A stretch of DNA of 64,000 nt from contig JALDRJ010000002.1 of NCBI GenBank assembly GCA_031315865.1, positions 1,090,001-1,154,000 of the forward strand, given 5' to 3'. Origin of the DNA: Nitrospirales bacterium (GTDB lineage: Bacteria; Nitrospirota; Nitrospiria; Nitrospirales; UBA8639). Positions 1 through 64,000 of the stretch are shown piece by piece (within the stretch, counting starts at the first letter, position 1; each line of letters begins with the position of its first letter). The translations under genes and the position numbers were made by a program. The notes under the pieces are model-generated. The model ran no database searches. It had not been told where the DNA came from and worked only from the letters and a program-made list of their open reading frames with translations.

Positions 1-112
1 TCCTCACCCGTTCGCCACTTTACTACCAGGTTGCCCCGGATTCTCGTTCGACTTGCATGTGTTAGGCGCGCCGCCAGCGTTCGTTCTGAGCCAGGATCAA
101 ACTCTCAAAAGA
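1..112 (-). rRNA. rrs: 16S ribosomal RNA, 5' end (partial)
   Basis: The reverse complement contains AGAGTTTGATCCTGGCTCAG, the universal sequence at the 5' end of bacterial 16S rRNA, followed by the usual AACGAACGCTGGCGGCG and, further on, GGCGAACGGGTGAG. Only about 110 nt are present; the gene runs off the left edge. The 5' boundary (near 112) is estimated from the usual distance to the conserved motif. The promoter and boxA sites just upstream support a full rrn operon reading leftward out of the window. Confidence 0.97.
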
Positions 113-177
113 TTTTTCCTTCTCACAAGGGCCGCCATTTCAATACACTTACCTGCTGTTTTTTCCAGCTATTCTTC

Positions 178-189
178 TGTCAAAGAGCA
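178..189 (-). promoter_or_regulatory. rrn leader boxA-like antitermination site
   Basis: On the minus strand the 16S leader carries TGCTCTTTGACA, one base different from the classic rRNA boxA TGCTCTTTAACA. It lies between the promoter and the 16S 5' end, where boxA acts as the Nus-factor loading site for rRNA antitermination. The assignment rests on motif and position only. Confidence 0.65.
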
Positions 190-216
190 CGCCTTTATTC
201 CCTCAGGCGAACCTTG

Positions 217-245
217 AATGTATCTCAATATTTTTTAGATGTCAA
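217..245 (-). promoter_or_regulatory. sigma-70 type rRNA operon promoter
   Basis: On the minus strand a perfect -35 TTGACA is followed after exactly 17 nt by TACATT as -10, with an AT-rich stretch upstream that could serve as an UP element. Transcription would start near 209 and pass through the boxA before entering 16S. The promoter sits in the gap before the rhomboid gene stop codon. Confidence 0.8.
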
Positions 246-286
246 CAGGAATAATTATAATTCTAAAAAATATTTTTTGGACGTGG

Positions 287-1003
287 TCAGTCCCATGAGC
301 TTCGATAGTGATGAGGAGGATTGAAGAACCGGACATGAGGATGTTTAAACACTCCGATTAAACCCATACCTGCCACAAAACCACCTACATGCGCAAAAAA
401 TGCAACGCCTCCGCCTTCATGCCCAATGCTCATTCCACCGCTAATCAATTGCAGGACAAACCAGAGCCCCAGAACAATGGCTGCAGGAATATGCATCAGT
501 TGAGTAAAAAAGCCAAGCGGAATTAATACCAAAACATGCGCTCGAGGATACAGCAACAAATACGCGCCCAATACGCCAGAAATCGCCCCACTGGCTCCGA
601 CCATGGGAGTGGTTGATTCTGGATCGATTATGGCATGACTCAAGGCCGCGATGATTCCACAGGCCAGATAAAACAAGATGAACTTTCCATGCCCCATCAC
701 ATCTTCGATATTATTCCCAAAAATCCACAAATACAGCATGTTCCCTATTAAATGCATCAATCCACCATGCAGGAACATGCTTGAAATGAGCGTTCCATAG
801 GCCGGCAAGGCAATCAATTCAGGCGGTAATTGCGTATAGCCGAATACTACAGCCGGAATCGCTCCGTACTGGTACACAAACAGTTCTCCAGATTTCGCAG
901 GAAGCGAAGCCTGATACAGAAACACGAGTGAACAAGCAATAATGAATGAAACGGTCAGGTAGGGGGTGATTTCGGTGGGATTATCATCCTTGAGAGGAAT
1001 CAT
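287..1003 (-). CDS. rhomboid family intramembrane serine protease
   Basis: A 238-residue polytopic membrane protein. The rhomboid signature is complete: HxxxN (His84, Asn88) in the second core helix, GASG with nucleophile Ser138, and His205 in AHVGG as the catalytic dyad partner. About seven hydrophobic helices are visible, with a short hydrophilic Pro/His-rich tail. Rhomboids cleave single-pass membrane proteins within the bilayer; the substrate cannot be told from sequence. The start has GGAG six bases upstream. It is the last gene in a minus-strand run with the DHH phosphoesterase (24 nt gap) and ends in the leader region of the 16S operon. Confidence 0.92.
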   Translation of the reverse strand: MIPLKDDNPTEITPYLTVSFIIACSLVFLYQASLPAKSGELFVYQYGAIPAVVFGYTQLPPELIALPAYGTLISSMFLHGGLMHLIGNMLYLWIFGNNIEDVMGHGKFILFYLACGIIAALSHAIIDPESTTPMVGASGAISGVLGAYLLLYPRAHVLVLIPLGFFTQLMHIPAAIVLGLWFVLQLISGGMSIGHEGGGVAFFAHVGGFVAGMGLIGVFKHPHVRFFNPPHHYRSSWD

Positions 1004-1027
1004 TGATGCTCCACCAAAAACACGTGA

Positions 1028-1903
1028 TTATGAGCCACAGTCACTCGAAACGTTAATGGCCTCAAGTTGGAGGAGCGGGTTCAGAGGATTCGGCCCTGCC
1101 TCATCAAGAGCGATAGAAAAACCTGCTGCATGCGTATGACCGCCCCCACCATAGCGGCCGGCAATGTCGGCTACCGAAATGCCACCGGATCGAGAGCGAA
1201 GACTAAAGTACCGTCGTCCATTTCGTTGATGCCAAATGACTCCGAATGGATTGTCTGTCGATAAACGTTCGCCGATTTGACTCGTGAGTACGGGACTGTA
1301 GACAGCTGGTACAGTCTCGCCTTCAAAATCCACCATAACAGCCTCCGCCACCATCTTCTCGATCAACATGTTTTCATGTCGAAGGATGCCCCGGCCTTCT
1401 ACTTCAAGGACTTCCTGCTTGAGAGAATCCCACGTTGAAAAGTCAAATGGATAGGAGGACAGCGCCGCATTAATCTCACGACTATTCGGCAACCGCCACT
1501 GCCAAAGGTCTTTATCCTGAATATATTGCATGAGCCATGGAGCAGACGTTCCATGTATCCACTCCCACGCTAAAACCGCTCCACTTTTCTCCATGTCAAA
1601 GTAGGCGTAGGATAAGTCGGCCAGCGCAGCCTGCGCGGTCACATGATGGTCGAGAATATATAAACTGGCAGATTGCCTATTCATCGACTCGATGATATCG
1701 CGAGCATAACTAAAATCCACCATCATGACATGACGGTCCACGAGACCCTCAGGAGGGGGATCGCCATGTTTGACCGGCAGGAACGTCGCACCGGGAAATC
1801 GTTTCCACACGGCCCAGGCTGCGCCAAATCCATCCGTACATTCAGCATGATAGAGCACAGTATCCGGAGCGTGGATATCACGCTGTTGATCAAACGTGTT
1901 CAT
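1028..1903 (-). CDS. DHH family phosphoesterase
   Basis: About 291 residues. An N-terminal DHH domain is visible through HAECTDGFGAA, the metal-binding MMVDFSY and ILDHH, and a C-terminal DHHA1 domain ends in the glycine-rich GGGGHTHAAGFS. Family members hydrolyse phosphodiesters (oligoribonucleotides, cyclic dinucleotides, exopolyphosphate), using Mn at the DHH site. The single-DHH layout resembles short uncharacterised DHH proteins rather than RecJ, and the substrate is unknown. A longer frame begins at 1948, but the ATG at 1903 has GGAG at a good distance and starts just before the domain, so it is preferred. Confidence 0.85.
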   Translation of the reverse strand: MNTFDQQRDIHAPDTVLYHAECTDGFGAAWAVWKRFPGATFLPVKHGDPPPEGLVDRHVMMVDFSYARDIIESMNRQSASLYILDHHVTAQAALADLSYAYFDMEKSGAVLAWEWIHGTSAPWLMQYIQDKDLWQWRLPNSREINAALSSYPFDFSTWDSLKQEVLEVEGRGILRHENMLIEKMVAEAVMVDFEGETVPAVYSPVLTSQIGERLSTDNPFGVIWHQRNGRRYFSLRSRSGGISVADIAGRYGGGGHTHAAGFSIALDEAGPNPLNPLLQLEAINVSSDCGS

Positions 1904-2020
1904 GAAAATTTTTCTCCTTCGATATACCAACATACCATGACGATCCACTCCAAGAAAATCGAGTCAACCCTCAACCGGGTTCTTGCCTGAATGAACGAAT
2001 GAGCGGAAAGCAAACAGGGG

Positions 2021-3121
2021 CTAGGCGACAGGATTCAGGACTGCCGAGCAGGCATTGAGCCGATCGATTAACTGCCGGAAACGGCCCGCATCCTTTCGGT
2101 TATACCGGAAGACCAGCCGAGGAAGGTCTCGAACGTCAGCATCATCAAATTCTTCTTCCAACGCTGTGGTTTGACGAAATTCACCATTAACCAGAAGATC
2201 TTGAAAGTCGTGATTCAGACCGTGGAGTTCGTCGACAGTCAGAGGGTGTTGAAGCCGGATCACCAGCTTGTCACCGATATACCGAATGGAATGATAGTTT
2301 CGGTAAAACGTTTCAATTTCTTCAACCGCCTCGGCTTCGTCATGAAAAATCTTAAAGAGCGATAAATCCGTCTCGCAAATCAGACCCCGTGGAAGCAATT
2401 GACCTTTGACAAAATCCATCCATCGCTCCCAATAATCACACTCGGGTGGTTCCAACATGATCACAGGGGTGGGATCCGTCTTGCCGGTTTGAATCAGGGT
2501 CAATACCTCGAAGCCTTCGTCAAGCGTCCCGAACCCCCCGGGAAATAAAATAGTCGCGTCCGCTTCTTTGACGAAGAGCAATTTCCGAGTAAAAAAGTAC
2601 TTGAGATTGACTAACTTTTTGTCATCCGCGATCAGCGCATTGGGAGCCTGTTCAAACGGCAGCATGATGTTGACGCCAAAGCTGCTCTCCCTACCAGCCC
2701 CTTCATGTCCCGCCCACATGATCCCCGGACCCGCGCCAGTGATGACCATATAGCCACGCTGACTGAGTAGACGTCCGCATTGAAACGCCAATTGAAAACT
2801 CGGGTCGTCTTGAAGCGTACGCGCCGACCCAAAAATACTCACCTTCCGCACATGCTGGTAGGGATGAAAAACTTTAAACCCATACCGCAATTCTTTGAGC
2901 GCCCGGTTGAGAATTTTGACATCCAGCACATCCACCTCCGGATCATCCAGCTTCACGATACTTTGCATCATTTCTCGCAGGAACATCACTTTGGGATCGT
3001 CTGACGATTCCATGAGGACGGATTTGACTTTATTCAGAAGGGCTTCATCATTTCGAGATGCTGAGTGAGTCTTTGACGGGTTCTGATTGTTCATTTGAAA
3101 ACTCTCGCGCTGTTTTCCCAT
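2021..3121 (-). CDS. LOG-family (TIGR00730-like) Rossmann-fold protein
   Basis: 366 residues with a lysine-decarboxylase-like (LOG) fold in the middle: a nucleotide-binding GAGPGIM segment and the family signature PGGFGTLDEGFE. LOG proteins typically act as nucleoside 5'-monophosphate phosphoribohydrolases, as in cytokinin activation. The N-terminal ~90 residues and the C-terminal ~100 residues extend well beyond the ~190-aa core, placing it with the larger bacterial LOG proteins, whose substrate is less certain. AAGGAG lies 15 nt before the ATG, a long spacing; ATG at 3094 is the alternative start. It is divergent from dus. Confidence 0.82.
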   Translation of the reverse strand: MGKQRESFQMNNQNPSKTHSASRNDEALLNKVKSVLMESSDDPKVMFLREMMQSIVKLDDPEVDVLDVKILNRALKELRYGFKVFHPYQHVRKVSIFGSARTLQDDPSFQLAFQCGRLLSQRGYMVITGAGPGIMWAGHEGAGRESSFGVNIMLPFEQAPNALIADDKKLVNLKYFFTRKLLFVKEADATILFPGGFGTLDEGFEVLTLIQTGKTDPTPVIMLEPPECDYWERWMDFVKGQLLPRGLICETDLSLFKIFHDEAEAVEEIETFYRNYHSIRYIGDKLVIRLQHPLTVDELHGLNHDFQDLLVNGEFRQTTALEEEFDDADVRDLPRLVFRYNRKDAGRFRQLIDRLNACSAVLNPVA

Positions 3122-3308
3122 AATATATATGATACGCTCCTTAACAGATCGGCACCAGATAAAACGGATTTCAAACTCGTAAACTCTTTGTAAAATAACA
3201 CGTTATGCGCCTAAATTCTTTGGCAGTCTGGACTTGTCTTTTCGGCAATATACGGCTGCAACTCAAGGATTTCCTTCGAGAATATTCTCATCATTCGCGG
3301 GTTTCCCG

Positions 3309-4457
3309 ATGAATATGTGGCGCCACATTCCCAAACCCATCATTGGACTTTCGCCCATGGATGGCGTCACCGATGCCAGCTTTCGACACATCGTCGCCAC
3401 ACATGGACACCCGGACATTCTGTTCACGGAATTTACGAATGTGGGAGAAATTTGCCGAAGCCGGAAAGGCGGGTGGGGAGCGTTCCAGTATTCGTCACAA
3501 GAACGGCCGATTCTTGCCCAGCTTTATGGAAAAGATCCTGAACTGTTCTACCAGGCCGCACACATCGTTTGTGAAATGGGATTTGATGGGCTGGATATTA
3601 ATATGGGATGCCCGTCAAAAAATGTCGCGTCGTCGGGAAGCGGGGCCGCGCTTATCCGGACACCTGAACTGGCGCTCAAGATCATGGAAGCGGCCCATCA
3701 AGGCATCGACGATTGGGCGCATGGGCAGTCGCTTGAAGAAGCCGGAGTGCGTCCTGCGATCATCGAGAAAGTGAAAGAAATGAATGCAGAGAACGCCTGG
3801 GTGCCGCCTGCATATGCTGAACGGGCACCCATCCCACTCTCAGTCAAAACCCGAATCGGCTATGATATTGTCGTGATTGAAGAATGGAGCGAATGCCTAA
3901 CGCAAGGAAAACCGGAGGCCATTTCGATTCATGGACGAACGTTACAACAAATGTACCGGGGCCAAGCCGACTGGGAAGCAATCGGCCTTGCGGCGCAGCA
4001 GATCCGAAAAAAAGGCATCCTTGTTTTAGGCAACGGCGACATTAAATCACTAGAAGACGCCTTGGACGCTATTCGAACTTATGGAGTTGACGGCGTGTTG
4101 ATCGGACGCGCCGCACTCGGCAATCCCTGGATATTTCGTCATATTCAGACCCTGCGACGATCGTTCGAATCAGGTATCGCGCATGATCTTTCAGCCGAGT
4201 CTATTGATTTGCCTTCACGGTTTCAGATGATCCTCGAACATGCCGCATACTTTGAGTCAAGAAATCCCGAAAGAGGATTTCCTCGAATACGGAAACACCT
4301 CGGGTGGTACTGCACCGGGTTTCCCCATGCCGCCGCGATGCGCGCCAGCATGGTCAGAACGAGTTGTACGAACGATGTCGCCAGCGTTTTGAGTGACTAT
4401 CGATCGACACACCTGCCAGACAAGACGTCTTCAACAGTACCAGCATTCTACGGGTAG
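3309..4457 (+). CDS. dus: tRNA-dihydrouridine synthase
   Basis: FMN-dependent reductase that converts uridine to dihydrouridine in the tRNA D-loop. Visible motifs: LSPMDGVTD at the N-terminus (FMN binding), GLDINMGCPSKNV with the catalytic cysteine, SVKTRIG, the SIHGRT segment, and VLIGRAALGNPWIF near the C-terminal side of the barrel. About 382 residues from the ATG at 3309. A longer frame from a TTG at 3234 adds an unconserved stretch and is not preferred, though no strong ribosome site marks either start. It lies 14 nt upstream of maf and is probably co-transcribed with it. Confidence 0.93.
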   Translation: MNMWRHIPKPIIGLSPMDGVTDASFRHIVATHGHPDILFTEFTNVGEICRSRKGGWGAFQYSSQERPILAQLYGKDPELFYQAAHIVCEMGFDGLDINMGCPSKNVASSGSGAALIRTPELALKIMEAAHQGIDDWAHGQSLEEAGVRPAIIEKVKEMNAENAWVPPAYAERAPIPLSVKTRIGYDIVVIEEWSECLTQGKPEAISIHGRTLQQMYRGQADWEAIGLAAQQIRKKGILVLGNGDIKSLEDALDAIRTYGVDGVLIGRAALGNPWIFRHIQTLRRSFESGIAHDLSAESIDLPSRFQMILEHAAYFESRNPERGFPRIRKHLGWYCTGFPHAAAMRASMVRTSCTNDVASVLSDYRSTHLPDKTSSTVPAFYG

Positions 4458-4471
4458 TCGATCTTTCACAG

Positions 4472-5110
4472 ATGTCATCCCCACAAATCATTCTCGCTTC
4501 CACTTCGCCCAGAAGACGCGAACTGCTCACCCTACTGGGCCTCAGGTTCGAGGTTGTCGCTCCCACTTGCGAAGAAGTTCCAGTCATAGGACTTTCACCA
4601 AACCGACAAGCCAAACAATTTGCATGTGACAAGGCCTGTTCTGTTTCAAAAAAGCACCCTCAACACCTGGTCCTTGGCAGTGACACCATCATTGAAATCG
4701 AAGGGATGTTACTCGGAAAGCCAAAGGATATCGAAGAAGCGGAAGCGATGCTCAAGCAACTTCGAGGACGCACTCATCACGTGCGCACGGGCGTCGCGCT
4801 CGTCAAAGAATCAGACCATCTCTTGATCAGTTTTGCCGAAACCGCCACCGTTCGGGTGCGGAATTTCACCGATGGAGAATTAACTCACTATTTGAGTACG
4901 AAAGAAAGCCTCGGAAAAGCCGGCGCCTATTCGATTCAAGGTAAAGGGAAAAAATTGATAGAAAAAATAGAGGGGGACTATCCGACCATCGTGGGACTTC
5001 CGTTGTGGAGAGTAGCAAAGCTTCTCGAACAACAGGGCATGAGAGTACCCAATTCAGCCGAGGAAATTTACCGAGTGAAGCCGTACGCGAATTGGAAAGA
5101 ATTCTCGTAG
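4472..5110 (+). CDS. maf: Maf-like nucleoside triphosphate pyrophosphatase
   Basis: 212 residues. Opens with the Maf signature LASTSPRRRELL and continues with the catalytic region around VLGSDTIIEIEG and GKAGAYSIQGKG. Maf proteins hydrolyse non-canonical or pyrimidine NTPs to the monophosphate and are linked to house-cleaning and septation arrest. The QGKG form with an earlier SDTII suggests the YhdE-type (dTTP/UTP) subgroup, which is an inference. It follows dus at 14 nt. The last ~30 codons have a degenerate second copy about 1 kb downstream, on the other side of the VapBC pair. Confidence 0.93.
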   Translation: MSSPQIILASTSPRRRELLTLLGLRFEVVAPTCEEVPVIGLSPNRQAKQFACDKACSVSKKHPQHLVLGSDTIIEIEGMLLGKPKDIEEAEAMLKQLRGRTHHVRTGVALVKESDHLLISFAETATVRVRNFTDGELTHYLSTKESLGKAGAYSIQGKGKKLIEKIEGDYPTIVGLPLWRVAKLLEQQGMRVPNSAEEIYRVKPYANWKEFS

Positions 5111-5191
5111 AGAATTTGGATGGATTTCAGTCCACATCTCAGACCCGTATGGCTAGATTCGGGATGTTAAGAAGGCACTCAGAATAACCGA

Positions 5192-5211
5192 CGATAGAGC
5201 TCACTCTATCG
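5192..5211 (+). terminator. hairpin after maf, possible terminator
   Basis: Perfect 8-bp stem CGATAGAG / CTCTATCG with a 4-nt loop, 80 nt past the maf stop and 20 nt from the convergent vapC stop. There is no clear U-tract, so it may work weakly in either direction or be only a structural element. Confidence 0.4.
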
Positions 5212-5230
5212 AATAACAAGAATAAAGAGT

Positions 5231-5626
5231 TTATGCATAGGAAACGGTTCGAATATCTGTCTGACCGAAATCGTCTCCTTTAAAGAGCAGCAGTTCGCCG
5301 GTTAAACGGGCTAATGCGTAGGCGGCACAATCTCCTAAGTTTAACCCTGCTGGATGGCTTCCCTTCCCAAACTGCCGATAGGCCTCTCGTGCTAACTCCA
5401 CTTGCTCGGAGGTTAACGGCACCATATCCATTCGACAACGATGCAGCAGTAAATCCAGTTCTCTCCCCCCTGCTGGACCATATCGAGCCTCGATCACGAT
5501 CCCTGTTTCCAATACCGACACGGCGCTCACCAAACGCTTCGGATCTGCTGCAATCGCTTCGGCCATCACGTGGGCTTCGGGCTCCTTTGCCAACACGGCA
5601 ACTAACGCGGATGAGTCAATGACCAT
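5231..5626 (-). CDS. vapC: VapC-type PIN domain ribonuclease toxin
   Basis: 131 residues beginning MVIDSSALVAV, with the first PIN acidic residue at Asp4. Other family acidic residues appear in VSVLETGIVIEARYG, NLGDCAAYALA and LLFKGDDFGQTDI. VapC toxins cleave specific RNAs (often tRNA) until neutralised by VapB. A longer in-frame start exists at 5797, but it would run back through the antitoxin and precede the PIN fold with unrelated residues, so the ATG at 5626 is chosen. That start is 7 nt after the vapB stop, a typical toxin-antitoxin operon arrangement. Confidence 0.88.
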   Translation of the reverse strand: MVIDSSALVAVLAKEPEAHVMAEAIAADPKRLVSAVSVLETGIVIEARYGPAGGRELDLLLHRCRMDMVPLTSEQVELAREAYRQFGKGSHPAGLNLGDCAAYALARLTGELLLFKGDDFGQTDIRTVSYA

Positions 5627-5633
5627 ACGAATT

Positions 5634-5888
5634 TCAGGTAAATGACCCCGTGTGTGAATACCCCAATATCTCATCGGGTGTTCGGGAATCGAGAACCGGT
5701 AAAGCACTGCAGCGAGTTGCAATGTCCATGATCTCCGTGACGAGATCAGGACCCGTTCGACGCCCTTCAATACGTTCGAGCCGATCTTCCAACGCATGAA
5801 TCACGGCATCGGTAATCGTCTCTCCAGTTTTTTCCACCAGCCGATTGGCCAGATGCTCTGCCTTTGGATTTTTTATGTTGATAGCCAT
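5634..5888 (-). CDS. vapB: VapB-family antitoxin
   Basis: 84 residues with an N-terminal ribbon-helix-helix-like stretch (AINIKNPKAEHLANRLVEKT) followed by a helical neutralising region, as in Rv0623/PSK-type VapB antitoxins. It precedes vapC by 7 nt. The ATG has AGGA about ten bases upstream. Such antitoxins usually bind their own operator and repress the pair. The module lies between maf and a broken copy of the maf 3' end, suggesting insertion or recombination. Confidence 0.85.
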   Translation of the reverse strand: MAINIKNPKAEHLANRLVEKTGETITDAVIHALEDRLERIEGRRTGPDLVTEIMDIATRCSALPVLDSRTPDEILGYSHTGSFT

Positions 5889-6090
5889 GGAAGATTCATC
5901 CTATCTTTCTTTAATCTACTACAAGGGATGGCAGCTGTCAATTTCCTAGTTAACGTTATCCACGTCTACCTTCAATGCAGCTAGCTAGCCAGGATCGAGG
6001 AATCTCATCTTCCTATCACAATACGTGATGTTTCATGCTTGCAGCGAAAGAAATATCAGGTAGCGTACGCCATGCCTCACTGGATTCAGG

Positions 6091-6186
6091 GTTACTCCAA
6101 CAACAGGGAGTCAGTCGTGCGGCCCACAATCCGCCACAATCCGGTAGAGGAGATTTACCGATTAAAACCGTATGTGAATTCGGAAT
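6091..6186 (+). pseudogene. degenerate copy of the maf 3' end
   Basis: Conceptual translation gives LLQQQGV in one frame and then NPVEEIYRLKPYVNSE in another. The intact maf ends with LLEQQGM followed by NSAEEIYRVKPYANW. The DNA also aligns (shared AACAACAGGG, then GAGGAGATTTACCGA against GAGGAAATTTACCGA). A small insertion between the blocks shifts the frame, and no start or active-site region remains. It is best read as a diverged remnant of maf or of a maf paralogue left after the VapBC region was inserted or rearranged. Confidence 0.6.
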
Positions 6187-6243
6187 GTCTTCCGATTTTG
6201 TCTTTGGAGGAGAGTGACGGAGTTACTAAATTTGACATAATAA

Positions 6244-6274
6244 AAAAGGCGGCTCTTTTTGAGAGCCGCCTTTT
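6244..6274 (-). terminator. intrinsic terminator of the mrp/PCP_red operon
   Basis: Near-perfect 13-bp stem AAAAGGCGGCTCT / AGAGCCGCCTTTT with a 5-nt loop. On the minus strand it is followed by TTTTTTATTATG, giving a classic U-tract. It lies 115 nt after the PCP_red gene stop. Confidence 0.85.
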
Positions 6275-6388
6275 AGGAGGAGATATATTTGTTAACTATG
6301 GCCGTTTCAACGATCTTCTTCACGTTGCACTACGAACAGCGCAATGACCGTTCGGTAGTAAACTGAAAGGCCTTTTGATTCGCTATGG

Positions 6389-7153
6389 CTACATAAACTT
6401 CATGAATTTTTCTTTGGCCGCTTCCATCAGTTCAGCAGTAATGGAGGTCGCGCCTTGCTCTTTTGCCAACCGTTCAATCTCTTTTTTCGCCATTGGTTGA
6501 ATGAAATCAGGAATGTTGCTGAGACGCGCCTTGGCTTCGGGCGTCCATTCCATGCCGTCCGAGGCATTCTTGGAATCATCCATCACTTGAAGCGTAATTT
6601 TGTCAAACCCATGTTTTCGCGCATAGGTTTCGACGCTACTCCGAACCATCGGAGCGACAAACGACGGCAGTTTATCCAACCGTTCTTGGGCATCCGGTGT
6701 CCAGGTCAATGCCGGTCCGGCTGGCGCCGAGGTTCCCGCCGAGCCTGTCGACCCGAGTCCCATCTGCGCAACCATCGCGGAGAAGGGACAGCCTCCTTCC
6801 GAAGATTCACCGGAGGTGCCAGGAGCTCCGGCCATAGCCGTTGGCGCTGACGCGGCAGGGGATTCGCCGGCCTGAATCTTTTCATTCAAGTACGCGGCCA
6901 TTTGTCCGGCACCAGCTCCCACTTCATCCTTTAAACCACCCCGTGTCATTTCCAGCGGAGTCGGAGCGGCCGTTCGACCACCAAGCTGCACGCCGAGCGA
7001 GCTCACCATTTGCGTCTCGCCGGGATTGGTGACCATCGAAAATTTCGCGTCACACGAAGGGCACTTGAAAAACACCCCGAGCGAGCCTTCCGCAGGCTGT
7101 TCAACCTTTTCAAACCCCATATATGTTTCACAATTTAAGCAGACAAACTTCAT
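6389..7153 (-). CDS. PCP reductase family protein with zinc ribbon and two PCP_red domains
   Basis: 254 residues. The N-terminus is a zinc-ribbon-like segment (CLNCETYMGF and CPSCDAKF, two CxxC pairs). A Gly/Ala/Pro-rich linker follows. Two tandem PCP_red-like repeats come last: LTWTPDAQERLDKLPSFV and MEWTPEAKARLSNIPDFI, each leading into a helix that ends at T-x-x-x-M. PCP_red is named after the C-terminal part of light-independent protochlorophyllide reductase subunits but also occurs in non-phototrophs, including Nitrospirota, where the function is unknown. AAGGAG precedes the start. It is 61 nt downstream of mrp, suggesting a link to Fe-S or metal-cofactor handling (inference). Confidence 0.85.
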   Translation of the reverse strand: MKFVCLNCETYMGFEKVEQPAEGSLGVFFKCPSCDAKFSMVTNPGETQMVSSLGVQLGGRTAAPTPLEMTRGGLKDEVGAGAGQMAAYLNEKIQAGESPAASAPTAMAGAPGTSGESSEGGCPFSAMVAQMGLGSTGSAGTSAPAGPALTWTPDAQERLDKLPSFVAPMVRSSVETYARKHGFDKITLQVMDDSKNASDGMEWTPEAKARLSNIPDFIQPMAKKEIERLAKEQGATSITAELMEAAKEKFMKFM

Positions 7154-7214
7154 ATCATCTCCTTCCGTAATTCATTTTCTGTCTTCCGTCTAACGCTTTC
7201 CGATAGCCGAACTC

Positions 7215-8135
7215 CTACAGCTTTTCAGCCAGCACCTTTTTATAGTCCAACAATGTTTGGATCTTCTGCGCAATCTCTTGATACTTCTGAATCGTAGGAT
7301 ACGACTCATCCAGCAATGGCTCACCCTTATCGAATGTCTTGGCAAAATTCCGATCAAACGGAATACGGCCCAATAGCGGAAGTCCCAAGGCTTCGCACAT
7401 CGATTCGGTGTTTCCTTCGAACAACGGATTTTCTTCACCACAAGAGGGGCATCGATATTGACTCATATTCTCGATCACGCCAAGCACTTCAATGCCCACT
7501 TCCTGCGCATAGGCGATAGACTTTTGGACGACATTTGAGGCCACTTCCGACGGCGTGGTCACGACAACCGCTCCAGCCAGGTCTGAAATGAGGCCGGAGA
7601 GCAGGGGAGGTTTATCAGCCGCTGCTCCAGGAGGGAGATCAGCCAATAAATAATCAAGCTCCCCCCAGACAATATCAGAGAGAAACTCCCGAATGACATT
7701 CATTTCCGTCATACCCAGCCAAACCGGACTCAAATCCATCGGACCTTTCCAGCGAACCGGCGCATTCGTGTTGAGCAAGAAGTCCATAGAGGCGACTTTC
7801 ACGCCGAGTGGACCGACGGGCGGCACCGCCCCTTCAGCTTCATACGTAAGTTGCTGACCTCGGATCCCCAACATTTGTGGAACACAGGGTCCATTTAAGT
7901 CCACATCCACCAGACCAACCTTCTGACCAGCTCGAGCTAGGGCCAGCGCGAGATTGACTGTCGTCATACTCTTGCCAACGCCGCCTTTGCCACTCATCAC
8001 CACGACTTTGTGACGAATTCCCGCCAAACGGGCTTTCACAACCTGCGTTTGCGCGGCAATCTGCTCAACCACCCGAGCATCGTCGGTGTAGTCCAGCTTA
8101 TCAAGAATCGACCTCAAATTTTGTTCGGGCGCCAT
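7215..8135 (-). CDS. mrp: Mrp/NBP35-type P-loop ATPase, Fe-S cluster carrier
   Basis: 306 residues. The deviant Walker A motif VVMSGKGGVGKSMTTVNLA is present, followed by LVDVDLNGP and DYLLADLPPG, the hallmark of the ParA/MinD-like Mrp branch. A CPSCGEENPLF segment carries the CxxC that in the family bridges a 4Fe-4S cluster in a dimer. Family members are scaffolds or carriers for Fe-S delivery. The start has GAGGG upstream. It heads an operon with the PCP_red protein and is divergent from the candidate small RNA. Confidence 0.92.
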   Translation of the reverse strand: MAPEQNLRSILDKLDYTDDARVVEQIAAQTQVVKARLAGIRHKVVVMSGKGGVGKSMTTVNLALALARAGQKVGLVDVDLNGPCVPQMLGIRGQQLTYEAEGAVPPVGPLGVKVASMDFLLNTNAPVRWKGPMDLSPVWLGMTEMNVIREFLSDIVWGELDYLLADLPPGAAADKPPLLSGLISDLAGAVVVTTPSEVASNVVQKSIAYAQEVGIEVLGVIENMSQYRCPSCGEENPLFEGNTESMCEALGLPLLGRIPFDRNFAKTFDKGEPLLDESYPTIQKYQEIAQKIQTLLDYKKVLAEKL

Positions 8136-8219
8136 AAGAAAAATCCCTCAATAATTGTGGATTTCAGACAATCAACTCTCGACGATAGCACAGCGTTTTT
8201 CGAACGTTCAAGCTTCGTC

Positions 8220-8248
8220 TTGACAGATAATGACAAGAAGACTATTGT
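8220..8248 (+). promoter_or_regulatory. sigma-70 type promoter of candidate small RNA
   Basis: Perfect -35 TTGACA, a 17-nt spacer, then TATTGT as -10 (four of six consensus bases). There is no plus-strand coding frame between this promoter and the strong terminator at 8355-8395, so it most likely drives a short non-coding transcript starting near 8255. Confidence 0.7.
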
Positions 8249-8254
8249 CGCCCA

Positions 8255-8400
8255 TTGGGTTTCTCCTCCAATAATCACGAGCGCTCAAGATCAAAGAGTG
8301 CAGGAGAAAGTCCTAATGGGGTAAAGCACAGCCTTAGAAAACTGATTCTTCATCAACGAAGGCCTGTCAGACCACGAACGTCTGACAGGCCTTCGTGTTT
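8255..8400 (+). ncRNA. candidate structured small RNA (~145 nt)
   Basis: Bounded by a promoter and an intrinsic terminator. From the predicted start, TTGGG plus TTTCTCCT pair with AGGAGAAA plus CCTAA (8302-8316), giving a 13-bp stem with a 2-nt bulge. Inside it GCGCTC (8281-8286) pairs with GAGTGC (8296-8301), allowing one G-U. A single-stranded stretch follows, then the terminator. No credible protein frame with a ribosome site lies inside. I do not recognise the family: it is not visibly SRP RNA, tmRNA or RNase P RNA, and it is shorter than typical 6S RNA. It could also be a leader that terminates ahead of the lipoprotein gene at 8613, though that gene lies 210 nt beyond. Confidence 0.55.
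8355..8395 (+). terminator. 17-bp intrinsic terminator
   Basis: Perfect 17-bp inverted repeat ACGAAGGCCTGTCAGAC / GTCTGACAGGCCTTCGT with a 7-nt loop, followed on the plus strand by GTTTTTC. No U-tract is seen on the minus strand, so it acts on plus-strand transcription. Confidence 0.88.
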
Positions 8401-8448
8401 TTCAGGCAGGAGCAAAAGGTTCTACTCGAAAGAGAGAGTTATCTAAAA

Positions 8449-8465
8449 AGATACGAATCGTATCT
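8449..8465. promoter_or_regulatory. palindromic site, candidate operator
   Basis: AGATACGA-A-TCGTATCT is a perfect 8-bp inverted repeat around a single base, with another GGATAC shortly after. It lies about 150 nt upstream of the first gene of the 8.6-11 kb exported-protein cluster. A repressor or activator dimer site is plausible; the regulator is unknown. Confidence 0.4.
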
Positions 8466-8612
8466 GAATGGATACAGGAAATAACATCAAATGAGTAAAA
8501 GAAACTCTCACTGGGGTGTTGAAACTCCATTTTGTCCAATTCTAAGAATGCAGACTAATCGGCATTACAATTGCTCAATTTCAGACTAAGCAGAAAACAT
8601 CAGTAAAACCAA

Positions 8613-9023
8613 ATGAAATTTTCCATGGTTTGTAAGAAAGGACTGTTGGTACTGCTCTGGACATTAGGCAGCTTGATCGGCTGTACAAAAGTAGAAGTCA
8701 ATACCGTTTTAGACCAGACAGCAATGGCTCCGGAAGGATATAAATATCCTGAAGAGTTTATCTGTAACGTTAAGTTAAAACTAACCTGCTACGCAGGAGT
8801 AATATGTTTCAGAGAAGTAACCACAGAGAGGTTCGCAGGAGAGGATCGAGTACACCCAAACAGTATTGCATATTTTGGAGAAGAAAATCTTTCAGTCACA
8901 TCATGCTCCACCAACACAACGGCAAAGGAAGACGTAATTAAAAGAATAAATATCGGTAAAAAAACGTACCGCCTTCGCACTATAGAAAGGGGAAAAAGCT
9001 TTATGAAAGGAGAAACGGAATGA
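8613..9023 (+). CDS. putative lipoprotein, unknown function
   Basis: 136 residues with a lipoprotein signal: Lys residues, a hydrophobic stretch and the lipobox LIGC (Cys at about residue 24). The mature part has several further cysteines (CNVKLKLTC, VICF, TSC) that could form disulfides outside the cytoplasm. No family is recognised. Its stop overlaps the start of the metzincin-like gene by four bases (ATGA), so the two are translationally coupled and probably work together. The region is AT-rich compared with the mrp operon. Confidence 0.7.
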   Translation: MKFSMVCKKGLLVLLWTLGSLIGCTKVEVNTVLDQTAMAPEGYKYPEEFICNVKLKLTCYAGVICFREVTTERFAGEDRVHPNSIAYFGEENLSVTSCSTNTTAKEDVIKRINIGKKTYRLRTIERGKSFMKGETE

Positions 9024-9655
9024 AGGGTAGTGTGCGGAAAACTTTATTATTGCCCCTCTTGTGTTCCTTCATACTTGTAACTTCGAGCTGTTTGGCTTTA
9101 GATCTTGAGGTAGACCAACCAACAGATGTGCTGACAATCAGTCACCACAAGACCGTAGACCTGACCCATACACAAGTCAAAGAAATTTTGCATCATGCAT
9201 TTATGGCTCTTCAAAAGGATCCAGACATAGATGATGACCATAATTGCAGGATGAAGTTTAAGAAGTTTGCGATAAAAGAGTTTGATTCAGATGACACACC
9301 GGCAACTGTCACGAGTGCAGAAGACATGCAATTACTAGCAAGAGAGCCAGGACACGTAAAAGTAGTCGGAGCCATAAATTGGAATTGCGGAAAGATTACC
9401 GCCGACGAAGGCAGTGTGTGGGGCTGCTCTCCAAGAGGAGGAAATTTCATCGTGGTGCAACATCAAGTTGACCCGGATAATCCTGCTACAGACGGTGTGT
9501 TGTGGCTTCACGAACTGGGACACAATGCTGGCCTTCCAGATATTAGACAGAAGGATGTCTCTCATATGTCAAACAAGCCCGTAATGACTGAATGGATTGA
9601 CCCGACTCATACAGTCCTTAATGAATTAGAATGTCGTTATTTTGCAAGCCTGTAG
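9020..9655 (+). CDS. exported metzincin-like zinc metalloprotease (putative)
   Basis: 211 residues with an N-terminal signal sequence. The key motif is HELGHNAGLPD (His164, Glu165, His168, Gly171, Asp174), which fits the metzincin pattern HExxHxxGxx(H/D), with Asp as third zinc ligand as in snapalysin-type enzymes. Met183 or Met189 after it could be the Met-turn. Four cysteines in the mature part suggest disulfides. Overall similarity to a named family is not evident, so activity is inferred from the motif. Translationally coupled to the upstream lipoprotein, which might be its partner, inhibitor or substrate. Confidence 0.7.
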   Translation: MKGSVRKTLLLPLLCSFILVTSSCLALDLEVDQPTDVLTISHHKTVDLTHTQVKEILHHAFMALQKDPDIDDDHNCRMKFKKFAIKEFDSDDTPATVTSAEDMQLLAREPGHVKVVGAINWNCGKITADEGSVWGCSPRGGNFIVVQHQVDPDNPATDGVLWLHELGHNAGLPDIRQKDVSHMSNKPVMTEWIDPTHTVLNELECRYFASL

Positions 9656-9725
9656 AGAATAGGATTCGAATGGAAGAAAAACTGGGCAACTATGCTCTTT
9701 GTTCTGTTGCTTCGAGGAGCAAATC

Positions 9726-10730
9726 ATGAAAATCAGAACAATCGTTGCAGTGATCCTGTCTTTAACTAGTTTCTGTTTAGGACCTCAGATCGAGGCGTTC
9801 GCTCAATGTCCAAATTCTCCGCCTCCTGCCGCAAGTCCATCATCAGTCGAACAATTTGTCGAACGGATCTATCATCGAGGATATCCGTTTGAAGAAGCAC
9901 TGGAATACGCAAAAGGCAAAGATAGTAATATCAAGCAGCGCATCGACACACTTACGTGCTTGCTAAAAGTCGGAACAAAAAAATCCTATTGGTCAAACAT
10001 AGTCACCACCTTGGGGGTCATCGGCCATCCAACCGCTGTCGAGGCAATGATTGAATTTGTAAGTAGGCCGATTCCTAGTTCGAATTCAATCGATTGGCCG
10101 CTGGTTAGATCCAAACGAAGTGCACTCATCGCGCTGGGGTATGTCATCAAGAGGCATGAAGAGGCTAGGAACAAACACACTGATAGCGAGGAGAAGACAG
10201 CAGCAAATAATGCTGTAGAATTTTTATGCGATCACTTAGAGGAGAAAGACTCTTGTACCTCAGATCAAAACAAGTTAGTCGCAGCAAAAAGAAAAACCAT
10301 AGGCAAGTATAGAGCTATAAAATCGAAGTTCGAAATTGAAATAATTGCTCCATATCTTCGACAAGCAGCTATATTGGGCCTCGCTCTCTCAGGCAGTCAA
10401 GAAGGGGGCAATGCTTTGAGAGAACTAGAAGACCCATGGATAGTCAAATTCTGGACGGAATATGTAGTAGTACCCGTCAAAAATGCGAAAAATGCAGTGT
10501 CCCGCAACATCTCAGAATTTGCACCATTCTCAGTTACAGAGGCACTTTCCATGACACCTTTGTTTGATGAAGATGAAAACACGCCTTCTCCTCAAAAGCG
10601 GAAAAAACAACTTATACCGCCAAGAGTTGTAGATCCAATCGAGGAAGCGACACTCGCCCATGAAATAATAAGCCAAAACAAAAAGGGATTGGAGTGTTAT
10701 TACGATTCGTCAAAATGTGATACCCAATGA
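9726..10730 (+). CDS. exported protein with HEAT-like helices, unknown function
   Basis: 334 residues from the ATG at 9726, which has GAGGAG just upstream; the frame extends back to 9699, but that start lacks a ribosome site. Signal peptide MKIRTIVAVILSLTSF ending near AFA|QCPN. The region at residues ~80-220 has repeated helical segments of HEAT type (LGVIGHPTAVEAMIEFV, SALIALGYVI, QAAILGLALSGSQEGGNAL), the rest being Lys/Glu-rich. It follows the metzincin-like gene by 70 nt. Such repeats usually mediate protein binding. Confidence 0.65.
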   Translation: MKIRTIVAVILSLTSFCLGPQIEAFAQCPNSPPPAASPSSVEQFVERIYHRGYPFEEALEYAKGKDSNIKQRIDTLTCLLKVGTKKSYWSNIVTTLGVIGHPTAVEAMIEFVSRPIPSSNSIDWPLVRSKRSALIALGYVIKRHEEARNKHTDSEEKTAANNAVEFLCDHLEEKDSCTSDQNKLVAAKRKTIGKYRAIKSKFEIEIIAPYLRQAAILGLALSGSQEGGNALRELEDPWIVKFWTEYVVVPVKNAKNAVSRNISEFAPFSVTEALSMTPLFDEDENTPSPQKRKKQLIPPRVVDPIEEATLAHEIISQNKKGLECYYDSSKCDTQ

Positions 10731-10787
10731 AGAACAATTACCTAAACACACATAAACCCTTCAAATTTTTCTAGTACGGAGGTACTT

Positions 10788-10982
10788 ATGAAACTTCGCA
10801 TGTTGATTATCGCCCCACTGATCGCAACAATATTTACAGGCTGCATGAAAATCAATATTTCAGTTGGCTCCGGAAGTGGTGGAACAGGTTTTGATCCCGG
10901 TTTAAGATCACGAGTTAGCTGCGCTAAAGATATGTATAATCAATGTATCCCCAATCATCCTCCCGGGTGCACATGCTCATAA
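10788..10982 (+). CDS. small Cys-rich lipoprotein-like peptide (NPPGCxC family, copy 1)
   Basis: 64 residues with a strong GGAGG ribosome site. An N-terminal hydrophobic stretch ends in a lipobox-like IFTGC. A Gly/Ser-rich linker follows, then a Cys-rich tail: C-x7-C-x2-N-x-PPGC-x-C. The same cysteine spacing and PPGC core recur in the 64-residue peptide at 16804-16998 beside the PatA/PatG-like genes. The conserved tail could be a modified or disulfide-bonded core peptide. Function is unknown; its lipid-anchor signal distinguishes it from copy 2. Confidence 0.7.
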   Translation: MKLRMLIIAPLIATIFTGCMKINISVGSGSGGTGFDPGLRSRVSCAKDMYNQCIPNHPPGCTCS

Positions 10983-11018
10983 AAAAATCTAACTTGAACC
11001 CCAATTTGTTTGCCAATA

Positions 11019-13910
11019 ATGGACAATACCCGCAGCTACTTGATTGTTCGCAGTGTCCTTATCAAAATACACTTCTTTAAGTTTTTGTGCGTTGGGCTCC
11101 TAATAGTACCTGCTCAACTACTAAACCTGAGCTCCGTTAGTCGAGCGCAAGTTACATTAGATGGAACACTTGGTATAGGTACACCCGGCCAAGAGGTTGG
11201 CCCAGGAAATCTTCCTAGTGGAAAATCTCTTGCCAATGGTGCTACCTCGACTGACCATCTCATAACCGATAGTCTAGGAGCGAGGGTAGGCGATAACCTC
11301 TTTCACAGTTTTAGCAACTTTAGTATTGGTGACGGGAAAAGTGCCACTTTTACTGGACCGGATTCCATTGCCAACGTTCTGAGTCGCGTAACAGGGCCAA
11401 ATGCATCTATTATTAACGGAACTCTCGCGTCCACCATTGATAATGCAAACATTTTTTTATTGAATCCGGCAGGAGTAATTTTTGGGCCAAACGCTAAACT
11501 TGATGTAAAGGGAGCTTTCTACGCAACTACCGCAGACTTTGTTCAACTAAACCAAGACGGCGTATTTTATGCTAGCCTTGGTGAAGACAGTGTTTTAACT
11601 TCAGCGGAACCTGAAGCCTTCGGATTTCTAGGAAACACCCCTCCTCCGTTATCCCCTACAAGTCCTGCATCTGTTTTTGTCGAAGGATTGAGAGTCCTAA
11701 ATGAGAATTCTGTCACTGTTATTGGCCGTGACGCGATAGCCGGAACAGAAGTAGTAGACGGTATAGCTATCAACGCAGGGAAGTTACAGAATCCCAACAG
11801 TCACGTACACTTGGTGAGTATTGGAGCATCGCAATCACCAAATGTGGCCCAAGTCGCGGTGAATATCGATACTCTAGCTGTGCGCGGATTAACGTCTCAG
11901 GACGAAGTTACCCAAAGCCAGATCCAGTTAGGTGGAATTTCTCTTTCGCAAGAAGCTCAAATTGATACTAGCGGTGTCCGAGGAGGGGGTGTGGTAATTC
12001 GAGGCGGGAAACTCACTCTAAGCGAATCATCGATTTTGGTAAATTCAACCGGAATTATAGATGAATCTATAGATGAATCCTGGACTGCCGTGGATATAAG
12101 GACAGATTCGTTAATTATTAAAGATGGGGGATCGATTGAGGCTGAAGCCTTTGGTTCTGTGGACGGAGGAGATATCGTCTTACTAGTCAACGAAAGTTTC
12201 CAAATTCGTGAAGGCGGTCTAGTGATAACGAGTGCCGTTAGTGGATCAGGTAATGCAGGAGAAATTAAGGTCCATGCGGATGAAGTGGTGATCTCTGGAG
12301 TTCTGACAGGAATAGCGAGCCAATCATTGTCAGATGGGAACGGAGGAGATATCAATATTACTACAAGTCGTTTGGAAATGGATACAGGAATCTTATTCTC
12401 ACAAACTTCTGGCTCCGGGCATGCGGGAAACATTGAGGTAACGATTCAAGAAGGTGAGTTACCCACAACATCAACCCAAGGTGAAATATCACCTTCTGAC
12501 CTACAGATTACCGGCAATGCTTCCATCACTACGCAATCAGAGATAGGATCAACAGGAGATGCGGGTGAAATTAGACTGACAGTTGGAAAGGAGGTAGGTA
12601 AAGCGGGAGAGCTAACTTTCGAAGGAGGAGATGTGTCAATTCGTGGAACTATTTTCTCCTCAATTGAAGGAACTGGCGCAGGAGGTAAGATCCAACTCAA
12701 GGCAGGTAATTTAGATTTATTTGGTTCTAGCCTCATACAAGTTCAGAACCTTAACTCAAGCCAAGTTCCAGGGAACATTACCTTAATCCTAACTGGAAAT
12801 TTGTCTGTAGAGGAATCCTCGACCATTAACACTTTTGCGCGTAATTCAGCTCCTGGTGCGAACCTGAACATAACGGCTAAGGAAGTCAATCTGACAAATA
12901 GCAGTGTCGTATCCACGACCACTCTAAGTGATGGACCGGGAGGGAATCTCACAATCATTGCTGAAAACCTCCAAGTAACGGACAAAGGCGAGCTCACTTC
13001 TGAGGCCAGATTAATTCCAAACGAAGCAATACCGTCTGGAAATGCCGGCAACATTAATGTTGAGTTGACTGGCAACTTACTCGTGAGCAAGGAGGGAAAG
13101 ATCGCTGTTAGTACAACGACCGCAGGGAATGGAGGAAACATTACTATCTCTGGATCTAATCTCTCATTAACCGGCGGCGCTTCTGTGACTGCTGAAAGTT
13201 TTTCTCAATCTAATGACGCCGGCAATGCTGGCGATATATCTCTCGAAGGTCAAAATTCCATTTTCATTGAGAACAGTACTGTCACAACAAGGGCTCAGAA
13301 TGCAGTTGCGGGAGATATTAAATTAAAATCTGAAAATCTTATTCAAATTATCGATAGTAGCATTATTAGCGAGGTGCCTGAAGGTTCGGGGTCAGCTGGG
13401 CGAATTAATATTGACCCTCAATTTATCATTGTAAAGAATAGTTTAATCGACAGTAGCGCGAATTTTGGCGATGGTGGAGATGTGACGTTTGAGGCAGATG
13501 CGGCGATTCTGATTGATCCTTTTAGTAAGATTGATACTTCTTCCCGGTTCGGCGGCAGTGGAAGAATCAATATTCGAGCTCCAATCCAAAACTTAAGTGA
13601 GACGATCGCGTCTTTACCTGAGGAGGTTTTAAAAGTTGCCGGATTGTTTGCAGAACGCTGTGCAGCTCAAAAAGACGGGAAATTTAGCAGCTTTACCCAA
13701 GGCACCCGCGGTGGTGGGCTTCTTGGGGTGTCCAATTATTTATCGAGTCCTCTATCGTTTTCGACTTCCAGTTCCGAGGCCAGCTCAGCCACCGCATCAG
13801 TGACAGGCTCAAAAGATGCGCTACAAGAATTTACCTGGAAGCTTTTCAATCCCGAAAAGACTGAAGACATCATCGAACACTGCGCCTCAATTCCCCTCTT
13901 CCGCTCCTGA
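11019..13910 (+). CDS. filamentous haemagglutinin-type exoprotein (TpsA), copy 1
   Basis: About 963 residues. After a long signal sequence (to around SRAQV) comes a TPS/haemagg_act domain with NLFHSFSNFSIGDG, NVLSRVTG and NPAGVIFGPNA, the region recognised by a TpsB transporter. The rest is a long Gly/Asn/Thr/Ser-rich beta-helix with repeats such as GNAGNINV, GDGGDVTF and GGNITI. The C-terminus has two cysteines in a block (FAERCAAQKDGKFSSF) shared with copy 2. Start uncertain: ATG at 11019 is chosen over TTG at 11010, and neither has a clear ribosome site. It would be secreted by two-partner secretion, but no TpsB gene is in the window. Confidence 0.88.
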   Translation: MDNTRSYLIVRSVLIKIHFFKFLCVGLLIVPAQLLNLSSVSRAQVTLDGTLGIGTPGQEVGPGNLPSGKSLANGATSTDHLITDSLGARVGDNLFHSFSNFSIGDGKSATFTGPDSIANVLSRVTGPNASIINGTLASTIDNANIFLLNPAGVIFGPNAKLDVKGAFYATTADFVQLNQDGVFYASLGEDSVLTSAEPEAFGFLGNTPPPLSPTSPASVFVEGLRVLNENSVTVIGRDAIAGTEVVDGIAINAGKLQNPNSHVHLVSIGASQSPNVAQVAVNIDTLAVRGLTSQDEVTQSQIQLGGISLSQEAQIDTSGVRGGGVVIRGGKLTLSESSILVNSTGIIDESIDESWTAVDIRTDSLIIKDGGSIEAEAFGSVDGGDIVLLVNESFQIREGGLVITSAVSGSGNAGEIKVHADEVVISGVLTGIASQSLSDGNGGDINITTSRLEMDTGILFSQTSGSGHAGNIEVTIQEGELPTTSTQGEISPSDLQITGNASITTQSEIGSTGDAGEIRLTVGKEVGKAGELTFEGGDVSIRGTIFSSIEGTGAGGKIQLKAGNLDLFGSSLIQVQNLNSSQVPGNITLILTGNLSVEESSTINTFARNSAPGANLNITAKEVNLTNSSVVSTTTLSDGPGGNLTIIAENLQVTDKGELTSEARLIPNEAIPSGNAGNINVELTGNLLVSKEGKIAVSTTTAGNGGNITISGSNLSLTGGASVTAESFSQSNDAGNAGDISLEGQNSIFIENSTVTTRAQNAVAGDIKLKSENLIQIIDSSIISEVPEGSGSAGRINIDPQFIIVKNSLIDSSANFGDGGDVTFEADAAILIDPFSKIDTSSRFGGSGRINIRAPIQNLSETIASLPEEVLKVAGLFAERCAAQKDGKFSSFTQGTRGGGLLGVSNYLSSPLSFSTSSSEASSATASVTGSKDALQEFTWKLFNPEKTEDIIEHCASIPLFRS

Positions 13911-14540
13911 CGCTCTTCCTAAACTGACTGTTCTTCATTACCACTACATTTCCTGAGCGCTCTTCTTCCCCTCAAAAGTTTTTGTCACCTCCTACTGTTT
14001 TCTGCGATCGATTCTTGAAGAGAGATTCTTTGCCGAAATTCGCGCGTGCCGAACCATGATTTTTCAATGCCGCGTATCCAAATAGATAAATCATGTATGT
14101 CATGCGATACAAATACATCGTCTCTATTTTGTTGAACAGATTGAGAAAATGAGAAACATCTGGAACTGTATTGATGAATTTCAATTTTGGCTTTGGAGGC
14201 ATCGGATTTGCTCCTCCCAAATAGATATCGTGACAATCACTCAGTTGACACATTGCTGGAGCAATTCAGGACAACAAAGGATGGCGTTATCTCTAAGGGA
14301 ACACATGATGACACGCACCAAATATATTCATACGTGTGACATCACGAGTTTGATCCAGGCCTCATTCGCGTAAGATTTGCCTGTCCAGTTTCCTGTCCTT
14401 TCCAGCTCACACAACACTTTCGTGCCATGCAGTGTCCGTCATGGTAGATGGAGAAGTTTGTCATGAATTGATCGATGTGAAGCACATCGCCAAACATCTC
14501 GTAACGGCATCACGACCTGAATCATTGAGAAAGCCAGAGA
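13911..14540. other. 630-bp gap between TpsA 1 and the PatA-like gene
   Basis: No recognised gene. AT-rich in its first half, it then changes to GC-richer sequence towards the protease gene. The only credible frame is a weak minus-strand ORF listed separately. The jump in composition marks a likely boundary between two acquired segments. Confidence 0.5.
13972..14202 (-). CDS. possible small hypothetical protein
   Basis: 76 residues from an ATG preceded by GGGAGGAG at good spacing, which is the main reason for listing it. The protein is basic with one short aromatic/hydrophobic stretch (YRMTYMIYLFGYAAL). No family is recognised. It is antisense to the flow of the surrounding island and may be spurious. 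Confidence 0.3.
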   Translation of the reverse strand: MPPKPKLKFINTVPDVSHFLNLFNKIETMYLYRMTYMIYLFGYAALKNHGSARANFGKESLFKNRSQKTVGGDKNF

Positions 14541-15416
14541 ATGACTCCCCGACAACTCATCAATCTCCATCCACTGATGGAGCAAACCAGTGGCCGGCCT
14601 GAAGTCCTCGTCGGCCTCATCGACGGCCCGGTCATGATGCCGCATCCGGCATTGACCATAAACAACATCAGAGAACTAGCCGGCGCGCAAACAGGAACCT
14701 GTACGATTCCCAACAGCTGGGCCTGTCTTCATGGCACGTTTGTCGCCGGAGTACTCAGTGCGACGCGCGAATCCGTGGCACCGGCTCTCTGTCCAGGCTG
14801 CACGCTGCTTCTTCGACCCATTTTTCCGGAAATCACCCAGGAACATCCCACCATGCCACGCACCACGCCGGACAATCTGGCCGCCGCGATCTGGGAAACC
14901 GTTGCCGCGGGAGCTCGCGTGATCAACCTCAGCCTTGCCCTCGAGACGCACACATCACAGGGCCACTATCAACTAAAAGACGCACTCGATTTCGCGGCCA
15001 GCCGGAGCACGATCGTCGTCAGCGCGACCGGCAATCAAGGAACCGTCGGGGGAAGCACGCTGACGCAACATCCGGCGGTCATCCCAGTAGCCGCGTATAG
15101 CCAGCAGGGGCGGCCATTGAACCTGTCCAACATCGGAGCCTCAATCGGCAGAAACGGACTGGGAGCGCCAGGAGAAGAAATCGTGAGCCTCGGTGCAGGA
15201 AATTCGTCACACATGCTCACGGGAACCAGTGCGGCCACACCATTCGTCACGGGCACCATCGCTTTGCTCTGGTCGCTCTTCCCCGCCGCGACGACCGCGC
15301 AAGTCAAAATGGCTATCACGAGTTCCACCGCACCAGGACGAAGGACCGTCGTCCCACCGCTCCTGAATGCAAACACCGCAAGAACAAGACTGCAACACCT
15401 TGTAGAAAGGAATTAG
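14541..15416 (+). CDS. PatA-like subtilisin family (S8) peptidase
   Basis: 291 residues, essentially a bare subtilisin domain with no signal peptide, so probably cytoplasmic. The triad is complete: Asp28 (VGLIDGPV), His64 (LHGTFVAG) and Ser230 (LTGTSAATPFV), with oxyanion Asn165 (SATGNQG). The opening (NLHPLMEQTSGRPEVLVGLIDGPV), VAPALCPGC and INLSLALET match the style of PatA/PatG proteases, which cleave leader peptides in cyanobactin maturation. Four nt separate it from the CGGC gene; a PatG-C-like gene follows. The substrate is unknown, and the Cys-rich peptide at 16804 is the obvious candidate. Confidence 0.85.
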   Translation: MTPRQLINLHPLMEQTSGRPEVLVGLIDGPVMMPHPALTINNIRELAGAQTGTCTIPNSWACLHGTFVAGVLSATRESVAPALCPGCTLLLRPIFPEITQEHPTMPRTTPDNLAAAIWETVAAGARVINLSLALETHTSQGHYQLKDALDFAASRSTIVVSATGNQGTVGGSTLTQHPAVIPVAAYSQQGRPLNLSNIGASIGRNGLGAPGEEIVSLGAGNSSHMLTGTSAATPFVTGTIALLWSLFPAATTAQVKMAITSSTAPGRRTVVPPLLNANTARTRLQHLVERN

Positions 15417-15420
15417 GCCT

Positions 15421-15633
15421 ATGGAAGACATCCATGCCCCAGACGAAACTCGTCAAGAGCCAGCAGCGCAACCCTACCGCGTCCGCCTTCCAGGGTTCAT
15501 AAGCGACCAAGACATTGGACTGGGCGACATGATGAAAAAAGCCACCTATGCCATGGGCATCAAACCCTGCGGGGGCTGCCACCGGCGCGCCGCCGCGCTC
15601 AATCGCTGGATGGTCTTTTCCGGCAGACGGTAA
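15421..15633 (+). CDS. small CGGC-motif protein of the PatA/PatG-like cassette
   Basis: 70 residues, starting 4 nt after the protease stop with AAAGGAATTAGG upstream. The N-terminal half is acidic and Pro-rich; the C-terminal half is the conserved-looking GLGDMMKKATYAMGIKPCGGC followed by HRRAAALNRWMVF. The CGGC could bind a metal, form a redox disulfide or be a modification site. Three roles are possible: an accessory (adaptor) protein of the cassette, a metal-binding factor, or an additional precursor whose substrate part is the C-terminus. I recognise the motif style but not a named function. Confidence 0.75.
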   Translation: MEDIHAPDETRQEPAAQPYRVRLPGFISDQDIGLGDMMKKATYAMGIKPCGGCHRRAAALNRWMVFSGRR

Positions 15634-15694
15634 GGACAGAGAAACACCAATATCATTCTTCTCACTTTAACGTTCACACATGAAAGGAGACATC

Positions 15695-16657
15695 ATGCAA
15701 GAAAACATGACGCAGGAAACAACACCGCAAGGACCTGGCCTAACGACAGATGTATATGGCCCCACACCAGCCAGGCCAAGTGGAGCAAACACCGTCGTGG
15801 CATCGCTGCAAGAAAAAGAACAGAGCACCTGTCAAACCTGCCAAACGCCCGCCGTGACCAACGGCCAACAGAATCCCAACTTCGTCTACGCCATCGGGTC
15901 CATCGAACCGCGCTTTCCCATGCCCTCCATCGAAAAGGAATGCCTGCAAGCCGTCTCGCGCATGAACGGAACATCGGGCCTCTCCGACCAACAAGTTTTG
16001 AAAAAAGTCCTCTCCCACCCCAGCAACCGGTACCTGGCGCGGCAAATGTGTTGGGTGTTTACCGTGGAAGGGCTGGAAACCTACCTCCTGCGCCCCCGCG
16101 ACGCCACCGATCTCGAACAACTCGTGGAAGCCATCCGCCCAGAGCCCGACAACAACGACATCGACGTCGTCATCGGCTATCGCGGCAGCCTCGCGCCACC
16201 CGAAGCCTGTAACGGCCTCATTCTGCCCATGGTCATGATCGAGCAGGTGTACTCCTTCGACATGAAATCCCTGCTCAAGTCGATGCCCACGCCTGAAAAG
16301 ATGTCCCCCGGACAATTCTCGCCCATCGCGCAGGAACTCTACAAACAAATCATCCACATGGCCGACAACGCCGGAGCCACCGACGAACACCGGGCCATGA
16401 ATTATCTGGCCGTCCGGTACGACGCCATCTACACCGTGTGCGCGGAACAATATCGAAACAACTATTCCTTAAACAGCGTGCAAGTCCGCCCCTCGCGGCT
16501 GAGCGCCGCCCGCAAGGTCATGGATGCCATCTTCACGTTTACCCATCGCGAAACGACCGTCACCCAGAAATGGTTCACCCGCGTGGACGTCACGGAAGAA
16601 TTCCCATACCTCGTCAGCCCCCTCTCGCCCTACTACGTCTATGAGCAGCAGGTGTGA
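15695..16657 (+). CDS. PatG C-terminal-domain-like protein
   Basis: About 320 residues. AGGAG seven bases before the ATG at 15695 decides the start over the ATG at 15680. A flexible N-terminus with CQTCQTP is followed by a domain resembling the C-terminal part of cyanobactin protease PatG: FVYAIGSIEPRFPMPSIEKE, NRYLARQMCWVFTVEGLET, YLLRPRD, then a DVVIGYRGSLAPPEACNGL block. That domain of PatG is not the catalytic macrocyclase and its role is poorly known. Here it is a separate protein without any protease domain, beside a separate PatA-like protease, like a split PatG. Third codon positions are strongly C-rich, unlike the flanking TpsA 1. Confidence 0.72.
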   Translation: MQENMTQETTPQGPGLTTDVYGPTPARPSGANTVVASLQEKEQSTCQTCQTPAVTNGQQNPNFVYAIGSIEPRFPMPSIEKECLQAVSRMNGTSGLSDQQVLKKVLSHPSNRYLARQMCWVFTVEGLETYLLRPRDATDLEQLVEAIRPEPDNNDIDVVIGYRGSLAPPEACNGLILPMVMIEQVYSFDMKSLLKSMPTPEKMSPGQFSPIAQELYKQIIHMADNAGATDEHRAMNYLAVRYDAIYTVCAEQYRNNYSLNSVQVRPSRLSAARKVMDAIFTFTHRETTVTQKWFTRVDVTEEFPYLVSPLSPYYVYEQQV

Positions 16658-16803
16658 AACCAGGAGCGACGAGTCATGAAAGAGCAGGGGAGAATTGAAT
16701 CATAGGTGATAAGCAAATCAACACCAGATCGGGACCGGTGCGTCAGCCACCCTGATTGTGTTCTACCAGTAAGGTTGTTGAATGAGAAAAGGAGGAGAAG
16801 ATT

Positions 16804-16998
16804 ATGATACCAGGATTCACAGCAGAACAATCACTTAAGAAGAAAAGTCCGTTCTATCGCAACTCAATTCTCAACGGTTCGTCACGTCTGAACCACAGCG
16901 TGGTTCCAGCAGGAACTTGCTGCAATTACGATAGTGCAGGTAATTGCCTAACGAATAACCCTCCGGGATGTAAGTGTTTTCCACATTGTATGTATTAA
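16804..16998 (+). CDS. small Cys-rich peptide (NPPGCxC family, copy 2), candidate precursor
   Basis: 64 residues with a strong AAAGGAGGAG ribosome site, 146 nt after the PatG-C-like gene. The N-terminal ~35 residues are polar and lysine-bearing with no signal sequence, like a RiPP leader. The tail is Cys-rich: CC at the start, then C-x7-C-x2-N-x-PPGC-x-C followed by FPHCMY. It shares the C-x7-C-x2-N-x-PPGC-x-C spacing with the lipoprotein-like peptide at 10788. Placement and architecture make it the best candidate substrate of the PatA-like protease. It is not known whether it is modified, and no YcaO, radical-SAM or lanthipeptide enzyme is nearby. Confidence 0.7.
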   Translation: MIPGFTAEQSLKKKSPFYRNSILNGSSRLNHSVVPAGTCCNYDSAGNCLTNNPPGCKCFPHCMY

Positions 16999-17071
16999 CC
17001 GAATTATAGTGTAACTCGACAAATTTGGGTTCCCCTCAGGGTGGCTGACGCACCGATTCTGAAAACTGTTA

Positions 17072-17093
17072 GGGTCAGACATTGTTCTGACCC
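17072..17093. repeat. hairpin, REP- or terminator-like
   Basis: Perfect 8-bp stem GGGTCAGA / TCTGACCC with a 6-nt loop, 75 nt after the peptide gene. No U-tract follows. It sits in a 370-bp gap that otherwise holds only the upstream region of the RelE/ParE module. Confidence 0.4.
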
Positions 17094-17293
17094 CACCCCG
17101 CCGATCGAGACGGTGTTGAACCCTATCGGATTCAGAGAGGTCACCCCCAAACAAGAGTAGAAAGTATTGCGTAAGGTCATGACCGGTATAGCCTCGTCCC
17201 GTCTTGCGGCTTGTGCGTCCCGGCTCACGTTTCCCGTATTTCCTGCCCTTTGAATCATCCCGCTCGATAGATAGGAGTTAGTTACAAATGCCA

Positions 17294-17315
17294 AAATGTT
17301 CTCTTTTGAACATTT
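17294..17315. promoter_or_regulatory. inverted repeat upstream of toxin-antitoxin operon, candidate operator
   Basis: AAATGTTC / GAACATTT with a 6-nt spacer, 57 nt before the antitoxin start. Toxin-antitoxin operons are usually repressed by the antitoxin binding such a palindrome; assignment is by position. Confidence 0.45.
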
Positions 17316-17371
17316 GTGTGTTTTGTGGTAATCTGAGAGAAGCCAATGTTTGCTAAAGGAGTTCACAAAAT

Positions 17372-17635
17372 ATGAGCCGACTCTCCATTGAATTGACTGA
17401 GGAACAGCATCAACGCCTGAAAGCTATGGCAGCATTGCAAGGCAAGAGCATTAAGGACTACGTCCTTGAACGATCGCTCCCGGATTTACCGGATCGTCAT
17501 TCTATGACCGATGAAGAAGTCCTATACCAGCTTGAACAATTTCTCAAACCTCGGATTGAAGCCGCTGAACGCGGTGAGCGTGCTTCCCGAACTCCTCAAC
17601 AAATCCTCGCTGATGTTCAGCAGGATTTAGATTGA
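17372..17635 (+). CDS. RelB/ParD-like antitoxin
   Basis: 87 residues. N-terminal beta strand plus helices (RLSIELTEEQHQRLKAMAAL, then GKSIKDYVLERSL) fit a ribbon-helix-helix DNA-binding domain; the acidic C-terminal half would wrap the toxin. AAAGGAG precedes the ATG. Its TGA overlaps the toxin ATG by one base (TGATG). Confidence 0.8.
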   Translation: MSRLSIELTEEQHQRLKAMAALQGKSIKDYVLERSLPDLPDRHSMTDEEVLYQLEQFLKPRIEAAERGERASRTPQQILADVQQDLD

Positions 17636-17943
17636 TGCTTTCTTATGATTTAACGCCAGCTGCTGAGGTAGACCTTGAAGAGATTGCCCGTTACACGACG
17701 CTGGAATGGGGACCGGAACAAGCCACACGCTACATCGACAAACTCCACGAATGTTTTCAAAAGATTGCGAAACAGCGAGTCACAGGTAAAACATTTTCCA
17801 AGCGCTTTCCGAACCTATTCGTGACTCGTTGTGAACATCATTACATGTTTTATCTGCATGTGAATCAAACTAAGCCTGTCATCATTGCTGTACTACACGA
17901 ACGCATGGATATGCTTGCCCGTCTTAAAGACCGTTTAGATTGA
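17635..17943 (+). CDS. RelE/ParE family toxin
   Basis: 102 residues with the RelE/ParE layout: YDLTPAAEVDLEEIARYT, then WGPEQATRYIDKLHECFQKIA, then a FVTRCEHHYMFYL strand and VIIAVLHERMDMLARLKDRL at the end, a typical ParE C-terminus. ParE-type members poison gyrase, RelE-type cleave mRNA on the ribosome; the AVLHERMD end favours ParE. Translationally coupled to the antitoxin. The pair lies between the peptide cassette and the second TpsA. Confidence 0.85.
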   Translation: MLSYDLTPAAEVDLEEIARYTTLEWGPEQATRYIDKLHECFQKIAKQRVTGKTFSKRFPNLFVTRCEHHYMFYLHVNQTKPVIIAVLHERMDMLARLKDRLD

Positions 17944-18136
17944 TGGCTGACCATAAGCATATGCCTTTCCGCAGATAAACATCCCACAGCCAGACCGCAG
18001 AACGCTATACTCATATCTCCTTTTTCGCATCTCGTTTCCATCTGCCTGCTGACGTCTGACGTCTCTCCCTCATCACTTGTCGTTTCCACATGCCCTCATG
18101 TAGGCTATAGTCCTTCGTGAGTAAGGAAACGGTGTC

Positions 18137-21079
18137 ATGAAGACTTGCCATCTCCCCAATCCGAAACGCTCTGGACTCTTTCCCTTACTTGTTCTCGTAT
18201 CCTCTGTTATCACGCTGCCTTGCCTCTCAACATCCGCCTCGGCGCAAGTCGCCACGAATATTACGCCATCTGGACTCGCTACGAACGTGGCTCCTCCCAA
18301 TGGGCCCGTCACCGATATCACTGGGGGCACACGACCAAAGACTACGCAGGGCATTCCCGGCCCGAACCTCTTTCATAGTTTTGGAGAGTTTCATGTCGGA
18401 GCAGGCGATGTCGCGAATTTCTTGAATGACCGCGGCCTGCCAACCCAAAACATCTTGAGCAGGGTCACGGGCGGCAATCCATCCAATATATTCGGCAGGA
18501 TTCAGACGACAGATTTTCAAGAAGCCAATCTCTTTCTGATCAATCCGCAAGGAATCGTCTTCGGTCCCAACGCGTCGCTCGATATCGGTGGCGCCTTCTA
18601 CGCCAGCACCGCCAATCGGGTGATGCTGGAAGACGGGCGTGTGTTTACTGCCATACCAGGTTCAGAAGACGCGCTGCTTACTGCCGCCTCGCCGGAAGCG
18701 TTTCACTTCCTGGGAAATACTTCACCCGTTCTCGCGCCGGACGCCGAAGCCGCGATTCTTGTCCAGGGATTCGAGTCGCTACAAGGCAGTGGGGTATCGT
18801 TCATCGGCCGCGAGGCCACCGCGAATCAACACACGGTGGAAGGCGTCACAATCAGGAACGGGACCGTGCAGACTCCGAACGGAGCGGTCAACATCGTGAG
18901 CATTGGCGGTCCGCAAGCAGCCGATGTGGCCCATGTCTCCGTCGATAAAACAACACTCGACGCGAGCGGAATCAACGCGCAAGACGGGCCGACCCAAGAT
19001 TCTCCCTCGTTGGGCGGCATCGCGATCAACCAGGGAGCTACGATCGTGACCAGTGGAACTCGCGGAGGCATTATTACGATTCGGGGTGGAGATCTCACGA
19101 TAGAGGACGCGAACATCGCAGCCAATATAACGGACATCTCGGCCAATGATTCAATGATAGTCGCCGGCAGGGGCATCGACATTGACGTCACGAATGGTGT
19201 GTCGATCACCAAAAGCGCCCGCCTCGAAACCAACGTTACTGAAACAGCCCCCCAAGGAGTAGAATCTGGAGGGATTCGCATCGATGCTGGCCATGTCGAA
19301 ATTCTGGGTGACCCGGAAGCGGCCATAGAAGATCGAACAGGAATACGATCCGAAGTGCTCCCAAATAGTCCAGGAGACCAAAGCGGAGACATCCACATAA
19401 CAACCGGATCAGCGCGAATGCGTGGCGCGGTGCTCCAAACAAGCGGAAATGGTTCCGCAGATGGAGGAAGTATCATCCTGAATGTCGGAGATGACCTTAT
19501 ATTGGAAGAGAGCGCTCTACTCCAGTCACAAACATTCGGGTTGGGCAAGGCTGGGGATATCGATATCATCGTTCAAGACGGGCAGATCATTAATAGAGGA
19601 AACATCACAGCTCAGTCAGTGGCAGTGGCAGGCGGTGGAGGAGGGGGCAATATCAGTATCACAGTCGGCAAAGAAATCTTGTCTGGAGGAATCACAACCT
19701 TTGAGGGTGGAGATATTTTGTTAGATGAACGCGGAGGCATCTCCACCTTTCTTGCGCAAGGTGGGCAAGGAGGGAATATCGACATCAAAGCCAAAAATTT
19801 GGATTTACGAGATAGTGGTAGAGTCGACGTTCAGTCATTCTTTTCTCCCATCTCCGATCAGACCACTGGAAGTCTGACCATTGACCTCACTGGAAATCTG
19901 AATATGCGTGGTGCTGGAAGCGGAATTGGTGAGCAAAGTGAGATTACGGTCATCTCTCGAGGGGGAAGTCCTTCAGGCGGAGCCACGATTACGGCGCAGG
20001 AAGTGAACATCGGTGCGTTTAGTACCATCAGCACGCAAAGTCAGAACGAAGGGAGGGGCGGGGACTTAACGATCAGCGCCGATACATTACGTGTCGCAGA
20101 CGGCGGTTCCATCACCTCGAGCTCAGGCAATCCCTTCTTTATTGCCGGCTTTGCCCCGCCGTCTGCATCCATCGGCGACGCTGGAGATATTGCTCTTGAT
20201 GTGAATGGGCCTCTGGTCATCAGCAACGGCGGCGAAATCCAGGCCAGCACAAGCTCTGATGGCAATGGAGGAACGATCAATATTGTGGCCGATCAGGTGA
20301 GCCTGGCCGGTGGATCGACCATTTCCGCCAACAGCACGTCCAGGAAGCCTGAAGCCGGTACTGCCGGATCTATCGATGTCACGGCCAACGGGACGATTCA
20401 AGTCTCTGACAGCTCCCTGTCGACGAATGCCGCGAATGCGCTGGGTGGAAACATCGAGCTCACAGCCGGTGATCTCATTTACATCACCAACAGTGATGTG
20501 ACAACCCAAGTGCTGGAAGGTTCGGCTACTGCGGGCGAGATCGACATCGACCCCGATTATGTGATCATCCAACGCAGCAACATCTTAAGCACGGCCGTCT
20601 TTGGCGATGGAGGACCGATCACCATCACGGCCAATGCCGCAATCTTAGTCGATCCCACGAGTGTCTTAGATGCTTCGTCGCAATTTGGCGGGGCCGGAAT
20701 CATCAATATTCAAGCGCCGATTCAAGAGTTGAGCGGCACGATCGTCCCCTTGCCCGCGAAAATCACGAACGTGACGAGTCTCTACGGGGAGGCTTGCGCT
20801 TCACAGAAAAACGGGCGGTTCAGCAGCTTTGTCAAAACGACGGATTCTGCACTCTCTCCAATGCCAAGAGGATTACTCACCAGCCCCTTAGCCTTCGATA
20901 TCGAGGGCTCTTCACAGCCTGCCTCTCGCCACGCCAAAACATCCGCCACTTCTTCGCGGCTGACTCACGATTCTCCAGAGATGACCGGATTCCCGATCTG
21001 GAAAATCAAGACCGGCACCCTTCCCATCCTACCGTTTCAGGTCTGTGCCCGAACGGAAGACTATAGCCAATCCCATTAA
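18137..21079 (+). CDS. filamentous haemagglutinin-type exoprotein (TpsA), copy 2
   Basis: 980 residues. Signal peptide to about SASAQ; then a TPS domain with NLFHSFGEFHVGAGD, NILSRVTGG and NPQGIVFGPNASLDIGGAF; then a long beta-helix of Gly/Asn/Ser/Thr-rich repeats. It ends with a Cys-containing block (YGEACASQKNGRFSSF) like that of copy 1 and a short hydrophobic tail. The whole protein is paralogous to TpsA 1 but its gene is markedly GC-richer. AAGGAAACGG lies before the ATG. Proteins of this kind are exported through a TpsB barrel and act as adhesins or surface-layer components. No TpsB gene is visible. Confidence 0.9.
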   Translation: MKTCHLPNPKRSGLFPLLVLVSSVITLPCLSTSASAQVATNITPSGLATNVAPPNGPVTDITGGTRPKTTQGIPGPNLFHSFGEFHVGAGDVANFLNDRGLPTQNILSRVTGGNPSNIFGRIQTTDFQEANLFLINPQGIVFGPNASLDIGGAFYASTANRVMLEDGRVFTAIPGSEDALLTAASPEAFHFLGNTSPVLAPDAEAAILVQGFESLQGSGVSFIGREATANQHTVEGVTIRNGTVQTPNGAVNIVSIGGPQAADVAHVSVDKTTLDASGINAQDGPTQDSPSLGGIAINQGATIVTSGTRGGIITIRGGDLTIEDANIAANITDISANDSMIVAGRGIDIDVTNGVSITKSARLETNVTETAPQGVESGGIRIDAGHVEILGDPEAAIEDRTGIRSEVLPNSPGDQSGDIHITTGSARMRGAVLQTSGNGSADGGSIILNVGDDLILEESALLQSQTFGLGKAGDIDIIVQDGQIINRGNITAQSVAVAGGGGGGNISITVGKEILSGGITTFEGGDILLDERGGISTFLAQGGQGGNIDIKAKNLDLRDSGRVDVQSFFSPISDQTTGSLTIDLTGNLNMRGAGSGIGEQSEITVISRGGSPSGGATITAQEVNIGAFSTISTQSQNEGRGGDLTISADTLRVADGGSITSSSGNPFFIAGFAPPSASIGDAGDIALDVNGPLVISNGGEIQASTSSDGNGGTINIVADQVSLAGGSTISANSTSRKPEAGTAGSIDVTANGTIQVSDSSLSTNAANALGGNIELTAGDLIYITNSDVTTQVLEGSATAGEIDIDPDYVIIQRSNILSTAVFGDGGPITITANAAILVDPTSVLDASSQFGGAGIINIQAPIQELSGTIVPLPAKITNVTSLYGEACASQKNGRFSSFVKTTDSALSPMPRGLLTSPLAFDIEGSSQPASRHAKTSATSSRLTHDSPEMTGFPIWKIKTGTLPILPFQVCARTEDYSQSH

Positions 21080-21130
21080 ATTCCAATGCATGGACATCTA
21101 CTCACCCCGCGCGATGACATGGAGTCGCGC

Positions 21131-22936
21131 TCAGAGCGGCCACGCCCACAGCAAAGTCGGGATGGACACGATGACGATAAGAATTTCCAATGGCAAGCCC
21201 ATCCGCCAGTAGTCCCCGAATCGATACCCTCCCGGCCCCATGACCAGAAGATTGTTCTGATGGCCGATAGGCGTCAGAAACGCACATGAGGCTCCGATGG
21301 CCACGGCCATCAAAAACGGGTCCGGGTTCACTCCGAGTTCTTGAGCCAGCGCCCAAGCGAGCGGAGCCATCACGACGGCTGTGGCCGCGTTGTTCATGAT
21401 GTCCGACAACGTCATCGTCAACACCAAGATCATGGCGAGGATCGCCACAGGAGGAAGGCCCGTGGTTACGCTGACCAGCGACTCTGCGATAATGGCCGTC
21501 GCACCGCTGACTTCTAACGCGTTTCCGATGGGAATCATGGCGCCGATCAACACAATGACCGGCCAGTCCACGGAATCATAGATATCCCGCGGCGGCACCA
21601 TGTTCATCATCACCATCAGCACCGCCGCGAGCAGCAGCGCGACCGGCAAAGCTAACAGCCCAAGAGTGGCGCTGACAATGGCGAGCACGAATAGTGCCGA
21701 TGAAAGCCAGGCCTGAGATGTTTCTCGAATTTTTATCCCACGTTCAGCCAGCGGAAGGCACCCGAGCGAGGAGATCACTTCGACCACTTGCTCTTTTTCC
21801 CCTTGCAGAAGCAGCACATCGCCGGCCCGGAATCGAAAAGACTTCAACCGGCCACGATAAGGTTTTCCCTGCCGGGACACGGCAAGCAGCATGATGCCAA
21901 ACCGTGAACGCAATTGAAGGGTATCCGCCATTCTCCCTACCAGCCACGAACGGTTCGGCGGAATGACGGCTTCCATGAGCACCTGGTCTTTGGGGATCAC
22001 GGATTTGGCTTCTCCGTTTTCCTCGACTTCTTCTTTCGGTTGCGTTCCGGCCAGTTCGAGCTTGAGCGTCTCGACGAACTTTTTAATCCCTTGCGGCCCC
22101 GCCTCGATCACGAGAATATCGCCTTCTTGAATGCCCTCGCGCCACACGGCTCCTCGAATAGACTGATCTCCACGGATGAGCCCGACAATCAGCGCTTCCG
22201 TGTTTTCGGTGATTTTTTCGAGCTCTGTCAGTGATTGGCCGATCGCCTTGGAATCCTTGGTGACGCGAACTTCCGTGATGTAATCCTTGATCTGAAACAA
22301 CTCCTTCGGCGCGCTGTGTTTGCGTCTGGCCTCCGGAATGAGACGCCATCCAATCACGGTCACAAAGACAAGGCCAAGACTGGCGACGACCGCCCCGACC
22401 GGAGAGAAGTCAAACATCTTAAAGGCGGACCCGGCGATGTCATGACGATACGACGCGACAATAATATTTGGCGGCGTCCCGATCAGGGTCACCATGCCCC
22501 CGAGAATGGTGCCAAACGCGAGGGGCATCAGCACAATGGCCGGCGAACGCTTCGCTTCCTCCGATGTTTGAATGGCCACGGGCATGAGAAGGGCGAGCGC
22601 CCCCACATTGTTCATAACCGTGGAAAGAATCGCGCCGAGCCCTGACAACACCGCGATGTGAAGCGAGGGAGAACGCAGAGCGAGTTTGACGTAATTCGTG
22701 ACGAAATCGACTGCGCCGGTGTTACTCAACGCCCGGCTGATGATTAACACCGCGGCGACGGTCACCGTGGCCGGATGTCCGAACCCTTGAAACGCATCGC
22801 GCGGCGCAACAACGCCAAGGGTGGCGCCAACCGCGAGCGCCCCCACAGCCACGACGTCGTACCGCCATCGCTCCCAGATCAGAAGGACAAAAATGACGCC
22901 TAACAGGCTCAGCAAGATAATCTGGTCAGCGGTCAT
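21131..22936 (-). CDS. SLC13-family permease with two TrkA-C domains
   Basis: 601 residues. Two hydrophobic halves of about five to six helices each flank a cytosolic insert (roughly residues 205-400) with two TrkA-C (RCK-C)-like modules, seen in ITEVRVTKDSKAIGQSLTEL and LMEAVIPPNRSWLVGRMADTL. Conserved helix-turn motifs TPPNIIVA and FLTPIGHQNNLLVMGPGGY are those of the divalent anion:Na+ symporter family. Members move sulfate, dicarboxylates or similar anions; the substrate here is not determinable, sulfate being a common guess. GAAGG precedes the ATG. It is convergent with TpsA 2. Confidence 0.88.
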   Translation of the reverse strand: MTADQIILLSLLGVIFVLLIWERWRYDVVAVGALAVGATLGVVAPRDAFQGFGHPATVTVAAVLIISRALSNTGAVDFVTNYVKLALRSPSLHIAVLSGLGAILSTVMNNVGALALLMPVAIQTSEEAKRSPAIVLMPLAFGTILGGMVTLIGTPPNIIVASYRHDIAGSAFKMFDFSPVGAVVASLGLVFVTVIGWRLIPEARRKHSAPKELFQIKDYITEVRVTKDSKAIGQSLTELEKITENTEALIVGLIRGDQSIRGAVWREGIQEGDILVIEAGPQGIKKFVETLKLELAGTQPKEEVEENGEAKSVIPKDQVLMEAVIPPNRSWLVGRMADTLQLRSRFGIMLLAVSRQGKPYRGRLKSFRFRAGDVLLLQGEKEQVVEVISSLGCLPLAERGIKIRETSQAWLSSALFVLAIVSATLGLLALPVALLLAAVLMVMMNMVPPRDIYDSVDWPVIVLIGAMIPIGNALEVSGATAIIAESLVSVTTGLPPVAILAMILVLTMTLSDIMNNAATAVVMAPLAWALAQELGVNPDPFLMAVAIGASCAFLTPIGHQNNLLVMGPGGYRFGDYWRMGLPLEILIVIVSIPTLLWAWPL

Positions 22937-23271
22937 ATGTCGTACCTTCGTATCATCCCTGCCTTCACAAGCAGCAGATAAACGTACGGCCGATCAGGGG
23001 TTGGTTGATAAGGGAATCCCTACGATGTGTAGAGCATTGAAGGGGAGTGTATGTTGTCTGAACTTTTCGGGCAACTATTTGGACAGAAAAATGCCGGGGA
23101 CGCCCAGACGTCGAACATTCGGAAATCATGAACGTCTCACCGAATAATTGACGGCCACGAAAGGCCAGTAGGCACGGATTCAGAAGGTCGGAAAATGAGG
23201 GGATACCTACTGAACGCAGAATGTCCACGCCACATGTCGAGAATCAATGTGGCCCAACACTCCTCTGATGA
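22937..23271. other. 335-bp gap, nothing recognised
   Basis: Between the SLC13 permease and a small zinc-ribbon gene. Mixed composition; no frame with a ribosome site and no strong hairpin noticed. It should contain the permease promoter. Confidence 0.5.
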
Positions 23272-23496
23272 TCAGGCGGATAACCGTGCCACTGGAGTGC
23301 GCGGGGCTCTCCGGAGCCGTTTACGGAAAGGAAGAACTTCCGCCTTGAAACCCGAACGATGTTTATTGATCGTCGGATCAACGAGATTTCCACACATCAC
23401 GCATCGCAGGGCTTTAATCCATAATTCTCCAGGCCCCCCTTTGATGTCCAAACAATTATCCACCACCATGAGTCCGCTGCATCGTGTACAGTTCAT
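23272..23496 (-). CDS. small zinc-ribbon protein
   Basis: 74 residues with a very strong AAGGAGG ribosome site. CTRCSGLM at residues 3-10 and CVMCGNLVDP about 25 residues later form a CxxC...CxxC zinc ribbon; the C-terminal part is Lys/Arg-rich (FRKRLRRAPRTP). Similar small ribbons are frequent singletons in Nitrospira-like genomes; function unknown, perhaps nucleic-acid binding or regulatory. Confidence 0.75.
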   Translation of the reverse strand: MNCTRCSGLMVVDNCLDIKGGPGELWIKALRCVMCGNLVDPTINKHRSGFKAEVLPFRKRLRRAPRTPVARLSA

Positions 23497-24003
23497 ATCA
23501 GTACCTCCTTCGTGAAAGCTTCCTGCCTTCCCACTGTTTTTCTCACGATCTTTGGCTTTGCGTAATACTCACAATCATTGAGTGGAATTGTGTCACAGGA
23601 ATGTGCGTAGATTTCGCTTTAGCCATTGATGCCTCCATAATCAACTAGCTAATGCATCACTCATGCCAGAAGGGTTGGCATGAAATGTTCTTACGATCGC
23701 CACAATCATGTGGCCTTACTTAGAGTTCAAGGACGGAAAACCTGATAGAAAATAAAGGCAGGATTAATAGAAAACAAATGCGGGAGAAAGGAGATATAAT
23801 TTATGATTTTATCAGAGTATTAAAAAACATTCAAAGCAATAAATAATATGATATCGCAACTCTGATACCCTGTTTCACATCATTCCATGTGAATGTATCT
23901 GTGACACAGGATTGATGATCGAGCATAAAACAAATGGCAAATAAAAACAAGGGTTCACATGATATTTTTTTGGCAGTATGTGGGACATTTTGACACTCAT
24001 TCT
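23497..24003. other. 507-bp AT-rich gap
   Basis: No gene recognised. It becomes distinctly AT-rich from about 23740 to 24000. It separates the zinc-ribbon gene from the stop of the methyltransferase gene. A short ribosome-site-like AGGAG followed by an ATG near 23800 leads to only a few codons. Confidence 0.5.
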
Positions 24004-25086
24004 CTAGACAAAGTGTAGGCTAGGCCAATCAGGTAGATCTTTTGTTCTGAATACATGAACATCAAAGCTACTGCCTAATCGTGCCATGCTCGTCAATTGT
24101 TCGATTTCTGACTCTGCCTGCCGGCGATCTTGAACATGATCTGCGTATCGATCAATTCCAAGACATTTTAACCACGTTCCCTGACGCATTCTTGTGGCAC
24201 AGTTTAACCCAACCTTACCGGCGGCCTGCTGGAGCGCCGTAAAATCGACATCAGCCGTCAGATCTTGCTCGCCAACATAGTCAAAAGGGTCAAAAGTTTG
24301 TCTTTGCGCTCGAAATGACCGCAATGTTCCATTTCGCCGTTGATAGGAATAGACCTGCTCCGCTTCATCTCCATAGTCAATCAGCACCAACCACCCCTTC
24401 GAAATCAGCTTGGCGATTGCACGAAGAAAACTCTCGAGTTCCAAACATATTTCAGCGACTTGTCCTCTACCTAGACTGATGTTTTCACCTTGAAGCCGTT
24501 CAGCCAGCAGAGGCGTTGAGGGCGAATCCGGCCATTCGATCAATTCCCCGTCACCGCCTACCCCAACGTAGAGTTCCAACAGATGGCCAGACCCATCACC
24601 CATCACCCGATGGACTGGTAAAGCATCCAACACTTCATTGCCGAGGACGAAGGTTGGAGCGGGATCAAGGTCATCTGCCTTTTCAATAGACCTGAGGCCC
24701 CGTTGGCGCTGCAAGGTTCTCAGCGCGGGGCTCGTTTCCACAATGACGTAGTCTCGAGCGGATGGGAAGTAGGAGAGGATATTGGCTGCAAGCTCTCCGG
24801 TCCCTCCTCCGAATTCTACGATTCGCAACTGTTCGCCCAGCGTATCTTCCGCCTGTTGAATAGCCAGGTAGAGAGTGAACGCAAAGGCGTGGTACATGGC
24901 GTTGGTATTAAATTGACCATTGGGACGACCGATGATCGGGCCTTTTGTATAGAACCCATGCCTGGGATGATAGAGGGCCAAGTCCATGAAGTCTCTGAAC
25001 GTGAGTGGCCTGTTCTTCGTGATCTTGTCTTTAATTATTTGCCCTAAAGATGTGGGGTGGCGGTGCAGATCGACTGGAGTCCTCAC
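24004..25086 (-). CDS. MidA/NDUFAF7-type SAM-dependent methyltransferase
   Basis: 360 residues. The N-terminus carries LTFRDFMDLALYHPRHGFYT and the SAM-binding loop IVEFGGGTGELAANIL, then VIVETSPALRTLQ, all hallmarks of COG1565/Methyltransf_28. The eukaryotic member NDUFAF7 dimethylates an arginine of complex I subunit NDUFS2; bacterial ones are presumed protein arginine methyltransferases (substrate inferred). The start codon is GTG. It is a single gene on the minus strand, 143 nt downstream of the small exported protein gene. Confidence 0.87.
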   Translation of the reverse strand: MRTPVDLHRHPTSLGQIIKDKITKNRPLTFRDFMDLALYHPRHGFYTKGPIIGRPNGQFNTNAMYHAFAFTLYLAIQQAEDTLGEQLRIVEFGGGTGELAANILSYFPSARDYVIVETSPALRTLQRQRGLRSIEKADDLDPAPTFVLGNEVLDALPVHRVMGDGSGHLLELYVGVGGDGELIEWPDSPSTPLLAERLQGENISLGRGQVAEICLELESFLRAIAKLISKGWLVLIDYGDEAEQVYSYQRRNGTLRSFRAQRQTFDPFDYVGEQDLTADVDFTALQQAAGKVGLNCATRMRQGTWLKCLGIDRYADHVQDRRQAESEIEQLTSMARLGSSFDVHVFRTKDLPDWPSLHFV

Positions 25087-25126
25087 TTTAAGTATTTGGG
25101 TTCGCTAGACTAGCCAAGTGCGATGG

Positions 25127-25166
25127 CAAAAAAAAGGAAGAACCCCTCGATGGAGCTCTTCCCTTT
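25127..25166 (-). terminator. intrinsic terminator after the 25.2-25.6 kb gene
   Basis: Stem GGAAGA...CC / GG...TCTTCC (25136-25162), followed on the minus strand by a run of eight T. It ends the transcript of the small exported protein gene before the methyltransferase. Confidence 0.7.
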
Positions 25167-25229
25167 TCTCTGCTTAAATTTCTTTTCGACCTTTTGGACC
25201 GACTATTATCTATCTTGGAACGGCGAAGA

Positions 25230-25574
25230 TTATTGTATCACCGTCGAAGTCGCTCCACCTGGATTGATGGGTACCTTATTCAAGGGGCCCTCAACTTCCG
25301 GCAACCGACCTGCGCCCATCGACTTTTTAACGCGCATTCTGTTGGGGTCTGACACATCATTCACGATGGCTGAATCATAAGACATCGTGGATGCTTGGAG
25401 ATCGCTGGCATTCGTTTGCCCTTGATCATAAGCCGTGGCTTGCCCCGTTGCAGGGGATTTGCCTTTAGCAGGATAGCCGGGATGCTTAGGAAGCAACGCT
25501 GGGTTGGCACATGCCAAAGAAACTGCGAGCAGGGTGGCACCCATCGCGCCAAAAATAATTCCAATCGCTTTCAT
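25230..25574 (-). CDS. small exported protein, unknown function
   Basis: 114 residues. Signal peptide MKAIGIIFGAMGATLLAVSL with a likely cut near ACA|NP. The mature part is polar and Pro/Gly/Ser-rich without cysteines, with no recognised domain. AAAGGAG precedes the ATG and a clear terminator follows, so it is a well-defined monocistronic gene of an exported, probably disordered protein. Confidence 0.7.
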   Translation of the reverse strand: MKAIGIIFGAMGATLLAVSLACANPALLPKHPGYPAKGKSPATGQATAYDQGQTNASDLQASTMSYDSAIVNDVSDPNRMRVKKSMGAGRLPEVEGPLNKVPINPGGATSTVIQ

Positions 25575-25702
25575 AAGTCCACTCCTTTGTTATAGACAGG
25601 TTAACAATGGAAAAACTGTATAGAGCTTGGCCTTCATCTCACTTTAAGGAAAGGAATAATATTCCTAACTCCATATCTCTGTCAAGCCAAGGCAATTCCC
25701 GT

Positions 25703-27520
25703 TTAGTTCGAACGTCTTGTTGATGGCCTTCTGGCTCCCCGTCGTCTGGCCCTGTTGTAGGGGACGCGAGGTCGTAAGGCTGGCATTTGCAAGGTTACAG
25801 TCGTCCCTTGCTCAGGTCCGCTCGTTATCTGAATTTGCCCTTGATGCTCTTCAACGATTTTTTTCACCGTGGCCAGGCCGAGCCCCGTTCCTGACCGTTT
25901 GGTGGTGAAATAGGGCTCGAAAACCTTATCCACGTGTTCCGGAGGGATGGGAATTCCGTCATTTTCAATGGTTATGCCGATATGATTTCGAGGTTCTTTC
26001 AGTGAGGTCACCGAGATACGAAGCTGTCCACCGGGAGACATCGCTTCCAAGGAATTCTTGAAAATGCTCAGAAAAGCATGACGCATCTTCGCTTCGTCCC
26101 ACCGGACTTGCGCCAATCGTGAAGGGTAGGCCTTTTGAACATCAATACGGTTCACACGGATATCTGTAGAAATGAGAGAAAGCGCATGGTCCAGAAGATC
26201 GGGCACTCGACATGGCCGTCGATCGAGCTCAAGAGGTTTCGCAAAGTCCAAAATTTCGTGAAGTATGGATTCCATACGAATCAAGTCACGCATGGCTGTC
26301 TCCACCCGGGTCTGTGAATCAAAGTCCAAGGTGGCTTCAGTGGTGATCTCTTCGAGTTGAGCCCGGATGAACCCCATAGGTTCCCGTATTTCCGTAGCAA
26401 GAAATGAACTCACCTCATCCAACGCCACTCGTCTTTCTTCCCTTCGAATAGCCGGCTCTGAAATTTCTGTTCTATGACGGTCCACAGGTTTTCCGTCAAC
26501 TGGTTTTTGTTCGGAAAGAATAGCCAGTTGCGCGGAAGGGTCTTCGAATAATTCCACTAACTTCGTCGTAATGGGTTCAATTTGTCCAATCTGGAACCCA
26601 TTTGATTCATACTGGGAAGGTGATTTTGAGGCGAAGGTTACCGTACCGGCCACTCGACCTCTTACAAAGAACGGGACAACGACCGTCGAGGAAAATCGGT
26701 CTTTGTACAATTGCTTGTAATCTTGGAAACGGCCCTGAGTCGAAGCCAGGTTATGATCGGCCCGCGGCTTTCTATGCCGGACCGTCCAACCAGACGCCGA
26801 CTCATCCAAGAGCAGTCTCTGGCCTGGGACCAGATCGCGTTTGGCGTTCCCGATCCCGCCAAGTACTTCAAGCGTTGCGGCGATGGGGTCGTAAATCGTG
26901 ACCCAGGCTCGCTCAAAGGGCAGGGTTTCACTCATTTCGCTCAACAACGTGGTCACCCGTTCCTGAATGACTGGATTGGAGTAGGCTCGTGGCTGGTTCG
27001 GATGAACCCCGTCACCGTCCGGTGGCAGAGGCTCTTCTGCCACAAGCGGGCGGCCTAATATTAAAGAGGAACTAAAGAGGCCCGCCTTCATCAATTCTTC
27101 CGTGATGAAGCTTCTGGTTCGTTCAACCGCTGATTTATCTCGTTTGGACAGTGGTGAGCTTTCTTTCCGTCCCAGGATCAACGTCCCGTAGATTCGTCCG
27201 CCATGTTTCAACGGGACACTGATCAGGATTTTACTCCCGGGAGTCACCATTCGAAGCCGGAGAACCTTATTCAACTCAGAATCCGAAGCCGGTCCTTTTG
27301 ATCCGGTTTTCCCCCAGTCTTGGGGAGACAACGTTCTCAAGATGGCTCGAATCTCTCTAGAAGTAAATCCCCGCGATACTTGTGGGAGAAAAGGCCCTCC
27401 ATCACTCGTAATGATGGCCACCAAGATGGCCTCCACCCCGAGTTCATTGACAGCCGACGTGAGTATTTTTTGAAGCGTACTTTGTTTCGTTGGCAGTGTT
27501 GGTTCCTCCGGTCTCGGCAT
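25703..27520 (-). CDS. GAF-domain histidine-kinase-like protein lacking the phospho-acceptor His
   Basis: 605 residues, soluble. Two GAF-like domains (about 10-150 and 185-335, the second with ERAWVTIYDPIAATLEVLGG). A HisKA-like dimerisation region follows (~365-435), then a HATPase_c domain (~475-590) with FKNSLEAM, ENDGIPIP, FEPYFTTKRSGTGLGL and GTTVTLQMP. The H-box reads FLATEIREPMGFIR where active kinases have (A)HEIRNPL: Thr replaces the phosphorylated His. It may be a pseudokinase, phosphorylate in another way, or be an allosteric partner. No response regulator is adjacent. A strongly basic tail ends the protein. Confidence 0.82.
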   Translation of the reverse strand: MPRPEEPTLPTKQSTLQKILTSAVNELGVEAILVAIITSDGGPFLPQVSRGFTSREIRAILRTLSPQDWGKTGSKGPASDSELNKVLRLRMVTPGSKILISVPLKHGGRIYGTLILGRKESSPLSKRDKSAVERTRSFITEELMKAGLFSSSLILGRPLVAEEPLPPDGDGVHPNQPRAYSNPVIQERVTTLLSEMSETLPFERAWVTIYDPIAATLEVLGGIGNAKRDLVPGQRLLLDESASGWTVRHRKPRADHNLASTQGRFQDYKQLYKDRFSSTVVVPFFVRGRVAGTVTFASKSPSQYESNGFQIGQIEPITTKLVELFEDPSAQLAILSEQKPVDGKPVDRHRTEISEPAIRREERRVALDEVSSFLATEIREPMGFIRAQLEEITTEATLDFDSQTRVETAMRDLIRMESILHEILDFAKPLELDRRPCRVPDLLDHALSLISTDIRVNRIDVQKAYPSRLAQVRWDEAKMRHAFLSIFKNSLEAMSPGGQLRISVTSLKEPRNHIGITIENDGIPIPPEHVDKVFEPYFTTKRSGTGLGLATVKKIVEEHQGQIQITSGPEQGTTVTLQMPALRPRVPYNRARRRGARRPSTRRSN

Positions 27521-27627
27521 AGCCCAGGACTCTCCTCTCGTCTCCTATAGTCGCTTGCGACTGTATCTATATTAAACAGGATTTTCGACGGAAACGGAAA
27601 TCTCGACGACCGTCCGCACGCTCTCCA

Positions 27628-28026
27628 TTAATTAATGTGACGGATTTTTCGTCGTGAACTGGTCATGGCCACTTCCACCTGCCCATGTTCAGCGATCCAA
27701 ATATTCATGATAGCACTCACAACGCTAATGAGAATGGCTCCCCCTATCGCCGACCAAAAGCTTTCTACCACGAAACCTTTGACGAAAAACGAAACCACAT
27801 TCAACAGGAAGGCGTTAATGAACACCATAAACAGCCCCAGCGTGAACAAGATTAGCGGGGCGGACAGCAGGTACAACAGGGGCCTTATCAGGGCATTCAA
27901 GAACGATAAGACGATCGCGGCCACCAGCCCGGCCAGGAGACTTTGCATTTCGATGCCGGGGACAATATAGCTGGCCAACACGACCGCCACGGCGGTTATT
28001 CCGCATCGAATTAAAAATCCACGCAT
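27628..28026 (-). CDS. phage holin family 4 (PF04020-like) membrane protein
   Basis: 132 residues with four hydrophobic helices; FLNALIRPLLYLLSAPLILFT and GLFMVFINAFLL are typical of this family. Despite the family name, these are common chromosomal membrane proteins of unknown function (YvlD-like) with no phage genes nearby. AAAGGA precedes the ATG. Confidence 0.82.
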   Translation of the reverse strand: MRGFLIRCGITAVAVVLASYIVPGIEMQSLLAGLVAAIVLSFLNALIRPLLYLLSAPLILFTLGLFMVFINAFLLNVVSFFVKGFVVESFWSAIGGAILISVVSAIMNIWIAEHGQVEVAMTSSRRKIRHIN

Positions 28027-28234
28027 GCTGTCCTTTATGCCACGGTGAGATATTTCTGCATGTACGTTAGAGCGGAACTTCCTCTACCGGTAGTCGATTC
28101 TCTCCACAGTCATGCTTTGCACTCATCATAGCGGGGCTTACCGTGAGGCTCAAGCATTTTTCGCAGACCATTGAAGCCGGGAAGACTGAGCTGTTCTTCG
28201 TACAATCGTGCTTCAGGATGGTTTCTCTCATTTT

Positions 28235-29041
28235 TCAGGTTTGGCTCGTCTGGGGGGCGGAGGCTCCGTGACAAATTCTGAGACCAAGCAGCACGGAAAT
28301 CGGAAGAAAAATCAAGCAACCCACCATTCCAATCAAGTATTCGCCGATCCAAAACGTGACGACGAGGTTAAACCCCAATACCAGGTAGTACAGGGCAACC
28401 CCCCAAAGAAGGTTTCCACTCACGATCTCATCGGGAATGGCCTCTTCGAGCCAGCCGGAACGATCAATAAAACCGTACAGTCCGATCGAAGAGAGTCCGA
28501 CCGTGGCCCATCCCAGGAAATTGGCGATGGGGACCCCAAAGTACACGCCCGTGTCCGGGTAGCCGTAGATGAGCCCCAAGAACCAGCGATCACCCCGTAG
28601 AGCGACAGGATCAATCACAATATCGATAAAGGTCATGAACAATGTCGTTAAGCAGACAACGGCCCATGAAGTTCGATCCAGCCGATTGCAGTCCCAGCGA
28701 GGAATCAGCCCTGATCGCCGCGTTGACAACGCAAAGGTTAAAGCCATGCAATAGCTGGCATAGAGAAGAAACGTAAAAGACAGAGAATCCATGAACGGGA
28801 TATTCAAGATGTAGAGTTCCTGGCCAACGGTCGACGCATTGTAATAATAATCTCCGAACGGGAATCCGATTCGGGTCGAGGAAAACTCGGCAAGGAATGC
28901 GATCAGCCAGGTTAGGCCAAACAGGAGTCCTGTTCGTTTCCACCCCAGAAGCCGACGTGATGCAAACAGTGAAACCCCCAGGAAGAAAAAGACATAGGGG
29001 CGAAGCAGGATCGTGTTGAAAAAAAGAAGCGCAAACTCCAT
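28235..29041 (-). CDS. CruF-type carotenoid biosynthesis membrane protein
   Basis: 268 residues with about seven membrane helices. The segment RIGFPFGDYYYNASTVGQEL and the VIDPVA and GVPIANFLGWATVG motifs are those of the DUF422/CruF family, which includes carotenoid 1,2-hydratases. The exact step cannot be inferred. It lies 42 nt downstream of hpnA in the same direction, and ispA is upstream, so a triterpenoid/carotenoid lipid cluster is suggested. Confidence 0.82.
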   Translation of the reverse strand: MEFALLFFNTILLRPYVFFFLGVSLFASRRLLGWKRTGLLFGLTWLIAFLAEFSSTRIGFPFGDYYYNASTVGQELYILNIPFMDSLSFTFLLYASYCMALTFALSTRRSGLIPRWDCNRLDRTSWAVVCLTTLFMTFIDIVIDPVALRGDRWFLGLIYGYPDTGVYFGVPIANFLGWATVGLSSIGLYGFIDRSGWLEEAIPDEIVSGNLLWGVALYYLVLGFNLVVTFWIGEYLIGMVGCLIFLPISVLLGLRICHGASAPQTSQT

Positions 29042-29083
29042 GGACGAGCGAGGGACGTTGAATCTCGTTGCACGAATTAGTAT

Positions 29084-30070
29084 TTAGGCATAGCCATGGG
29101 CGCGAAACCAATCGACGGCATTTTTGAGCGACGTTTCTATGGGCGTCTGAGGAAGTTCTAATTCTCTGAGGGCTTTCGCACTATCATAATGCATGTGATA
29201 CTTGGCCATCCGCACACCCTCCAGTGGAATACGCGGAGTGCGATGGGTCACATAGTCGGCCACCCATTTATTGATATGAGCGAGCGGTAAGACGGCCCGC
29301 CAGGGCAGCTTGATCGTTGGAGCTTTGATACCCGTAAGATCGCTCAAGATTTCACAAATTTCCCGAAGCGTCACATTGCGATTTCCCAGAATGTACCGTT
29401 CTCCCACCCGGCCCCGCTCCATCGCGCGAAGATGGCCGATGGCCACATCATCGACATCGATCAGATTCATACCGGTCTCGATGTAGGCCACCATTTTCCC
29501 CAGCATAAAATCGACAATGATCTGACCGGTGGGCGTTGGCTTTACATCGCGCGCGCCTACGGGGGCGGAAGGATTGACGATAATCACGGGTAGACCGGTT
29601 TTGGCCAGTTTCATGACCTCCTGCTCTGCCAAATACTTTGACCGCTTATAGTCTCCAGCCATTTGATTCAGAGTCACGGGCGTATCTTCCGTCCCGAGCC
29701 CACCACCATCGGGAAGTCCGATGGCGCCAATGGTGCTCGTATAGACAATCCGTTCCACTCCGGCCTCTGCGGCCGCATGACATAGATTTTTGGTGCCTTC
29801 GACATTGATTCGATAAAACGTTTCGGGGTTTTTATCCCATAACGCATAATGCGCGGCCACATGGTAGAGGTGCTGACATCCTTCAAGGGCCTGGCGAAGT
29901 GAGGCGCGATCCAGCAGGTCTCCAACTACCGGCTCCACGGGCAAGCCATCAAGGTTTTGGCGATCACTCGTGGGACGAACAAGGGCGCGAACCGTCACGC
30001 CGGAATCGAGAAGCGCGCGAGCCACCGCCGCACCGATAAACCCTGTGGCTCCTGTCACCAAAGCCTTCAC
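29084..30070 (-). CDS. hpnA: hopanoid-associated sugar epimerase HpnA
   Basis: 328 residues, an extended short-chain dehydrogenase. The NAD-binding TGATGFIGAAVA (about 7-18), the YKRSK catalytic pair, HVAAHYALWDKNPE, GLPVIIVNPSAPVGARDVKPT and a C-terminal YDSAKALREL match HpnA, an epimerase gene found with hopanoid biosynthesis genes; its substrate is unsettled. The start codon is GTG. Shares a strand with cruF-like and ispA. Confidence 0.88.
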   Translation of the reverse strand: MKALVTGATGFIGAAVARALLDSGVTVRALVRPTSDRQNLDGLPVEPVVGDLLDRASLRQALEGCQHLYHVAAHYALWDKNPETFYRINVEGTKNLCHAAAEAGVERIVYTSTIGAIGLPDGGGLGTEDTPVTLNQMAGDYKRSKYLAEQEVMKLAKTGLPVIIVNPSAPVGARDVKPTPTGQIIVDFMLGKMVAYIETGMNLIDVDDVAIGHLRAMERGRVGERYILGNRNVTLREICEILSDLTGIKAPTIKLPWRAVLPLAHINKWVADYVTHRTPRIPLEGVRMAKYHMHYDSAKALRELELPQTPIETSLKNAVDWFRAHGYA

Positions 30071-30276
30071 GAGCGCACCCGAGCGATCTCAGGCCCAGAA
30101 TCCCGTGGCACACGATTACGGAGAAACACATTGGTTATCTTCAAAGGTAGATACGGCCTTGTGATTTTCATGCCATGAATCCGGCGAAAGAATGCGCGAC
30201 CTTCAAAGAACAGTCTTTCGAATCGAGATATGTTCGGTCAAGTATGTGTTGAGTACTCTAAAAAAGCAGCGGCAAT

Positions 30277-31167
30277 TCAGTTGCGGCGTTGAATCACATA
30301 GTGGGCAATCGCACGAAGCGGATCGGCCGGCGCGCCAAACGCATCTAATCGTTTGACAGCCCTGTTGATACAGTCAGTCGCAAGGTCTCGCGCTCCATCG
30401 ACTCCAAAAAATGAGGGATAGGTTTTCTTCCCCCGTTTCGCATCGGTCCCCGCATCCTTCCCCAACTCCTCGCGCGTACCGGTCATATTGAGGACATCAT
30501 CGGCAATCTGAAACGCCAAACCGATGTCCTCGGCATAGGCCGACAAATTTTCGAGTTGGGTATGAGTCGCGCCCCCCAATATTCCACCAATCCTTACAGC
30601 GGCACGAATGAGTTTCCCGGTCTTATAACGATGAATGGTTTGCAGAGTCATGAGATCAATGTCTTGATTCTCCGCTTGAATATCCATGACCTGCCCTCCG
30701 ACCATACCGTCGTGTCCGGCTCCTACCGCGAGTTCATGAATCACGCGCACCTGCCGGTCCGCAGGAATGCCGGTTTCTGCGGAAGGTTGACTGCACAATT
30801 CAAACGCCATCGTCAGTAACGCATCACCGGCCAAAATGGCTAGGCCATCGCCATAAACCTTGTGATTGGTCAGGCGGCCACGCCGGTAATCATCGTTGTC
30901 CATAGCTGGAAGATCATCGTGCACCAAGGAATAGGTGTGAATGAGCTCCAGGGCGGCCGCATAGGGCATGACCAGCGCGCTTTGGCACCCCACCGCTTCG
31001 GCGGCTGCAAGCGTAAGGATAGGACGAATACGTTTTCCGCCTCCAAGCAAACTGTAGTGCATCGACTCGTACAAGACCTTTGCGAGAGGGTGGCCTGGCG
31101 GGAGAGCCTGCTCGAGGCGCTGATCAATCTTTTCTTGTTGCCGCTTAAGGTAGTCTTGAATTTCCAC
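30277..31167 (-). CDS. ispA: farnesyl/geranylgeranyl diphosphate synthase (polyprenyl synthetase)
   Basis: 296 residues. Chain-elongating prenyltransferase: GGGKRIRP (IPP binding), first Asp-rich motif DDLPAMDNDD, second Asp-rich motif QIADDVLN, and KRGKKTYPS near the end. Residue spacing and length fit IspA-like enzymes making FPP (or GGPP) from IPP and DMAPP, feeding hopanoids and carotenoids. The start codon is GTG. It is 206 nt upstream of hpnA. Confidence 0.9.
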   Translation of the reverse strand: MEIQDYLKRQQEKIDQRLEQALPPGHPLAKVLYESMHYSLLGGGKRIRPILTLAAAEAVGCQSALVMPYAAALELIHTYSLVHDDLPAMDNDDYRRGRLTNHKVYGDGLAILAGDALLTMAFELCSQPSAETGIPADRQVRVIHELAVGAGHDGMVGGQVMDIQAENQDIDLMTLQTIHRYKTGKLIRAAVRIGGILGGATHTQLENLSAYAEDIGLAFQIADDVLNMTGTREELGKDAGTDAKRGKKTYPSFFGVDGARDLATDCINRAVKRLDAFGAPADPLRAIAHYVIQRRN

Positions 31168-31494
31168 AGAATTGCAAATGATTCATGTCAAGTGTCAATA
31201 AATGAAGGCGGGGCAGGAAGAGAAGGAGCGTATCAAAGGGAATTTTCACTGTCAAACCAAGGTCACTAGTGATTGAGAGCGTCCCGGAAAAACGGAGACC
31301 ATTTACATCTACATCCTCTCTTCCAGCACTGGAAAGAACGCATCAGAACACGTTACAGCAATCCGCCGGCCAACGAGGAACATCTCCAGAATACTACGGT
31401 TCATGCCCCTCGTACTTCCACCTCGTAACCCCCGGTGTTCTCGGTTTCCAGCGGTTCATGCAGATTTCTCCCCAGAGGTTCTCCAGAAGAGACG
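31168..31494. other. 327-bp gap, nothing recognised
   Basis: Between the ispA start and the gpmA stop, both minus strand. A frame reads through it on the plus strand but it lacks a ribosome site and overlaps the gpmA gene antisense, so it is not accepted as a gene. Confidence 0.5.
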
Positions 31495-32100
31495 CTACAA
31501 ATACCGGTGATCCGCGACGCTGCCCTGTTCGTCGATCTCATAGAGTAACGGGGCTCCGGTCGGGATATTCACCTCCAGAATTTCTTCCTTTGACAATTGC
31601 TCCAGATGCATTACAAGAGCTCGCAGGCTATTTCCATGCGCGGCCACCAGAATCGTTTTACCGGCCAGAATTTCAGGATGAATGCGACGGGTATAGTAAG
31701 GCAGAACACGGTCAGCCGTATCTTTGAGACTCTCTCCACCAGGCGGCTGGACGTCGAAACTTCTCCGCCAGATTTTTACTTGTTCTTCACCGAACTTCTT
31801 CACTGTTTCGGCTTTGTTCAAACCTTGCAGATCTCCGTACATCCGCTCATTCAGAGCGGGGTCACGTTCGACCGGCAATTCGGTATGGCCGATGACCTCC
31901 AGAATAAGCCGCAAGGTTTCTTGCGCACGCCGTAACCCTGACGTGAAGGCTTGATCAAAACGGAAGGGACGAAGCTTCTCTCCCGCATCTTTAGCCTCTT
32001 GAACCCCCTTCGGGGACAATTCAACATCGACCCAGCCAGTAAAGCGGTTTTCTAAATTCCACTGCGACTCTCCATGTCGAATGAGTACGAGTTGTGCCAT
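31495..32100 (-). CDS. gpmA: 2,3-bisphosphoglycerate-dependent phosphoglycerate mutase
   Basis: 201 residues. N-terminal [16 protein letters not shown] carries the phosphorylated His and the dPGM loop; [12 protein letters not shown] and [14 protein letters not shown] carry the acid and second His. It interconverts 3- and 2-phosphoglycerate in glycolysis/gluconeogenesis. The protein lacks the longer middle segment of the ~250-aa E. coli enzyme, as in many bacteria with short GpmA. AAGGAG precedes the ATG. Confidence 0.9.
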
Positions 32101-32310
32101 ACCGTCTCCTTCCTGCTCCTCCTATGGAAATGTTGAATATCGTCGACCCGTTAATCTCTGCCCCCTAGCGCGCCTGCATCGTCACTCATATTCCTGCAAG
32201 CCAATTCCTTGGTCAATATACGCAAGATGAGAATGGCTTGCATTACATTAATCCAACACGTACTATGCCGGTCATTTCTATCTCACGCTGTCTTCCTCTA
32301 CCATTCACAC

Positions 32311-33135
32311 ATGGACTCTCAGGTTTCCTGGCAACAACTCGCTCTCTGGTGGACCACCCTCGCGCAACGACATCAGGTAGAGGATAGAGCTCAATTATTC
32401 TTCGCAAACGGGCTAGGCGAAGGTCGCGCTCTTGAAAAAGTGACCCAAGAAGGTGGTGACCCGGACTATGTGTTATTTGTCCTTCTTCGGCATTGGATTC
32501 CCCCCGTCCTTCCGCCTCCCGGCCGAGAGCGCACCGCCAAAAGTGACCCGGACTATTGGTTGGAATCGGAACAAATTTTAAAAGCCGCTGTCGTCCGCCT
32601 GCGAGAACTGAGGCCCGTGATTGATTTGCTTACCACACCGAACCCACTGGCACAAGAACCTGCACCCCCATCACCTGTCGTGGAAGTTGAATTGGCGCGT
32701 ATGCTGGAAGGCATAGCCGAGATTACTGGAAGTTATGGAGGCCCCGATTACACGTCCATCGTCAAACATTTTGATCCCATTCCCCTCCGGCAAACTCAAC
32801 CGTTTAAGCATAATAAGCGCCATAGCGCGGAGTTATGGGTCATCTTTCTACTTCGCGAACATTTTCGCTCGATTGGTCTCGGGAAAGACCGGTGTTGGCG
32901 ACTGATTGCCGATGTCGTGGCGGCCGCAGAAATCGTACAAGGCACTGACCAGCCTTATCAGCCGGGAGAACTCAAATCCTGGTGGACGAAAAACTGGCCA
33001 CGCACCTACACCATGCTCAAAGAAAAAGGCAGTCGATTAGAAGCGACGCACACGGCGTACCAGAGTGATTATGAGTGGTTTCAGGTATGGTTTCAGTGGC
33101 AAACGGAACAAGATAACGCTCAGCCGAGCGCGTAA
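32311..33135 (+). CDS. conserved-looking hypothetical protein
   Basis: 274 residues from the ATG at 32311; an upstream in-frame start exists but adds an unlikely hydrophobic/basic stretch. The protein is soluble and Trp-rich (SWQQLALWWTTLAQRH, SWWTKNWPRTYTML, YEWFQVWFQWQTEQ). There is no recognised domain. Codon use fits the neighbourhood, and the long frame is genuine. Confidence 0.55.
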   Translation: MDSQVSWQQLALWWTTLAQRHQVEDRAQLFFANGLGEGRALEKVTQEGGDPDYVLFVLLRHWIPPVLPPPGRERTAKSDPDYWLESEQILKAAVVRLRELRPVIDLLTTPNPLAQEPAPPSPVVEVELARMLEGIAEITGSYGGPDYTSIVKHFDPIPLRQTQPFKHNKRHSAELWVIFLLREHFRSIGLGKDRCWRLIADVVAAAEIVQGTDQPYQPGELKSWWTKNWPRTYTMLKEKGSRLEATHTAYQSDYEWFQVWFQWQTEQDNAQPSA

Positions 33136-33189
33136 CTCGGAGGACAACTCACGTGGATGCGTTAAACAGTAAAGTCAGACCATTCATTG

Positions 33190-33909
33190 TTAAAGGAACT
33201 TCCTGTCCGCCGGAGGCTCAGTGGGAAGTGGTTGCTCGATGTCCGGTATCCCCTGATTCATTAACGCCAGAATGAGCCCTACTTTAAACAAATGCAAAGC
33301 CGCCCCCAACCAAAGAACGTAGGGTTGAATCCCACCTTCTTCTTTTAACGTACGCGCTTGCTGTTGTGAATCTAATCCCGGATTTTTCCTTACCCGCTCA
33401 ACATGATCTTTGATATGCCAATAATATAAGTAATTGGCGCTCACTCCGGCGCCAATCTGCCAGACAATGCCCACCGACCAGTCGCCAAACGCGAGTGCTG
33501 AGATGACCGGGCCTACCGCATAGACGAACGCGAACATATACATTTTGCGGTAAAGAAACCACAGGAATGAATCCAAGAGCGCGGCAGGCCAGTGCCAACT
33601 CAACGCAAAACGTGGACCCTCTGGAGTCTGAAACTGGCGAAACTTTTCTTGGTAATACAGATAAGCCGGCCGCCAGGACCAGCCGTCTTTGACGGTAAAT
33701 TGAATGGATTTACTCGGACCAATGGCAGATTGCCATAAGTCGGCTTCACTGACCCCACCAGGCGAAGATTCGGGCTCGGCCGTAACCTCTTCTTCTGAGG
33801 GTTGCTCCGGCTTCTCCTGGACATCAGGTTCAGCAAGCGCTGAACCACACCGTAAGCAGAAGTTCGCTTCGTCCGGGTTTTGTTGGTCGCAGGAGGGACA
33901 AGGGCTCAT
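33190..33909 (-). CDS. zinc-ribbon membrane protein, DUF2628-like
   Basis: 239 residues from the ATG at 33909, chosen because it starts right at the zinc ribbon (CPSCDQQNPDEANFCLRCGSAL). An acidic Pro/Glu linker follows, then a soluble stretch and a membrane part (WHWPAALLDSFLWFLYRKMYM and two further helices). The layout zinc ribbon + DUF2628-like membrane region is frequent in bacteria; role unknown, perhaps membrane anchoring. Confidence 0.6.
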   Translation of the reverse strand: MSPCPSCDQQNPDEANFCLRCGSALAEPDVQEKPEQPSEEEVTAEPESSPGGVSEADLWQSAIGPSKSIQFTVKDGWSWRPAYLYYQEKFRQFQTPEGPRFALSWHWPAALLDSFLWFLYRKMYMFAFVYAVGPVISALAFGDWSVGIVWQIGAGVSANYLYYWHIKDHVERVRKNPGLDSQQQARTLKEEGGIQPYVLWLGAALHLFKVGLILALMNQGIPDIEQPLPTEPPADRKFL

Positions 33910-34051
33910 TTTCGTGAGTATATACCATCCGGCCTGTGGACACACAAGTTCCCATTTCAAACACGGCAACGGCTCGTATTGTCTTCCCTCACTGCATTTT
34001 TAATGATCAGGACGCTCATAAGTATGAACCATTTCTCATGGGGCGCCTGTA

Positions 34052-34717
34052 TTACTCCTCTGGGATGCGCTTACTCCGATAGGCCGCATCCAGATACTCA
34101 AAAGCTTCACGCTTGAACTCGCGAAGAAGCAGAGGAGAAGAAGACTCCTCTCGCCAGGCCAGCGAACAATAGCGACATTGAGCACGAATCGATTTTTCTG
34201 CGCCGACCGAGACCTGAATCGCTAATGAACGAAGGCAGTTTCGGCAAAATGGCCCTTGGATAAATTGTCCAATTTCTGAATCAGACAGTTTGGCGGACCT
34301 TCCCATTCCCAATTCGTCCCATATTCGATCTGTGAGCGTCACCCTGACCCCTAAACACAGAAACGATTTTGCGTGGGAAGGTAACGAATGACCCTTCGCT
34401 CGGCCGGAAACCCGGGACAACTCGATGTGAGCGAGTCGGGAATTCACCTCTGAAGCCCATTGCTCAAACCGTCCCTGACGTGTCAATGATAATTCCAGAC
34501 GATCTATTCGAGTCGCCAATTCTGAACGCTGTGATTCTAACTGGCTTTGCAAGTGTGTGAGTTCCTCTTCATTCACCGCCTGAAGCCATTGGAGAATGCG
34601 TTTCCTGAAGCCAAGAGGTTCCGAGTTCCGAAAGGGCTGAATGGAACGCAGCCACACGAATACCAGCATTCCGATTACTACCAGACCAATCCATATCCAC
34701 CATGCACTGCTATCCAT
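34052..34717 (-). CDS. membrane-anchored coiled-coil zinc-binding protein, unknown
   Basis: 221 residues. An N-terminal anchor helix (WWIWIGLVVIGMLVFVWL), a predicted coiled coil (NEEELTHLQSQLESQRSELA and on), then a C-terminal domain with two CxxC pairs (FCRNCLRSL and QCRYCSLAW), a likely zinc site. No family is recognised. It is divergent from the HD-GYP gene that follows. Confidence 0.55.
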   Translation of the reverse strand: MDSSAWWIWIGLVVIGMLVFVWLRSIQPFRNSEPLGFRKRILQWLQAVNEEELTHLQSQLESQRSELATRIDRLELSLTRQGRFEQWASEVNSRLAHIELSRVSGRAKGHSLPSHAKSFLCLGVRVTLTDRIWDELGMGRSAKLSDSEIGQFIQGPFCRNCLRSLAIQVSVGAEKSIRAQCRYCSLAWREESSSPLLLREFKREAFEYLDAAYRSKRIPEE

Positions 34718-34964
34718 TTCGATTCTTCAACGCTTCAAAGGTTGAGTCAGAGCTCGAGTGCAAAATTCTTCGAGTTATTGTTCGTTGTTCCAAAAACCCC
34801 ACCATCGGACTCCGACATTATTTATAGAATCGGTTTTGGTTTCCGATACATGAACTGAGAAAGAAGAACCCCATCTTATCAAGTTCTGGTTCAGACAGCT
34901 CGTTTTGAGCATCGATCTCTTTCGGCTTGAAAGCGGTTCACATCCTCCTGCACGGCATTATGTT

Positions 34965-36332
34965 ATGGCACTGATTCCTCTCGCAAACCTCGATGACCTT
35001 CGTGTTGGTCTCTACATCAAATTGGAATGTTCCTGGTGGAAGCATCCCTTTACGAAAAACCAGTTCAAGATTCTTTCACCGAAAGAAATTTCGACCATCC
35101 GAAAAATTAAGAAACTCAACGTACTCTACGACCCTGAGCTCTCCGACCCTCCGGTAGACGACGCCATTCCTGACACGCCATTCACCCTTCTCCAACCGGA
35201 AGAACCCATGGAAGGCCAGGCACTAGCTCACGAAGAGAGCGAATCTCTTGGCAAACCGGAAGCGACGGATGAGATTCAGACTGAGCAGAAAGAAACCCGA
35301 CGGCGTCTCTTCCATGAACATCGACAACAGTTTCGTAAAGTCGAAAATGCCTATTGGAGAATTCTAGGGGAAAGTAAGGATATCTTCAAAGGCGTCAGCG
35401 GTGGCAACCCCAAAGGCCTGCAACAAGCGGGGCAAGTCGTCTCGAACCTGGGAGCCGTCCTCGAAGATCCAAACTCTTCGATGACCCTCATGGATGTCGT
35501 CAGCTCCCATGGCATGTCAAAGGGTATTTCCTACCACGCGCTCAACGTCTGTATCCTGTCCATGATCGTTGGACGGACGCTCGGCCTGTCCAAAGACCAG
35601 CTCAACGCCTTATCGCTGGCCGCTCTGTTCCATGATATCGGTCAGCGCTTCCTTCCAGTCAAAGTGAAGTTTGAAGGCTCTGGAATCCTCACGGAAGCCG
35701 ACCCTCAAACCTTTCCATTGCATCCTGCCCAGGGGAAAGAACTCCTTAAAACGTTCCCGGACTTTCCTGAAGAAAGTCTTGAAGCGGTCTACCAGCACCA
35801 TGAACGACTCGATGGATCCGGTTATCCGCTCGGGTTACGAAACGAGCAAATTTCTTACCTGGCGAAAATCATCATGGTCGTCGACGAATATGATGAACTC
35901 TGCAACGCCGCGAACCCGCAAGCGAGTTTAACGCCGCATGAAGCCCTTTCCCGGCTTTTTAAAGCGAACCAGGACAAGGACACGTGTAAATTTTCAATTG
36001 ATATCATATTGGCGATGATTCAAAGTTTAAGTCTTTTTCCTCCTGGAACCATTGTCGAATTAAACGATGGCTCTTTCGGGATCGTCACCAGTATCAACAT
36101 GAGCGCCCCGACAAAACCCCTCATTCTGTTATATTTGGCGGAAACATCCAAGCACGAGGCAGTTCTCGTTGACCTCTCCAAGGAAGAGCACCTCTCCATC
36201 AGCAAGTCTGTTCGTCCCAAAGACCTTCCACCGGATATTTTGGAACACCTGAGCCCGCGTCGAATGGCGATTTTCATCCATGCCAATCGCACGCCTGACC
36301 CAATCCAAGTTCAACTCAAATCACGCTTCTAA
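34965..36332 (+). CDS. HD-GYP phosphodiesterase with DUF3391-like N-terminus, copy 1
   Basis: 455 residues from the ATG at 34965; a TTG 60 bases upstream is the alternative. An N-terminal DUF3391-like region (LRVGLYIKLECSWWKHPFTK), an acidic linker, then the HD-GYP domain with HDIGQRFLP, HPAQGKELL and HHERLDGSGYP, so metal and c-di-GMP-hydrolysis residues are present. A C-terminal beta domain ends LSPRRMAIFIHAN. Members degrade cyclic di-GMP to GMP. Paralogue at 46804 (minus strand). Likely a cytosolic c-di-GMP switch protein. Confidence 0.85.
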   Translation: MALIPLANLDDLRVGLYIKLECSWWKHPFTKNQFKILSPKEISTIRKIKKLNVLYDPELSDPPVDDAIPDTPFTLLQPEEPMEGQALAHEESESLGKPEATDEIQTEQKETRRRLFHEHRQQFRKVENAYWRILGESKDIFKGVSGGNPKGLQQAGQVVSNLGAVLEDPNSSMTLMDVVSSHGMSKGISYHALNVCILSMIVGRTLGLSKDQLNALSLAALFHDIGQRFLPVKVKFEGSGILTEADPQTFPLHPAQGKELLKTFPDFPEESLEAVYQHHERLDGSGYPLGLRNEQISYLAKIIMVVDEYDELCNAANPQASLTPHEALSRLFKANQDKDTCKFSIDIILAMIQSLSLFPPGTIVELNDGSFGIVTSINMSAPTKPLILLYLAETSKHEAVLVDLSKEEHLSISKSVRPKDLPPDILEHLSPRRMAIFIHANRTPDPIQVQLKSRF

Positions 36333-36501
36333 CGCTTTCAGTATTTTTTTAGTGCCAATCTGAAATTTGACTAGACTGAAGGACCCTCCTCATTTACCAT
36401 AAGACAGTCCTTCCCCTGTCCGATCATCTAATGATCTTGTGTTGTGAACTCCTCTTGGCTCAGCTTCATCATACTAATAAGCATTCATCTTCCAGAACCG
36501 G

Positions 36502-37227
36502 ATGAACAGACCTTCTGACCGGAGCGCAAACGTCTCTCGCTCATCACCAGAGACTTATCTTTTGACTTCTTCTCAACGGGATCGAGAGCAGCTCCTCGAA
36601 GCCCATGACCAATGGAAAGAACGACAGATACTTTCCGACGAACAACCCTCGCAAGATTCGCCTGATGAAGCAGTGAGCCTTGACGAACGGGATCGCCCCG
36701 CACCCAAACCACAAGTATCCTTCATTCGCGCTCACCTACCTGGCGCCGATTTTAATCATGCTGACTTGCAAGGGAAAAATTTTCAAGGGGCCAATCTTCG
36801 GGGGGCGAATTTCGAAGGAGCCAATCTTCGGGGAGCGAATTTCAAGGGGGCGAACTTGCGCGGCGCACATTTTCGCCGTGCCTCGTTGGGCTGGGCGGAT
36901 CTCCAACAAGCTGATTTGATCTGGGCAGACCTACAGGATACTGATCTGCGAGGAAGTAATCTTCAGCAAGCCAATTTGCGTGGGGCCAATTTGGGACATG
37001 CCGATGTGAGCGGAGCGGATCTCAGCGCTGCGGATCTTTCCTGGTCTGAATTGAGGAATACGGACTTTGGAACAGCGAATTTAAGTCGAGCCAATTTGAG
37101 CGGAGCGACATTGCAAGGAACGAGGCTCGAAACGGCAATCACAAAGGACATACAAGGGCTTCCAACCTTCTCCTCCCAACGGACAGCAGCTCAGACAGAC
37201 GACCAGCTTCATCTCGATACATGGTAG
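36502..37227 (+). CDS. pentapeptide repeat protein
   Basis: 241 residues. A charged N-terminal third (residues 1-80) is followed by about 25 tandem pentapeptides of the A(D/N)LxG kind, with central Leu or Phe (GANLRGANF, DLQQADLIW, GADLSAADL), forming a right-handed quadrilateral beta-helix. Families include gyrase-protecting proteins and many of unknown role. No signal peptide. The DNA is strongly repetitive in the middle, e.g. GCGAATTT and GGGGCGAA. Confidence 0.85.
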   Translation: MNRPSDRSANVSRSSPETYLLTSSQRDREQLLEAHDQWKERQILSDEQPSQDSPDEAVSLDERDRPAPKPQVSFIRAHLPGADFNHADLQGKNFQGANLRGANFEGANLRGANFKGANLRGAHFRRASLGWADLQQADLIWADLQDTDLRGSNLQQANLRGANLGHADVSGADLSAADLSWSELRNTDFGTANLSRANLSGATLQGTRLETAITKDIQGLPTFSSQRTAAQTDDQLHLDTW

Positions 37228-37235
37228 TGACCAGA

Positions 37236-37270
37236 GGTGGCGGGCCGTTCCAGACAACTGGAACCGCCTC
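37236..37270. terminator. hairpin between convergent genes, possible bidirectional terminator
   Basis: Stem GTTCCAG / CTGGAAC with a 4-nt loop plus an outer GGCG / CGCC with a bulge, in the 81-bp gap between the pentapeptide gene and the convergent sigma factor gene. No U-tract. Confidence 0.45.
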
Positions 37271-37308
37271 GCTCCACTGCGGTCAACGTCAAGACAGTTG
37301 GCAGAACC

Positions 37309-38919
37309 TTAAGACACCGCGCCTTCCATCAATTTCCTCAGGACATGGTTGCGAACGGGTTCTCGTAATTTATTGAGCGCGCGTTCTTCAATCTGTCTGA
37401 TACGCTCTCGCGTCACGGAAAACTTTTGTCCGATTTCTTCTAAGGTGGAATCTTCCTGTTCCCCGATACCAAAACGTTTACGGATGATGTAGGCTTCTCG
37501 CGGCGTTAAGGTGTCTAACACGGTAGAGACCTGCCGTTGCAGGTCACATCGTTCGACCGACAGGAGCGGCGACACCACGGCACGGTCTTCTAAAATATCA
37601 TCGAGCTGGCCGCCCTCGTCTTCTCCCACTGGTGTTTCGAGTGAGAAGGTTCCTTTGCCGGCCTCTAACAACGAGGCGACTTTATCCGGAGAAAGGTCTA
37701 CATATGCGCCAATTTCTTCAGTGGTCGGCTGTCGTCCAAGTCGGTTCGTAAGGTTTTCACTAATGCGGCGGACTTTATTTAAGGCGTCGCAGACATGAAC
37801 AGGGATTCGGACGGTACGCGATTGGTCCGCGAGCGCTCGGGTGATCGCTTGTCGAATCCACCAGGTCGCGTAGGTACTGAACTTATACCCACGTTCATGA
37901 TCAAAACGTTCGACCCCTCTCATCAACCCGATGTTCCCCTCTTGAACGAGATCTAATAAATCCAAGCCACGATTCACGTATCGCTTGGCGACACTCACCA
38001 CCAAACGGAGATTCGCATCGTACAACGCCGATTTAGCTTTTTCGAACTCGGCCTTTTTGATATCGAGGTTTCGCATGGCCGTCAAGAAACGCTCATGAGA
38101 CATGCAGATCACTTCATTTTCGAGGCATTGAATTCTCGTGATCGCCTCCTCGACCGATTTTGGGGTATTCTGTCGGAGCTCCAGGCTTTCATCTTGATTT
38201 CCATCTCCAATCTCACAATCCTCTGTCATCCCACGGAGTATTCGAGAACATTCAGATAATTCGGCTTCTACCGCTCTAATCCGTTCTTCAATGCCGCGTT
38301 GAATTTTAGGGGACCATGCGATGGATAGAATTTTTCCGATCATCTGTTCATGCAACGCTTCCAATTCGCGTCGGCTGTTTTTTTCGAATTGAGAGCCCCT
38401 CACCTTCGTTCGTTCCCGCATCCCAATCTGTAATACGAGGTAGGATTCATGAAGGAGTTCTATATCCTCCAGACACTGCACCACCTCGGCATGATATTGA
38501 ACCGTGTCTCTATGAAGGCCCGGCTCTTCTTCACCCTTCTCCCCTTCGTTGGTTTCCACAGGCTGAACAAGGTCTCCCGGAGTACGGGCACCTTCACGAA
38601 TTTGATCGAGGAGGAGACGAAAATAGGAGAGGGCCATGGGTAGAGAGAAAATGATCGACGAAACCGCCTGTCGATTCTCTTGGATCGCTTTACCCAGCAC
38701 CACTTCCTCTTCCCGTGAAAGCAACGCAACTTTGCCGATTTCTTTTAAATATAACGGGATATGTCCATCCCAATGATGCAAGTCACCAGGCGTAAGATCA
38801 GGACCGGAACCATTCTGGTCATTCCCTTCTGAATATTCTCGTATGTGTTGATTTTTCAGCATCAGTGTTTCCCCTTCATTCTTTGTTGCGGGTGATTGAA
38901 TGGTCACCATTTGACCCAT
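37309..38919 (-). CDS. RpoD-like sigma-70 family factor
   Basis: 536 residues. Region 1.2 ([22 protein letters not shown]), a ~220-residue non-conserved region like that of RpoD, region 2 ([40 protein letters not shown]), region 3 and region 4 ([37 protein letters not shown]). Promoter recognition residues are intact. Region 1.1 is absent or very short, and [14 protein letters not shown] replaces the usual VHMIETINK, so it may be a second, group 2 sigma factor. Starts at 38919 or 38862 are possible. Confidence 0.85.
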
Positions 38920-39437
38920 GCCTGAACCTGGGTTGACAAATCAGCAAATGAAGTGCCACGACGTTCTTCTCTCTACATTCCACTACCTTCTTAGTCTTCT
39001 TGCCTCACTATTTTTCGTTTCTGCTTCATGCTGGCGAGAGCGAACAGGACATCTGTCAAAAAATTTAACTACCGGATACAGCCGAACAAGTTGCCTGAAA
39101 AAAACAAGGATGAATTCCAAACAACATCATGCAACGGAAATCGTGGACGGGCGAAATACGCAAAATATCCCGACGACTCGGTCAAATACGGTTTTTTAGA
39201 ATGAAGGAAAAAAAGGTTACGGGTTTAAAGCTGAAGGAGGCGATGACGTCGCGCGAATGGTCAGGAGAGACCCACAAGTACGGACAACAAGAGTGACAAG
39301 GAGGATGTTTCTTGAAAAATCATTGGATTCATTCATGATTTTTGATACAGTCCCCCTCAACCCAGTTACACATTGGCTGAGAACAAGACTATCACACAGT
39401 GTTACGCTAGCGTTTCGCTTAAAAGGAAAAAGCCTCT
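38920..39437. other. 518-bp gap, regulatory region without a gene
   Basis: Divergent region between the sigma factor gene and mlaA. Polypurine-rich (GAATGAAGGAAAAAAAGG and similar) towards mlaA. No credible coding frame; short frames lack ribosome sites. It must hold both promoters; I saw no clear consensus boxes. Confidence 0.45.
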
Positions 39438-40352
39438 ATGACGCAAAACTTCTCACAATCTCATCGATCCCTAAGACTTCGCTATTTCCTGTTCTTGCTG
39501 TTGATCGGATTGTCAGCCCTCGGGACGAGTGGGTGTGCGGGAGAATCAACCAATCGTAAGGTCGATGCCCAGGCGGTATCAGGAATTTCCCAAGATCCCA
39601 ATCCACCGGCGATCGAACCCTTGACGGAGGATACTGAAGAAGTCTTTGACGAGTTTGGGTATGACCCGTTTGAAGAACCAGACTCTGAAAAAATCGAGGA
39701 GTATGACCCGTGGGAGCCCTACAATGTCTTGGCATTCAAATTCAATTACAACTTTGATAAATATATCTTAAAACCAGTGGCTCAGGGGTATAACTATATT
39801 ATGCCCACGGAAGTCCAACGCAGCATCGCCAATTTTTTTCAAAATCTTCGCTTTGCCCCTCGATTTTTCAATAATATTTTTCAAGCCAAATTTAAAGGAG
39901 CCGGAATAGAGTTGGGACGATTTCTCGTCAATTCCACCGTGGGGATCGGCGGCCTGTTCGACCCGGCACGCGCTCTGTTCGACTGGGAAACGCCGCTCGA
40001 AGATACGGGACAGACGTTGGGCGTCTATGGAACGCCTCCCGGGCCCTACTTGGTTTTGCCGTTTTTGGGATCGTTCACCGTGCGAGACGCCATCGGATTC
40101 GCTGGTGATACATTTCTTGACCCTATCAACTGGCTCGTACTTCCCATCATTGAGATCTCTGACGCCCCTCGCGTTGTTGATAACGAAACGACCGTGACTC
40201 TCATCCAATTTGGGTTGAAAGTTGAGGATACGATCAATCTGCGTTCCTTAAACCTTGAAAAATTCCAGGGTGTCGAGGAAGGGACGCTCGATTTGTATGG
40301 GGCAGTGAGGAATGGCTACCTGCAACAGAGAGCCAGGGAAATTCAGCGCTAG
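39438..40352 (+). CDS. mlaA: MlaA (VacJ) family outer-membrane lipoprotein
   Basis: 304 residues. Signal with lipobox LGTSGC, then an acidic linker, and the MlaA domain starting at DPWEPYNVLAFKFNYNFDKY, with FLVNSTVGIGGLFDPA and GVYGTPPGPYLVLPFLGSFTVRDAIG. MlaA sits in the outer membrane as part of the Mla system, removing mislocalised phospholipids from the outer leaflet. AAAGGA precedes the start. Its stop abuts directly the stop of the convergent lipoprotein gene. The other mla genes are not in the window. Confidence 0.93.
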   Translation: MTQNFSQSHRSLRLRYFLFLLLIGLSALGTSGCAGESTNRKVDAQAVSGISQDPNPPAIEPLTEDTEEVFDEFGYDPFEEPDSEKIEEYDPWEPYNVLAFKFNYNFDKYILKPVAQGYNYIMPTEVQRSIANFFQNLRFAPRFFNNIFQAKFKGAGIELGRFLVNSTVGIGGLFDPARALFDWETPLEDTGQTLGVYGTPPGPYLVLPFLGSFTVRDAIGFAGDTFLDPINWLVLPIIEISDAPRVVDNETTVTLIQFGLKVEDTINLRSLNLEKFQGVEEGTLDLYGAVRNGYLQQRAREIQR

Positions 40353-40907
40353 TCACTTCTGATTGTCCGGAACGTTACGAAGATGATTGGCTTCAAGGTA
40401 TTCATCCACGACGGAAAGAAAGCCTTCCGCATAAGCGGATTGGATACGAACTTTCATGGAATCAAACTTTCCCTTGACGGTCAAGATCAATTCTGTGTGC
40501 GCAGCCTTCTCAAGATCTTCCCTCGTTAGCATGATCCCAAGAAGTTCTTTCATGACGGCTTTTTGGTCAATTTTTCGGTTAAGCACGACGGTGGGATATT
40601 CCCTATAATCCTCATCAAACGTGCTTTCATAGAACGCCCAACCCTCCTCCCCCGTTCGACGATCACGAAGACATAGCTGGTAAAAGAGGATATGATGAGA
40701 GCTAACGCGAGCGCGAAGAAAATACCAATCCCCATATTCCTCGCCCTTGAGTGGAGGCGCGATTAACCAGGACCGTTCTGGGTGTGGTTCGGGGGTAGGA
40801 GGCATCCTCCCGACAGAACGAGGGGGATCGAGACTGCATGCCGTGAAGAAGACACAGACCAAAGCCACGATCCAAACAGGACTGCATTGGAAGGTCATCT
40901 TGGTCAC
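40353..40907 (-). CDS. lipoprotein, unknown function
   Basis: 184 residues (or 181 from the ATG at 40898; the listed start is GTG). Signal sequence with lipobox-like FFTAC (Cys about residue 24). The mature protein has a conserved-looking block (GDWYFLRARVSSHHILFYQLCL) but no recognised domain. It converges on mlaA with no intergenic base between the two stop codons, so no independent terminator fits there. Confidence 0.65.
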   Translation of the reverse strand: MTKMTFQCSPVWIVALVCVFFTACSLDPPRSVGRMPPTPEPHPERSWLIAPPLKGEEYGDWYFLRARVSSHHILFYQLCLRDRRTGEEGWAFYESTFDEDYREYPTVVLNRKIDQKAVMKELLGIMLTREDLEKAAHTELILTVKGKFDSMKVRIQSAYAEGFLSVVDEYLEANHLRNVPDNQK

Positions 40908-41004
40908 AGGAAAAACCTCATGCTTGCCGAACCAGAGAAACGATGTTCATGTGCCCACCTGGAACGCTTGAAAGCTCGCACAAGAAGAGCCTGATCAAAA
41001 CGAT

Positions 41005-42102
41005 ATGAATGATCATACGCCTCAACCTCATGCCTGGAATTTCTTGGTCACCGCCGCTGGGTTCGTGATCGTGGTAGCCGGCATGCGGGCTGCCGAGGCC
41101 ATCCTGGTCCCGTTGTTGGTCTCAGCCTTTCTCGCCATCATCAGCGCGTCTCCAGTATTCTGGCTGCAACAAAAACGGGTTCCCGGCCCCGTGGCTGTCT
41201 TTTTAGTCGTCTTAGCCGCGCTTGGATTAAGTTTGGCATTTGGAGCCCTGCTCGGCTCCTCTCTCCAGGATTTTTCGAAAGCCCTTCCGCGATACCAAAC
41301 ACGCCTCATGGAAGAAGTAGCTCCACTCATCCTGTGGCTCCAATCGCTAGGCGTTCAACTGTCAGAAGAAACCGTCTTTCGGTACGTGGATCCTGGAGCA
41401 TCCATGCGGTTGGCCGCCGGAATGCTTTCCGGGTTAGGCGCGATGTTGACGAATACATTCCTGATCTTGTTGACGGTCATCTTTATTTTACTCGAAGCCT
41501 CAAGTTTCCGGTATAAAGTCCAAGCAGCTTTCGGTGATCCAACAGGCGCATTCTTACAATTCAGCAAGCTGACCACGGCGATCAACAGCTATCTTGGTAT
41601 CAAAACCATCATGAGTTTTGGCACCGGAGTCGCCGTCACGGTGTGGGTCACCATATTAGGAGTCGATTATCCCCTCGTATGGGGACTTCTGGCTTTTCTT
41701 CTGAATTACATCCCCAATCTTGGCTCGATTATTTCGGCTGTTCCAGCCGTCTTGTTAAGCTATATTCAATTCGGAATCGGAAAGGCATTGCTTGTTGCGC
41801 TGGGGTATGTGGTCATTAATATCGTCTTCGGCAGCGTTCTGGAGCCACGACTCATGGGGCGAAAGTTAGGCCTCTCTACCTTGGTAGTCTTTCTCTCCCT
41901 GGTGTTTTGGGGTTGGGTGTGGGGACCCGTTGGGATGCTGCTATCCGTCCCGATGACGATGATCGTCAAAATCGCGCTTGAAGGGAGCGAGACGACTCGG
42001 TGGATAGGAGTATTGATGGATTCTGAAGGCGCAGGCGCTAAAACCTACCAGTCGTTTTTTAACAGAAGAACGACGATGAAACTCCACAAGACTTCCGGCT
42101 GA
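41005..42102 (+). CDS. AI-2E family transporter
   Basis: 365 residues with about eight hydrophobic helices. The family pattern is visible: an N-terminal pair of helices, a long amphipathic segment in the middle, GVDYPLVWGLLAFLLNYIPNLGSIISAVPA (here cited in parts) and PRLMGRKLGLSTLVVFLSLVFWGW, then a VGMLLSVPMTMIVKI end. Named after the E. coli TqsA protein, but most members' substrates are unknown. Confidence 0.88.
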   Translation: MNDHTPQPHAWNFLVTAAGFVIVVAGMRAAEAILVPLLVSAFLAIISASPVFWLQQKRVPGPVAVFLVVLAALGLSLAFGALLGSSLQDFSKALPRYQTRLMEEVAPLILWLQSLGVQLSEETVFRYVDPGASMRLAAGMLSGLGAMLTNTFLILLTVIFILLEASSFRYKVQAAFGDPTGAFLQFSKLTTAINSYLGIKTIMSFGTGVAVTVWVTILGVDYPLVWGLLAFLLNYIPNLGSIISAVPAVLLSYIQFGIGKALLVALGYVVINIVFGSVLEPRLMGRKLGLSTLVVFLSLVFWGWVWGPVGMLLSVPMTMIVKIALEGSETTRWIGVLMDSEGAGAKTYQSFFNRRTTMKLHKTSG

Positions 42103-42169
42103 CCTTCTTGTCTCCTCACTCGTTGCGTCTGGAATCATCGCCGACGTGGCTTCTTAAAACCCTTCAGCC

Positions 42170-43498
42170 TCATTTTTTCGATTTTGAAGATTGAACTAAG
42201 TAGGCGTCCTGGTCCTCCGAAATCTCTGCCATCGTCTTCGTTCTGGAGCTTCCCATGAACCGAAGAGGGGTATCTCCACGCAGATGCGCAGGGGTGAAAA
42301 AATAATCTCCCTGTAAACTCGCAGACCAAATCGACTGGGCCGTCTGTTCATGGCCGGCGGTGAGGACGTAAGCCAAGCCCCCAAAGATTCCTCCAAGGCC
42401 CGCATACACCAGCTTAGCCGGGGTATAGAGGATTGTTAAAGCCCCACTCGCCAATTGCGACCCCACACTGTCAAGACCAGATTCGTTCGTTGGCTCATCC
42501 TCTGAAATTGGCTCCATACCATCTGTATAGGTCGAATCGACTTCCTCGTAGAGCGTGGCCTGATCGAGAAAAGCCGGTTCCGGCTCTTTCTGGTGCGGAC
42601 TGTGATTCGAACGATCTCCCACCTGCACCCTCACATGTTGACGCGAAGTGGGCACAGGTGATTGCTCAATAGATGTATTCGTCAAGCTATCGTGTTGACT
42701 CGCCCGATTCGTACTGATCACCGCTTTCGATCGCGGGACTTGGAGAGATGAATTTCCTGCACGGCGATCCGAAGAACCCTTGTCGAGCCTCGCACCAGGC
42801 TCGCTGTTCCCCTTAGCCACATTCGACTCATACGTTGAGCTCTCTTGAAGACCCTCAAGGTCAACATTCTGTTTAGACGTATGATCTGGGGACTCCAAGT
42901 GGTCTTCCAGCGCCAAGACTTTGTATTCCGAAGACTCGGACTTCCAGGCCCCAACCAATGCACGAGAAGTTAGGTCATCTATCACAAGATCAGGATCGTC
43001 GGCCGGTCCAGTCTGCCAGGCCTTTGATTTGGTCAGAACTTCACCAGTTTGAGGGTTCACCCCGCGTAGTTCTACGGTCAATGAAAACGAAGGCGCAGAA
43101 CGAACCTGAGAAAGCGTAAATTTCTGGCCTTGCTTGACATTGGACACTTCCACGAAAGCGACAAGATCGGCGCCCACACGTTTGGCTCCCTCTAGGACAG
43201 TCCCCCAATCCTTTGAACTGCCCGTCAACCTCACGCCTTTGTCATTCAGCCCTAATTGTAGCCTGGTACGATCCAACACAACGAGCCCTTGCTGATGCAG
43301 CCACATCGAAGCGTTATCTACTGCCATCGAATGATTCCCCCAAACCACGACACGCGTGCCAGCGGCTGGAATAGGTGCTTGGTACCCCACTGTCTTCGGC
43401 TCCAGGTTCACGTGATCGAGCGTGTTGGCGCAACCGGCTAACCACATGAACAGACAAAGAAAGAAACCGCCCTGTGTCGAAAATTTAACGACGCTCAT
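42170..43498 (-). CDS. lipoprotein, unknown function
   Basis: 442 residues from the ATG at 43498, whose upstream GAGG decides it over the ATG at 43516. The lipobox is WLAGC. A CsgG/LpoB-like N-terminal half (VVVWGNHSMAVDNASMWLHQ, DRTRLQLGLNDKG, VGADLVAFVEVSNVKQGQKF) is followed by a long Ser/Asp-rich disordered linker and a C-terminal segment with a hydrophobic part (YTPAKLVYAGLGGIFGGLAY). Similarity to CsgG-type proteins is only suggestive; the function is unknown. Confidence 0.6.
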   Translation of the reverse strand: MSVVKFSTQGGFFLCLFMWLAGCANTLDHVNLEPKTVGYQAPIPAAGTRVVVWGNHSMAVDNASMWLHQQGLVVLDRTRLQLGLNDKGVRLTGSSKDWGTVLEGAKRVGADLVAFVEVSNVKQGQKFTLSQVRSAPSFSLTVELRGVNPQTGEVLTKSKAWQTGPADDPDLVIDDLTSRALVGAWKSESSEYKVLALEDHLESPDHTSKQNVDLEGLQESSTYESNVAKGNSEPGARLDKGSSDRRAGNSSLQVPRSKAVISTNRASQHDSLTNTSIEQSPVPTSRQHVRVQVGDRSNHSPHQKEPEPAFLDQATLYEEVDSTYTDGMEPISEDEPTNESGLDSVGSQLASGALTILYTPAKLVYAGLGGIFGGLAYVLTAGHEQTAQSIWSASLQGDYFFTPAHLRGDTPLRFMGSSRTKTMAEISEDQDAYLVQSSKSKK

Positions 43499-43687
43499 AT
43501 TGTGCCTCACATTCAATCAAAAAGGGGAATAGAACGAGAAGAGATCAGATTCGTCAAATTGACGATCAAAAAGAATATATTCAAGATGGGCAGAACCATA
43601 GGACTTCACCAACCACTACAATTAGTGGTCGTGTAAAAATAAAGATACCATAGATAGTCTACTATGCCAAACACCTGGAATGGGATT

Positions 43688-43939
43688 TCAAAGACCCAAA
43701 AATTTCGAAATGACCAAATACGCCCAAGCCGCCCCAACAATGAGAGTGACTTCCTTCTCGCCTATCCGCTTGTACAGAAAGTAATACCCCACGATAGGAA
43801 TGGACGCTAACAGTAAGGCAGAGAAAAGATGTCCAACCACATCTCCCAGTACCCGATCGATTCGGGAGTTACCCGGCATGGCGAGAAAGAGGCTTCCACC
43901 TATCATCGCGAGCCATAACCACCGTATGCTGATCTGCAT
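43688..43939 (-). CDS. small membrane protein, unknown function
   Basis: 83 residues with three hydrophobic stretches (WLWLAMIGGSLFLA, GHLFSALLLASIPIVGYYFLY, VTLIVGAAWAYLVISKFLGL) and AAAAAGGGG upstream of the ATG. No family is recognised. Confidence 0.6.
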   Translation of the reverse strand: MQISIRWLWLAMIGGSLFLAMPGNSRIDRVLGDVVGHLFSALLLASIPIVGYYFLYKRIGEKEVTLIVGAAWAYLVISKFLGL

Positions 43940-44198
43940 AACTTACCCCTTTTTCAAATCCAATAATGCTCCATGCACCAGCAAGGCCTTTATAGGAAAG
44001 CCCCCAACGATTCGCAACTTTGAGCCGTTCGCGGACTTCGATTGCACGGTTCTACAGAGATTCTTGGCTGACGCTGATAGGAGTCACATCCGTTTTCTCA
44101 GCCTCAATTCTTCTCTGTGATATTCCGATAGGGTTTATGAGGGTGACCTAAAAACCACCAATGCCCCCTTTGTCTTCCTGAATAGTTTCTTAAAAACC

Positions 44199-45239
44199 AT
44201 GGATCGTACTCTTCCGTCAATCCCCGTAGAACTTCAGGCACGACTTCGACAATGCCAAACCTTACCAAGTCCCCCGAAGTTAGCTCTGCAAATCATTGCG
44301 TTGATCCAGGATCCTGATATCACGATCGAAAAAGTCGTTGAGGCCTTGTCGAAAGACCCGGCGCTTGTGGTCAAAATCTTACGCCTGGCTAATTCTGCAT
44401 ATTATGCTCATCAACGCAAAGTCAGCACTATTGAAAAGGCCATCATGATCGTCGGATTGAACGGCATTCTTTCTTTCTCACTTTCCTTTTCATTGGTGCA
44501 ATCCTTCCGAACGAACCAGCTCCAGGGACTAAATTTCCAATGGTACTGGCTACGAGCCTTGATCGCCGGTTCAGCTTGCCGCAGCCTCGCGGAGATATGC
44601 CATCGACACGATACAGCAGAATTGTTCACAGCCGGCCTCATTCAAGACACCGGTATGATGGCGATCGATCAGATCGAACCCGAATTTTATGCTTCACATG
44701 ACGTGACACGCACACCGCACCAACAGATTATGGTCTGGGAGACTGAACAATTCGGTGTCAGTCACGCCGTGATCGGTAGTTGGCTCTTTTCCCAGTGGAA
44801 TTTCCCTACAACACTCGCGCTGGCCCCCTTGTATAGCGACGAATCACATCCCAGATCATCCGTACCGGATCAAGAACTGTTTTTTAAATTCGTGGCGCTG
44901 GCGTGTTCGCTCGCGGATATTTTTCTGTTGCAGTCCGGGGATGATGTCATTTTATCCGTCGCTGATCGACTGGAAAGCGAGTTGGGTCACGGAGCGCTGG
45001 CCTTACCAACGATATTAAAATCGATCGGAAATCTGGCCCAAGAACATGCGTCCATCTATGACATAGAATGTGGAGACGAGGTATCAGCCGAGCTCATCTA
45101 CGAGAAAGCTCGTGACTTGCTCGTGGCCAGAGCTATGCAATCTCCCCAACCCCTCGATGTGCTCTTATCTGAAATGATCTCTCATCCGTTAGCTTCTGAG
45201 GATTCCCCGCCTGGAAGTCTTCGGTCCCAGTCACACTGA
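44199..45239 (+). CDS. HDOD domain protein
   Basis: 346 residues. The HDOD core (about 20-230) is visible from LPSPPKLALQIIALIQDPDI through LVVKILRLANSAYYAHQRKVS and IEKAIMIVGLNGILSFS. HDOD proteins are HD-fold relatives without phosphodiesterase residues that act in signalling and c-di-GMP or stress networks; function here is unknown. The rest is helical and unrecognised. The nearby HD-GYP paralogue (46.8 kb) makes a shared signalling context plausible. Confidence 0.82.
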   Translation: MDRTLPSIPVELQARLRQCQTLPSPPKLALQIIALIQDPDITIEKVVEALSKDPALVVKILRLANSAYYAHQRKVSTIEKAIMIVGLNGILSFSLSFSLVQSFRTNQLQGLNFQWYWLRALIAGSACRSLAEICHRHDTAELFTAGLIQDTGMMAIDQIEPEFYASHDVTRTPHQQIMVWETEQFGVSHAVIGSWLFSQWNFPTTLALAPLYSDESHPRSSVPDQELFFKFVALACSLADIFLLQSGDDVILSVADRLESELGHGALALPTILKSIGNLAQEHASIYDIECGDEVSAELIYEKARDLLVARAMQSPQPLDVLLSEMISHPLASEDSPPGSLRSQSH

Positions 45240-45501
45240 CTCCTCATCATTAGTATTAAATTTCTTGATTTCTGTTTCATCGCTCCGGACTTCAAAAACT
45301 CTGCTTGTACTCATGAATAATATTGACGATGAAATCGGCCCAAGTGGCATCCATGCTCACGCATCAGCTATATTCAAAATTTGGGCATGAATGAGTCGAG
45401 CGAACATCTATTCCCCGGAAAACGTCGACTCTTCATCAATCGTTCATCCGGCTGTCTTCGTTCTTGAAATAACGAACCAGCATTGAGAGGAGAACTGACT
45501 T

Positions 45502-46749
45502 ATGGCGACTATTACGCCCTTTCGTTCTGTGAGGCCACAGTCCAAATTTGCGGCACAAGTTTCGGCGCCACCCTATGATGTCGTCTCATTGAAAGAGGCC
45601 CGGGCGATAGCTGAAGGCAATCCTCATAGTTTTTTCCGTGTAAGCCGGGCAGAGATCGAATTACCAGATGAGACCGATCCTTATTCACCCGTCGTCTATG
45701 AACGGGGAGCCGAAAACTTCCGTCGGCTCGTGGAATCGGACATCCTGTTCCAAGAACCACATCCGCTATTTGGTGTCTACCGGCAAAAGTGGGGGGCTCA
45801 TGAACAAACAGGGCTCGTGGCCCTGGCATCCGTGGACGAATACAACCGAGGATTGATCAAAAAACATGAATACACCCGCCCCGTGAAAGAAAATGATCGC
45901 GTTCAACTCATCATGACTCACGAGTCACAATCCGGCCCCGTCTTACTGTTTTTCCAAAATACCGAAACCGTCGCGCACTGGTTCACGGAAGCGACGAGCG
46001 CAGCGCCAGATTTTCATTTTGTCGCAGACGACAACGTCGAACACACCGTGTGGAGCGTACGTGATGAATCATTCATGAACCGGATCATCGAAGCCTTTCA
46101 GAATATCGATGCGCTGTACATCGCGGACGGCCATCATCGGTCTGCCGCCGCCAGCCGCGTCCAGGCAGCCCGTTGCAAGAGCAACAACCCACCATCCAAT
46201 GCCCATGAGGACGGGTTCTTATCCGTCATCTTTCCACACGATCAGCTCCAGATTCTTCCGTACAATCGCGTCGTCCAGGATTTACACGGCCTCACGCCCG
46301 CTCGATTTCTTGAAGCGATCGCACAACACTTTGTCGTAGAACCTATACTCGAACCCGGGGACCCACCACCAGCCGGGTTTGACATGTACCTCGATAAACA
46401 ATGGTACCGAGCAAAACCAAAACTTGACCCAACCGGTCCCGATCAATCAGATCCCGTTCGGGCTCTGGCGGTCTCTGAATTGACCGAGCGGGTACTCGAC
46501 CCTGTGCTCGGGATTAAAGATCAACGGTCTGACCCGCGGATCGATTTTGTCGGAGGGGTTCGCGGCCATCAAGAGCTTGCAGCCAGAGTCGATAGCGGCC
46601 AATGGGCTGTGGCATTCTGGTTGTACCCCACCACCGTGGATGAGCTTATGGCGGTAGCCGATGCCGATCGGGTCATGCCCCCCAAGAGTACATGGTTTGA
46701 GCCTAAGCTTCGAGACGGCTTGTTTATTCACATGTTACGGGACGGCTAG
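45502..46749 (+). CDS. DUF1015 family protein
   Basis: 415 residues, family-typical length. Opens with ITPFRSVRPQ and SAPPYDVVSL, the DUF1015 signature, and contains IKKHEYTRPVKENDRVQLI and LYIADGHHRSAAASRV. The family is widespread but uncharacterised. GAGAGGAG precedes the ATG. It is the only gene between the HDOD and HD-GYP genes. Confidence 0.87.
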   Translation: MATITPFRSVRPQSKFAAQVSAPPYDVVSLKEARAIAEGNPHSFFRVSRAEIELPDETDPYSPVVYERGAENFRRLVESDILFQEPHPLFGVYRQKWGAHEQTGLVALASVDEYNRGLIKKHEYTRPVKENDRVQLIMTHESQSGPVLLFFQNTETVAHWFTEATSAAPDFHFVADDNVEHTVWSVRDESFMNRIIEAFQNIDALYIADGHHRSAAASRVQAARCKSNNPPSNAHEDGFLSVIFPHDQLQILPYNRVVQDLHGLTPARFLEAIAQHFVVEPILEPGDPPPAGFDMYLDKQWYRAKPKLDPTGPDQSDPVRALAVSELTERVLDPVLGIKDQRSDPRIDFVGGVRGHQELAARVDSGQWAVAFWLYPTTVDELMAVADADRVMPPKSTWFEPKLRDGLFIHMLRDG

Positions 46750-46803
46750 GAAAGATTTTTTTCGCAGGATATGTGAGAAATTGCACGTCGCCTTGCTGCT
46801 GAA

Positions 46804-48249
46804 TCACGTCATCCCGATGCACATCTTACCTTGTGCTGAGTTCTTTCCTGGGGTCTTCTTTCTCTTGCTAAAGGAAGAATTCTCATCTGTGGCATGCACG
46901 AACATGGCCATGCGGCGTGGGCTTAAATAGGCTAACACGCTTGGCTGAAGGTCCTTGGGATGAATCGCTTTCTGAATGTCTACGGAAGCATCGTGGGCTA
47001 AGTTCACGACGAGTCCATCATTCCGGCACAACCACGGCGCATGCAAAAGAACGATGGGTTTGGTCGGACTTTGGATGTTGATAGCTGTCACGACCCCCAA
47101 GAGACCATCGGTAAGTTCGACCAGACTGCCCGGAGGGTAGACTCCCACGGCTTGAACGAGCGCTTGCACCACATATTCACAAAACTGCGCATCCTTCCCT
47201 TTGTGGACCACATGTCGAAACAAGCGTGAGAGCGCCTCATGTGGAATTAAACTGGATTCAGGATCTGGCGCATTACAGAGTTCATCATACCGGTCGGCAA
47301 CCATGACAATCTTGGCCAGATTCGAAATCTCTTCATTCCGTAAATGGTTGGGATATCCGGAACCATCGAGCCGCTCGTGATGTTGAAGAATCACGTTCAA
47401 CAGCAGGGGTTCCGCCCCGGGCAAGTTGGCCAAGAGTTGGCAGCTCGATGCTGGATGATCTTTTAACATGTTCGGATCGGCTTGAATCTTCATGCCTCCG
47501 GTTAAAAATTTGACTTTCATCGGCAACAACCGGTAGCCGACATCGTGCAACAACCCCCCCATACCTAGGCGGAGCATTTCCTCTGACGAAAGGCTCATCT
47601 GTTTTCCGATCAATAACGAAAGCATGCACACGTTCAGCGCATGCTCTGAAAGTCCCCACATCACACCATTACTGCCCATCACGTCAATCAACGACATCGC
47701 CGCCTGCGGGTTCTCGAGCGTTTGCTGTATTCCTGCTACGATATCTTCGGCAACTTTCAGGCCCTTGGCTTTCCCCTTATTGACTTGATGAAAGAATTCT
47801 TCATTTTTTCCGAGCACCTTTTGATACGAACTCTCGACTTTGCGAATATGCTCACGAAAGTCTTGATAATTATGGCGACGCTCAAGCACGAGTTCAGGAT
47901 CGAGTTCCTCTCCCGGTTTGTTTTCCCCAGAAAATTCTCGCGTTCTTTCTGAACTATCGTAGTCCCGTACATGGGAGCCAGCCGTTCCGTTATCATGTGC
48001 GTCGCATTCAACTGTCTCGACTGACGATTGAGTCTCATCATTCGACGGTTCAGAGGTGTCCTCAGACTCGGAACGATCCGGGTCATACAAAATTGTGACC
48101 TTTTTTAAATTTTTGATGGTCTCAAGATCAGCCGGCGATTTAATTTTAAACGTATTCGTTCGAAAAGGATGGCTAAACCACGACCCTTCTATCTTGACAA
48201 ATAGTCCGAGTCGGAGATCTTCGGAATTATGCACTTCTATAAATGCCAT
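46804..48249 (-). CDS. HD-GYP phosphodiesterase with DUF3391-like N-terminus, copy 2
   Basis: 481 residues from the ATG at 48249. Same build as copy 1: LRLGLFVKIEGSWFSHPFRT, acidic linker, HD-GYP with HDVGYRLLP, HPASSCQLL and HHERLDGSGYPNHL (the GYP motif intact), and a C-terminal LSPRRMAMFVHAT. The extra C-terminal tail is Lys/Ser-rich. Expected to hydrolyse cyclic di-GMP. Convergent with the DUF1015 gene; divergent from the MscS-like gene. Confidence 0.85.
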   Translation of the reverse strand: MAFIEVHNSEDLRLGLFVKIEGSWFSHPFRTNTFKIKSPADLETIKNLKKVTILYDPDRSESEDTSEPSNDETQSSVETVECDAHDNGTAGSHVRDYDSSERTREFSGENKPGEELDPELVLERRHNYQDFREHIRKVESSYQKVLGKNEEFFHQVNKGKAKGLKVAEDIVAGIQQTLENPQAAMSLIDVMGSNGVMWGLSEHALNVCMLSLLIGKQMSLSSEEMLRLGMGGLLHDVGYRLLPMKVKFLTGGMKIQADPNMLKDHPASSCQLLANLPGAEPLLLNVILQHHERLDGSGYPNHLRNEEISNLAKIVMVADRYDELCNAPDPESSLIPHEALSRLFRHVVHKGKDAQFCEYVVQALVQAVGVYPPGSLVELTDGLLGVVTAINIQSPTKPIVLLHAPWLCRNDGLVVNLAHDASVDIQKAIHPKDLQPSVLAYLSPRRMAMFVHATDENSSFSKRKKTPGKNSAQGKMCIGMT

Positions 48250-48413
48250 TGGATTCCCGTTTGAGCATCTTTGGGCTCTCTCACTATGTCGGTCAATTAG
48301 GGAACGCAATTAAGGGGAAGTTTTCAAAAAGCCCCACGAGACTTGCCGTAGGACATACGCACTGAGCCGGGTATAATTCTCGTATCTCAGCCACCACATT
48401 TTGGAGGAAGTCC

Positions 48414-49313
48414 ATGTCCACATCAGCGTATTCAGACCTTGTTTTCTCTGCTCTGGAGACATTCCTGGCCAAGGGAATGACCACCATCTTGATCGTGATC
48501 GTCATACTTGTCGCTTTGTACCTCCTAAGGCGGGGACAGACAAAATTTCGTCGCTATTTAGAAGGACGATTGCTTTCATCCGAACAAGCCCAACGGGCTC
48601 AGACCATCACGCAAGTAGTCGGAGATGCCGTACGCGTATTGCTCATCGGGATCGGAACATTGTCCGTTCTGGGCGAAATGGGCATCGACCTGAAACCGGT
48701 GTTATTTGCGGCAGGAATCGGAGGGCTGGCGATAGGCTTTGGAGCCCAAAGCCTCATTAAGGATGTGATCACCGGATTTTTTATCCTGTTTGAAGATCAA
48801 CTGCAAATCGGTGATGTGGTGACCATTGCGGGGCAAACTGGGCAAGTTGAAGAAGTCCGGCTCCGGACCACTCGCCTTCGGGAATTATCCGGCAATGTGC
48901 ATATCATTCCCAATGGACTCATTGACCGCGTGACCAACTGGAGCATGGACTTCTCGTATCGCGTGTTCGACCTCGGGGTCGCGTACCGGGAAGATGTGGA
49001 CCGGGTCATGGATGTACTCAAGGAAATTGGAACGGAATTGGCCGCAGACCCGAATTTCAGTCAAGACATTCTCGCTCCTCTTGAAGTCCTCGGGGTCGAG
49101 GCCTTTCAGGACTCTGCGGTGATAATTAAATTTCGGATCAAGACGAAGCCGTTGCAACAATGGCGAATTGGACGTGAAATGAATCGCCGCATCAAAAAGG
49201 TCTTTGATGCCAGGGAAATAGAGATCCCGTTTCCCCATCGGACGCTGTATTGGGGCGCCAATCAACACCCCACTCGTTCATCCGATCAGACGCTCGAGCC
49301 TTCCTTATCATAA
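48414..49313 (+). CDS. small-conductance mechanosensitive channel, MscS family
   Basis: 299 residues. Three N-terminal helices, with the pore helix region VLFAAGIGGLAIGFGAQSLIKD, then the MscS beta domain (FEDQLQIGDVVTI, VEEVRLRTTRLRELSGNVHIIPNG). Such channels open under membrane tension to release solutes. GGAGG precedes the ATG. It is the last plus-strand gene before the tRNA-fMet island. Confidence 0.9.
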   Translation: MSTSAYSDLVFSALETFLAKGMTTILIVIVILVALYLLRRGQTKFRRYLEGRLLSSEQAQRAQTITQVVGDAVRVLLIGIGTLSVLGEMGIDLKPVLFAAGIGGLAIGFGAQSLIKDVITGFFILFEDQLQIGDVVTIAGQTGQVEEVRLRTTRLRELSGNVHIIPNGLIDRVTNWSMDFSYRVFDLGVAYREDVDRVMDVLKEIGTELAADPNFSQDILAPLEVLGVEAFQDSAVIIKFRIKTKPLQQWRIGREMNRRIKKVFDAREIEIPFPHRTLYWGANQHPTRSSDQTLEPSLS

Positions 49314-49442
49314 TCATAAGAAAATTGAACGACGGATGAGCGCGTCATCAGGAGTACCTACTAAAGTGGCGACTTTTTTCAATACTCCCAGAATCAAATC
49401 TTACAAGATCGAGAAGGAAGCATGGCGAGATAACGCGTTGAC

Positions 49443-49481
49443 ACAAAATAAAAGGCTCTCCCCATCGCTGGAAAGAGCCTT
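49443..49481 (-). terminator. intrinsic terminator, apparently the displaced tRNA-fMet terminator
   Basis: Stem AAGGCTCT / AGAGCCTT with an inner CC/GG, followed on the minus strand by TTTTATTTTG. It lies 15 nt after the CCA-like end of the left tRNA-3' repeat at 49497, the usual distance for a tRNA terminator. There is no intact minus-strand gene immediately upstream, so it fits the original tRNA terminator separated by the island. Confidence 0.75.
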
Positions 49482-49496
49482 ATCCGTGGTGACGAT

Positions 49497-49516
49497 TGGT
49501 TGCGGGGGAGGGATTT
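49497..49516 (-). repeat. left attachment-site-like repeat (tRNA-fMet 3' end copy)
   Basis: TGGTTGCGGGGGAGGGATTT is identical over 20 bases to positions 54483-54502, which is the CCA end, acceptor arm and part of the T-arm of tRNA-fMet. The two copies are in the same orientation, so they form direct repeats around a 5-kb segment. Beyond 20 bases the two diverge. Confidence 0.75.
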
Positions 49517-50045
49517 TTCAATTGCATACCCCCTCCTCGCACTATCAGGATTCCCCTTGTACCTGAAAAGAGGAAAAATAGCAAAGAAAGATGACAGATG
49601 GGGCCTCTTTATGCAAGTCACCTGTGTAACGTTGCGTGCACCTATTATGTCTAGGACTATGATACTCGTGAGCTTGATTATAGGGAAGTACACACTGCCT
49701 CATCAGTTGGCTCATTCTCGATGGGATCAGGATTCCATCATGTATATGTAGGACCTTTATAAAATATTCTGAGCAAGCCTCAATGGTAAACAGCTTATGT
49801 ATAGCGAAAATACCAGACCATGCTAGCTAGCCTATTTTGTGAGTAAATGTAATAGCGCAAATTACGGAAAGCGCTATTAAATCAGTTTCTGAAATGGTTC
49901 TGCTCGAATAGAGGCCAGAAAAGAAAGTAAAGCCAGCCCAGTTGATATTACCAAACTAGGCTGACTCAAACTTCGGAAATTTGAAGTAGATCTTATATTG
50001 CTACTTTTTTTGAGTTTCAGTCTTAACAAACTATTGGAAATTAGT
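49517..50045. other. 529-bp non-coding left end of the island
   Basis: AT-rich, no gene recognised. It holds a second perfect hairpin, TAATAGCGC / GCGCTATTA (49850-49879), and the terminator at 49932-49959. No integrase fragment was recognised. Confidence 0.5.
49932..49959 (-). terminator. terminator of the esterase/cohesin operon
   Basis: Stem AGCC-x-AGTT / AACT-x-GGCT (one mismatch per arm) with an 11-nt loop; on the minus strand the following sequence is GGCTTTACTTTCTTTTC, a U-rich tail. It lies 87 nt past the cohesin-like gene stop. Confidence 0.55.
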
Positions 50046-50633
50046 TTAATTAACTTCCCGCCGTCGGAGAGCGGCGAGGCCGCCGAGGCCTGAGAGAAAC
50101 AACCACCCAGCCGCCGGTAATGGCACTGGCGCGGTATCTTTGACGGTAATACTTCCCGCCGTCGCGTTGACTGGCACAGCCTCAAAGTTCTCATTCGCCC
50201 AGGCAAAGATGAGATCAAACGGGTCGGTCAGCCCTAAGGGGCTCGTCCCGAAGCCGACGGACTCAAACTCAATCGTCGCAAACGTAAAGGGCCCACTCGG
50301 TACCCCTGCGAACGTCCCGAAACCCATGGTGTCGACGGTCCCAGCACCATTATCGATCGTTCCAGTGCTGCTCCCTATATCCGTTGGTACCCCAAGCGTG
50401 ACCGAGTTCACGTTCACAATTGATTGATCAAAGCTGAGTGACAGGGCTCCTCCTACGAGACTTTCGGCCGCATCCGCATTGTAATTACCCACGATATCCA
50501 CGGTGAACGTTTGATTCAGTCCATTCACCATCGTCATGGTTGGATCAAAGCCGACATCAACCGTGGCGGCCTGACCCGTCACTGGCACAAGCACGAGTAA
50601 CGCAAGAGCTAAACTGAGTATTACGATTTTCAT
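50046..50633 (-). CDS. cohesin-like exported protein with VPLPA-CTERM sorting signal
   Basis: 195 residues. Signal peptide to about GQAA|TV; then a beta-rich region (~25-165) in which VDVGFDPTMTMVNGLNQTFT, LSLSFDQSIVNVNSVTLG and FATIEFESVGFG resemble cohesin domains. The C-terminus is VPLPAAGWLFLSGLGGLAAL plus RRREVN, a VPLPA-CTERM signal processed by an exosortase. So it is a surface-sorted protein. The gene lies 94 nt downstream of a dockerin-bearing esterase, on the same strand: a possible surface receptor for it. Cohesin assignment is by pattern. Confidence 0.75.
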   Translation of the reverse strand: MKIVILSLALALLVLVPVTGQAATVDVGFDPTMTMVNGLNQTFTVDIVGNYNADAAESLVGGALSLSFDQSIVNVNSVTLGVPTDIGSSTGTIDNGAGTVDTMGFGTFAGVPSGPFTFATIEFESVGFGTSPLGLTDPFDLIFAWANENFEAVPVNATAGSITVKDTAPVPLPAAGWLFLSGLGGLAALRRREVN

Positions 50634-50727
50634 CCTACACCTCTCATTAATAATAAATAGAGTTAAAAAGCGCTTGGACTATTTCGAGCAATCATGGTCA
50701 ATCATCTTCTTCTCTCGTGTACTGTGG

Positions 50728-53589
50728 TTACTGCGCATCAGCGGCGGATGGTCCTGGCGGCTGGCCAAACATCGATTTAAACCGGGCCAAGTCAAACGTA
50801 TTCACCACCCCGTTGCCATCAAAATCAGCATCCGCATCACTCGTCCCAAATGCCGCCTTGAACCGCGCGAGGTCAAACGTATTCACGATGCCATTATTGT
50901 CCAGATCCGCATCGCAGACATTGCCGTAGCCATCATTATTCGTATCGCGTTGATCCGGATTCGCAATGATTGTGCAGTTGTCACTCTCGGCACAGATACT
51001 ATCGCCGTCTTCATCACCAGCCACATCTTGTGGACACGTATCACAGATATCCCCGCGTCCATCCAAGTCTTGATCCGCCTGATCCGTGTTGGCCGTGGCC
51101 GGACAGTTGTCACAGCCATCGGGTATACCATCCGCATCACTATCCACGGTGATCGAGTCCGCAATGCGGACAAGATCAAACAGCAGCAGGCCAACCCCAT
51201 CCGGCCCTGCCGCCAGGGCTTCGAGGGTCCCAACGTTCCCCACTGGAAGCGTGGCGGGGATCAATACCGTCGCATCCAGATTCCCATTCGCATCAGCATT
51301 GACTGTACTCAGAGGCAATCGTTCGTTGGCGACCACCAAGGACAATGTGACGGACTCAGATGGGGCGAAGCCCGATCCGAGCACTCTGGCCATTTCTCCC
51401 GGGACTACCAGGCCCACTGCCTCGGTGCACCCAGCAGGGGCTGACGCCAGACGCACTTCAAGATCACCAAAGGCTGGTAAGGGACCTGTCACTTCCGCGG
51501 TTGCCGGACTCTGCAGATTGGCGACGGGATCAGGGTTGCGTGGCAACCCATTGGGTAAATAGCCTGCGGGCCACCCCGTTTGCAGGGAATCCAGATAGGC
51601 ATTGGCCACGTTTGCATACTCTAACTGCCCGCGGCTTGTCGGATGAAAACTCGATTCTGGATTAATAAGAACGAATCCATTGACCCAATCGTCCAAGTCG
51701 CCACACGCTTCATGCCCTTGGAAATGATTGGCCACGGGAACATAATGCAGACCCACCTGTGCTGCCGCCTCAGCCACGGCCGTATTAAGTTGTTGATTTG
51801 CGCCACGCATCCACGCCTGCTCAGAGGCCGAAAGCTTCACATCGGGAAAGAACGGGACTTGGACTGCCGGACATTCATTGCCACTCACCACGAGTGGGTA
51901 ATCGAGTACCAGCGTAGCTGCATTGGGTGTGGCTGTGCGGATTTCACCAAAGAGATTCTGGAGTCGAGATTTGACAACAGCCATCCATAATGGAAACAAG
52001 TCTCCAATTTCGAAATTGGAATGCGGTGCAAACGGTTTAATTTCGTTGCACGCATCATGGGCAAAACAAAAAATCACAATTCTAATAAAGAAAGCATCAT
52101 TGCCCCCAATCGTAATTGTCAGCAGATCGCGACTCGCATTAATGCCATTCTCAGGAGCCATTTGAGGTGGTTCATCACCACGCTGTTGATTCCCAAATGC
52201 CGTAATATTACTCGTATCTGATCCCGTACATGCCAAAAAATCAAATTGCGCATCAGCGCGGTCAGCAATCGGTTCAGTATTGTCTGGAGTGCGGATATGT
52301 GTCGAATAGGCGCGAGTTGAACGGTGACAGCCAGTCAAAAACCCATCGGTTGTATTAAAGTATGGAGGTAAGCCTTCGCCCGACGAATAGGAATCCCCTA
52401 AAGCGGCGTAAGATAACAGGTCAAGAATCAAGTCGAATTCAATCGAATAGTCTCCAATTTGAGCACCGCTAGAATTCCCATCTGAAATCATAACTGTATA
52501 GGTACCGTTTTCTGTAAGCTCGCAAAATGTGGCAGTGTCTGAGCAATTTATAGTAGCGGTGTCACCAGAAGTACTGGAAATCAGCAATCCACTCGGACTA
52601 TAAAGATCGACTCGGAGAGAAAGTGGGCCGCCGCTCAAGTCTGTCACCTGAATTTGCACCGCCTCGCCAGCATTCGCCGTAAATGTGTAGGAATCTAGAT
52701 CTCCGAGATCAATGGTGTCTGAAACGCTCCCTCCATTGGGCAATGCCCCGCCTTCATTTGCGCCGGGCGCTCGCGCGTAGTGCAGGGTATAGGGCCCTAT
52801 TTGGCCACCGTTACTGTCTGTTACAACTACGGTATACGTGCCGGTTTGAGTGAGCTCGCAAAAGAGAGACGAGGTGAAACACGAAATTGCCGCCACATCG
52901 CGGGATTGTGGGCTAGAGGTCGAGATAATCAGTGTCCCATCAGGAGCGTAAAGATTAATCTGAGGAATCAGCGCCACCGTGCCGCCGGTATGCGCCATAC
53001 GAATTTGCACCGCCTCGCCAGCATTCGCCGTAAATGTGTAGGAATCTAGATCTCCGAGATCAATGGTGTCTGAAACGCTCCCTCCATTGGGCAATGCCCC
53101 GCCTTCATTTGCGCCGGGCGCTCGCACAAAATGAAGATTATACGGGCCTGTCTGATTGCCTCCAGATGTTCCATCTGATACTACCACAGTATATGTACCA
53201 GTCTGGGTGAGCTCACAAAAGAGAGACGAGGTGAAACACGAAATCGCCGCCACATCGCGAGATTGTGGGCCAGACGTTGAGATAATCTGCGCCCCGTTCG
53301 GAGCGAGAAGTGTGAGGCGGGGAGAGAGCGCAACTGTGCCACCAGTATGGGCTGCTCGAAGTTGAACCGATTCGCCAGCGGTGGCGGTGAAGGTATGAAT
53401 ATCTTGTTCGCCAGGAGCTGATATCGAGTCTGAAATTACGCCTCCGTTTACCAATGAAGCCGCATCGACAGTGTGTAGCTGACCAAAAGTGATGAATAGC
53501 CCAATAGCTACTGTACACCAGAGATATTGTCGAGAATGTTTTAACCCGGAAGCATTCTGGGACGACTTTGAATTAGAACTAAACATCAC
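50728..53589 (-). CDS. exported SGNH esterase with PPC-like repeats, Thr3-type and dockerin repeats
   Basis: 953 residues. Signal peptide to about DAAS. Three PPC-like beta domains (about 45-155, 165-275, 282-385), each with a CFTSSLFCELTQTGTYTV-type disulfide block. Then an SGNH/GDSL-like hydrolase: GDSYSSGEG with Ser400, GGND with Asn497, FHPTSRGQ with His649. A beta domain follows, then Asp-rich calcium-binding thrombospondin-3-like repeats (DSDADGIPDGCDNCP) and a paired dockerin-like end (DLDNNGIVNTFDLARFKAAF and DFDGNGVVNTFDLARFKSMF). Likely a secreted lipase/carbohydrate esterase held to the surface through the dockerin. Confidence 0.82.
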   Translation of the reverse strand: MMFSSNSKSSQNASGLKHSRQYLWCTVAIGLFITFGQLHTVDAASLVNGGVISDSISAPGEQDIHTFTATAGESVQLRAAHTGGTVALSPRLTLLAPNGAQIISTSGPQSRDVAAISCFTSSLFCELTQTGTYTVVVSDGTSGGNQTGPYNLHFVRAPGANEGGALPNGGSVSDTIDLGDLDSYTFTANAGEAVQIRMAHTGGTVALIPQINLYAPDGTLIISTSSPQSRDVAAISCFTSSLFCELTQTGTYTVVVTDSNGGQIGPYTLHYARAPGANEGGALPNGGSVSDTIDLGDLDSYTFTANAGEAVQIQVTDLSGGPLSLRVDLYSPSGLLISSTSGDTATINCSDTATFCELTENGTYTVMISDGNSSGAQIGDYSIEFDLILDLLSYAALGDSYSSGEGLPPYFNTTDGFLTGCHRSTRAYSTHIRTPDNTEPIADRADAQFDFLACTGSDTSNITAFGNQQRGDEPPQMAPENGINASRDLLTITIGGNDAFFIRIVIFCFAHDACNEIKPFAPHSNFEIGDLFPLWMAVVKSRLQNLFGEIRTATPNAATLVLDYPLVVSGNECPAVQVPFFPDVKLSASEQAWMRGANQQLNTAVAEAAAQVGLHYVPVANHFQGHEACGDLDDWVNGFVLINPESSFHPTSRGQLEYANVANAYLDSLQTGWPAGYLPNGLPRNPDPVANLQSPATAEVTGPLPAFGDLEVRLASAPAGCTEAVGLVVPGEMARVLGSGFAPSESVTLSLVVANERLPLSTVNADANGNLDATVLIPATLPVGNVGTLEALAAGPDGVGLLLFDLVRIADSITVDSDADGIPDGCDNCPATANTDQADQDLDGRGDICDTCPQDVAGDEDGDSICAESDNCTIIANPDQRDTNNDGYGNVCDADLDNNGIVNTFDLARFKAAFGTSDADADFDGNGVVNTFDLARFKSMFGQPPGPSAADAQ
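52651..52774. repeat. 124-bp perfect direct repeat in esterase gene, copy A
   Basis: Identical to 53002-53125. It encodes the boundary between PPC-like domains (APGANEGG... through NAGEAVQI). Perfect identity points to a recent duplication or gene conversion between the internal repeats. Confidence 0.9.
53002..53125. repeat. 124-bp perfect direct repeat in esterase gene, copy B
   Basis: Second copy of the 52651-52774 sequence, 351 nt away. A more divergent similarity continues into the neighbouring DNA, where blocks around the repeated FTSSLFCEL motif also nearly match. Confidence 0.9.
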
Positions 53590-53868
53590 GGATGTTCCGC
53601 ATATTCTCCAATCAAAAGCTAGAGGTAATGGTCATACCTGTTGCCCATTATCAAATCAGAAGGTTCTGGAGAAGACTACGATCTTATAGCAGAGAGAAAA
53701 AGTTTAAAATAAAAAGAGAAGACTATGTGGACCATGCAGTAGCGTATGACAAACTACAAAAAAAGGAATCTTTCCCCTATACTTTACCTTACAGATGCCA
53801 CCTTCTCTCCATTAGATCGACTGTCGAATATACTGGATCTGACTAATTTGTCAAGACACAGATGCATC

Positions 53869-54177
53869 ATGCCGGTGTTGCGGAGTGACAATGGTTTGAT
53901 CTTTCAGAGTCAGCGCTTTCGACGGGCGTGTGGGGAGTATCGCCTCCAGCAGGAATTCATTACGCCGTATGCCCCGGAACAGAATGGCCTGATTGAACGG
54001 TTCTTTCGCAGTTTGAAGGAGGAATGTGTGTGGTAACACCACTTTGCAGGCTTTGAAGAGGCTCGGCATACGATCCAACGATGGATGCGCTGGTATAACG
54101 ATGGCCGGCCGCATCAGGCCTTACAGTACCGAAGCCCGCGGCAATATCGACGGGAACAAGCAGCAAAGGTGGCTTGA
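53869..54177 (+). pseudogene. IS3-family transposase (OrfB) C-terminal fragment with nonsense mutation
   Basis: Reads MPVLRSDNGLIFQSQRF, then TPYAPEQNGLIERFFRSLKEE, with the Asp and Glu of the DDE integrase core, stops at a TAA at 54034, then continues in frame as HHFAGFEEARHTIQRW and WYNDGRPHQALQYRSPRQY to a TGA at 54175. This is the end of an IS2/IS3-type OrfB; the N-terminus and OrfA are missing. It is dead, and no inverted repeats were recognised. It marks past insertion at the right side of the island. Confidence 0.85.
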
Positions 54178-54355
54178 TTTCAGGGGAGCATTACAACTGG
54201 AGATTATCGTGCTTGTAACCTCCTTAACTAGTCATGACCCAAAAATAAAAACGCCCAACGATTTCTCCCAAATGCTAGAGAAAGATTTCACGCACTTGCA
54301 AAAGATTTAGAGAATATCGACCCTTCCCACCTAGAGCCTATACGTGACTAAATAA

Positions 54356-54416
54356 AAACCCTGATTGGGGGGAGGGGGGGGGGAGATAAAACTCCATCCG
54401 ACCGACCAGGGTTTTC
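54356..54416 (-). terminator. terminator-like hairpin with a G-tract in the loop
   Basis: Nine-bp stem AAAACCCTG / CAGGGTTTT around a 43-nt loop. The loop holds GGGGGG-A-GGGGGGGGGG (54368-54384), a 10-G homopolymer. Read on the minus strand, the stem is followed by TTTATTTAG. It lies 66 nt past the tRNA-fMet end, so it probably now terminates the tRNA transcript. A long G run is also prone to sequencing or assembly error. Confidence 0.5.
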
Positions 54417-54482
54417 TCGAAGCTGAATTTTCAGGAGATTATGCTGACTTTCTAAAACTCACTCGCGAAGGTAAAAATATCG

Positions 54483-54559
<77 letters not shown>

Positions 54560-54634
54560 GACTGATACTAGACGAGGTTCACACATCAAGTCAACGTGTC
54601 GCGTTGATCACGGCTTTAGGCAGACTTCAAGCCT

Positions 54635-55276
54635 ATGGTATGGTCACGGACTATGCTGATGGCTGGAGTTTTTGGCGCGATCTTATGTATCGCGATTATT
54701 TCGGGTGATTGGTATCAATTCACGAGTCTTCGGGAGTCGGCCAGCCGGTATGGCTGTCGATTAGCAAGCAGACGTGATGAAGTCTCGCAATCCGGCTCTC
54801 CACACCTCCATAAACACTTCAATAAATCGGGCCTTCTGGAACTTCCTCATGGCCTGGCTCGTTACCTGCGAGCGCAAAACCTCATCATTATTCGACCGTA
54901 CTACCATCTGTTTTCCATGCGATTTCGAACTGCTTGGCCGCTCAAAGGCACGATCGAAGTCCGGTCAGAGGGGAGAAACCTTTTACTGGAATTAGTTAAA
55001 CGCACACCGTGGTCGTCTGCCATTATCACGACACTCTGGCTGGGAATCGTCGTCATCGGCACCTTCGCCTTTGTCGTGATGTTTGCACTGGACGGAGGGT
55101 TTGCAACGGGAAGCGGAGTGATGCTGGGCGTTGGAATCGTGGCACTGGGGATTCTTGTCCTGATCTTCGGATTGATCCTCCTTTCATTGGCCTACCGCCT
55201 CGAAGATCAACGACTCATGCAGGTGTACCAGGAATTGAAAGAAAAGTTGGGAGACAAGAAAGTCTCAACAACATGA
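54635..55276 (+). CDS. hypothetical membrane protein
   Basis: 213 residues as listed; internal starts at 54653 and 54659 are also possible. One hydrophobic helix at the N-terminus and two towards the C-terminus (AIITTLWLGIVVIGTFAFVV and GVGIVALGILVLIFGLILLSL), then a short charged tail. No recognised family; the cytoplasmic/periplasmic middle part is soluble. Confidence 0.5.
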   Translation: MVWSRTMLMAGVFGAILCIAIISGDWYQFTSLRESASRYGCRLASRRDEVSQSGSPHLHKHFNKSGLLELPHGLARYLRAQNLIIIRPYYHLFSMRFRTAWPLKGTIEVRSEGRNLLLELVKRTPWSSAIITTLWLGIVVIGTFAFVVMFALDGGFATGSGVMLGVGIVALGILVLIFGLILLSLAYRLEDQRLMQVYQELKEKLGDKKVSTT

Positions 55277-55364
55277 TACCTTCAGTGTCATGCCCTCCAA
55301 CTTCTTAACTTCTATCTTGTTCTTGTGTCTAACATCCCTTTGACCTTGCGGGTTTTATCTTAAT

Positions 55365-55390
55365 ATCCTAATATAAGTATATAAGGATAA
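55365..55390. promoter_or_regulatory. inverted repeat upstream of higBA-like operon, candidate operator
   Basis: TATCCT / AGGATA, 14 nt apart, in an AT-rich stretch 13 nt before the toxin gene, with TTGACC 19 nt upstream as a possible -35. HigA-type antitoxins usually repress their operon through such sites; assigned by position. Confidence 0.45.
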
Positions 55391-55402
55391 TTTCAAACTG
55401 GA

Positions 55403-55768
55403 ATGAAGCTGGTACATTTCATGGGGGACAGTAGGGCTGTGCTGAGAGACTTTCCGCGGGAGGTAAAAGACCGAATAGGGTATGCCCTCTACGAAGCTCA
55501 AAGAGGCGGAAAGGCTCATCATGTAAAACCATTAAAAGGCTTTCATGGAGCTGGCGTTTTAGAGGTCATGGAAGATTATGATGGATCGACTTACAGAGCG
55601 GTGTATACGGTCCGTTTTGCCAAAACAGTCTACGTGCTCCACACCTTTCAAAAGAAATCCAAAAAAGGCATTGCCACTCCGAAGCCAGATATGGATCTAT
55701 GGATCTCATCAAAGCAAGGCTTAAATTGGCAGAAGAAGATTTCAAGAAGGAGAAAAAACTATGACTGA
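55403..55768 (+). CDS. HigB/Gp49-like toxin (RelE superfamily)
   Basis: 121 residues. Phage-derived Gp49-like pattern: SRAVLRDFPREVKDRIGYAL, GKAHHVKPLKGFHGAGVLEV, YRAVYTVRFAKTVYVLHTFQKKSK, ending with a Lys/Arg-rich tail. These toxins cleave ribosome-bound mRNA. It precedes the XRE-type antitoxin and overlaps it by 8 nt, the inverted gene order typical of HigBA. Confidence 0.87.
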   Translation: MKLVHFMGDSRAVLRDFPREVKDRIGYALYEAQRGGKAHHVKPLKGFHGAGVLEVMEDYDGSTYRAVYTVRFAKTVYVLHTFQKKSKKGIATPKPDMDLWISSKQGLNWQKKISRRRKNYD

Positions 55769-56096
55769 GAAGATCACAAGAGGCTCGGGAAATGTTTTTG
55801 CCGATCTGGGATTTGAGAATCCCGAAGAAATGGAAACTAAAGCCAAACTGGTCAGTCAGATCAATGCCATTATCAAAAAACGGAAGTTAACACAAAAGCA
55901 GGCCGGGGTAATTTTGGGAATTACACAATCCAGAGTTTCAGACCTTGCCCGTGGAGGCTTGAGTGGATTCTCCGTAGATCGGCTTTTGCGCTTGCTGAAT
56001 AAGTTAGACCGAGAGGTTGAAATTGTCGTCAAACCCAAGAGTAGCCGACGCCCAGCGACTACGAGAGTTGTATTTGCAGATCCAATATCTGTCTAA
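55761..56096 (+). CDS. HigA-like XRE-family antitoxin
   Basis: 111 residues with a helix-turn-helix near residues 45-65 (LTQKQAGVILGITQSRVSDLARG) and the C-terminal segment of the HTH_37 family (FSVDRLLRLLNKLDREVEIVV). AAGGAG precedes the ATG. Neutralises the toxin and probably represses the operon. Confidence 0.88.
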   Translation: MTEKITRGSGNVFADLGFENPEEMETKAKLVSQINAIIKKRKLTQKQAGVILGITQSRVSDLARGGLSGFSVDRLLRLLNKLDREVEIVVKPKSSRRPATTRVVFADPISV

Positions 56097-56220
56097 TTTT
56101 TGAAGCAGCTTTTTCAGCCTTCAAGGATGAGTGCTGGATCAATGCGAGGCTTCGTGTCGTCATCGTTTGTCATTGCTTTCGTGATGACGATCTCGTCATT
56201 AGAAAGTTCCAGCTTACACG

Positions 56221-57411
56221 CTACTCCTTGGCTATCAAATCATCTTTCTTCTTCGAGAAATTTTCTACCTTGAATTTTGGAAATTCAAAGATCCAGTCCT
56301 TGAATTTGGCGTTGAGATCGGCGACTTCTTTTTGAACGTCTTCTTCAGATTTCAGGATTGATTCCTTGGGTTCGTCTTTCTTTTCCGTGTTATCGTCATC
56401 CTCTTTTGTATCGCTCTCGTCACTTTCCTTCGCGTCTTTACCGCTGTCGTCACCGGATGGTACGTCTGCCTTTTTCTCGGACGATTCCTTTACTGGTTCT
56501 TTGTAGACGAGAGTCGGGTCAAACGCTGCGGCGATCCTGCCATACACGACTTCGTCTTTGTTCATCGTTTCAACCGTCAGACGTAGGCCATCGAATGTTT
56601 CCAGGACTGCCTGCAGGCCCGCCTTCGGCGAAAACGCCGGTTCATCGGATTTTTTGACGTCTTCCAATGTCAGTTGTGCAACCGCGTTGGCGACATTGTT
56701 TACGTTAAACTGCGAATTCACTTTCTGATCTTTGGGAAGATCGCGAACTTTAAAGTCCAGTGCGTCGGGAGTGTCTTTGTAGATTGTGAGGGTTTCTCCC
56801 CCAGGATGCGTGACAGAAACCCGTTGAATGCGCTTGCCCGCAATATTCAACAACTCTTTTTCCAGCCATTCACCAGGAACCTTCTCAACGGGAAGTTTGC
56901 CGGACACCAACCACGTTTGCGGATCATCCGGCTTTCGGATGTACAGATCACTCTGGGTGGGGTTCCCTCTCCCCGGCCGCTGATTGCCCAGAAGCATGCT
57001 TGCAACAGCCTTTGAACCCTTTGCCTTGAGGGTGATGAGGGTTGAAGGCGATCCTTCGGCATTGTGATCTTGTAAACCCAGCTTTTCATACAGGTCAGGA
57101 TTTTTAGTTTTGGGTTCGCGGATACGCAGTTCAGCCATCCCGATCAGCACGGGTTTCACTTTTTCAAACGATGCGGCATACCCGCCCTTCTCTTTGACAC
57201 TCCATCGCTCGCCTTGCCGAACCAGGGTCACGGTATGATCCTTGGATTCAATCGTCATTTCTTCAATCTCATTGATTCCCGCCATCAGATCAGGAAACAC
57301 GAGCTCCCCACTCTGGCTCGGCTTCTCGTTTGTATCCTGGCTCAATAGCACGGCACCGAGGATCACAACAAAGGTGATGCCCGCCAATATCATCAATGTC
57401 TTCGGTTTCAT
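56221..57411 (-). CDS. DUF4340 domain membrane-anchored protein
   Basis: 396 residues from the ATG at 57411 (AAAGG upstream; the longer frame at 57507 starts without a ribosome site). One N-terminal anchor (LMILAGITFVVILGAVLLS), then the DUF4340 beta-rich region with SVKEKGGYAASFEKVKPVLI, and a Lys/Asp/Glu-rich linker near the C-terminus. DUF4340 proteins accompany Gld-type ABC transporter operons. It is the last gene of the operon. Confidence 0.82.
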   Translation of the reverse strand: MKPKTLMILAGITFVVILGAVLLSQDTNEKPSQSGELVFPDLMAGINEIEEMTIESKDHTVTLVRQGERWSVKEKGGYAASFEKVKPVLIGMAELRIREPKTKNPDLYEKLGLQDHNAEGSPSTLITLKAKGSKAVASMLLGNQRPGRGNPTQSDLYIRKPDDPQTWLVSGKLPVEKVPGEWLEKELLNIAGKRIQRVSVTHPGGETLTIYKDTPDALDFKVRDLPKDQKVNSQFNVNNVANAVAQLTLEDVKKSDEPAFSPKAGLQAVLETFDGLRLTVETMNKDEVVYGRIAAAFDPTLVYKEPVKESSEKKADVPSGDDSGKDAKESDESDTKEDDDNTEKKDEPKESILKSEEDVQKEVADLNAKFKDWIFEFPKFKVENFSKKKDDLIAKE

Positions 57412-57513
57412 CTCCTGACCTTTAGCTGTATTGAAAGAGTTTTCATGTTGCGATCCTGCTCTTTGGAGAACCGCCATGCCCAGGCAGGTCCCGCCAGCAG
57501 GCCTCATAGGGGC

Positions 57514-59436
57514 TTAAGTCTTCTTTCTTCGCCGCATGTGCTTACTGCCAACCCAGAAACCAGCCGCCCCGATGAGAATGGGCACAAATCCGATATTGAA
57601 AAACTTTACCCAGCTTTCCAAGCCATCGATATTTTTCACCAATTCATGCTGCACTCCCCGGAGTTCTTTTCGAACCTCCACCAATTCCTGTCGAAATTTG
57701 GCAATTTCTTCCTGTTGCTCAGGGCTCAGGATTAACGCATTGCCTTCCTGCTTCTGACTCTGCATGTTTTGAATTTTTTGTTCCGTGGCTTTCAGACGGT
57801 TTTGCAGGGCCTGCTCCTTCTGCCGGAACTGTTGTTCAGCATCCTGTTGAATGGACCTGACCAGCGTAAAGGGACGAGAAAACCCTGACCGGCTCCTCAC
57901 GCTGATTAAATCATTACTCCCACCCAGATTGTCGATGGCATTCGTGACGAAATTACCGTTACCGGCGTTGGGAATCCCAATCCGTTGTCCGAAAAAGTTT
58001 TGAACTTGCACCCAAAACCGGTCTTGCAAAAGATCGGTATCGGCGACCACGATCACATTGATGGGCTCTTGGGAAGTTGCCAGATGTTTCTGTGGCGGCC
58101 CCTCGGATTCGTCTTCCTTCTTTTCTTTGTCGGACTCCTCGGACTTGGATTTCGGTTTCCCGTCGGGGAACGCGCTCTTGGCCGTTCCGCGAATACGAGC
58201 GGCAAGGATCAGTTCTTCTCCACCCGGTTTATAACTGTTCAACATGGCAGCCACATCGGGCATGAAAGCCAAGCTCGACGCGGGAATCTGCATCGCCGCG
58301 TCATCGGAATGCAGCAGCGGTATGAGTTCTGTTTCACTCCCTTCTTTCTTTTTCAAGATTCCCGCCGAGGCCAGATTGAGATTAGGAATCTGAGCGGTCA
58401 CGATATCATCAGCACTCATGTACGCTTTCTCCAGACCAATCCACACAGGATAGTCTAAGACACGGGGACGACCCTGCTGTTGAATCTGGACTTTCTTCGC
58501 GAGGGGAAGGTCACCCACAACTTTACCCTTGACTAATTCCACCCCCCAGGCCTCGGACAGCTTTCCCAGGTCAGAGTTTTTCGGGCCTGTCCCTCCGAAT
58601 GGATTATTCGGGGTCGCCATCCCCCGGTCCGCTTCGGAATGGGGATCGATAAAGACTAGAGCCCGTCCGCCGCGAAGCACGAATTGATCGATCGCGTACA
58701 GCGTCTCATCACTCAGGTGTTTGGGATGTACAAGCATCAGCACACTGACATCCTCGGGGATTTCGGTGGCATTCTTCTCGATGGTTTTGACCTCGACAAG
58801 TTGACGGATGTGGTCCATGATCAACCAGGGCTCGCCGCCACCGGATTGTGGCATCATGGGCATGGGAGGTCCCCCCTCTATCGGAAGGCTGCTTATTACG
58901 CCAAGGACTTGTTTTTTAGGATGCGCCAGCGTGTAGACAAGCTTGGCAAGGTCATACTCAAGGAATTCCTCCCGCTCAGGTTGAAAAAATGGGATAACTT
59001 CCTGCTCATCCGTGGAACTCGTCCCGACCATGCCAAAGTAGAACTGTTTGGTTCCCCCTTCCAGCGGCACGCCCTGAAGCCCATAGGCCACGGCCCGATC
59101 TTCTTCCTCTGAAAACGGTTCGGGGTCGATGACCTGCAAAGTGATGTCTCCCCCGGAGACCTGTTCAAATTCCTCCAGCATTTCTTCAACTCGATTGGCG
59201 TAGCTCTTAATGCCGGGGAGTCCCGTCGCGAGCTTTTTAGAGAGGTACAACTTTAGCGTGATGGGCTCATCCAAGTTTTGCATGATATTCTTGGTCCCTT
59301 CAGAAAGGGTATAGAGCCGGTGCTCGGTTAAATCGAAACGCGCTGTGCTCAACGCCGCGTTGCTCAGCATATTGGCCGCGCCAAACAATACGACGGCGAG
59401 AATGAGGCCCGTTCCCGTCAGAAATTTCTTATTCAT
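57514..59436 (-). CDS. GldG-like ABC transporter auxiliary protein
   Basis: 640 residues. An N-terminal helix, a DLTEHRLYTLSEGTKNI start of the ABC_transp_aux (PF09822) domain, ALAHPKKQVLGVISSLPIEGG in the middle, a long soluble part, a coiled-coil (QQFRQKEQALQNRLKATEQK) and a C-terminal helix (FFNIGFVPILIGAAGFWVGS). GldG is the auxiliary subunit of the Gld-type ABC system, first linked to Bacteroidetes gliding but widespread; the substrate is unknown. Confidence 0.85.
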   Translation of the reverse strand: MNKKFLTGTGLILAVVLFGAANMLSNAALSTARFDLTEHRLYTLSEGTKNIMQNLDEPITLKLYLSKKLATGLPGIKSYANRVEEMLEEFEQVSGGDITLQVIDPEPFSEEEDRAVAYGLQGVPLEGGTKQFYFGMVGTSSTDEQEVIPFFQPEREEFLEYDLAKLVYTLAHPKKQVLGVISSLPIEGGPPMPMMPQSGGGEPWLIMDHIRQLVEVKTIEKNATEIPEDVSVLMLVHPKHLSDETLYAIDQFVLRGGRALVFIDPHSEADRGMATPNNPFGGTGPKNSDLGKLSEAWGVELVKGKVVGDLPLAKKVQIQQQGRPRVLDYPVWIGLEKAYMSADDIVTAQIPNLNLASAGILKKKEGSETELIPLLHSDDAAMQIPASSLAFMPDVAAMLNSYKPGGEELILAARIRGTAKSAFPDGKPKSKSEESDKEKKEDESEGPPQKHLATSQEPINVIVVADTDLLQDRFWVQVQNFFGQRIGIPNAGNGNFVTNAIDNLGGSNDLISVRSRSGFSRPFTLVRSIQQDAEQQFRQKEQALQNRLKATEQKIQNMQSQKQEGNALILSPEQQEEIAKFRQELVEVRKELRGVQHELVKNIDGLESWVKFFNIGFVPILIGAAGFWVGSKHMRRRKKT

Positions 59437-59599
59437 AACGCTTCACCTTCACCTTTTATTAAGACTCGTACAGAACAATCTTTGATGTTGGCGGTTCATC
59501 ATTCTCCAACTCTCAGCATGTTTACTGAAACAAAGAAAATGTTCAAAAACACTACTCGCCTGTGCGACAAGACCGCTGACGAAGTTTTTGGACATTTTC

Positions 59600-60334
59600 T
59601 TATTCGGCTTTTTTCATATCGATAATCGCCGCCGTCGCAAACAACCAGAACGCGATCAGCGTCAGAAAAAAGAAGATATCCCGGAGATCCAGCACGCCTT
59701 TGCTGATGGCATGAAAATGCGTCAGAAAGCTGAATGAACTGACCGTCTCCAGGATAAAATGCGGTGTCCACGCGCTCAGAGGTCCAAGAATCATCTGAAA
59801 ACCACTCAAGATGAACATCAGCCCCACCACCACACTCAGGATAAACGCGATGACCTGGTTTTTGGTCACAGCCGACATACAAGATCCGATGGCCAGGAAC
59901 CCGCCGGCCATGAGCAGACTCCCCAAATAACTAGCTGCAATCACTCCGTTATCAGGCTCGCCCAGGATATTCACCGTGATCCACATCGGAAAAGTCAGGG
60001 CCAAGGCGATACTGGTAAAGGCCCAGGCCGCGAGAAACTTCCCGACGACCGCTTCCCATATGGTCACAGGCAACGTCAGCAGCATTTCAATCGTGCCCTC
60101 CTTGCGCTCCTCGGCCCATAGCCTCATGGAAATAGCGGGAATCAACACCAGGTAGAGCCAGGGATGAAAATCAAAAAACGGGATCAAATCGGCTTGTCCG
60201 CGAATAAAAAAATTTCCCAAATAGAAGGTGAAGGCGCCACTCAACAAGAGAAAGATCACGATGAACACCGCGGCAATCGGTGTCGAAAAGTACCCGGCCA
60301 ATTCCCGTTTGAAGATGACGTTTATCCTTCCCAC
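59600..60334 (-). CDS. GldF-like ABC-2 type permease
   Basis: 244 residues, about six helices; FKRELAGYFSTPIAAVFIVIF at the N-terminus, LRLWAEERKEGTIEMLLTLPVT (cited in part) in the first cytosolic loop. GTG start with AAAGGA upstream. Forms the membrane part of the ABC transporter with the ATPase upstream. Confidence 0.87.
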   Translation of the reverse strand: MGRINVIFKRELAGYFSTPIAAVFIVIFLLLSGAFTFYLGNFFIRGQADLIPFFDFHPWLYLVLIPAISMRLWAEERKEGTIEMLLTLPVTIWEAVVGKFLAAWAFTSIALALTFPMWITVNILGEPDNGVIAASYLGSLLMAGGFLAIGSCMSAVTKNQVIAFILSVVVGLMFILSGFQMILGPLSAWTPHFILETVSSFSFLTHFHAISKGVLDLRDIFFFLTLIAFWLFATAAIIDMKKAE

Positions 60335-60404
60335 TATTGCATCCTTTCTAGATCATGAGTCGTATGCATTCTGCCGTCAGTACTTTTTCCTCGAACGACT
60401 AATA

Positions 60405-61361
60405 CTAGGTGAGTGCCTGCTTCGGAGCCGTTAAGGCTCGAAACACTTCATCCAAATGTCCACGATCGACATGCAGCTCCACGACATCCCATTGCTGTTC
60501 GCGCGCACATTGTCCCACATCGGCGATTATCCATCGGCCGTGATCCGGGAATATGCGAAGGCGCACACAACCATCCTGTTGGCCGAGTTCTTCGACGTTA
60601 TTCACACCCTCAATCTTTGACAGCTCAGCCTGCATGGCATACACCTCCCCATGACGGACGGAAAGGACCACCGTATTGTGCATCGGAGATTGTCCCTCCA
60701 GGTCGGCCGGCGTGCCGTCGGTGACAACTTTTCCCTTGGCGATAATCATCGCTCGCGTGCAGACCGCTTGAACTTCCTCAAGAATATGCGTCGAGAGAAT
60801 GATGGCCTTGTGAGGGGCCATGGTCCTGATCAATGTGCGAACTTCATGTTTTTGATTGGGATCCAACCCATCGGTCGGTTCATCGAGTATTAAGACTTCA
60901 GGGTCGTGCAGTATGGCCTGCGCAAGCCCAAGTCGCCGTTTAAACCCTTTTGACAAGGTCTCTATGGGTTGCTCCAGCACACTTTGAAGATTGACTTTTT
61001 CCACGGTTTCGGCGATGCGCGTTCGAAGATCTTCGCCGTAAAGCCCGCGCATTTCTCCGATGAATGTCAAATAGCCGATCGGTGTCATATCCTGATAAGC
61101 CGGAGCGCCTTCCGGCAGGTAGCCGATGCGCTTCTTGGCTTCCAACGGGCTGTCCAGAATGTCGTATCCACAAATCTTGGCCGTTCCTCCGGATGGCGTC
61201 AGGAACCCCGTGATCATCTTCATCGTCGTAGACTTGCCGGCTCCGTTTGGCCCAAGAAAGCCCAGGACTTCTCCTTGGCCTACCGTAAATGAGACGCCGT
61301 CGACGGCGACAATTGACCCGAATTCTTTGCGGAGACCGGTAATATCAACCATTGTGCCCAT
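60405..61361 (-). CDS. GldA-like ABC transporter ATP-binding protein
   Basis: 318 residues. Walker A GPNGAGKST, signature LSKGFKRRLGLA, Walker B VLILDEPTDGLDP and switch STHILEE; a C-terminal ~90-residue extension typical of GldA/DrrA-like exporters. GAGGG precedes the start. Energises the permease to drive export or retrieval of an unknown substrate. Confidence 0.9.
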   Translation of the reverse strand: MGTMVDITGLRKEFGSIVAVDGVSFTVGQGEVLGFLGPNGAGKSTTMKMITGFLTPSGGTAKICGYDILDSPLEAKKRIGYLPEGAPAYQDMTPIGYLTFIGEMRGLYGEDLRTRIAETVEKVNLQSVLEQPIETLSKGFKRRLGLAQAILHDPEVLILDEPTDGLDPNQKHEVRTLIRTMAPHKAIILSTHILEEVQAVCTRAMIIAKGKVVTDGTPADLEGQSPMHNTVVLSVRHGEVYAMQAELSKIEGVNNVEELGQQDGCVRLRIFPDHGRWIIADVGQCAREQQWDVVELHVDRGHLDEVFRALTAPKQALT

Positions 61362-61491
61362 AGCGTACCCTCTTGGATAGATAGTGTGACCTGCGCTGGC
61401 GATTCATCGCTTCATCGGACAGATTGAACTTTTTGCACCATTCCTTCATATCTTATACCGCCGATTCCAGGAATTGTCATGTCTACACCGC

Positions 61492-63312
61492 TCATGACGA
61501 TGCATGCAAATACAACGGAGCGACATCATCCTCTTTTGCCGCCCATGTTCCCTTAGTTTTCTCTAATGCTTGCATTTCCGGGGCGATGGTCTCCCAAAAC
61601 CTCGTTCCATTCCATTCACCAGCCTTAGCTGAGTACAGGGTTCGATCCAGATCCTGGATGGCCTGTTGGGCGGCGCTAGCTCCCTGGGTCGTCTGCCCGA
61701 ATTTCCTGGCGACACTACCCAGATTGCGATGACCGCTGCCTTCCCAGGTCACCGAGGCCCACCTCAATAACGCTTCGCGTGCTTGCTGCGGCTTGTTCTG
61801 TAAACAAGCCTGTTTGACTAATGACCGTATCATTCGAATCGACTCGTGGGACTTTTGTTTGTCTTCCTGAATACGGTTCTGCTGCATCATGAGTTTTCTC
61901 CGGTCACCCCACCAACCCGCAGCGGTCAACAACCACAGCGCCAACAGGAGCCCCATCATGACAGGCCATGACATCCCTAGTGAGCCGGAGGAAGCGGCAT
62001 TTCCCGACTGAGGCAAGCCCTGTCCTTCTGAAAGAAACGAAGAAGACTGCGCATCATTCACAATACTCGTCGTTCCGTTCCCGGGCTGAGCAGAGGGTTC
62101 GGAAGCATTCGCCCCATGGATAGTCAGCGTTTGAGCGGGGAGCACGGCCTCTTCAGGCTTTTTTGTCTCCAGATTCCACCAACGTATTCGAATTTCCGGT
62201 AGGAGGACATCGCCTGGTCGTGTCGGAACGAAGGCCAGTTTTTGCTCGCGTTTTCCAACGGCCCACGACCCGTCAAATGCCGTCGTGATAGACGGTTGAT
62301 CAGGGTACACCTTAACGCTTGAATGCTCAGTGACGGGCACTTCCGGTAACTGTTCGCCGGTTAACCCCCGGGCTTGAATCGTAATCGTCCGGGTCACGGG
62401 CTCGCCCACTTGAAGTTTGGTAAGATCGGAAGACCATGTCTCGTTCACGGAGAGCTCACGAGCGGGTAGCCATGAGCCTTGTTGCATCGTGGGAGGAATT
62501 TCCTCTACGTTCAAAGTCATCTCCTGGCTTCTGGCCCGAATCAATCGTGTTGACTGAAACCCGCTCCCAAACACACCGGGACGATTCCCGAACATCTCCT
62601 CAAACATCGATCGCGGCCTCCGGCCATCCGGCACCTTTCCGGTAAACAACACCGAGGGAATGGTTAAGGGACCGCTGGCTTGGGGAATCACGAGATAACG
62701 GCGTTCAATCACCTGATATCGGCGCCCATTTTGAATCGTCTCAAACGAGTGATCTTCACCGATACGTTCAACGATAGCTTGGCTGATTTTGGGATCTTCT
62801 AATTGCCCCTCGCGAAGCAAAACGGCATGATACAAACGCAAGGTGAAGACCATTTGGCTTTGCACATATGGTTCACGGGGTTCGATCGACGCCTCTAAGT
62901 ACACATCCTTTCCTGCGGGGTCTCCTGTATTTTGCGCATGTTCCTGAACCCGTAACGTCAGGGGCGCACTAGACTGCGTACCCACCCGGATCGCGGGAAT
63001 CGTGACATCGCCGACTTGCTTAGGCGAAAGAGTTATCGCCCATTGCGTTGAAGTCGAAGTTCGGCCGTTGATGATGCTGGTTTGACTGCTTTGTGAATTC
63101 TCCAGCACATCAAAATTCTTCTTCAACCCGGAGAGATCGGGGGTCTCGCCCGTCGATGGCCCTTTCAGCTCCACGACCAAACGAACCGTTTCGTCCATGG
63201 AGATGGGATTCCGGTCGACATAAGCTCGAACCGTTTGCCCCAATGCGCTGTTGATACTGAATTCCAGCAGCAGCAACGTCACAAGCCAGATACAAGAACG
63301 AGGACTCACCAT
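61492..63312 (-). CDS. BatD-like (oxygen tolerance) protein
   Basis: 606 residues. A signal-like N-terminal helix, a series of beta-sandwich repeats (VRAYVDRNPISMDETVRLVV, SPRSC..; VGDVTIPAIRVGTQSSAPLTLRV, LVIPQASGPLTIPSVLFTG) and a C-terminal membrane helix (WPVMMGLLLALWLLTAAGWW) with a cytosolic tail. BatD proteins go with BatA/B von Willebrand proteins in the Bat (aerotolerance/envelope) cluster. ATG overlaps the upstream TPR gene end by 7 bases. Confidence 0.82.
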   Translation of the reverse strand: MVSPRSCIWLVTLLLLEFSINSALGQTVRAYVDRNPISMDETVRLVVELKGPSTGETPDLSGLKKNFDVLENSQSSQTSIINGRTSTSTQWAITLSPKQVGDVTIPAIRVGTQSSAPLTLRVQEHAQNTGDPAGKDVYLEASIEPREPYVQSQMVFTLRLYHAVLLREGQLEDPKISQAIVERIGEDHSFETIQNGRRYQVIERRYLVIPQASGPLTIPSVLFTGKVPDGRRPRSMFEEMFGNRPGVFGSGFQSTRLIRARSQEMTLNVEEIPPTMQQGSWLPARELSVNETWSSDLTKLQVGEPVTRTITIQARGLTGEQLPEVPVTEHSSVKVYPDQPSITTAFDGSWAVGKREQKLAFVPTRPGDVLLPEIRIRWWNLETKKPEEAVLPAQTLTIHGANASEPSAQPGNGTTSIVNDAQSSSFLSEGQGLPQSGNAASSGSLGMSWPVMMGLLLALWLLTAAGWWGDRRKLMMQQNRIQEDKQKSHESIRMIRSLVKQACLQNKPQQAREALLRWASVTWEGSGHRNLGSVARKFGQTTQGASAAQQAIQDLDRTLYSAKAGEWNGTRFWETIAPEMQALEKTKGTWAAKEDDVAPLYLHASS

Positions 63313-64000
63313 GCCTGCCCTCCTGAATATGGAAGCTGACCAGCCTCTTGCCGGCGGCGATGTTCTAATAAAAACTTTCGGCGCAGAAGCCCTCCCGGAT
63401 CATCAGGAATACGCCGAAGCCATTGCTCCATGGCCTGCTGTGACTCCATGTCACGTTTTTCTTCTCTCGATAAACCCGCAGTCATTCTGGAACCCTGATC
63501 CTCGCTCTCTACGTCTTGTTCGGATGGATCGCCAACGTCTTCCGCCTGCTGCATTTCTTCGCCACTCTTGTCTGTTTCGCTCTCACCAAGTTGTTCAGCG
63601 TGCTCCCGCTCAGATTGAGTTTCCGAACCGAACGGTTCCGATGATTGCTGAGAAGCCTGTCGCTCCGTGTCTTGAGAAGAGCGTTCTTGAGGCTGATCTG
63701 ACTGACCGTTTGACTGTTCGCCTGCTTGCGAAGCGTCGGCCTGTTGTTGATCGGCCTGTTGCTGATCCGTTTGTCGCTGATCAGGCTGTTGCGATTGCTC
63801 TCCCTGCGATTCGCTCTGGGATTGACCGTTTTCAGAAGACTGTTGATCTTGAGAAGGCTCATTCTGTGAGCCGGGACTCTTATTTTGTTGGTCATGTTGT
63901 TGAATTAACTTGCTGATGAGTTCATGGTTAAACTGCGCATCTTCATGATGTGGGTCACGCTTCAGGACCGTCTGATACGCCTGCAGGGCTTCCTGTAGCT
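63306..64000 (-). CDS. Bat-type TPR protein, C-terminal part (runs off the window)
   Basis: The open minus-strand frame from the window end shows a TPR-like helix (ALQAYQTVLKRDPHHEDAQF), then a long Gln/Ser/Glu-rich disordered stretch and the typical ending MEQWLRRIPDDPGGLLRRKF. The ending is that of BatB/BatC-type TPR proteins. The first part, including any von Willebrand domain, is outside the window. Overlaps batD by 7 bases (ATGGTGA), indicating coupling. Confidence 0.75.
   Translation of the reverse strand, partial: LQEALQAYQTVLKRDPHHEDAQFNHELISKLIQQHDQQNKSPGSQNEPSQDQQSSENGQSQSESQGEQSQQPDQRQTDQQQADQQQADASQAGEQSNGQSDQPQERSSQDTERQASQQSSEPFGSETQSEREHAEQLGESETDKSGEEMQQAEDVGDPSEQDVESEDQGSRMTAGLSREEKRDMESQQAMEQWLRRIPDDPGGLLRRKFLLEHRRRQEAGQLPYSGGQAW

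Follow-up and report, generated by a model that had tools for sequence, protein, structure and literature searches.

Cyanobactin precursors carry the recognition sites G(L/V)E(A/P)S and AYDG, and PatA is the enzyme that removes the leader in these pathways (PMC10885120). The PatG/PatA DUF is found in every cyanobactin pathway characterized up to 2014, although its role was given as an open question; the PatG DUF has a novel fold for which no role was found, and it did not bind the PatE precursor in the one study that looked at binding by such a domain (PMC4259220). In S. scabies, a PatG-DUF gene, SCAB_66631, lies beside four short peptides, from which a 2020 review drew no conclusion (PMC7369419). 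In other peptide families, the partners of Nif11/NHLP and proteusin leaders include YcaO and LanM enzymes (PMC10783134).

The window, that is, the whole stretch of 64,000 nucleotides analyzed here from a Nitrospirales bacterium, contains four same-strand genes at 14541-16998; their coordinates were re-found as an earlier note on this DNA had placed them. On the forward strand, a PatA-like S8 protease of 291 amino acids with the triad D28/H64/S230 (P0001, 14541-15416) is followed after 4 nt by a gene for a protein of 70 amino acids with the pattern GLGD...GIKPCGGC..RAAALNRW (the CGGC protein, P0002, 15421-15633) and, after another 46 nt, by the gene for a free PatG DUF protein of 325 amino acids comprising PatG_D and PatG_C (P0003, 15680-16657). 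The fourth gene encodes a precursor peptide of 64 amino acids (P0004, 16804-16998), in which the leader MIPGFTAEQSL...VVPA precedes a predicted core. The source genome has a single PatG_C gene and YcaO was found nowhere in it, so that the absence of YcaO, first noted for the window, extends to the whole genome. No promoter-like site stood out at the locus.

The cassette shares with cyanobactin clusters a PatA-type S8 protease with intact triad, the PatG DUF (PatG_D/PatG_C) and an adjoining leader precursor with a hypervariable core. It differs in that the protease and the DUF are separate proteins, in the lack of a YcaO heterocyclase from the entire genome, and in the extra CGGC protein and the long Cys-rich cores; moreover, P0004 lacks G(L/V)E(A/P)S and AYDG sites, and the TIGR03895 scores are 107 for the S8 protease and 21 for the DUF, against a cut-off of 421. 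Since these scores are far under the cut-off and the cyanobactin cleavage motifs are absent, the cassette is not a cyanobactin cluster; most likely it is related to cyanobactin-type proteolysis, without cyanobactin chemistry. The S. scabies gene resembles it in having short peptides beside a PatG DUF and PatG homology in the DUF only, but, compared by description, it was reported as an ambiguous mining hit, with no leader, CGGC partner or family described (PMC7369419). The Nif11/NHLP and proteusin systems likewise use one conserved leader for many unrelated cores per genome; their leader sequence, however, is unlike the PGFTAE leader.

Proteins of the cassette

P0001 matches Peptidase_S8 in Pfam with 79 bits, over the cut-off, and is the only S8 protease in the locus; no signal peptide or prodomain is apparent in it. 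The triad Asp28/His64/Ser230 named in the earlier note is intact in 21 of 22 homologues. Among solved structures, its best match is the PatA protease 4h6w (E 1e-27), the PatG macrocyclase being weaker (5e-16), and because P0001 is thus nearer to PatA, by sequence comparison it is more likely to cut than to cyclize, transamidation being the less probable activity. Four cysteines (Cys 54, 62, 84 and 87) are invariant in the split class, in which protease and DUF are separate, and Cys 62 sits two residues ahead of the catalytic His. QhpE is an intracellular subtilisin-like protease for peptide maturation (quinohemoprotein amine dehydrogenase). P0001 is weakly similar to it, but at 37 bits it remains below the family cut-off of 165, and the genetic context of QhpE is unlike that of the cassette. 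A defence-system reading of P0001 was considered and rejected, as PADLOC gave only generic subtilase/IetS matches.

The homology of P0003 to PatG is genuine: in Pfam (PF18047 and PF18065), PatG_D scores 95 bits (cut-off 27) and PatG_C 110 bits (cut-off 25.9), and a profile comparison with the PatG-DUF crystal structure 4uvq gave an E-value of 2e-8. The earlier description of a free PatG-C-like protein was right as to the separate chain but too narrow, as the protein also has the PatG_D half and hence represents the whole PatG DUF. P0002 belongs to no Pfam family; the CGGC protein occurs in exactly 4 of 72,556 plasmids, and all four carry split PatG_C. Single-sequence structure predictions were of low quality (pLDDT 34 for P0003; pLDDT 63 and pTM 0.22 for P0002). 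In P0003, Cys 51/54 (a CxxC), Cys 124 and Cys 177 are invariant in the split class. These and the invariant cysteines of the S8 protease and the CGGC pair are mostly missing from the fused class; they may serve in zinc binding, disulfides or redox reactions.

This distribution of cysteines over all three machinery proteins (four in S8, CxxC plus two in PatG-C, and CGGC), together with cores that are 11% Cys, is what would be expected of a true modifying RiPP pathway, in which cysteines would be crosslinked, oxidized or loaded with metal by catalysis or templating through the PatG DUF and/or the CGGC protein, leaving the S8 protease only to trim at the end. Such a pathway is considered unlikely, although it is the best of the alternatives; the cassette contains no known modifying enzyme, the genome has no YcaO, no role was found for the PatG DUF, whose fold was reported to be novel (PMC4259220), and the invariant cysteines may be structural zinc sites or disulfides.

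The precursor gene and its surroundings

The peptide gene at 16804-16998 is preceded by AGGAGG, a clean ribosome-binding site (AAAGGAGGAGAAGATTATG). The predicted core of P0004, GTCCNYDSAGNCLTNNPPGCKCFPHCMY, has 28 residues and six Cys, with a cut point that we infer from the leader/core pattern. The peptide matches the leader profile A1 with an E-value of 4.4e-12, P0004 itself being one row of that profile. In Pfam, NCBIfam and PHROGs no family was over cut-off for P0004, and a sub-threshold Cys_rich_VLP match was the sole Pfam hit. Its core resembles that of the counterpart from a genome of the same genus (locus L040). In the window, a lipoprotein-like small ORF of 64 amino acids on the forward strand (10788-10982) ends in a tail, CAKDMYNQCIPNHPPGCTC / CIPNHPPGCTCS, that is weakly like the P0004 core (9 identical in 19 residues) and possibly represents the same core on a different carrier. 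The only match to P0004 in the genome contigs (locus L029) was attributed to chance; the frame at 6001-6102 reads LNGSSRLNTSVLP and lacks PGFTAE.

An inverted repeat flanks the peptide gene, with a left arm of 27 bp on the forward strand (16729-16755) and a right arm on the reverse strand (17036-17062); the arms are 89% matched and unique in the genome. A matching repeat pair surrounds the peptide gene of the same-genus genome (G204; L040, about 9059-9235), where TC is replaced by GG in one arm and GA by CC in the other, and therefore the arms change together. The repeat may mark an invertible segment or the end of a cassette, or it may form an RNA stem. It was also observed that two large exoproteins with TPS domains (filamentous haemagglutinin-type; 11010-13910 and 18137-21079) bracket the cassette and that a ParD/ParE toxin-antitoxin pair lies directly downstream of it (17372-17943).

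The leader family across genomes and plasmids

PatG_C, which served as the search bait in Nitrospirota, was found in 15 of 396 genomes of that phylum. When gene order was compared around these genes, as the earlier note had proposed, the order S8 - CGGC - PatG_C was seen to recur, followed by small ORFs starting with M-x-[MIL]-P-G-F-T-A-E-x-S-L. The same gene set is present on plasmids of Sinorhizobium mexicanum, Mesorhizobium sp. and Streptomyces sp., the PatG_C of the S. mexicanum plasmid being 56% identical. The four leader peptides of this plasmid are missing from the gene table of the record used, which may be why they drew no notice. In the fourth plasmid with a CGGC protein, from S. xanthophaeus (L055), PatG_C is followed after 12 nt by a variant peptide, MPTTQRIPGFRSD.... 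In total, the leader x-P-G-F-T-A-E-x-S-L...Y...V-x-P-Q was found in 68 ORFs at 19 loci (Nitrospirota and the Sinorhizobium, Mesorhizobium and Streptomyces plasmids), each of the 68 sharing its strand with a PatG_C gene, or the remnant of one, and lying downstream of it, with one to about ten precursors per locus and unrelated cores. No relative was found in phages and viral contigs. The earlier note had allowed for homologous loci without a conserved small peptide; the opposite was seen, in that nearly all split PatG_C genes, across three phyla, are followed by leader peptides.

Profile A1 matches 13 of the 396 Nitrospirota genomes, 12 of which are among the 15 with PatG_C (Fisher 2e-19), a co-occurrence that is partly by construction since the peptides that went into A1 were taken from the vicinity of PatG_C. 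This does not affect the near-absence of the leader from the other 381 genomes, its uniformity of strand and position, or the peptides outside the model, including that of the same-genus genome. The thirteenth genome (G341) was treated as a chance match (E 5e-5), having an internal stop and no PGFTA-like motif in its locus (L069). Across 374 kb of homologous loci, not counting the window locus, there were 32 occurrences of strict PGFTA[ED], versus 0 in order-1 Markov controls.

The conserved leader block consists of P-G-F-T-A-E-x-S-L and a Tyr seven residues further. About 30 residues past PGF, V-x-P-[QA] is clear in 50 of the 68 ORFs, and beyond this point conservation vanishes. Cysteine makes up 8 of 1781 residues (0.4%) before it and 327 of 2885 (11.3%) after it. 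Hence, the small leader-plus-Cys-core peptide noted earlier is present, but its conserved part is the leader and not the "PPGC" core. The cores are hypervariable and range from about 20 to more than 200 residues; a conserved leader and a hypervariable core beside a processing enzyme is the arrangement of RiPP-like precursors. Homologous precursors gave dN/dS values of 0.05-0.48 and are therefore real genes under constraint, subject to purifying selection. Three leader precursors (L037, 8004-8762; L046, 9510-10037; L047, 5738-6265) carry one or two Kazal-like domains each, that of L037, the one precursor of the three that was scanned, having a Pfam E-value of 2e-19, and at L039 one leader is fused to a CGGC module. 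By sequence, several cores resemble disulfide mini-domains of the extracytoplasmic kind, either Kazal or, judged by eye, similar to granulins or knottins. At L050, a PatG_C/CGGC/S8 locus without a PGFTAE leader, an ORF with granulin-like CCGGGCCPAGTTCCNGGCCPAGTTC repeats lies about 1.9 kb past PatG_C.

Single-chain S8-PatG proteins of another kind were found in three genomes (L030, L031 and L032). Scores were obtained for two of them, and both belong fully to TIGR03895 (711-724 bits against a cut-off of 421). The peptides next to these fused proteases (class B) have Cys in their tails and a leader of a second family, M[RK][LI]PxQSAGxxR; three of six contain [VIL].PQ (shuffle P 0.004). The split class and its single-chain relatives at L039 and L041 score at most 136 bits with TIGR03895 and form a separate branch. 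Leader type thus tracks protease type, PGFTAE going with the split class and M[RK][LI]PxQSAGxxR with the fused. Most simply, recognition would lie with the N-terminal block, and V-x-P-Q would be the region of the cut. The S8 protease is kept without the CGGC protein at L036, L038, L040 and L049, and PatG_C and CGGC are kept with no S8 within the fetched flanks at L035, L043, L047 and L055, another S8 copy being present elsewhere in the same genome for L035 and L047. As PatG_C is the constant component, present at every leader locus (in Nitrospirota it was also the bait), the pattern suggests that it may be the partner of the leader.

Probable leader-directed maturation of Cys-rich peptides

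As in the earlier note, the locus is still best read as a minimal peptide-processing locus of unknown product, and the leader peptides recurring beside split PatG_C support this. Specifically, the cassette is probably a leader-directed peptide-maturation system, in which the PatG DUF, with the CGGC protein, handles the leader and the PatA-like S8 protease cuts near V-x-P-[QA] to release a Cys-rich core. According to this proposal, the free PatG DUF protein, probably assisted by the CGGC protein, would recognize the N-terminal leader (xPGFTAExSL...Y); a cut at or near the V-x-P-[QA] leader/core junction would then be made by the bare PatA-like S8 protease, and the Cys-rich core, of about 28 residues with 6 Cys in the window, would be released. 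A single processing set would in this way suffice for all precursors of a locus, from one to about ten, even though their cores are unrelated. Any modification of the core, its redox state and its export route enter the proposal as putative features. Against maturation stand the four loci without an adjacent S8 (L035, L043, L047 and L055), the V-x-P-[QA] motif that is clear in only 50 of 68 ORFs, and the lack of a transporter conserved nearby, which leaves the export of disulfide cores unexplained; against the PatG DUF as leader handler stands the published lack of PatE binding (PMC4259220).

If the leader were mainly an export or targeting tag, with the PatG DUF/CGGC pair as a delivery factor and proteolysis secondary, the four loci lacking an adjacent S8 would be accommodated, as would the Kazal and other extracytoplasmic-looking cores and the similar core in the window that rides a lipoprotein-like signal (10788-10982). 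This is nevertheless judged improbable; ORF clustering across loci showed no transporter or modifying enzyme conserved nearby, only the cassette and the peptides recurring beyond local synteny, and most loci with the PGFTAE leader (class A) retain an S8 protease with intact triad. That the peptides regulate the protease (inhibitor/protease pairs, toxin-antitoxin-like) instead of being its substrates is likewise improbable, for although some leader ORFs bear domains of the Kazal type, which is known for serine protease inhibitors, and P0001 has generic subtilase matches in PADLOC, the majority of cores show no relation to any inhibitor, one protease may be accompanied by as many as about ten peptides, and conservation lies in the leader and not in the core, to which Cys is confined.

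More tentatively, and with rather more doubt than assurance, the maturation cassette may be a mobile, leader-programmed platform for disulfide-rich mini-proteins, including Kazal-type inhibitors, that was previously undescribed and has the free PatG DUF as its leader-handling subunit. No description of the PGFTAE leader was found in the open-access papers searched; a description in a subscription journal is possible.

The comparison turns a single suggestive locus into a repeated system. In it, the PatG DUF stands alone, without heterocyclase, oxidase or recognizable macrocyclase, and is the only part that accompanies the leader peptides in every case, which points to leader handling; the three-gene system makes this role directly testable. 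Through the leader family, many small Cys-rich proteins of Nitrospirota, rhizobia and Streptomyces also come to light, most of them unannotated, and the release of arbitrary cores from a common leader is a possible tool. If true, the platform reading would assign a function to the DUF of all characterized cyanobactin pathways.
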